Of a stretch of 64,000 bases of DNA, positions 1-64,000 are shown one piece after another. The notes below the pieces were generated by a model. It had not been told where the DNA came from, searched no databases, and saw nothing but the letters and a program-made list of their open reading frames with translations. Made by a program: the position numbers and the translations under genes. The first letter of the stretch is position 1; each line of letters starts with the position of its first letter. This DNA is from Saccoglossus kowalevskii (Eukaryota > Hemichordata > Enteropneusta > Harrimaniidae), in the NCBI RefSeq assembly GCF_000003605.2, contig NW_003111473.1:147735-211734 (forward strand), written 5' to 3'.

Positions 1-566
1 TTCGTACCTACAGACAGCTGAAAACTGATTTTGCACTTGAAAAATACCTTGAAATTATTAAAAACCCCATCCACAGATCATCTATGACTAAACTGAGGAT
101 AAGTGCCCACATACTTCAGATTGAAGTTGGGCGATATCACAACATAGATGTCTTAAATAGAACATGCCCTGTCTGTGACTCCAATGAAATTGAAGATGAA
201 GAACACTTCCTCTTCAATTGTAACCAGTACAAATTTGAAAGAGATGCTTTGTTTGAAAGCGTAAACTTATCCGGTAATCTGAAAGCACTTCTCAATAACA
301 AAAATTCTGAAACCGTCCAAGCAATTGCCAAGTTTATCAGCGACTGTTTCAATAAAAGAGAGAATTTCATGAAAAGCAATTTACCAGCTGCCTCAAAATA
401 ACACCAAAAAAATATTTATATAATAATATTTTCACAGTATTACTATTTATTTCTTTTTTATTATTATTATTACTTATGTATTTTATTGTTCCTTATATCC
501 TTATTGTATTCTAATCTAGATCCCAGAAGGGATACGATATCAATAAAGGTTATTATTATTATTACA
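1..566 (+). mobile_element. LINE 3' end, copy A
   Basis: This is the tail of a non-LTR retrotransposon whose 5' part lies left of the window. A frame open from base 3 to the stop at 399-401 encodes the C-terminal region that follows reverse transcriptase in many LINEs: a basic stretch (LRISAHILQIEVGRY) and a zinc-knuckle-like pattern, CPVC then EEHFLFNC, followed by a tyrosine (NQY). After the stop comes an AT-rich 3' UTR with AATAAA near 543 and a terminal (TTA)n run of about five units at 549-565 in place of poly(A). Copies C and D show the same layout. The clade (CR1/Jockey-like or other) cannot be fixed from this much sequence. Confidence 0.8.
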
Positions 567-638
567 ATATCAAACCATAGTCTCGCCATAGATGGCGCTC
601 TTCACATAGCATAGACATCGTGTCAATGGTTAAAGAAC

Positions 639-753
639 GGTAGTCGTCGCGCAGCGCGTGTTCAGATTTCACGTAAACAAACAATGTATTTTACACACGT
701 TGTATACGTCGCTATGAGTCCAATATCGATCAGAACGCGGTGCGACGACTACC
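639..753. repeat. GC-rich inverted repeat (hairpin or tiny MITE)
   Basis: The left arm begins GGTAGTCGTCGC at 639. The right arm, read on the other strand from 753, begins with the same 12 bases and stays similar for about 25 bases with a small offset. The roughly 65-bp interior carries no ORF. CpG density is far above the surroundings. It could be a very short palindromic MITE. I could not identify a target-site duplication. Confidence 0.5.
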
Positions 754-847
754 ACCCTTTAAAACACAATACTACATTTAAACAAATACGACTGAATATC
801 GACCGCGCAGCGACGCCGTACTGTCTGAGTGAAATACATACAACGTT

Positions 848-1531
848 TTGGTCAATAATGCTGATCTTGATGGACTAATTCTGAAAAGCGAAATCGAGAA
901 AGCATTTAAACAACTTAAACATAACAAGGCAACTGCAGAAGATAAAATCACAAATGAAATTATTAAAAATGGCCAGCCATATCTATTAAACGCGATACAC
1001 AAATTGTTCAATATAGTTTATAAAAGTATCAATTTTCTTGAAACATGAAGCTCGTATTTAATTGTCCCTATATTCAAATGAGGATCAAAATCCTATCCAG
1101 CGAATTACAGCGTTATAGTCACATCCATCTGCATGCATCTTTAATGTAACAATAACCTCATTTCTACACAAAATAACATTCATTCGAATAAACAGTTTGA
1201 ATAGAGGAAAGACCGTCACACAACAGGCAACTTGTTCGTACGGAAAACAATAAAGACAAAACAACAAATATGATCTTCAATCAAACGAAAAATTTAGTTA
1301 TCGGGCTAATATCATAGTTCGAATGGACAATTTAACGAAACTATGTTCTCTTTAATAGAGAAAGCGAATAAAAATCAAATCTTAAACATAAAAACATTGG
1401 AGGAACACCCACTTCACGTTTTCATACAGATACAGCTAATCAAATACTACAATAGAGCGACGAATTCGGCTGACAAATTCGTAAAAGAAGCAGCAATGCT
1501 TAATAAACATATAAATAGTAAACACCAATGA
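848..1531 (+). mobile_element. Decayed LINE reverse-transcriptase fragment, copy B
   Basis: A frame at 848-1048 encodes EIEKAFKQLKHNKATAEDKI followed by TNEIIKNGQ, matching the opening of LINE reverse transcriptase (the 'K.NKA.G.D.I..E' block before motif A). The downstream reading continues in other frames with FKSGDK..P.NYR-like remnants near 1,072-1,110. A further open stretch at 1,343-1,531 has an HPLHVFIQIQLIKYYNRA segment like the 'I..R.IKYW' block that lies between RT and the C-terminal knuckle. Several frameshifts and stops separate these pieces, so the copy is dead. It starts downstream of the 3' tail of copy A and is a separate insertion. Confidence 0.7.
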
Positions 1532-3390
1532 AGCGCAGATAGTAAATAAAAACAAAACATTCACAACCACTGAGCAAAAAAATTACATGTCAAATTAAAC
1601 GAACATTTCATGTTGACATTGGAATGACAAATTAAACGAAATTAATGAAAATAAATTTAGAACATATAGAAAATTCAAAAATTTAAACTAGATGACTATT
1701 AATTTCAATGCAAACGTCGAACTCCGTGAATCAATTTCGATTAAGTAATCCTGATTTGAAGATCGAATTAGGTATGCCCTTCTTACATTGATAAAATAAA
1801 TTCATTATATGAAGTTTGCATGACAATTTTACCAATTTCATGATCCCATTGGCAAATGACAAAGTTATATTTCTAATGTTTAACGAAAATATTTACGTGG
1901 ACATTGTACTTGCTGAATTTATCAAAATAAATACTGATACAAGACAGCAAGGATTCAATTTGTAGATTTATTTTATAGTGTTTACTCTTTTTGTTGCTTG
2001 TGTTTTATAGTGTTGTGTAGTTTCTGTTTTTTGTATTTTAGCTATGTAACCATTTTAATTACATTTGGGGATTGTTATGTGTTCTCAATAAACTTAAACG
2101 GCGCTTTATGATCAAGGATGGCCAATGTTAAATTGTACTTGATGAAATAACACCGATTCTTATTAAACATATATTTTACTAAATATGCAGTGTGTATAAC
2201 TTTGATTTTGAGAGCATTTTCAAATATTTTAATTTCAGACTGCGTCTTGATAAAAGCATAATTTATCTATTAAAACATTAATGTTTTACTGCAACTTAAA
2301 ATATTGCATATTCGTTCAATGAAATACTGAAAGCACACGTTTTTAATTACCTGTATGTCTAGGTAATTCCGCGAATACTTCTATGTTTTCTGGCAAAATA
2401 TACTTTTGAAATGTATTTCCTCGCCCCCTGGCTATCATAATCTCGTCACGGATTGATTTACCTTCTGAATTTTGGTTCCCGATGTCTCTAACAAATAGCT
2501 ATCCAAATTGTTCTTGTCGTTTATGATCCAGACATATTTTTGCTCGAAGACACATGGGCGAATATACTAAATTCTTTATTTGCAACAACTCTCTAAAATG
2601 TGCCAGTGGAACGATCCATTAGTGGTTTTCTTTTTCCTCGCATCGTTTTGTGTCATTACCAATATAATAAAGACGCATGCTCACAATTTAGACAACAAAT
2701 TCAGCCAGAGTAGACATTGTTTATGTTACTAGTGTAGCGAGAATGTGAATGTGAATTAGATACAATTGCCGTGATTCAATCGTCGAAATAATGTATTCAG
2801 GCATACTTTTCGATGTAATGTGTGTGAATGTTTATTGACTTTTATTACAATTTGTTTATATCAATCACGGATGTGCTGTCGACAAGCTACGTATCGCCAA
2901 GTTTGGAGCAGATCTATAAATCATATATAGTAACAAAATTCACATTTCTTGAAAAATAAGTTTGAAGATAATCACCGCCTATAGTGTCTGTGTTGACATT
3001 AACTTTATATTATACCACTATTTTACCCGTGGTAATAAGAAATGATAGGAAATGTATTATTTCCATAATATTTGTATGTTGTCAATGATGTGAGCTTCAT
3101 CTCTTATCGTACACGTGCCTATATTCTAAATACGTATTAACAAGTAATAATCTTTATTGAATCGTGAACTTATTTAATTTACTTTATATCTATTTAGATT
3201 CCCACTGGCAATGAGACTATCGTTTGACCACAGTTTATGAAATATTCGCAGCAAACATCACAGACTGAACATTTTCCGCCACTAAAAGTCTACCTTACTG
3301 TATCTGCCCATTCCATATGCGTAAAAGAATTGGGTCAGTGAGGATGATCGATGATGTAGAGCGCCACCGCGCGTTTCTATTTGCGTAGTT
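1532..3390. other. Noncoding, AT-rich
   Basis: No supported gene is present. A stretch around 1,950-2,095 ending in TCAATAAACTTAAAC has the look of a retroelement 3' UTR and might be the tail of copy B, but nothing proves it. A short minus-strand open stretch near 2,430-2,560 ends at a donor-like site but resembles no family I know. Confidence 0.4.
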
Positions 3391-3471
3391 TAGAATAGAA
3401 TAGAATAGAATAGAATAGAATAGAATAGAATAGAATAGAATAGAATAGAATAGAATAGAATAGAATAGAAT
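3391..3471 (+). repeat. (TAGAA)n microsatellite
   Basis: About 16 uninterrupted copies of the pentamer TAGAA, within 3,391-3,471. The lack of interruptions points to recent expansion or active slippage. Confidence 0.97.
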
Positions 3472-4679
3472 ATTTGGTAACTGATCACAAAAGACTGTAT
3501 CAAGACAAAGTGTTATAAAAAAACAACGAGACTAAACACAATATAAAATACAAGCGACTAATTAGATCAGAGTAAATAAACATAAATTTGCAGGTGAACT
3601 ATCAAACTAAATCTGGTACATACTAGTACATAAATATAGCATTTTGCGTGTGTCTTTATAGTGAGGCTCGCTTGAACCACCATCACACTTCGACAATTAC
3701 GTGCCCACAGTCACTCTGTGAAGTGTTGTTGTTTGTGTCATCTAACATGATTTGATAATGATATGTAAATAAATATTTATAGATAGTATCAATGGGTAGG
3801 AAGCTAGTTAAATTAAAACATCGTCCTAAGAGGTATGAACACGGCTGTGATCATACCAATATTTACGTTGTACGTGTCACGTCGTTTATCATTAATACCT
3901 CAAGTAGCATTGGTTAAATTGAAATGACACGTGGTGTACTATACACTATATGATGAACTGCCAGTGGATTAATTGTTGTAAATATATGAACATAATCAAA
4001 ACAAGTAAACAATAACATGTTTAGTTCATGATAAATCAGAAACCACTAAAATGTCGTGTGACACCAAGAAACATGCAGCAATAAGCTTTGTACCACTGAA
4101 ATATGATTGAAGGAAACACTGACATTCGTCAATCTAAGACAAACAAATCCCGGTAAACGGTAAACCCATTGTGAATCTGAGTTATGTGCACAAAGACAAA
4201 CGGACTGTTGGATTTCTGAAGCTCGGTAACATTACATGCCTCACAAAGGTGTTCAGATAAGTGAGATGCACTACAATAAAATTGGGAATTCAGATTTGGG
4301 CTACACTTAGGTTTAGGGTAATATTAGTTATAGTGTATATATCGCTATATCCGTTTATAACATTATTATATATAAACATGCCCCAACCCAATCATAAATC
4401 CAGATTCAAGAGCCCATGGCAGCATGCAGATTAACCATCCAAGGATAACGGGACAACATGATAGATGAATCACATGACATATACAACGGCACAGTGTTTT
4501 GTTGTTGTTTTCTCTCGTGAGGAAATGCATTTTGTTTCAGTCACGTACATGAGTATGTGTTGTCTACTGTAAGTACGTCATTGAGGCCGTCGTTATAAAC
4601 CAAATCCACCAAAACAAGCACCACATTCCCATAGATTCCTGGGGCTAGGCCTATGAGCAAATCATCACAAGTAAATAAA
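3472..4679. other. Noncoding, AT-rich
   Basis: No ORF of note, no RNA gene and no repeat structure recognised. Confidence 0.5.
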
Positions 4680-5410
4680 ATTTATGTTTATAATAATAAT
4701 AATATAACAATAATAATGTTTATTCAATCTTTGTATCGGCAGCATAAAAACAGTAATACATATATTTAAATTACATTCATCATTTCTTTTCTATATTGCC
4801 ATAAATCAGTTACATATTTCCTAATTAAAGCTGATGAGGTATTTCCCACATTTTCATTTATGTTCCATAGTGTATCACCAAAAAGGAAATTGAACCTATA
4901 ATTCAACCCCCCTGAAAGAAAACTATTCATTAGTGATGAAGATTCAACATTGTTTCTCAGTGAGGTTTCTAATGCTAAATAAAATGCCTTTCTAATATGA
5001 TTAGATGACGTACAAAGATAAAGAAAGTGGTAAATGTCTTCTTTGCCCTGATTGCAGACTCCACAAATTCCATTACCCCTGTAATTTTTCCATCCCATTC
5101 TGTTACCTTCAAGATCTAAAGAGTTTGACCTAGTTTTAAAGACAAGGGAGATACCATGATGATCATAAGGATCCAATATGTAATTTTCTTTTTTAACGTT
5201 TTTTTTTAATCCAACAGTAGTGTTTTAATGATTTCATCTTTTCTAAATTTTGTGTAAACATGTTTATTTCATTTTCTTTACTGATTTTGATAAAACTTTA
5301 TATCCATTTTGGATTTTGGGGTATTTCATTTTCATAGATATGATCCATGCCATTAGTCACTAGAATGTTTTCTACATATTTAGGCCAATTCCAAACCAGT
5401 TTAGGGATTA
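4680..5410 (-). mobile_element. LINE 3' end, copy C
   Basis: On the minus strand, a degraded reading from about 5,390 (WPKYVENILVTNGMDHIYEN) leads into an open frame at 5,176-4,766. That frame has the LINE C-terminal layout: FKTRSNSLDLEGNR, then CGVC and the DIYHFLYLC knuckle. The 3' end, toward lower coordinates, has AATAAACATT and an ATTATTATT tail near 4,690-4,720, the same tail style as copies A and D. At least one stop interrupts the upstream part. The protein is clearly diverged from copies A and D, so several LINE lineages are represented. Confidence 0.75.
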
Positions 5411-8400
5411 TGATTTATCTATTCATTGAAACATCACATCTCCGAGTTCAGCTCGAAAGAGTGGCACACTGGTGACTTCGTGGTTGTATATCAGGATATG
5501 CGAAATTCTAGTATGGTAAACCTCTACCCTGGGCAAACATGTTGGACTGTCAATTTTGCTTTGCCAAAATATCAGCCGAAATGGAACCTGCTTCAAAGAG
5601 ATTAAACAAGACATGACCCTGACCCCAGTATACCGAATGTATCTTAATAAGTCAGCATAAACAAAAAAAATAAAATGAAGAAAAAAGTATTTTGAAGGAA
5701 CCTACGTGACTGTTATTAAAGCATGAACCGTATCTGTTAACGAGATTTCATGATATGATGTTTTGAGAAGAAAAAAAAGAAAACATGCCCTTTAGGCAAC
5801 ACGCTTAGATAAGTTTTCCAAAATACCCGCCCACAACTGCCAATCAAAAAGGTACCTTTGTTGCGAGGCATGACCATTTCGCATCGGGTCTCATTATTCG
5901 AGCAGTGTGACATTCATTTGTATCGTGAGCTTTCGTGAAGCTAAATATTTAGCCCCCTAAGATATATTTATGTAGGTTTTTGTAAAATCTGGAATGTAGA
6001 AATTTCCGTTGTCACAGTTTGAAACTAAATAAAACCCCGTCCCTCTAAAATATAGAGTAACAACCCCTCTCGATGTTAAATGCAACAAGCGGTAAACAAC
6101 AGCCTGGTGATAAATAATTTCCCCACGGCTGATTGGTGTGCCCCATAATAGGATAAACCACGTTGGGATAGTACCATTTACAATTATTCGACAGAAAGTA
6201 TCAGCTCGATTCAGTGAGAGACAGGATTCAACATGACTTGTCTAAATGGCATAAAATATATTGTATGTCAATTATTACAATATTTAACTTATTAAAGACA
6301 TGGACAGATGAGAAAATTTAAACAAAATGCATTAAATATGAGACATTGTACCATGATTTGTCTTACACTGGAGCTGCGACCCCCAATCAGCTATAGTATA
6401 TGCCCCGTGACGTCACAAACACTAAATAATGTATTCTTGCAAAATATTCAGCTGGGGGAGGACATGTTGAACCTGTTGGGGGAAATATGGCTAGAAATCA
6501 AGTCATAATTCGGGGGTTCAGCGCAAGGACTCATCAATCGTACCCCCTGAACATCCAAAGGACACAATAGAGAGTAAGTGTAACATTTTGAGGGGAATAC
6601 AGACAACGAAAAACATAAAGATCGGAGTTTAACCGAAGTGTCGTGTTAGCTGAAAATAGTGTTACCATTTTTACCGCTGTTTGCTGTACCAAACTATTGT
6701 TTGAATCGCAGTTGGAAATGCCTAATATCTCGGCGACGGAGAAAATAACACAAAGGTGAGTAAGATGAACGATAGTTAGATCAATATGATATCTGTTCGT
6801 GGCAGCCATAATCTGCCAAGTGGCATGAATTGCCCAATGTGATCGCCTTTCGTTGCGACTTAAAAAACACGCATAACATGCGATCTCATAACAGCCCTGT
6901 TCTCCATTGATTTGAGTCGTGTTGCAATAGTACATGTTTAAGGTTAAATACAGGGCCTACGTGGCTGTAAATCCAACTGAGAGGGTCTTCTGATTAGATT
7001 GGTTAGCTTAGATCAGTACTCGATCTTCTTCCAAAACAACAAATATGCGATTTAATCGGAGACGATCATGACTCATAAGTCCAGTCCATGCAAGGAGCTA
7101 CATACAACCACATACGTCAGGGAGGCCAACTCGGGTATGTACACGTACTTGTATTAACAAAAGAAATAAAGCAACTCTAACAAACTATTTCTAAAAATGA
7201 TGATGAACAAGTTCAGTATTTTTTCGTTTTTTGTTTGTTTGTTTGTTTGTTAAGATTTATAATGAAGTAGCCATTCCCAGCTTATGAACTTGCAATTCCC
7301 TCTGTGGTTAGGGACTAGAAACCAGGGCAAGTAAACTTGTTTACACGTAGTTGCTAGTTCCTGTAAATGGGATGGGAAATAACCCGTTAATAGTTATCAT
7401 TGACGAATTGGCTAACATAAATTAAAATTTAATTGTCATCCTGGTCACAAGAATTGAATCAGTATTATAAAATGCATGTCAATTTGGTATTTTTACCTAA
7501 AATATAATGCACTCAAAGATAAAATCCCTCGGTGCCGAGTCGGTGGTGATGGTGAGGGGTTTATTTTATGTTCAATTTTAATAAAATGGGGAACTGTTAT
7601 TGCTAAAATTTAGATGACTTTGTGTACTTATAGTTAGTCTTTAGAAGAGCTAGTCTTTTTATTTTATTCCGTTGTCAGAAGAGTTCCATTTATTGTTTTA
7701 TGAATATGTCAATACTTATTGAACACAACAGAGAAACAGTCAGTATGTTGTCATGTTATTGGGTGTTGTTCAATCACAATCACTTCCCATCACATGAATT
7801 ACTTTTTATTACTACCATCTGATCTATAGACAGAAGTTTTCCTATAATTGTTTCTTTTTGAGTTGTTGACACCTTTCATCTGTGCACCTTATTAGAAAAC
7901 AAGTGACTGCTAATCTGCTATCTTTGTTGTCATGGTAATGTGAACTGTTTCAATGTTGAATGACTGTTGCCCAGTATCTCTAAAAGTCAGTGAAGTTAAT
8001 CCTGATCCTGTATTGTTCTATAGTATTGAAATAAGTGTAGTTTGAACGATTGGATAGTGTGTTCTTTGTGTTACTGATAAACACCAGTCGTATCGGCTTC
8101 CATTTCAAGATATCTTAGAAGCATGTTGAATTTTTCGGTAACTTGAGAATTTCTTAGCCACAGCTTCACCTACTGGATTTAGTTTAGTTCATCGTTAATT
8201 TGATTAACTTGTACCTCTGGTGAATAAGAGTCAGTGTGTTTCAGCTTAGTATTAGTAGACAAATTAGTGACAAAGATCAGTTAATTGAACTATCCTCCTG
8301 CTTGTTTACTAGCTATATAATTAGAATTGTAGATATAACTGAAATTTGATGTATTGAGAATTGTCACATTCTGAAATTTGTGCATTTCACTTTAAATAAG

Positions 8401-10282
8401 ATGAGGAAAACTCAAGCAGATGGGTCATCTCATTAATATTTATGTTATGAGTGCAATGTACCAGACAGTTTCTTCACAAGCACTCATGCTGGGTTCCCAT
8501 GTTTTAGCACAATGGTGGAACCATATTGTACACAAATATGGTTGCATACTTGGTGGTTTGCTATGACTTACTGCTAATGAAATCCATTCCCATGCCCTTA
8601 CTTTTTTTTTTCTCCCCAAGGTCATATATTTATAATCATTTATAATTAAACAGTCCCTCTAAACTTGAACTTTAGTCATTTGATTGTACCTGATTACAAA
8701 GCCTAAAATACTAAAAATACATTAGAAATTGTGAAGGAAATATATGATTAAAGGACACTAAGGCAGTCTATGCTCTCGGAGGGCATCCCCTTTAGTCATG
8801 AGATGTATTTCTTTCGTGCAGCTTCACATAAAGACTCCCAGGCTTCTTTAACTACCATGTTTGGAAAACAGAATCAGCACTGCAGTAATAAATATCAATA
8901 ATTTTGATTATGTAATTGACAGCCATGGTTACTCCGTCATGATGGTTTTAATAGTGGACGATTTATTATTTTATTCCTAATAATTACACAAATACATGTT
9001 TTATTATCATCGTCACCATTTGGGTGAAACCCTGCAAACCATTTCAATTTGTCCCCAGTAAAAGTAAGTTTTTTCACAAATTTTGAATATCCTTCAGCGT
9101 TATCCAGTCAAAAACACAATAGCTACCTCAAAAATAATCAGTTTATACTCTTGGTATGCTGAAAACAATGTTAAAATACAACAACTTTAAAGACATAACT
9201 GGACAGGAAAAAAGCAGAAAAACTACTGGATAATTAAGTATATGACAAATTTAAGTGGACTGGCCAACCAACTGTTTGCTTGCGTGCGTATATGATTGTT
9301 TCACTGATATGCCATGGACTTCTAGTTTCTTTTCTGAATGGTTGATTTTTAAGATACTATAAAGCTTCCCAGAGTGAATAATGTGATTTCCACCAAGCAC
9401 ACCCTGGGAGCTGAGAACGTTACTGTTTGAATGATGACAGAATACAAATCATTGCCTTTTTAGTAAAACTGTGTTTGCCAATTCAGGTTAGGTTTTTAAG
9501 CCATGAATGTTCAGACATTTTGGCAAGGTCTTTATTATTTGTGGGTGTATTCTATTTTGACCTTCATAAGTAGTTGATATTAGCTTTAATTGTTCCTGGT
9601 GTTTGTAACCACCTGCAGTTGTTCAAAGATAAAAGTCCTGTATTTAATTTTCTCCTTGAAAACAAAGCCAGTGAATCTCACTGTATCTCCCCCTGGTAGC
9701 TGTCTTCAACAACAAGTTAATTATACCCAGCTGTTGGTAGATATAAATATAGTTACTTTACCCATGTCACTGTTGCAAGTTTAGTTTAACATGAACAAGT
9801 TGTGAATTCTATGAAAACATGTGTTCATTTTCATCAGTGATAGATCTATATGTATGAATCCTATCATTCTTTGTCATGCAGTGATCGTTTAATTTGCATA
9901 TTAAAAACTGCAGTTAATATAGATAACCATAATAATAGAGTAATTTATTTTTCAAATTTAGCAGGATGAGCATTAACAAAAAAAACATTATTTCAAAAAT
10001 TGTAATTGTACATTAAGATACAATCCTAATGACTGTAAATACAGCAAGTAGACCTGTGATCAGTATGTTCATTTACATGGGATTTCATTTTGGTGTGCAA
10101 ATATTTATACTGGGTTCAAATTAGTTGAGTTAAAATAACATGAGCGTTGGTCAGTATACACGTTATTATTGATCCAGTTACTACTGTGTATTGCTTTATT
10201 TTTGTGACAAATAGTCAGAGAAAAATTGTTAGCAGTGAAATTGTTATACTGTGATTCGGGTCCGGTCAATTGATTGCAATTA
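5411..10282. other. Noncoding stretch
   Basis: Only short chance ORFs are seen; the longest, 6,534-6,935 on the minus strand, shows no family motif. Simple runs such as (GTTT)n near 7,230 occur. The HIPK promoter and any untranslated first exon may lie here or farther right, but I cannot place them. Confidence 0.45.
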
Positions 10283-10912
10283 CAGTGACTTTTACCTAGG
10301 GTCCTAGTGAGACACCATGACTTTCATTTGGGTTCTAGCGCATCACAGTGACTTTTACCTAGGGTCCTAGTGAGACACCATGACTTTCATTTGGGTTCTA
10401 GCGCATCACAGTGACTTTTACCGAGGGTCCTAGTGAGACACCATGACTTTCATTTGGGTTCTAGCGCATCACAGTGACTTTTACCTAGGGTCCTAGTGAG
10501 ACACCATGACTTTCATTTGGGTTCTAGCGCATCACAGTGACTTTTACCTAGGGTCCTAGTGAGACACCATGACTTTCATTTGGGTTCTAGCGCATCACAG
10601 TGACTTTTACCTAGGGTCCTAGTGAGACACCATGACTTTCATTTGGGTTCTAGCGCATCACAGTGACTTTTACCTAGGGTCCTAGTGAGACACCATGACT
10701 TTCATTTGGGTTCTAGCGCATCACAGTGACTTTTACCTAGGGTCCTAGTGAGACACCATGACTTTCATTTGGGTTCTAGCGCATCACAGTGACTTTTACC
10801 TAGGGTCCTAGTGAGACACCATGACTTTCATTTGGGTTCTAGCGCATCACAGTGACTTTTACCTAGGGTCCTAGTGAGACACCATGACTTTCATTTGGGT
10901 TCTAGCGCATCA
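10283..10912 (+). repeat. 63-bp minisatellite, ten near-identical copies
   Basis: Units begin CAGTGACTTTTACC at 10,283, 10,346, 10,409 and every 63 bases to 10,850. Copies are almost identical; one visible change is CCGAGGG for CCTAGGG in the third. Each 63-mer is two related halves of about 31-32 bp (CAGTGACTTTTACCTAGGG and CCATGACTTTCATTTGGG), so this is a dimeric higher-order repeat. Confidence 0.97.
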
Positions 10913-11246
10913 CAGTGACTTTTACTTGGGTCCTAGCGAGTCACAGTGAGTTTCACTTGGGTCCTAGTAAACCACAGTGGCTTTCACTTGGGTCATAGTG
11001 AGTTTCACTTGGGTCCGAGTAAGCTACAGTGGCTTTCACTTGGGTCATAGTGAGTTACAGTGACTTTCACTGGGGTCCTAGGAAGTCACAGTGACTTTCA
11101 CTGGGGTCCTAAGAAATCACACTGACTTTCACTGGGGTCCTAAGAAGTCACAGTAACTTTCACTGGGGTCCTAGGAAATTACAATGATTTTCACTGGGGT
11201 CCTAGGGAGTCGCAGTGATTTTCACTGTGGTCCTAGGAAGTCGCAA
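10913..11246 (+). repeat. 31-bp monomer array beside the 63-bp array
   Basis: About ten or eleven diverged copies of a monomer of about 31 bp, CACAGTGACTTTCACTGGGG plus TCCTAGGAAGT. It continues directly from the 63-bp array and is the parental monomer form of its halves. Divergence rises compared with the homogeneous dimers. Confidence 0.9.
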
Positions 11247-14200
11247 ATAAAAGTAAAAGTAAAATCCTCAAATGCAATTTAAAAAAACAACAAAACATAT
11301 TGGTGAATGCATGAACGCACTACATTCAGATTGATCATATTTCGAACAGTTTTCACAAAAATTTGTCTTGTCTCTAAACTAGCTATGTTTCAGCATGGTG
11401 TATTTGGTGACATCACAATTTCAAATTGGGTGCAAGGACCAATCAGATTAGCTGCTTGGAGGTGTAATATAAAAAAAATATTACATGGCTTTATGTCACT
11501 GCTACTGTATGATACATGTGATAAAGTAGTATAATATGTGTCTATTTCACATGACAAACATTTCTTTAACGTACACAATAAATAATTTGAAATGTTTTAC
11601 AAATTTTGAGCAGCTAAAATTATATGCAATTTAATGCTTGGTGTATTAAATTATAAATAAAAACACATTCACTAATGATAATTTGTACATTCTTATAAAT
11701 TACGAATGAATTTAGAATTTTTTTCTTTATGATGCTTTCATCATTTCATCACAAATTTAATTCGCTATATCTGTGTAACAATGAGCTGTTAACCGTTGCT
11801 CTACAGTTCCTTCTTTATTCAAATTACTATCCAACAATAACTCATAGTGAACATGATCAGCTTCATTATAGGAAGCCATTCTTGTGTGGTAAGCTGTGTT
11901 CAATACAGACATGGTTGTTAACATCTATTGTATTCCCGTATAATTATGCACCGATGATCCCAAAAAATATCTGTAGAATATTATCATGGTGTATTTTGAA
12001 TTATAAAAAAAATGCTTGGTTGATTGTAATAAATAATAATGAAAAATTTTCTGTAGATTACAGATTTGTATCTGTTAATGGTGTTAATTTTTTTTGCGAA
12101 ATTAGAAACAGGTTTAGTGTTATTGAATTGTAATGGAAGCCAAAGTAAATGAACATCATGTTTCTGTGTGGACACGAAATATTAATGATGACAAGAAATA
12201 TTAGTGTTGTTTATCTTATTTTCCACTGTTCTTCATGATCCTTTTCATTTCCTGTTTATCATGTAGATTGTGATTCTATTCTCAACACAGCTGATAGTAA
12301 ATCATGAACAAAACAAGCAGTATTACTTGTTGACTGCTCTACTATGTATCACTTATTTGTTAAGTTGACTGTTTCCTTTTTCCATCATGTGTTAATGATT
12401 CACTTCCGATTTGAGAGAATATCTCATTACTACTTGTACCTGTTAGTTATCGATTTATTAAATAAAAATATATATATATATACATGTATTATTTTTAGAT
12501 TCATATAATATAAGTTGTGCTTGCATCTTCGTTTAATCCAAAATATCAGAATTAGTTTCTGTAGATCTGATCTAAAATTGAGAAGTATCGAGTTTCTAAA
12601 AATAAATATTTAATTCTCCTTTCTGGGAACTGACATCTCCTTTTGGTTGGGTTATCTTAGAAAAATCAAGAAAACATCCATGCTTTGCCAGAGGTTATAT
12701 GCATTAAGTTGATATTTTTCTTACTTTCCTTGAGCATATAATATAATGGATAATATAATGCATTCTATTTTTAAAACCAGTGAAAATAATGATAATGTAT
12801 GAAACTTGTATCATTAGAAACTGGTATTTCATCTGTAACATTTACTTTAAAGATGGATTGTATTGAATAAATTAACATGGGAAAATTGTCCTAAACTGTG
12901 TTAGTTGACCATTTAGATTTCAAAAAAAAGCAGCAGTCAGCAAGACATCCAACCATGGCATTCATGTTAAAGATCATGGCATGTGCCAAGCATTAGGACT
13001 GGTCAGCGTGAGTCAAAATCCAATCGTCACGTGTCAAAAATATGTTATTTCTGTCCCAATAGAAAGTGGAATTGAAACTTAAGAGAATGTATATTGATTC
13101 TTGAAGTTTTCTATGACAGCAGCTGAGCTATGTTGTTCTATGTTGGTAAAACTGCGGTACCCCCCCCCCAAATAAATACTTCATGTACATTTCCATTTAA
13201 TAGATTTATCGTAGTGACTTCTGTACCAGCTCCTGTCTGAACTGTATTTATACTGCAATCAGTTTGTTCTTGCAATGCTACATTGGCGTGAAGAAATAGT
13301 GGTTTTTTGAATTTTTCTTTTTCTTTCCTTTCCAAGATTAAAAATAAATATAATAACAGCTTATATCGTAGTATCAGACACATGTGCAGAACATGCATAT
13401 GTGTGCTATGTTTGGGTCAATAGATTGACGAATGAGGGCACGATTTCATCACAATCCAAGTAGGTTCAAAATGTGGCTAGATTAAAATAAATGCAACTGC
13501 TATAATTTCTACGCAAACTTGAAGGATTGAAAATATTTAGCACATGCAGAGATGTCGTGAATGTAGCTACAGTTCACATGGTGAATTAATAAAATTGGCA
13601 AGGTCACCTTAATTTTTACTACCACCCCTTCTGCTTTCCAACTACCACCTCTCCCTGTTGTAGCTTCTGTTGTCAGTACTTCCTCTGCTGCATTGATATT
13701 TAATCACTTCTAGCTAATCAAGGTTCTAATAAGGTTTGTTGCTTTTACTGTCAATCTTTATCATCTTCTCATTTGAAAATGTTACTTCGACTACGTGGCA
13801 ATAATTTGTGCTCTGTAATTAAAAAGATACAGATCTCATAAGTTGTGTTCACACCAGCATTTTTTACAAGGGGTGTAAATACTACAGTAATTTGGCAGCC
13901 ATTGTAAATAATCTGCACAATGGGAGACCTGTAGATAAGCTCTTTTTTGGTTGACCATATACTTGTATCTTTTGTATACTTTTTTATATATTCTTGATTC
14001 TAAGTTAACTTTGCATATAACGACCTAAACTGCCTGTAAATTCTACACATATTGTGAGTACTTCTTTTGAAATTAGTTAAATTTGAATACAGATGATCAT
14101 GCACTCAAGCAGTTCAGGGTTACAATTCACTTAATACAAATCCATTGCAAATATTCCCGTTTAAGCCCTGTTTTCACATCAGTGTCAGTATTAGGTAATA

Positions 14201-15864
14201 GTTGCACCATGCTGATGCCCATCTTCGAAGGGGATTTAAACTCTGCCATTTTAATGTCCCTTTACGTTAACCTAATGTGTTTCCTCTTATGTTTTGGAAA
14301 AGAGCCACAAAAAGCAGAAGAAAGGCTAGGAAGAACTAAAAACATGCGACACTACATGACATTTTCGTGATGCACACATTTCACATTGTTACATGTAGTT
14401 CCTAATAACCATGCTTTGTAAGTTGTTGAGTTTTCTGCTCTTTTATATTGACTCTTGCCAGTTTTATTTTTAACATACCTTATGGTGCTAAAGAGATAAT
14501 TATTCTGAAAATGTTGAAGAGAGATTTCACATGAATTGCGCAATAACAAATTTAAAAAAAAATAAAACAAACTATTTATCATTCCCTTTGTTAGAGATAC
14601 CGGTAACTAAAAAGAATTCACAAAATTGAATACGACATGCTATTATAAAAACGTTTCTCATTTTTAAAAACATTATGTATAGAACAATTTGAATGCTTTC
14701 AGTATATTTTTAGTGAAATGATTTCTTGTGTGATACATAGCTGCAAGAGAGTAAATTATGCATACAATTTTGCTACAGATCTTATTATAGTAATAATGAT
14801 AAATTTATGTCTATTTTCATTTGAAGTTTGACCCAAATGCATTAGCTGCACACAATGAGTAAAGACTTGTGTGGCAGATCAAGCTATAAAAAGTTGATGT
14901 TTTATAACCATGATAAAGGACTACTTTAGTCTTTAAGGGTTGACTGGCGACAGTATTTTGGAAATAGCACTAGGAAGCTTGATAGATTGAAGGATTGGAA
15001 CCTTGTGCTTATTTTGAAGGTACTCCATGCCCTTGAGGAATTTTAGTGGGAAAATTATTGAAAGGGTAGCTTCTTTTTTTTTGCATGATGGGGTGGATCG
15101 AAGCAGAAGATTTAACTGCAGTGAGAAGAGTGATGGGGGCCTTAGGGTCTGTAGCAGATGAAGACAATGCTCCATTGAGATTTGGTCGAACTCAGTTACA
15201 GTTAGAGGGAATGTTAATTTTCTTGATTCCAGTAAGATAAACGAGGTGTCATATGGAATATATCATTTTAAAGATTGAACGATGATGTGAAATTAGGAAT
15301 ACTGTACTTCTCAGCTAAATTTGTGACTATATAAAATGCCAGTAGTGAAGAATTAAATTGCACACTGTGAAGATTCGTGTATGTTGTTTTTAGATTTCTG
15401 TGTGTCATAAAGTTGGATAAAATAAGAATTAACATAAAATTTGCATTTACTATTTATAGGTTCATTACATGGCAAGCTATTGTGTGCCTGCCCATTGTTA
15501 TTCCTAGGTATATACATGTAGTGTGTGGTATTTACAAAGCACAAAAAAAGGTTAATTGCAATTCTAAAAAAACAAACAATATTTATATCAGAAAAAGATA
15601 TGTGTTTTCTCTGTTTTTTATGTTCACTTGGCTCATATCGTAAAACTCTTTAAGTCGTGGTGGTAAAAATAATTGTGTGAGTGAGTAGGATCATAGACCT
15701 TAGAAAACAGGTCTATGGTAGGATACAAATGGAAATTTTTTTTTGTCCGAAATGATAAAATAATTTTTTTGTTGATTCAATAAATAGTGAAATATATACA
15801 CACTGTACAGACGGATGCAACATTTACCATGATATGGTCTACCATAAGCAGGTTTAGCAAAAAT
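11247..15864. other. Noncoding stretch
   Basis: AT-rich, with a short AT dinucleotide run near 12,467-12,482 and a C10 run near 13,160. The open stretches (for example 11,729-12,133) have the skewed, hydrophobic composition of chance AT-rich ORFs. No exon is supported. Confidence 0.45.
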
Positions 15865-16480
15865 GTTATGAACACATCATTCCGATATTAAACTAATTAC
15901 CAACAACATCAAAGAAAAATTCATGGATTGGTGGAAAATAACCATAAGCAACCAAAATGGCAAACTTCGGACATATGCAAAACTAAAACAAACATACACC
16001 TATGAAAAATATTTAGACACTCTTAATTTAAAACAAAGACATTGCATGTCCAGATTTAGAATTATCAACCATCCATTAGCAATAGAGAAAAGTAGACATA
16101 CTCAACCAAAAACACCCCTAGAAAATAGATTATGTATACATTGTTCAGAGAACAAAATAGAAAATGAGGTACATTTTTTCATGGAATGTCCAAAATATTA
16201 CAATAACAGACAAAAACTATTGAGAGATGTAATAATTCCAAACACAGCCCACAACATTAATCAGAAATTTATATACCTGATGAGTTGCAATGATGTTGAA
16301 ATTATAAGGCAAGTGAGTGAATATGTATATGCCTTATTTGACATTAGAACAGAACATCCAATTAAAAGATAATTCTTACTTTTATCTTTTTTTTTTGTTT
16401 ATGTATTTCATTGTTATTGCTTTTAACTGATGAAAAATTTATTTCAAGGATGCAATAAAATTTGTTATTATTATTATTTC
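15865..16480 (+). mobile_element. LINE 3' end, copy D
   Basis: The frame open around 15,923-16,372 encodes WWKITISNQNGKLRTYAKLK, a RHCMSRFRIINH segment and the knuckle CIHC then EVHFFMECPKYY. This is the same order as copy A and of similar length, ending in TAA. The 3' UTR has GCAATAAAATT near 16,452 and a terminal (TTA)n run to about 16,477. The 150-codon C-terminal frame is intact, so this copy may be younger than B and C. The insertion is 5'-truncated, as is usual for LINEs. Confidence 0.8.
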
Positions 16481-18533
16481 GATGAAGCTCTGTAGTAAGT
16501 ATGCAAATCTGCCAAAAACACTGTATCAAGGTTACGCTTATTTTCTTCTCGAAATATATAATATATTAATTACATTGCAATCTGGAATTCAAAATTATGC
16601 ATCTGATAGCAGTTATCCAACGAAAGATGGGTTTTCAAGCATCATTATGTCACGGCATCCCTATATGGTAATGATGAACTTTCAACCTTTCAACAACATG
16701 GCACTGAAGTCATTTAATCTGGGAGCAATGCTTTCTAATTTTATCTGTGTTGACTAAGGAAATGTTACAATCTATATGAATTATTTTAAAGCACTTTTTT
16801 CTTGCCACATGCCTGTGGTTGCAAAAAGTAAAAAGGACCATTTGTTAAAATCCTTGTTAGAGCGATGTGTTGCGATATCTGATTAGGATCACTGGGAGAT
16901 GTAACGTGATGCATACATCAGGGGATGTCAAGTTTTGTAACATGTTATTTTAAAAACTTAATAATGATTTCTGTGCTATGTTTTGCATAAAAAGTTAAAG
17001 TGCAAGTTAAAGATATACAAATTTAAAAATTAGTTTAAAAGGGATTCATTTTAATAATTAGTTTTTTAAATTGGATTTGATTTGCAAGTGTTTTCAGTAG
17101 TTCTCATCCTATGTAGCTCGGTATTTTGCAAAATGGCTGAAGATATTTGAAAGATGCTTTAAGGAATTGATATGTCATATTTTAAACTAAATTTAGGCAT
17201 GTAATTGGTGTGGATATTTTTAAACTCTGAACTTTTAACATTGAAACATCACAGGTCTACAAATGGTTGCTGCAGAGACATTCCACTCATTGGCCTCTCC
17301 CTTGTCACCACATTAAATATCTTGTATCCAGAATGTGTTTAGTACTGTTGGAAAGAATCCAAGATACAAAAATGTATGAACATTCTAATCATGATGACAT
17401 TTTTTCTATAAACAGTTTTAGAGAATTGAAAAGTAATTGGCTTGTCAACCTTACTCTTGTTAATTCTTTTAATCTTTAAATTATCATGAAAACACAAATA
17501 AAAAATTACTTTTTTTGGTGAAATGTATGCTGCCAATGCATTTTTAACTCACTAGTTCTCAGATTCCTCCTTCTTATTTATTTACTTAGTGTGGGGTTTA
17601 TTCAAAGAGACAGTTGCTTCTAATATGTGTGTTATGTAGTTTACTCGTATATTTGCACCCAGAATGTTTGTTGTATTTTATATTTCATCTAATGGAGTAA
17701 TGGAGTACCCATATGGTGCAAATGTCTTAAAAAAATAATAATTATTTTTTCAAATGACTTTCACAAAAAATGGATTTCCATTGGGGTGTGAGATGAGTAT
17801 TACATGTACTAAAACTGCACAATTTGTGTGGGGAAATGTGTTTCATCATTTAATTTGATTTTTCAGTTTATATCATTTTTAACCAGTACACGACACACAA
17901 ATTTATGCACAGGGCTCTCATGTCTTCAACAAGAGTTGGATTTTTTGTTTTTGCAGTTCTTCATATTAAAAGTTATGACAAATATTTGTTGAAAAAAAAA
18001 TTTATAAAACTTAGCTTTGTGTTTAATTGTTTACAAGGAATATTCACAAAATGATATTAGGAAGTTGTCAAAGCTGACAAGCATTTTATAAAAGAAGTTC
18101 AACTGCCTGTGCAAATTGACTGCTATTTATTCCTAAAAATAACAACTTCCTCATTTGCAGTATTGAGATAATGAATTCAGTGACATATGCAGAGATGATG
18201 TGATGCATTATGGGAGAAATGTCTGAACTCTGCCTGACGTCTCCACCCCCAATTTACTGTGGTGTGTATTCTAATTTAAGCGTCAGGCAACAATGAAAGC
18301 TATTCATTTTGTTCTAAAGTTAATGTAGGTGTCATAAGGAGCCAACATTTGACATGTGATAAAAAAATACTCAGTAACTTTAATATGTGTTGGTTTAATT
18401 TTGTAGAAAATGACAAATATAGAGCAAACAATTCCAAATGCAAACATGTACATTGTATGTTTAGTAGCTAATAGTCTAAATCAGTCTAGTCATTCTGTTT
18501 CACATGTGAATAACTTTAATTATGGACTTTTTT
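16481..18533. other. Noncoding stretch
   Basis: AT-rich sequence with no supported gene, RNA or repeat. Confidence 0.45.
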
Positions 18534-19518
18534 AGCTCCGCTGTCGACTTTGTCGAGCGGAGCTTATCATATGAGTGATTGTTCGTCGTCGTCCGTGTCA
18601 ATGTTTTACTTTTTCGACTTCTTCTTGAAAGCTACAAGCCTAAATGCTTTGATACTTGGTGTATATGTACCTTGGGTAGACATCTCTTAGGTTTGTTCAT
18701 TTCATGTTGATATCTTTAATTCTCTAATTTTGGTGAATATTTTTGTCATTTTTGGTAAAAACTGATATTTTCGACTTCTTGTTAAAAACCGCAAGTGCAA
18801 TTGCTTTGATATTACATATATAGGTACTANNNNNNNNNNNNNNNNNNNNNNNNNNNNNNNNNNNNNNNNNNNNNNNNNNAAAAGTGATATTTTCGACTTC
18901 TTGTTAAAAACCGCAAGTCCGATTGCTTTGATATTACATATATAGGTACTACATGTGGACCTCTCTCAGATTTGTTCATTTTGTGATGATATCTTCAATT
19001 CTCTAATTTTGGTGAATATTTTTGTAATTTTTGGTAAAAAGTGATATTTTCGACTTCTTGTTGAAAACTGTAAGTCTGATTGCTTTGATATTACATATAT
19101 AGGTACTACATGTGGACCTCTCTCAGATTTGTTCGTTTTGTGATGATATCTTCAATTCTCTAATTAATTTGTTTTGGTGAATATTTTTGTAATTTTTGGT
19201 AAAAAGTGATATTTTCGACTTCTTGTTGAAAACTGTAAGTCCGATTGCTTTGATATTACATATATAGGTACTACATGTGGACCTCTCTCAGATTTGTTCG
19301 TTTTGTGATGATATCTTCAATTCTCTAATTAATTTATTTTGGTGAATATTTTTGTAATTTTTGGTAAAAAGTGATATTTTCGACTTCTTGTTAAAAACTG
19401 TAAGTCCGATTGCTTTGATACTATTCATATTGTTCATTTTCTAATGATGTCTTCAGTTCATTAATTGAAATGTGCAATGCTAACAGCGGAGCTATCTCAG
19501 CCGATAGGCTGCTTGTTT
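18534..19518 (+). mobile_element. AGCTCCGCT hairpin element, copy A (expanded)
   Basis: A non-coding repeated element. The 5' end is a hairpin: AGCTCCGCTGTCGAC, TTT loop, GTCGAGCGGAGCT. The 3' end has AGCGGAGCT followed by a small hairpin (CAGCC GATA GGCTG) and CTTGTTT. The interior is a tandem array of an AT-rich unit starting GTGATATTTTCGACTTC; starts at 18,884, 19,041, 19,206 and 19,371 give periods of 157, 165 and 165 bp. Copies B and C have fewer units. There is no coding capacity, so it is non-autonomous. The superfamily is unknown. Confidence 0.8.
18830..18879. other. Assembly gap of 50 N
   Basis: Exactly 50 N lie inside the tandem interior of the element, so the length is probably nominal and the true number of units is unknown. 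Confidence 0.98.
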
Positions 19519-41867
<22,349 letters not shown>

Positions 41868-44800
41868 CACCACTTTGAGCAGCCTGTCTAGCACTTACCC
41901 ACAATGCAATGTTACAGGAAGTAATTGTTGGCCATATTGGTTTTTATGCGGCTGGAATTCTGAATATTAAGAAACTTATAATAATAACATTTTCTAGATA
42001 TGTTTTGGAAATATTAATCTTAGATGTAAATAGTATAGAATATAAAGAATATAATGATTGTTTTATTGTGTGTTATTTAAACACTAATCCATAGAAAAAA
42101 GGTTAAATTCTGGTATTTTATTCCAAATATAATGCTATTTTTCAGGGGATATTTTGTGGGATATTTGAGACTCAAAGTGATCTTTAGTTGTTGGGGTCAC
42201 TTTATGTATATGTGGGACATTGCTAATTTTTTGCATTACAGTGTATAAGTAGGAGCATTTTTTAAAAATTATTGAATATTATACGTTTTGTTATTTACTT
42301 GTGTTGTATTTTTGGGCAGTATTATTGTGACTTTAAAAGCCAGCATATAAATAGATTTGTGTATTGTTGTATACTCACTGTCTGTCAATTTTCTGAAGAT
42401 TGGGCAGCACATCTAATGAGTATTAATATAAGGCATTTCATTTTAATTATCAGACTTCCTTAGTGGTGCACATTAGGATCAACCAAATTTATTTATCTCC
42501 ACCATTCTTTCTCACTATTATCGTTTTTTAATAATCAAATGGTCTTCACAAATATACCAATTTGCTACCCACCTCTGATACGCACATGATGTACAGTTGA
42601 TTTTGAATACTGAAGTCCAAGAGTGACTTACGTGGAGTGCATCGGTGCAATGCATGCACTCACATTGTCACAAAAATGGGAAATAGAAATTATCATAAAC
42701 TTTAAATTGTGAAAGAAAAAAACACCATTGGTCAGAACAGTGCATCAGCTTGTTATTGTTTGGTTTTTTCTATTTCTCTTGGCATGATACTTAATTTAGT
42801 ATGTGGCTTACTCAACTGTGTTAAACCTTGTTGCACCACTCAAGGAAGTTTTTTTTTAACTTTTAATATTTAATGTAGATTTTCAGGTAGAATTTGACTA
42901 ACAATATGGCTAAGTTAGGATTGTTTACAGTGTTTCACTGAATGCCATGACTCAATAAGGTCAAACGCTTGATTTTTGACCTTGCCACACATTGTGTTTT
43001 ATTTTATTAAAAATTGTTTTTGTTTTATTTTTACCTAGGGTGAATTCCAATTTCCAATGTATTTATTTTTTAATGACTCAAAAACAAAATACTTTAAATT
43101 TCTTTTTAGTTGGAATATACATCATAATAAAAATAATTAGTAAAAAGATACGTTATTGTTATAGTGCAAAAGAAGATAGTACTTGCTATATTAATTTAGT
43201 TATTAGGAATTGAGTAAAAATGAATGATATCAGAATCACGATAGAAATATAGATCACTGTTAAAGTTGTAATTTTGTTCTAGGCATCTTTAGATGAAAAC
43301 TTGCAGTAGCCGAATACATTGGCTCTTTCTAGATTGCTAATTTTTTCACAGTACTGTACTGAGTTTTACTTATGCCTTGATGTTTATTATAAAATAATAT
43401 TTAAACTTGCATTTCTATGCATTGCTATCAAGTTTATAAGGATACGTACTAAATAGTCTTAAAAATACAGTTACAAAAGTCCTATTTTTCAAAATTAACT
43501 CCAAGGAAGGTATATTTTTTGCCTTCTTTGTATATATTATATATCTATATATCTTTATGAACTGTAAGCATGTACTTGTGTTCAAATTATGCTCATTGGG
43601 ACAATTGTTTGGTTTTAATCGTGTTAAATTGAATATCAAATGAATTAGACATTGTTATTTTCTTGAGAAATTTCTACTAATATAGCTAATTGAATACTTT
43701 TTATTGATAAATTGTATACATTTTCACAAAATAACATTGGAAATTAACTACTTGTTTGTTACATATATCTGGCAATACTAGAATCTGTCTTAACTATTAT
43801 AGAGTATGACCTGTTGTGCAAAATTATTTTTGCAAATATATTTGCAATAAGAACAATTTATCTTGAATTTTTTAGGAAAAGTTTTTTCCTCAATTTTTTT
43901 TAGTGATTAAGCAGTGGAGTGGAAATTTGCATAACAATATTTGTATGTGTGTTTGGGTTGTAATTTCTCCAGTAATTTTACTTAGTTGTAATTTGGTACT
44001 TATGTAATATTTTAAGTGTGTTGTTACAGTACATATATTATACATATCTTTTATTCCAGTGTTTTACAATGTAAGTATTTCGCCATTTTACGAGGCAAAC
44101 AAAATAACTGTTTTACGTGTGTCTTCGATTTTTGTGAGGTTTTACATATTTTATAGTAAGTATTGTTATTGAAAATCACAAAAAGTGTTCAGGAATGTGG
44201 GGTTCAACTGTTGTCTGCATTGCTGTAGAACAAAGAATTCTGAATTATCCTTTTCCAAGGCCACTTTTCTGCATGTCGTATTTTAACCAGATATGTAGTA
44301 GGAGGGATGCAAAGCACAATGCTTATTCCAACCATTTTGTGATAACCTGTGCAGAGAACAGTTGAACTCACATTGAGTGTTACCTTTTTGTAGAAATTTT
44401 AGATAGAGGTAATTCGGTGCTGCCGATAGATACCATCATAATTAGAAGTCTGTCGGGTAAATCATTTTGTATGGGAGCAAAACATGTTCTGTCTTTTGGA
44501 AAAAAAATAGTTTGACTTTTGAATTTGTTTCTGCTATTTGTGTAAGCTTGTTACCATCACACAATTCAAACTTTGAGGGCATTCACATTGATGTGTCAGC
44601 TCCTACACCAAAACGTAACATAAATAATTAGCCAAAACAATGTTTGTGTGAAAATGTCTATAAAGCAATTACTGCGATGGTAGCATCCATTTTTTCCCAT
44701 TACAAATACTACTTAGATACAGAAATTTATTAATATTTTGGGGATTTTGCAGCACATTCAATTTTTGTGGAACACATCCAGGTAGATATATAAATTGAAG

Positions 44801-45990
44801 ACTTCATTTGTTTCGTGAGACTGTGTAGCATTTACCAACACTCATCTGTTGACTCATGTTGAAAAGTTAAATATCCCAGCGAATGTTTCAAATACCGAAT
44901 ATAATTCATAAACTTGGACATCAGTTTATATGCTATCTGAAACCTCATTTTTCGGTCTAATTTGGTTTCACATGTTCTAACAGTATATTCAATCTTGTGA
45001 TTTTCGGCATGGCAACAAACATATATTAAACTTGCCTATTAAATCACACAGGCAATAAATAGAACTGTTTGTTTGGTATATTGTGCTTTGTTTTATCAAA
45101 TCCAAGCAGGTGATCATGTCTGTCCTCAGTCACACATTTTAGGGACCAACATTAGCAATTCTTCACAACCTAGTTCAATGAACCTATGCAATGTTTCATG
45201 CTGCTTGAATTCTCCACCAAATTGGATGCAGTCCATTTTCGGTAATCTAATCACTCTCCTGATTGGTCAATTGCTGGACACTTGTATCCAATCAAATTAT
45301 ACTTTACTGCTGGTGATAGAACTAGAAATCAAAATGATGTTTCCAGTTGTATTGTAACTGGAGCTTAGACATAGTCTGCACTTAGAAGTGGCGAAGGTGT
45401 TCTTTTATTAGAAATACAAAGTGAACAACCATTTACAAATATTCCATTTTGAGAATGGTGACTGGCAAATAGACTTTAGTGGACAGACTTTGTCTTCCAT
45501 TTAAGTCAAGGTTGTCACACCATTTCGTAACATTTTTTATCAGTTCCACTGCCTTTGAATGTGTTGTATTTTATCTTATGTACATTTCAATTGTCACTCC
45601 AACATTCTCTGTCCATTTAAACATTATTCAATTGTTGCCTCATGTAACATGCTAATCAGGGTGTTGTATTGATTTCATTGTTATCATCTAAACTGCCAAA
45701 TTTTCTAAATTTGTCTAGCTTTATTTAGCAGGGGAATATATTCAAATAAAAATATTGTAAATTCTCTGATGAATAATGTACTGAGCATGTGCATTCTGGA
45801 TAAACCGAGTACAACATTATTCATATTATTCACGTCTTGTGCCACAAATCAATCTCATTTTATAGGCATTTTAGTGAATTGCAAATACTGCAATTTTCAT
45901 TTTCTTCACTCATTCTAGTTCTCATGTTGACTTTGTCTAAAAACATGCAATGATTTTTGTGCTCATCAGTAACATTAAACAGATGGTTCA
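41868..45990 (+). other. HIPK 3' UTR and downstream flank
   Basis: AT-rich with no coding exon. Several AATAAA hexamers occur (for example near 43,126 and at 45,054-45,059), so the transcript end is not determined. Vertebrate HIPK2 has a multi-kilobase 3' UTR, so a long one is plausible. Confidence 0.5.
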
Positions 45991-45992
45991 CA

Positions 45993-46785
45993 ATAGGTCG
46001 CTCAAGTCAATATTTACCCTTTTCGCAATTGGTAGCTCAAGTCAATATTTACCTGTCTCACAATTGGTAGCTCAAGTCAATATTTACCTGTCTCACAATT
46101 GTAGCTCAAGTCAATATTTACCTGTCTCACAATTTATAGCTCAGGTCAATATTTACCTGTCTCACAATTGGGAGCTCAAGTCAATATTTACCTGTCTCAC
46201 AATTGGTAGCTCAAGTCAATATTTACCTGTCTCACAATTGATAGCTCAAGTCAATATTTACCTGTCTCACAATTGGTAGCTCAAGTCAATATTTACCTGT
46301 CTCACAATTGGTAGCTCAAGTCAATAGTTACCTGTCTCACAATTTATAGCTCAGGTCAATATTTACCTGTCTCACAATTGGGAGCTCAAGTCAATATTTA
46401 CCTGTCTCACAATTGGTAGCTCAAGTCAATATTTACCTGTCTCACAATTGGTAGCTCAAGTCAATATTTACCTGTCTCACAATTGATAGCTCAAGTCAAT
46501 ATTTACCTGTCTCACAATTGGTAGCTCAAGTCAATATTTACCCTTCTCACAATAGGTAGCTCAAGTCAATATTTACCTGTCTCACAATTTATAGCTCAGG
46601 TCAATATTTACCTGTCTCACAATTGGTAGCTCAAGTCAATATTTACCTGTCTCACAATTGGTAGCTCAGGTCATTATTTACATGTCTCACAATTGGTAGC
46701 TCAAGTCAATATTTACCTGTCTCACAATTGGTAGCTCAGGTCAATATTTACCTGTCTCGCAATAGGAAGCTCTGGTTCACATTTT
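45993..46785 (+). repeat. 35-bp minisatellite, about 22 copies
   Basis: Unit AGCTCAAGTCAATATTTACC TGTCTCACAATTGGT. The variable junction before AGCTC (GGT, GAT, GGG, TAT) and the AGGTC variant recur every six to seven units; TATAGCTCAGG occurs near 46,135, 46,343 and 46,588. One unit is 34 bp. Open frames here are artefacts. Confidence 0.96.
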
Positions 46786-47320
46786 ACTGGCTCACTGGTG
46801 ACTGGCTTGGAAGCACAGGCAAATTGAAAATGCACTAATCCAGTACTGGAAACTTGTTTAAACATGGCTGTGGTGATAAATTTTGATTTCAAAAATCATT
46901 GCATGTATTAGTCATACATTTTAATACAGTGTGCAATATATTCATGTAGAAGGACTCTGCATTTTCAAAACTATGGATTAATTTTCAAAATGCGGGTTAT
47001 TTTTAGTCAGGTTATCAATTCCTGCAACCTCTATTTTATTAGCTGTGTGCTGTTTTACGTTACATGATAATATTCTTTATGGTGAATGAGGGAAGGTTTC
47101 AATAAAAACTTTTTTGAGCTTGAAATGCAAGTTGTCTGTTTCTTATTTTAGCCTATGTGTTGATTAAATAAGGACTCTAATACCATAACCATCAGAAAAT
47201 AGCCCTGATAATTTAAATACTTGTTTGTATACAATGGGTTTCGTGAAGATATGAATTTGATTTTGTATATAACATTTTTAAATGTTTATAAATTTCAAAT
47301 GAGAATTGAAAAAAACTTGA
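46786..47320. other. Noncoding stretch
   Basis: AT-rich, with AATAAA near 47,100. Nothing else seen. Confidence 0.45.
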
Positions 47321-47326
47321 CCAATC

Positions 47327-47351
47327 CTCAGACTAGTAATACTAGTCTGAG
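47327..47351. repeat. Perfect 11-bp palindrome with AAT loop
   Basis: CTCAGACTAGT, AAT, ACTAGTCTGAG. GACCAATC precedes it and ACCAATC follows it, so two CCAAT words flank the palindrome in the same direction. Confidence 0.9.
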
Positions 47352-47477
47352 ACCAATCACAACAAGCCTTAATGGATGAATACTGCCAATAGAACGCCAC
47401 TGCAGTCAGTTAACCCTTAACTTCTTCTTTGACACTGACTCGCTTTGCAATAGGTGATTTTCCGTTCAACTGCGAGA

Positions 47478-47487
47478 TCTCGCGAGA
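47478..47487. promoter_or_regulatory. TCTCGCGAGA palindromic promoter-type motif
   Basis: The exact decamer lies in a short CpG-bearing stretch (about 47,440-47,620) in otherwise CpG-poor DNA, with two CCAAT words about 130-150 bp upstream. In vertebrates this word is a strong CpG-island promoter element bound by BANP. No recognisable gene starts nearby; a noncoding transcript or a chance match are alternatives. Confidence 0.4.
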
Positions 47488-47620
47488 TGTATTAAAGACA
47501 CGCCTCGAACATCTGCAGCAAAAATCAAACGATTTGATTTTGAACTTCTTTATTTCGTAGCTCACATCGACTGGCCGATCTTCCACAGAGGAATATTGCT
47601 TTCGAATACCTTCACTTAAT

Positions 47621-50549
47621 CAAAATTGTCTATCATCAAATGTGTACAGCACATTATTAAGCATGGAAATGCCCCCCAAAATATTTTTGCGTTTGTTGAA
47701 TCACACACGATGTTTGACGCCACTGCAACGCTGTTTGTCCTGTTTTTACGTTCAATTTCACGCATAACGCGTGATTCTCGCAGTAATCGGAAAATGGTCT
47801 ATTTGTACCAAACGATAATGGTACTGCTTGTACATTTTTTTAAAATTTATTTCAGTGAATGAATCACTAATTTCAAGCATTTTAAACAAATTTGATTGAA
47901 TCTACCGTATCTTTTGTTTTATTGGTAATTTTTCATCCAATGATTGGAAAATCCCTGTTACCAATTAGTTTTTAAAGCCAGTGAGAAACCTGATGTAACA
48001 GATAAAAACAATGATTATGCATACTTTTTGTGAAGCGTCCCATGCAATCAAGTTTGGGCTTGGGAGACGAAAATTTCTTTTATTTAACCCTTGTTGTGTG
48101 AAGACTGGATGGAGCTGTTGATACAATAAGAGGATAAATCAGCATACAAGTGTGGTTTACCAGTGCATTGTGGGAAGTGTCATTTGACTGACCCGCACAT
48201 TGTGTACATTATCAGAGGTGTTAATCCATTGTCAGTTTTGAAAGAACGCATTGTCACTACCGGTAAGTTGTAATTAGCACACTGATTTCAATAAACCTGT
48301 GATTGACAGTCACTTTGAAAACTTGTACGTTTGAAATGTCCAATCTTGCCAAAGTAGTACCCTTGCATCAAAATTGTACAACAAAATAAAGTTCTCAATG
48401 CATCCTGGATTATCAAAATGAACAATTTTGCAAGCACTCAGTGTGGTGTATGAACCAGGAATTTAAAAGACAAGACATCTACATATTGGCCATATTGAAT
48501 GAATGTTATACAAAATGTTCAATGCAGACCAAATACTTCACCATGGAGTGTAATTTACATACTGGAATATGGTTGCCATCTTTCCTTTTATACAACCAGA
48601 GCTGTAGTTTAAAGAGTTATGATTAATGTAGTTTATGAATGACCTGGCATGAGTGTTTATGTGCATTACATTACATGTGTTTATGTGCATTACATCCAGT
48701 AACCGCAAGCTGATTTCACAGTAATATAAATACCATATCATTGTGTTGCTTGTCTAGATTTCTATGCAGATGTGGCTTCTTAACCAGTAATATGCTATAC
48801 ATCATTGATTATTACCAGTATTATCTATAACATTCGCGTTTGAGAATTCTCTATGTATTTGGAAACGTGGCCTTTCTAAAGATTGATAATAAAAATAGCT
48901 TTAAGATATTACAGGTAGACATAAAAAGATGTCTTTCAGAACTGACCAACACTAAAATGTAAAAAACAAGTGTTGAATCACCATTTCCTAGTGATCACAG
49001 TAAATCTGTTGAATTAGAAATGTTAATCTACGACTTGTGATGTGGGTAGAAAAAGCACAGCATTAAATTGGAATATTTTGTGGCAGTTTTCTGACCTCAC
49101 TCAGATTTAATCCTTCAAAATTGATATGGACAAAAATAAGTCATCGCATGTCATCAATTAAAAATTTGCCAGATCCTAACACCCTCTAGTGGTGGGTTCC
49201 ACCACAAGTCACCACTTTTGTTTATGCGTTAATGTTGCCATATCCCAGAACAACCAATATAGTTTACCATAGACACATACTGCAAATTTTATTGCCCTTT
49301 TATTGATTTTTTACAATGCAAACTTTCACAAAAATTAAAACAACCTTATTTTAGAGAGATACTATTTCTGAACAAGATTTCGTCTTGCAAGAAGAATGGT
49401 GTCTTAATTCTTGTTCTGGTCAAATGCCCCAGTCATTCTTTCAAATACTGTTTTTTGCAGCCATGCAAACTTCAAAAAGTATACTTCTGTGAGAAATTCG
49501 GAACACGCATGCATATCCCTTGAGCAGGACGCTTAGACAATACTCACTCATATGCAGGACGTTTAATTTGGATAAAGTACAGATCATGCATGAACCATGG
49601 GATACATATTGATGAACCCCATCTGTGACTTAGTTAAAATAACTTTGATCCATCAATTTAAATGTGGTGCAATTAAAAGGTAACAGATTATTTGAATTTG
49701 TGATATCCTGAACATCAACATTATCTTTGTGTGCAACGACAGATGCTATACATGTAAGCCGTTGGTTACAGAGCCTAATGTAATCAAAGAAAAGTGATTG
49801 AAAGACTTATCTCCAAATAAAAACATCCACAAAAGTTTTAAAACTAGAGTCTTGTATTTTTTGTATACGTTAATATTTATTGAGTAGCAACCATTATGCC
49901 CAGGTTACCTACACAAGCCTCTGAAAAAAACATGGCAGAACAGAAAAACATCACACATTGGATTTTTATGACACATTTTATTTTTCTATATCTACAAAAC
50001 TGTGCCTACACAGTTCCAAGCAATTCCAATATAAAGTATCTTTTTTCCTATGCTTTTTGAAAATAATTATTGCTGTATTCTGTCACAGAAAACATGGGTA
50101 GAAATGGATTGGTTTTACTTTCAATACATGGTGACTACAAATAGAACCACCTCAAATGTGATCAGTGGTTAACGAATAGTCAATGCTGTGACATAATAAA
50201 ATAGTAATGTAAAAAACTTGTTGGATGCATAAACTACTGATATTACTTAGCATTATGCATTGGATCAGTAACAATCACAGCACCATTATGTCACATTTAA
50301 TTTGGTCCAATTGTTACCATCTCAGAAAGTGAGTGGGGTACATTCCCACAGTGCCTTCACTGGGAGCGGAACAAACAGCTTTCTCGTAACGCATTTCTGC
50401 ACATACTCAAAGGGGGGGGGGCATTTATTTTTGCCTTTTCATTGAACCTTTCACTAACATACTAAATAACAATGCTTTTTTACTCGTTAGCAGGTTTTCA
50501 TCCTATACTTCAGCAATTTCCGCGAGTTGCGCAGTCTGACACATTTACG
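47621..50549. other. Noncoding stretch
   Basis: Short open frames (for example 47,626-47,862) have no family motif. A G10 run lies near 50,411. No exon is supported. Confidence 0.45.
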
Positions 50550-51270
50550 TGTGCATTAAAAAGCCCAAATTGACACACTTATAGCATGCATTAAGAGCCC
50601 AGAATGCCACACTTGGAGCATGCATTCAAAAACCCAGAATGCCACACTTACAGCATGCATTCAAAAGCCCACAATGCCACACTTACAGCATGTATTCAAA
50701 AGCCCAGAATGCCACACTTTTAGCATGCATTCAAAAGCCCAGAATGCCACACTTTTAGCATGCATTCAAAAGCCCAGAATGCCACACTTTTTAGCATGCA
50801 TTCAAAAGCCCAGAATGCCATACTTTTTAGCATGCATTCAAAAGCCCAGAATGCCACACATTTAGCATGCATTCAAAAGCCCAGAATGCCACACATTTAG
50901 CATGCATTCAAAAGCCCAGAATGCCACACATTTAGCATGCATTCAAAAGCCCAGAATGCCACACATTTAGCATGCATTCAAAGGCCCAGAATGCCATACT
51001 TTTAGCATGCATTCAAAAGCCCAGAATGCCACACATTTAGCATGCATTCAAAAGCCCAGAATGCCACTTTTAGCATGCATTCAAAAGCCCAGAATGCCAC
51101 TTTTAGCATGCATTCAAAAGCCCAGAATGCCACTTTTAGCATGCATTCAAAAGCCCAGAATGCCACTTTTAGCATGCATTCAAAAGCCCAGAATGCCACT
51201 TTTAGCATGCATTCAAAAGCCCAGAATGCCACTTTTAGCATGCATTCAAAAGCCCAGAATGCCAAACATT
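50550..51270 (+). repeat. 33-36 bp minisatellite, about 21 copies
   Basis: Unit AGCATGCATTCAAAAGCCCA GAATGCCACACTTTT. The left part has 34-37 bp units; the right part (from about 51,037) has seven identical 33-bp units lacking ACA. Because 33 is a multiple of three, the right part is stop-free in several frames on both strands (11-residue repeats such as MHSKAQNATFS), which is not evidence of a gene. Confidence 0.96.
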
Positions 51271-53050
51271 AGGATAACATTTTATACATACTGTGAACAA
51301 CTTTTATGGCATTCGTTTTACAAAAAAATATTTAAATTTTTTGAATGCCATCACATGCATATTTTGATTTATTTTTTAAAATTTCTTTCCAAATAGAAAA
51401 AATTCCCATTGTAAATTAGCTATTGGTCTTGATTAAAAATTACAAAAAAAAAGTTTATTTTTTGAAAGATGACAACAGTTGTTTGCTCCATCAATGTCAA
51501 TTGTGGATCCATCCATCCTATGCTTGATAGAAACATTTGTATAGATGCAAGGGGGTCAGTAGATATATGAATTTAAATCAAAGTCAAACACTATAGGCTC
51601 AAGCAGTAAACTTTGAATCACTGTTTTTAGACTTCTATGAATGCTGATATGAATAGTTTTAGGTGATACAGACAAAATACAAATTCAATAAAGCCTTTGT
51701 TAAATCGTTCATTTTTCTAAACATGAAGCACATTTTATTACAAAATAATTATGCACAAGAAAACAAACTAGTCACTGGAAGTGATCATCAACCAGTTTAA
51801 CTTGAAGACTGACATGTTTTTCATTAAAATAAGCATTAAACTTCAAATTCTGAATATCAAAAAGAATACACAGACAGGCACACGGGAAAAATATATTACA
51901 TTTCAAGAAAAACAAAACTTCCCTTGTATCAAATCTTGATATACAAGCTGACATTCACTTGGTAAATATGGTCTAGGCTATCTACACAGAACCACAACTT
52001 GATGCTAATAAAATTTGATAAACATTTCACATTAGCTGGAATTAGTCTGATTTGAACGATGTAGGAGGCTCTGTAAGATACAAGATGTTTCTTTAGGTTC
52101 TTGTTGTCACAATGATCATGTGACCTAGTTCAAGTAATCTACAGCTGCTTAAAGAACATACACAATGCTATGACATTATGTAAAATGTGACGAAAATTAA
52201 TATTCCATATTATAATCTCATTTAGGACTATACAGAATCCTGTCTGTGTGTTAGGTAATATAATGCACTGAACTACCAAGCCACCTGTAGTCTGTATGGT
52301 ATACAATCAGCTCGCCATTACCATGGTTTTTCTGTTGTGCAAAATAAGTTTCCCCATAATATTTTATTGGGACTGTTGATAAGAAGTTGTGGAGACATCG
52401 AGTAACAACAGGCCAATCTGACTGACACATGTCATTCCATTTAATGCATACAGAGAAACATTAGATACCGGTAATAATGAAGTTGAAAGCGACAAGCCAA
52501 ACAAGTCTACGATAAAACACACTAATGCCCCAGTTTGAAAATAAGAAATACATGAAAAATGCAATGCAAGAACATATATACATAGCAAAGCCAATATCTA
52601 CCAAACTACACGAGAAAATAAATACAAGTTGCATATAAAAATCTGGCATGCATCTCTTCTTCTTCTAAAAGACACTTTGCATATACTTTTGTATTTTCAT
52701 AGCATTTTTTTTTTTTTTACAATTTGGAGCAAACACCACAGAACTGAATGCCCCTACATCCCTTCGTAAATTGCCAGATACACACAACATACATGGAATG
52801 CTAGTTTTAGAATGAAATAGTCTAAATAGTGAAACAAAGGCAGAAATACATATATTTTTGTCACTGTAATAAAATGAGCACACGTTCTACTGCACAATTA
52901 ACTGAATATTTCGCATACTGTCAAGTGATATGCAAATACAATTTGACAATGTGTAGTTAGCTGGTTTTTTTACTGTCTGGGTAACAATGTCATGTTTAAT
53001 AATTAGATTAATAAATTGTTTTAACTCTACAAAAAGAATTGCATGAATTA
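51271..53050. other. Noncoding; possible 3' UTR of the polybromo gene
   Basis: AT-rich. A minus-strand AATAAA lies at about 51,734-51,739, among others. Short minus-strand frames show no motif. Confidence 0.4.
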
Positions 53051-53059
53051 TTAGACTGG

Positions 53060-53335
53060 TGCTCAGAACCAAGGGCTACAACCCAGAGCCAAAGGGTTGT
53101 ACAAATATTGGTATCCAGATTGAAGGCGCTACACAAATATTGGTCCCCAGAACCAAGAGACTACACAAATACTGATACCCAAGCCAAGAGGCCATACAAA
53201 TATTAGTGCTTAGAGCCAAGTGATTACACAAATATCAGTGTCCAGAACCAAAGGGCTACACAAATATCAGTGTCCAGAGTCTGGGGTCTATGGAAATATT
53301 GGTAACCAGAGTCGAGGGGCTACACAAACATTGGT
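53060..53335 (+). repeat. Degenerate minisatellite of about 34 bp
   Basis: About eight diverged copies of CAGAACCAAGGGCTACACAA ATATTGGTGTC. Low identity indicates an old array. Confidence 0.85.
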
Positions 53336-54609
53336 TGAAAATAGTATAAACAATCAACATTGCAGTTCACTTTTAATGATTTTAGTTTTAAAATTTAATT
53401 TTTTATCAAATTTGTAATTATTTGAAAGATGATTTAAGTCAAGCACTAACGACTTTGCAATATTCCTAGAAATACTGAGATTAAACCAAAGGAATGGACA
53501 ATTTGATTTTCACAAAATAGTTAAGTGAACAGAATCCAGTAAAACAATCATTTAATCAATGGTTTGCATGCAACTTTGGGAAAAATGCATCACATACATA
53601 CTAACCAATGAATCACAGCTAAAAAATAAAGTGATTGACAGTATTTGTATTCCCAATCAATGTTCTTTTATACAAAACATATTTCAATCAAAATAACTCG
53701 CACTCAATACCATGCAAGTTCTTGGATAAAGAAAATTAACTGAAAAATGTAAATAATTAAACCTTTGCAATGGTTGGAGTTGAATTTGCTAGAACACTAT
53801 TTTAAATGGCAGAAAATGATCTTTACACATGATTTCAACAATTATATTTAGTAGATATGTAATTTCCACTAAGTACTCTCAATGCAAGGGATTATGAGTG
53901 ACTAGATGACTCCTAAACAACCCCCTGTTAATTCGTCCGACGTGAGTCAACCACTTATATGGTACAATGGTTGGAAACCATTCAATAGATTTATTAGTTT
54001 CACTAAAATTAGCGCACATATACTAAAGCCACACTACATCATAGTAAGATACTAGTTCCATACACTGACAGCAGCTGTATATGTTGACAGGTTGTATGCA
54101 TAGTTCAAAGTTTGCATCAGAGGTGGGTGTCAGCTGGCTGTTCACAGTAGTATCCAAAACTTCTGTTGAGTGCCACGTCTAACTTCTTAATATATTAATG
54201 CTCTATTTCAAAACATCTTATAAAATTTATAAAACTTCTAATAATGTCATGGAAAACAAATGGTGAAAAGTGGCACTCATTCAAATTTCTCAAGGATTGC
54301 ACCATGGCATTGTGGGATACAATTGCCTGCACTATGTCCACACAGGCATGTCCATAAAAGAGAAGGTTGTCAATAAATTGCCGGACTGGAATATTTACTC
54401 CAAGGTCCAGCTATGTTCCCCTGCTCCAGTGTACTGGTATGTACAGGTAACTCTTAGCCAGTTAAAGTTGTGGTCCATATAAAAACATGCCTGACCTCAC
54501 AAAGTAATAGTAAGTAATCACATCTTTCCTAAAATCAACCTTACAAACAAATACTCAACAACCAAATAAAGAATTGATGCGACTGTCCTTGTTGGCAGAT
54601 TGCGGCAGT

Positions 54610-57600
54610 CTATTGATTATGTGGTGCTGCTCTTTGCAATCCCAAACTAGCTAAAGCCTCAGTTCTGTCACGAATCCCAGTGAAGGGTTCCAGGTTCATC
54701 CTAGCAGCTTGTGCATTGCTATTCCCCTGAATGTAGTTCATAATGTCATTGTTTGGGCGTCTGGATGAGGATACTTTAATTAATGAGGGCATACTATTGC
54801 TTACTCTGGGACAGTTCTGCTTCTCAAGCAACTGTGTGAGATGAGGTGAGACTTCTGCTGGAGAAATGCGTGTCTGTGATGCACTGGCAGGATGATTGTA
54901 CAGCTGGGAGTTTGGAGAAGATTCAACCGAAGATTGACTTGATCTTATTTGTGAATGTCTATTTATTTGAGGTGGTGCTCTCAAATCAGAAGCAGTTCCC
55001 TGGTTGTAAACATTTCTTATATTGTCTTTGTTTCCAGGAAGGATAGGGGCTCCTTGCTGCATTGCTGAAGCAACTGCTTGGTAAGTGGTTGCAATCATCG
55101 GTGCAGAATGGGAACGTGGTTGTGAGATTTGTTCTGAAACTCCTCGTCCTGAAGTAGAGACTGTACTTTGATGAGATGACCCTGTTTTGGAAACAGGTGA
55201 CGATAATACTGATGTTAGGTCCCGAGAGGAATGCAAAGAAGATGTTGATACAGCACTGCTATTTACAGGTTTAGTAGAATTAATGCTGTTCCCATGACCG
55301 GAGGTAGAATAAACTTGCATTAATGAATCCATCTGAGAAGATGCATAAGCTGAATCAGAAGAGTTTGCAGTGGATGTAATCCCTTGACTGGAAGGCAAAT
55401 GTTCTGATGTACCATGTCTATCAGGAGAAATGCCTCTTCTAGGCCTCCCTCTATTCCTCTTGTCAATAACATTTGAAAAAGGTTCTAGAGTTTGTCCTCT
55501 TAACCTAGATACAAAGTAAGATGATTGCATATCCCTGGGATGCATAATGTGCCCAGGATATGATGGCTGGGCATTGCTCCTTGGAGGCAGTGAGCTGCTG
55601 GAACTATCAATTCTTCTTTGAGGAGAACCATCTTGAGAATTCAGTTTTCTGATTATGCCGTCATTTTCAACCCAAATATGTTGCTCATTTGGAGAAACTG
55701 TCCAAGACTTTCCTATAACAAGACCAGCCACACCTTCTTTTGAATCAATACCACCATAAGATAAGTCATTAAAAAAACCAGCAGCCTCTGGAGATATTTT
55801 TCTCTTCTTCATTGGGACTGTGAGATCTACTGGTCCTGTTCCTTCCTCAGATTCCATCAACTTTTTCTTCTCCCTTACTGGAGTGGTTGTATTATTTTCA
55901 ATTTTTGTCATCAATTTCTCCGGAATAAGCTCTGGAATGGAATCCCTTGAGGAACTCAAACTGTTTTTTGTAACTTTCACAATCTCAGGACTTGATCGAG
56001 TTAAGTGAGGAGCCTTTTCATCCTTTTCTACAGTACGTGCAGTGGAACTTGTGTATTGAGATTCATTGGAATTTGCAACACGATGACTCGACACAGAACC
56101 TCCTCTAACACTACTCTTGTTCATTGATGATGTTGGTGGTAGTGCTGGTAAATCTGCTTTACTTGATGCTTCCTCTGCCTTTAAAATTGTAGCAGCAACA
56201 TGTAAAGGAAAGTGTGAGAGTAGAGACAGCTTATGTGGATCAGTTATAGTGTGAAGTGGTTTATCTGGTGTTGCCATAACACTTCTTGTTGTACTGTCAG
56301 ACATAGGAGTTGCACTTCGACTGGAGCTGCCACAGGACGATCTTCTCTGTCTGTTCAGTTTTTTGTGTTCTACTTGCAAGTGCATTTTCATCCAAGCTCT
56401 CTTGTTGCATACAAAATCACAACGTCCAATAAGACATCGTAGCATAGAAATATTCTCTTCCATGTCTTCACTGTACATCTGTAGTCGCACACACCCTGGC
56501 AGTGGCAGTGATTCATCTTCCTCACATAATTCTCTAAACCGAGCTTCTACAGCAATTTGATCATTTGTAGAAATGGTGTGGGCAGATGCAATAAGCTCTC
56601 CACATGGAGGTGCCATGTAACTATCACTAGCCAAATTGCCAACAGATGCATGACCAACATCATGCTGTGGGTCTCTCTGAAGCGGTTCTAGCTGAGGCAT
56701 TTCAGCATCTTCAATAATCAAGTCCTTATGAGTAGAAGATGATTTAACTTCAAAACTGCTTCTACTATCTGGTTCCTGTACATCTGATGAAGAGTGTGTA
56801 AGACTTGCATCAGTGTTATTGGTAGTACTATCTTTCTCAGCCTTCTTTAAAGAAGAAGTAATACTTCTGGTCTGAGCTCTACCAATAGGTATGGAATCAG
56901 GACTTCCTTGTTTTTCACCGAAAGAATCATAAAGTTCATTAATATTTTCATCAAAATCCAAAGGCCTTGATAAATCTAAAACTTCTCCAGAGTCGGAATC
57001 GCCTGGCATAATATCAGTAGTCTCAGTCCCACTAGCTTCAGAGTCTGTTCGCTTTTCTGATAGCAATTGTCTAACCGTTTTAATTTTGTTGTTCTTCATC
57101 TTTTCAGCCAAGCGGAGAATCTTTGCATGGCGCCGTATACGATATGGTTCTTTGTAGGGGTCTTTTTCTTCTTCAGATAACGTTAACCACTTCCCTACTA
57201 TGTACCTTTTTAGAGATCCCTTGGGTTTGCCTTTAAATTTATGGCTAAGTCTCTTGGACATCCATTTATAGTATCTGTAGAAAGGGGAGCTTTTAGATGT
57301 TGCAGTGTTCAGTTTGAATGCTTCATGTGACATTGACAAAGAATCTGGACCAGGGTTAAAATCTGGGTCTAGATCCGGATCTAAGTCCAGGTCAAGATCA
57401 GGATCTGGACCATCTACAGCATCAGCGATAAACTTGGATGTTTTGAGTCTCTGTATGTTTGTTTTCTGACGTCTTACATATTTTCTACGTTTTTTAACCT
57501 GTCCTAATCCGTCTGGAATTGGCAGTCCTCTGGCAGTCAGTGCCTTTTCCAGGTATTGTTTCTGTGAGTCTAATCCTAGAGATTTCCATTTCTGACCAAC

Positions 57601-59063
57601 AAGTCTCATCACATCAGTGTGACTTCTTCCAGGGTTATCTTTTCTAATCTCCTGGTATACCTCTTTAGAGTAGATGTTGTAGCCGGTACTGTAAGCTCTT
57701 GCCACTTTCACCACCTTTGGCCTATGTGCAAGTGCAGCTTTAGCACTTGACATGCGAATGCCTGTTTTAAGTGAAGTTTTTCTAACCACCAACGGCCCAC
57801 CTTTTGCTCTAATATTATAATCTAATTGTTCCTGACGTGGTAAGGCATCCCATTTTTCATGGATCAGTTGATACACTTCCAAGCGACTCTTATCAGGATG
57901 CTGTTTGCTCACCTCTTTGTACCATTCCTTCATGAATACTGCATAGCCTAATGCTTTCTTCATTTTCTTTTTCTGTCGATCATTTCTAGTATCTCGAGCA
58001 GGGGCTTCAATCACTCCGTTTTCTTCAACTTCAACATCTTCATCCTCTTCATCATCATCCATACTAGCAATCGAAACAGCTGATCTTCCATACTTGCGTT
58101 GACGTTTTCTTATCATAGTTTCTCTTGCACGCCTGTGATATGCTTCTTGTTCAGTCTTATCCATTGTCTGCCACTTGGCATGGATGATTTTCATAAGCTC
58201 CTTTTTTACTTTATCAGGGTATTGTCTTTTCAATGTTTTATGCATGTCCCTTACAAGTATATTAAAACCCCTACGACAGTGTTTTCCCCTTTGATCACTT
58301 GCAGATTTCACTTTTGGCACCCGTATCTGAAGAATGGATGGCACTACAATATTAGTCCTTAGTTGATGGTGGTCTTTACTGTTTTTCTCGGATTCCTCTG
58401 CTGCTTTTTTGGAACTAGATTTGTTTAGAGTTTTTTGTATTTGTTCTCTGGCTTTAATGTGATAACTCTTTTGTTCTGCTGGATCCAGCTTTGTCCACTT
58501 CCCATGAATCATTCTTCTAACCTCACTCATGGTCTTGTTTGGAAACTTTTTTTTGAATTGAGCATACTTTTCTCTTAAAAAGAATGGATAACCATTTGTG
58601 AATTTTATTCTTCTTTCATGGCCATCATATTCCTGATGATTGGTTTCTGGTGATGTAGTTTCAGAATTGTTTTCATTCACATCAGGTTCAGCAACTTCCT
58701 CCACACTAGATTTTGGTTCCATTTCTTCAGTATGGGTTGAATCTACTTCAGGCGTATTAGCGTTAGTGTCAGTGTCTTCCTCTTCTTTCTCTTCCTCACC
58801 TTCAGTAGTAATTTCAGTCTTTTCATCACTACTTGAAGGAGGAACAGCATTCATGCATTCCTGTAGAGCTTCTTGGAGGAACGGTGAACCTTGACTCATC
58901 CACAGTTGAAGAGGCTTTTTGAAGAAATACCACTCATCAGCTGGGACTTGTTTATTGGACATTTTGGGTGCAGACTTGGAAGCAACTTTCCAGAACTCTC
59001 TGCCTTCTTCATATCTACATCGATAAAGAAAGATGTCTTCCTCAGGTATTTCAGTAGGACGAC
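54610..59063 (-). CDS. PBRM1: Polybromo terminal exon: BAH end, five HMG boxes, C2H2, AT-hook
   Basis: One open exon of 4,454 bp after acceptor TGATTTTGCAG; stop TAG at 54,612-54,610. It completes BAH (RPTEIPEEDIFLYRCRY ... DEWYFFKKPL). Then come a Glu/Asp-rich stretch (about 58,640-58,830) and HMG-box-like segments at about 58,445-58,605, 58,110-58,277, 57,795-57,960, 57,530-57,690 and 57,125-57,295. A Pro/Asp repeat (57,355-57,410) separates boxes 4 and 5. VLDLS lies at 56,968-56,982, a C-X4-C-X12-H-X4-H finger at 56,365-56,436, PVDLT at 55,819-55,833 and AT-hook NRGRPRRG at 55,432-55,455. The tail is Ser/Gln-rich and ends LGLQRAAPHNQ, with no match to the vertebrate C-terminus that I recognise. 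The first residues of the longer open frame (59,064-59,097) are intron. Confidence 0.93.
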
Positions 59064-62000
59064 CTGCAAAATCAGTTAGGTACACAGTAAGGAACAATAA
59101 TAATGATGATTAATTCAATGTACAAAGCTTATAGGGAATGTAAATGATTTAAAACAACAATGAATTTGGTACAAGTTGGGTTAATTACTGACCCAATCCA
59201 GAGGTTGTGCTAGATTTGATGTCAAAAATTTCATAAAAAAGTCTGTGACCGAGGCAAAAGTTTTCCCCACATAAAAGGCATCTATTTGTTTTGTCAACGA
59301 GTGAGAAATAGAAATTGTTTTGAACAATATTAGTGTAATGTGATTACAATATAATCAAAGAAAAAAAAGAACTCCTGTGTAATATTTTTCTGTCTAATTA
59401 ATTTCAGAGCATCTATAATTCAATTTAAATCCGATTTGATATCAGAAATGAACTAAATGTATTATTATGCATAGATTTAGGTCTATGTATTGTTCTGGGG
59501 AACGTACAAAGTTTTATTTTAATATGATAATTATTCCTAAACAAGCGGCCAGTTGGCTGAGATAGCTCCGCTGTTAGCAATGCACATTTCAATTAAAGAA
59601 CAGAAGATATCATTAGAAAATGAACAATATGTATAGTATCAAAGCAATGGGACTTGTTTTCAACAAGAATTCAAAAATATCACTTTTTACCAAAAATGAC
59701 AAAAATATTCACCAAAATTAGACAATTGAAGATATCATCATGAAATGAACAAATCTGAGAGAGGTCTACCCAAGGTACATATACACCAAGTATCAAATCA
59801 TTCAGGCTTGTAGTTTTTAAGAAGTCGAAAAAAAAAAAACATTGACACATACGACGGACAATCACTCATATGATAGGCTCCGCTCGACAAAGTCGACAGT
59901 GGAGCTAAAAAATTGGAAAGCTGAAGAGAAATTAGATTGTTGCATTGTCTTAGAGTATATATGCACCAAGGTTCATTAAAATAAGATAATGAGTAGTTGA
60001 GATATTGCTGGAAATGCTGAAAACTGCCTAATTATTATGAAAAAAAGGTAATTGATATGCACAGATGTTAATGCAAAACAATGTGCCAGACCATCTATGT
60101 ATTAAATTTCATTGAAATGTGATTAGAACCAAAAAATTATGAATCATTATGAAAATTAAGTAATTATCATGAACAGATTTTAATTGAAAACTGAGCAGGT
60201 CTGTGCATTGCCCTAGAGCATCTATGTACCAAGTTTCATTCATTGAAATGGGATAATTAGTACTTGACTTATTGATGTGAAAACCAAAAAAATGGCTAAT
60301 TATGCAAATTTTGTAATTAATATGCACAGATTTTAAACCAAAACCAATCTTGTCTGTGATAACTTTTAGAGCATCTATGTACCAAGTTGTATTAAAATAT
60401 GATAATTAGTACTTGAGATATCAGTGGAAAAGCCGAAAAATGTACTTATAACTATGCAAATTTGTAATTAATATGCATGGTTTTGTACCCAAAAATAATC
60501 AAATCTGTGCAGAGAACAGAGTCCAGAGCATCGATGTCCCAAGTTTCATCAAAATCCAATAAGAGGTCTTTCAGATATCACTGGAACAGTCATGGAACAG
60601 CTAAAAATTAACTTATCATGCAAATTAGGTAAATAATATGCATAGATTTCAACCAAAACCTAATCAAATCTGCGCATTAGCCTAAAGCATCAAGTTTCAT
60701 CAAAAACCAACATATGGTTCTTGGGATATCAGTGGAACAAACATACACATACAGACGCACTAAATGCAAAGACATTGTGTGCTTCGCATACGGGAGTCAA
60801 AAACTGATGATTTATTATCCTTTAGTACAGACTTGATCAATGATGTAAAGCAACTAGCTATATCCTGCTTTGATTAATGCTTCCTAAACCCAACACTTAC
60901 TGTGCATACTGTCAATGTAATGCACCCTAAAACCTAATATGCATACTGTCAGTGCATTTCTAACACTTGTTTTGATTCAACTTTTGGTATAATTGTCCCT
61001 TTAATTACATGCTTTTTATAATTGATATATTTGATACTGGTATCATGTATGGGTAAAACTTACTTCTTAAATAATCCGAGAAGTGGAGTACAGTACATTT
61101 ACCAATCACATCAGACATTTGACGGACAATAGTATGGCCCTGGAATACTTCTTTCTCATAGAACACTGTAGTAGCAAGATGTTTAGTGTCTTCTGGGTAG
61201 AGGAAGACAGGTCCCTGGAACCAAGGCACACCACTGAACAGATAGAGACAAAGTTAAATTTATGACTGCACCTACATCACTGACAAACAGGCAAAGTTTG
61301 CTGTAAGACGTGCATCATATAATTTTAGTATTTTGGCTTTATCCATGAATTTATTAATTTGAATACTATAGTTAATGAGTTGCATGTAGAATGAGCAAAC
61401 ATTCTGGTTAGCTAACGATGTGTTTAACATAATGTCTCTCAGTTTATAGTATAAATATATAGAATTTATTCACCATGACTATGGTGCACCACATTCCGAA
61501 TCAAGTTAGTATCAAATATCATAGCCGATATAAGGTAAAAGTCACCCTACCAGTAAAACTAATTTTATGCGGATTTATACACAATAAATTGTATGACTGT
61601 ACAATAACTCATGTTTATTTTGTCGAATGAAAACCATCAAATTACATTTCTGTCTTGTTTGGTTATAACCAGACTACACGTATTTGTAATGCTAGTTTAT
61701 ACTTGGCTTTAGTACTTAGATAATACCATGACATCACTCCAGCATTATATGTTGTGAACTTACTCTTTGTCTTCCCAGAGGCTGTCTATTTTAGCAATAC
61801 CAGGTTTATTCCGACCATCAGGATGCAAGTAGACGCAATCCCCTATTTTATAACACCCAGTTTCAGTCACGTACTGCTCATAGAATGGACTACCATCATC
61901 TTTTACTAATGGTTCATTGGTTCTCATATTAATTAGCGGTACAGTCTGTAAAATGAATACAACAAGTCATAGTATATTTGCATTTGACTGAACTAACATT

Positions 62001-63400
62001 TGAGGACACAGCACTATGTCTTGTCTATTAACAAAATCTGTTGAAGCATGGCTGATAAATTGTCGAGGACGCATAAAAAGAAAACGGACGAACGGACGGA
62101 CAGAGACCGAATTTTTGGACTTCATCCGAACAGGGACATGCACCTGTAAACCCAATATGCATAATCATGATACAAAGTTTCAATGAAATTTCCCTGTTCA
62201 TCTCCAAGAAGCGAAGAACATATTTATGTATCAGAAATTAGCATTAGCCATACTTGACCAAATTATAATGAGAAATGATTGCATATGCAAGTCATTGTAC
62301 ATTGTCTGTGTGTTAAGTTTGAATGTGATCAGTCAAAGCATGTATGAGAAATTACTCTGGACGATCTCAAATTAATACTCCCTGGGTACTAGTAAATCAC
62401 TTTAAGGATATATACATCATACCCACTATAGTACCAAACATAAAAGACATGTTTTCTTACCATATTACTATAGTCAACATCCAGCTCTGTCTCTGTCTCT
62501 GGCATTCGCTCTTGTTTCCGCACTTTGTCATGAGCTTTTTCTGCTTTTAAATCAGACTGAAGGTGAACATTGATATAATGCAATGCTGGAGAGTTCAAAA
62601 CTTGTCCCCATTCACACACCTGTTCACGAGATAATATGTAGTACTCCTGTAGCCTTATTGCAGTGTAATAAATCTGTAGAAAAGTCAAGATACATTGTGA
62701 GTATATTGTTACAAGTACAGTTACACTCTAGTTCATGAACCATACCATACATTCTGAAATGCTTCAAACTTTACTATCAGTTTATGGAACCTGGTCATTG
62801 GACATCATTTTACTTTTCTTGATAATCATATTATATCATGTATCTTGACTATCAACTATCATGAACGTGGTATGAATGGATAAACAATGCTTTGACAATG
62901 CCCCGTTGATGACAGGGCATTGACGTTGACATTGACGTTACAACAGGTGCCTAAATAAACTGATCATGAGAACCGATCATTGCAATACTGGTATCCCTCT
63001 ATCCCTTGAAAGATTCTTAGCGGCATTTGATGTGACTTGCATTCAACCATTGGAAATTTGCATATCAAAAGTATCACTATATGTGATGGGGGGGGGGGGG
63101 GTTGAAATTAAATTGTAAGCCAATGATTAAATGATTTATTGCGTTCTAGTGTACAACGATGATGGTCAGATGCAAATATTCACCATTTTAGTAATATTTT
63201 CTACTGTAAGCAAACTACGAATTAGCTAATTCCAGAATATAAGTGATTTGATGACACTTTACTTAATTACCTCTTGATAGTCTTTGGATAGACGTCTTAT
63301 TTTTTCAAATATTGCAAATAAATCTTTTTGCATCTGGTCTAATCGTTGATAACATCCAGTGTAAAGTTTATTTGACACTGTGCTGAAATCCATTACTAAC
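54610..63400 (-). CDS. PBRM1: Polybromo-1-like PBAF subunit, last five coding exons (5' part outside window)
   Basis: A subunit of a SWI/SNF (PBAF-type) remodeller that reads acetylated histones and targets the complex. Exons in reading order: 63400-63271, 62673-62461, 61945-61764, 61233-61064, 59063-54610; all phases agree. Order of parts: end of a bromodomain (MDFSTVSNKLYTGCYQRLDQ); a linker with SPALHYINVHL, like human SPALSYTTKHL; one BAH domain (YKIGDCVYLHPDG, WFQGPVFLYPEDTKH, VFYEKEVF, IGKCTVL, RPTEIPEEDIF) that follows human PBRM1 BAH2; an acidic stretch; five HMG-box-like segments; a C2H2 finger; an AT-hook; a Ser-rich tail. Human PBRM1 has two BAH domains and one HMG box, so the orthology of the front half is strong, while the back half is unlike the vertebrate protein. 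A diverged paralogue is possible. Vertebrate bromodomains 1-5 would lie beyond 64,000. Confidence 0.92.
59539..59906 (-). mobile_element. AGCTCCGCT hairpin element, copy C (short form)
   Basis: Minus orientation: 5' hairpin AGCTCCACTGTCGAC / GTCGAGCGGAGC at 59,906-59,878 and 3' end GCTAACAGCGGAGCTATCTC, then hairpin CAGCC AACT GGCCG and CTTGTTT at 59,539. Only one interior unit, about 370 bp in all, so it shows the basic form of the family. Confidence 0.82.
59935..60790. repeat. Degenerate tandem array of 110-165 bp units
   Basis: About six units, each with ATGTACCAAGTTTCATTAAA, a GAGATATCAGTGGA-type word and AATTAATATGCACAGATTTT. The last word lies near 60,058, 60,170, 60,322, 60,475 and 60,640. 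It ends with ACATACACATACAGACGCAC and a GTGTGCTTCGCATACGGGAG terminus. Confidence 0.8.
61064..61233 (-). CDS. PBRM1: Polybromo exon n-1: middle of BAH domain
   Basis: Acceptor TGTTCAG, donor GTAAGT. GVPWFQGPVFLYPEDTKHLA, TTVFYEKEVFQGH, SDVIGKCTVLHFSDYLR. A one-base overhang at each end keeps phase. Confidence 0.94.
61764..61945 (-). CDS. PBRM1: Polybromo exon n-2: start of BAH domain
   Basis: Acceptor TTTTACAG, donor GTAAGT. GSPFYEQYVTETGCYKIGDC, VYLHPDGRNKPGIAKIDSLW aligns with human CHYFEQLHYNDMWLKVGDCV, the start of BAH2. Confidence 0.92.
61946..62460. other. Polybromo intron between linker and BAH exons
   Basis: About 515 bp. It contains a repeat-like patch (62,080-62,215) with GGACGAACGGACGGAC and CAAAGTTTCAATGAAATTT. 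I find no BAH1-like reading in any frame. Confidence 0.7.
62461..62673 (-). CDS. PBRM1: Polybromo exon n-3: bromodomain end and linker
   Basis: Acceptor TTTTCTACAG, donor GTAAGA, 71 codons in phase 0. IYYTAIRLQEYYILSREQV ends the bromodomain; SPALHYINVHLQSDLKAEK is the block that in vertebrates comes just before BAH1. Here the next exon encodes a BAH2-like domain. Confidence 0.9.
62674..63270. other. Polybromo intron within the bromodomain
   Basis: Nearly 600 bp without coding signal; a pure G run of about 14 lies near 63,089-63,102. Confidence 0.75.
63271..63400 (-). CDS. PBRM1: Polybromo exon n-4: bromodomain C-terminal half
   Basis: Acceptor TTCATTGTAG, donor GTAATT. MDFSTVSNKLYTGCYQRLDQ, MQKDLFAIFEKIRRLSKDYQE corresponds to the ZA-end to helix C part of the last bromodomain. 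Confidence 0.88.
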
Positions 63401-64000
63401 CTACAATGAAAGGATGAAAAACAAGAAGTATTTATTTATTTTTGTCTGTATATCTACTTTCATTCTTACTGTCATCTACAGTGGAGACTGACACCAGCAT
63501 ATGGTAGTGGTACTACAAAGAACTTAGTAATAGTCCCCATCATCTAACCACTGACCCTGGCTAAATGTCAGTAAGGCATCAACACATTAGTTTAAAGGTA
63601 TGGCAAGGCTTTTTTCTGGATATTAATTCAATTTTGCAGAATTAAATCACAAAAATTTTGCTTGGGAAGACAGTCTTAAATAACAAATTCATTGGTGGTT
63701 TGTAGTATTTTTGCATCAAAATATTTCATTCATTTATTTATAGGCACAAAATGCATTACCTTATGAAAATTAAAACCCAACATACTAATGACTAGGTATG
63801 TTCATATTTTAATTAGTATTCTTGTGGGAGGGGGTAATCAATTCGAACAGCAGAATCACAAATGTGAAATTCAAAATAATATTCTGACTACAGTCGACTG
63901 TAACAAAGAATCATGCAAGAATAAAGTGTCAGATCACATCTTCAAGCAAAGATGGTTTCAGCAATATTGGGGTAAGGTGGGGTGGGGTGGGAGGCGATCC
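63401..64000. other. Polybromo intron to window edge
   Basis: No further exon recognised; the next upstream bromodomain exon should lie beyond 64,000. Confidence 0.6.

What the first reader, a model, noticed from the sequence alone, without database searches (positions are those of the whole stretch)
57125..58605. Polybromo relative with five HMG-box-like segments instead of one
Seen: five spaced segments with the HMG pattern. Box 1: FTNGYPFFLREKYAQFKKKF, IHGKW. Box 2: RRGFNILVRDMHKTLKRQYP, IHAKW. Box 3: ALGYAVFMKEWYKEVSKQHP, IHEKW. Box 4: STGYNIYSKEVYQEIRKDNP, VGQKW. Box 5: SSPFYRYYKWMSKRLSHKFK, IVGKW. Known: vertebrate PBRM1 carries one box ending in LVGTEW. Box 4 (LVGQKW) looks closest to it; boxes 1-3 share I-H-x-K-W and resemble one another more. 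Inference: tandem duplication built a multi-box DNA-binding platform on a PBAF subunit in this lineage, which would change how the remodeller grips linker DNA.
Basis: partly seen in the sequence, partly recalled or inferred. Interest (0 to 1): 0.75.

Follow-up and report, generated by a model that had tools for sequence, protein, structure and literature searches.

The report
Second polybromo gene with HMG-box array
In what looks like an acorn worm, next to a normal copy of a chromatin-remodelling gene there is a second, strongly changed copy that has lost part of its histone-reading equipment and gained a row of four certain, probably five, DNA-gripping HMG boxes.

Summary
The five segments are real. 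They lie in one uninterrupted 4,454-base terminal exon on the minus strand (54610-59063). Boxes 1-4 pass Pfam's HMG_box cut-off; box 5 falls below it (19.2 bits against 25.4) but beats all 10,000 shuffles in each of three models. The gene is a polybromo relative, but not the genome's PBAF polybromo: a canonical copy, with two BAH domains, one HMG box and the C-terminal segment holding PBRM1's PBAF-anchoring helix, lies on another contig. The window gene is a divergent paralog (eight in-frame exons, 1,899 aa). It keeps bromodomains 5-6 and a BAH2-like domain. It has lost BAH1, the acetyl-lysine Asn of bromodomain 5 and the anchor segment, and has gained the box array (+52 net charge). Boxes 1-4 group together and, weakly, with polybromo's own box, so in-gene duplication is the best reading. 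Mitochondrial code points to a hemichordate like Saccoglossus. Most likely role: a multi-box DNA-bending chromatin protein working beside PBAF rather than inside it. Function, expression and spread were not testable: no animal collection was on hand, and the structure queue accepted no job.

The parts
63271..63400 (-). exon, middle of bromodomain 6
   Evidence: AG/GT splice sites, frame kept, aligns to human PBRM1 BD6
62461..62673 (-). exon, end of bromodomain 6 and linker; the BD6 intron falls at the same place as in the canonical gene
61764..61945 (-). exon, first part of the single (BAH2-like) BAH domain
   Evidence: Pfam BAH 6.7e-22 for the spliced protein; closer to the canonical gene's BAH2 exons than to its BAH1 exons
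61064..61233 (-). exon, second part of the BAH domain
54610..59063 (-). terminal exon: end of BAH domain, five HMG boxes, long tail without Pfam matches, stop codon
   Evidence: one open frame; tail scanned
58423..58608 (-). HMG box 1
   Evidence: Pfam 2.9e-9; bounds converted
58099..58284 (-). HMG box 2
   Evidence: Pfam 2.4e-7; bounds converted
57778..57963 (-). HMG box 3
   Evidence: Pfam 1.2e-5, just over cut-off; bounds converted
57526..57699 (-). HMG box 4
   Evidence: Pfam 6.4e-10; bounds converted
57133..57294 (-). HMG box 5 (probable, degenerate)
   Evidence: Pfam 0.0017, below cut-off; 0 of 10,000 shuffles reach it in each of three models; no HMG match in the PDB
56365..56436 (-). 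C-x4-C-x12-H-x4-H stretch that may be a remnant of the C2H2-like finger of the canonical polybromo
   Evidence: pattern read from the sequence; similarity not significant (115 of 1000 shuffles as good) and no Pfam match in the tail
55438..55458 (-). AT-hook-like motif RNRGRPR
   Evidence: 0 of 2000 shuffles of the tail hold [RK].RGRP[RK], 29 of 2000 hold RGRP; patterns chosen after seeing it
55819..55833 (-). PVDLT, CtBP-binding-like motif (motif recalled)
   Evidence: 94 of 2000 shuffles also hold PxDL[ST]: weak

Best explanation
The window holds the 3' half of a second, divergent polybromo gene. SHOWN by sequence: this copy keeps bromodomains 5-6 and one BAH2-like domain. It has no BAH1, no acetyl-lysine Asn in bromodomain 5, and no C-terminal segment of the kind that contains the helix building human PBRM1 into PBAF. 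Its terminal exon carries four clear HMG boxes and one probable fifth, 88-135 residues apart, each more positively charged than the canonical box. INFERRED: the boxes arose mostly by duplication of polybromo's own box. The protein is a chromatin-bound DNA-bending factor. Its BAH domain touches histone tails, while four or five boxes and an AT-hook-like motif wedge into, bend and bridge neighbouring stretches of linker or nucleosome-edge DNA, in the way multi-box UBF organises DNA. It would act beside PBAF, as Hmo1 acts beside RSC, rather than as its built-in subunit.
For: Polybromo identity: E 6.6e-70 to PBRM1. Eight exons joined by seven AG/GT introns give one 1,899-aa frame. A canonical gene on C3574 matches human PBRM1 at 58-67% in six of its seven matched stretches and 43% in the seventh. 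It has BAH1 and BAH2, one box split by an intron and the C-terminal segment. The window BAH matches the canonical BAH2 exons at 46, 48 and 36% (E 5.3e-9, 2.9e-7, 1.9e-4) and the BAH1 exons at 38 and 37% (E 0.002, 0.02). BAH1 is missing and FNNACTYN has become FNNTIRVY (human letters confirmed). The anchor segment is absent from the protein (best score reached by 227 of 1000 shuffles) and from the 114 kb examined, N runs aside (best tblastn E 0.61). Boxes. Box charge +13, +14, +7, +6, +14 against +3 canonical and +1 human. Boxes 1-4 group at 93/86, and with polybromo boxes at 72/89. Only one strong place for the array in the genome. Passages read: the CTD helix, residues 1514-1524, is the part of PBRM1 observed in the PBAF map (PMC9741621); BAH2 binds H3/H4 tails (PMC10425938); Hmo1 helps RSC act on partly unwrapped nucleosomes (PMC7308085).
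Against: No expression, binding or interaction data, and no structure prediction. Box 5 is below Pfam's cut-off. phmmer aligned the window BAH to both human BAH domains with similar strength (124.0 bits for BD6 plus BAH1, 113.6 for BAH2), so 'BAH2' rests. Box trees have no starred branch, and none of the PDB hits of the whole array is polybromo (8 hits). Assembly gaps could hide further exons upstream. PBAF entry by another contact cannot be excluded. UBF-like and Hmo1-like behaviour is analogy only.
Confidence: 0.6

Rival explanations
1. The product is an alternative PBAF subunit: it replaces canonical polybromo in some PBAF complexes and gives them a stronger grip on exiting or linker DNA.
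For: Polybromo ancestry. In the PBAF structure the PBRM1 HMG domain is one candidate for unassigned density on extranucleosomal DNA (PMC9741621 passage).
Against: The C-terminal segment with the anchoring helix is missing from the protein and from the 114 kb examined, N runs aside, while the canonical gene keeps it.
Confidence: 0.22
2. The architecture is old and general: many invertebrates have a second polybromo with several HMG boxes, and this is one ordinary member.
For: Long branches of the boxes and 36-48% identity to the canonical BAH2 exons suggest age. No animal collection could be searched here.
Against: The copy shares more residues with this genome's canonical gene than with human (23 against 9 in BD5-BD6, p 0.02; 14 against 11 in BAH2, p 0.69), a weak hint of a younger duplication, from three unrooted sequences. 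In six literature searches no listed title or abstract start mentions such a polybromo.
Confidence: 0.35
3. The array was assembled by capture of HMG boxes from other genes rather than by duplication of polybromo's own box.
For: Single scores favour other boxes for some copies: box 1 with HMG20B 101 against 83 for the own polybromo box, box 4 with yeast Abf2 box 2 86 against 85. In the PDB, box 4 ranks Abf2 first (E 1.7e-10) and polybromo 29th (E 0.0099). Box 5 is unplaced.
Against: Boxes 1-4 group together at 93/86 and with the polybromo boxes at 72/89.
Confidence: 0.25
4. A decaying duplicate (pseudogene).
For: Lost domains and a degenerate box 5.
Against: A terminal exon of about 1,484 codons without an early stop and seven AG/GT introns that keep frame.
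Confidence: 0.04

Closest known systems
Polybromo-1 (PBRM1/BAF180), PBAF subunit
   Same: Bromodomain 5-6 region, BAH2, HMG box after the BAH, same intron positions in BD6 and before RPTEI
   Different: No BAH1, no BD5 Asn, no C-terminal segment with the anchor helix, four or five HMG boxes instead of one, all in one terminal exon
Yeast Rsc1/Rsc2 (with the separate HMG protein Hmo1)
   Same: BAH domain plus an AT-hook-like motif; the HMG function that yeast supplies in trans is here in the same chain (PMC7308085 passages)
   Different: Rsc1/2 have no HMG box; a CT2 region is needed for their assembly into RSC; an equivalent was not looked for here beyond the PBRM1 C-terminal segment
UBF/UBTF, multi-HMG-box factor of ribosomal genes
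   Same: Row of HMG boxes in one chain; the abstract start in a search listing calls UBF a multi-HMGB-box protein able to form nucleosome-like complexes (PMC4133168)

Membership tests
Polybromo (PBRM1/SMARCH) family by descent | Homologous bromodomain-BAH region | tested here: met
   E 6.6e-70 over BD6-BAH; shared intron positions
Polybromo (PBRM1/SMARCH) family by descent | Six bromodomains | tested here: inconclusive
   Only BD5 and BD6 found; large N gap further upstream
Polybromo (PBRM1/SMARCH) family by descent | Two BAH domains | tested here: not met
   No counterpart of BAH1 between BD6 and the single BAH
Polybromo (PBRM1/SMARCH) family by descent | One HMG box | tested here: not met
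   Four boxes over cut-off and a probable fifth
PBAF complex subunit | C-terminal helix (human 1514-1524) that inserts into the PBAF base | tested here: not met
   Absent from protein and from the 114 kb examined, N runs aside; present in the canonical gene; role from PMC9741621; residues placed by chain numbering
PBAF complex subunit | Co-purification with ARID2, BRD7, PHF10 | not testable with these tools
   needs biochemistry
HMG-box domain, boxes 1-4 | Score above the curated Pfam cut-off | tested here: met
   37.7, 31.5, 26.1, 39.8 bits against 25.4
HMG-box domain, box 5 | Score above the curated Pfam cut-off | tested here: not met
   19.2 bits against 25.4; 0 of 10,000 shuffles reach it in each of three models
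HMG-box domain | L-shaped three-helix fold | not tested
   structure jobs not accepted, machine busy in all 15 tries
Acetyl-lysine-reading bromodomain (BD5) | Anchoring Asn in the BC loop (position recalled) | tested here: not met
   FNNACTYN in human, FNNTIRVY here; importance of the Asn in PBRM1 bromodomains from PMC10164552 passage

The most novel reading that the evidence does not exclude
A histone-reading remodeller subunit was duplicated, and the copy became a remodeller-independent architectural DNA protein. It dropped acetyl-lysine reading and the PBAF docking segment, and multiplied its single HMG box into an array of five: a UBF-like nucleoprotein organiser built from a polybromo, restricted to hemichordates or a close set of marine invertebrates.
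Probability: 0.35. Interest if true: 0.62.

Novelty: new variant of a known kind. Interest (0 to 1): 0.45.

Why it matters
What PBRM1's single HMG box does in PBAF is unclear; one paper read in passages calls it a putative DNA-binding domain whose role in recruitment is still to be clarified (PMC10425938). A natural paralog in which that box was multiplied while a key acetyl-lysine residue and the complex-docking segment were lost separates these jobs, and gives a direct way to test what HMG boxes contribute beside a SWI/SNF remodeller. It also warns that a search by polybromo domains alone would mislabel this gene as a PBAF subunit.

Tried and rejected
Rejected: that the window gene is the genome's only polybromo; that box 4 is clearly the ancestral box; a conserved C2H2 finger in the tail (no Pfam match, 115 of 1000 shuffles as good); CtBP-binding motifs as more than a weak pattern. 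Tried without result: relatives in genome contigs (36 pattern matches, none confirmed); further bromodomains upstream (the stretch L038 is all N); canonical bromodomains 1-4 with a human probe (five places, one of them the window gene's BD5, the other four on other contigs and not assigned to polybromo); structure prediction of box 5. Not repeated: a genome search with the canonical box alone and a genome search for further copies of the C-terminal segment (not completed).

The tree used few other HMG boxes. Box 5 and one UBF box (UBF2) were in the first tree and left out of the second because of their very long branches. With them in, boxes 1-4 still grouped (88/90) but the polybromo boxes were not resolved beside them. 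In neither tree is any branch starred. On re-checking I raised the box-capture rival from 0.20 to 0.25, because the PDB ranking of box 4 had been left out.
Full report
WHAT WAS CHECKED. They lie within a 4,454-base terminal exon that runs from 59063 to a stop at 54610. Against Pfam HMG_box each segment alone gives E 2.9e-9, 2.4e-7, 1.2e-5, 6.4e-10 and 0.0017; the first four exceed the curated cut-off of 25.4 bits and the fifth does not. The fifth finds no HMG protein in the PDB. Yet it scores 23.0, 15.9 and 18.1 bits with three HMG models built here without it, and 0 of 10,000 shuffles of its own letters reach any of these (best shuffles 12.7, 15.0 and 11.9). The fit is four certain boxes and one probable, degenerate box. 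Spacing between the matched stretches is 108, 107, 88 and 135 residues.

THE GENE. Upstream exons in and beyond the window extend it to a 1,899-residue open frame in eight exons, joined by seven AG/GT introns. Three of these exons, for bromodomain 5 and the start of bromodomain 6, lie outside the window at continued coordinates 73022-73192, 68952-69119 and 66244-66455. The true 5' end is not known. The product matches PBRM1 at E 6.6e-70 over bromodomain 6 and BAH. No further bromodomain was found in the sequenced DNA upstream, but a large N gap begins 32 kb further on, so bromodomains 1-4 are not excluded.

NOT THE ONLY POLYBROMO. The same genome (572 Mb, 4,830 contigs) has a canonical polybromo on contig C3574, 58-67% identical to human in six of seven matched stretches and 43% in the seventh. 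It has both BAH domains, one HMG box split by an intron, a C2H2-like finger (zinc-finger matches below Pfam's cut-offs) and the human-like C-terminal segment. An 18.5-kb N gap lies just upstream of its first matched exon and may hide bromodomains 1-4; a human probe for bromodomains 1-5 found no clear canonical exons elsewhere. The window gene is therefore a paralog. The intron inside BD6 and the acceptor before RPTEI are at the same places in both genes (read), so the copy arose at DNA level. The introns that split the canonical 3' region are absent from the window gene, whose whole array is one exon.

WHAT THE COPY LOST AND GAINED. Lost: BAH1. The single BAH matches the canonical BAH2 exons at 46, 48 and 36% (E 5.3e-9, 2.9e-7, 1.9e-4) and the BAH1 exons at 38 and 37% (E 0.002 and 0.02). 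The alignment shows no BAH1 counterpart. Against this, phmmer aligned the window BAH to both human BAH domains with similar strength; tblastn with human favoured BAH2 (60.1 against 44.3 bits for the shared exon). Lost: the acetyl-lysine Asn of bromodomain 5 (FNNACTYN to FNNTIRVY; position recalled). In bromodomain 6 the equivalent Asn is Ser in both copies, so that change is not specific. Lost: the C-terminal segment. In the human PBAF structure the short helix at residues 1514-1524 is the part of PBRM1 placed in the complex, while its other domains were not observed (PMC9741621, passages). The canonical gene keeps this segment, aligned to human 1509-1594. The window protein has nothing like it (best score reached by 227 of 1000 shuffles), nor has the 114 kb examined, N runs aside (best tblastn E 0.61). 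Gained: the box array, net charges +13, +14, +7, +6 and +14 against +3 for the canonical box and +1 for human, and an AT-hook-like RNRGRPR (0 of 2000 shuffles for the core pattern, chosen afterwards). Each box keeps an aromatic residue at the start of helix 1, the wedge position in HMG boxes as I recall it, and the helix-2 Trp (read).

ORIGIN OF THE BOXES. Boxes 1-3 are most alike (104-119; 74-97 with box 4). In a tree without box 5, boxes 1-4 group at 93/86 and fall beside the polybromo boxes at 72/89; no branch is starred and the program warns of long branches. With box 5 the wider placement is unresolved, although boxes 1-4 still group at 88/90. Against this reading, box 1 scores higher with HMG20B (101) than with the own polybromo box (83), and box 4 equals yeast Abf2 (86 against 85). 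In the PDB box 4 ranks Abf2 first and polybromo 29th of the 60 rows shown, and none of the 8 hits of the whole array is polybromo. Duplication of polybromo's own box is the best reading but not a firm one. Only one strong place for the array was found in the genome; two other places match at E 0.78 and 3.4 (which scores only the best candidates).

WHICH ANIMAL. On the 17,037-base mitochondrial contig, ATA stands where the recalled COX1 probe has Ile or Val (5 and 2 of 7, never Met), and the one AAA stands for Lys. A paper states that ATA=Ile is shared by echinoderms and hemichordates, that AAA is Asn in echinoderms, and that AAA is Lys in Saccoglossus (PMC2697986, passages). This points to a hemichordate of the Saccoglossus kind; the species name was not verified.

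AGE. At sites where human and the canonical copy differ, the window gene sides with its genome's canonical copy 23 to 9 in BD5-BD6 (p 0.02) and 14 to 11 in BAH2 (p 0.69). Three unrooted sequences cannot settle the order of events; this is a weak hint that the duplication is younger than the split from vertebrates. No animal collection could be searched, so spread to other animals is open. One scan of prokaryote genomes confirmed no relative.

MECHANISM. Inferred: a chromatin-bound, multi-box DNA-bending protein. Human BAH2 binds H3 and H4 tails (PMC10425938, passages). The HMG domain of PBRM1 is reported to interact with nucleosomal DNA (PMC10164552, passage). Yeast RSC works with the separate HMG protein Hmo1 on partly unwrapped nucleosomes, and its authors speculate that the PBRM1 HMG domain has a similar job (PMC7308085, passages). 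Here the boxes are multiplied in cis while the known PBAF docking segment is lost. So I favour action beside PBAF over action as its subunit. Every functional step is untested.

NOVELTY. In six literature searches no listed title or abstract start mentions a polybromo with more than one HMG box. Of the papers listed I read only passages of those cited, and of PMC3307773 and PMC9170682, whose passages do not describe one. This covers open-licence papers only, so absence from print is not shown.

Noticed in passing
21124-22359 (+), probably on to 41867: Kinase gene on the opposite strand next to the polybromo copy; Pkinase E 2.2e-29 in 21124-22359. It looks like a HIPK (homeodomain-interacting protein kinase) by recall; the further exons are only read by eye.
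   Followed up: partly
36361-36831: Minisatellite, 20-base unit CTTTTCATCACCAGTTCCCT, 23.5 copies, open in all three plus-strand frames.
   Followed up: no
45988-46772 and 50552-51264: Two minisatellites with 35-base units, 22.5 and 20.7 copies; open frames across them need not be genes.
   Followed up: no
10282-11242 and 18880-19420: Further tandem arrays with units of 63, 31 and 165 bases, among others.
   Followed up: no
L023 (canonical polybromo, C3574): The canonical polybromo has a C2H2-like finger just after its HMG box (ECCWGDCDF..., Zap1-type finger E 6e-4, below cut-off), while human PBRM1 is described without one in the passages read.
   Followed up: partly
window gene and C3574, bromodomain 6: In both hemichordate copies the residue aligned with the Asn of human bromodomain 6 (RRMN) is Ser.
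   Followed up: no
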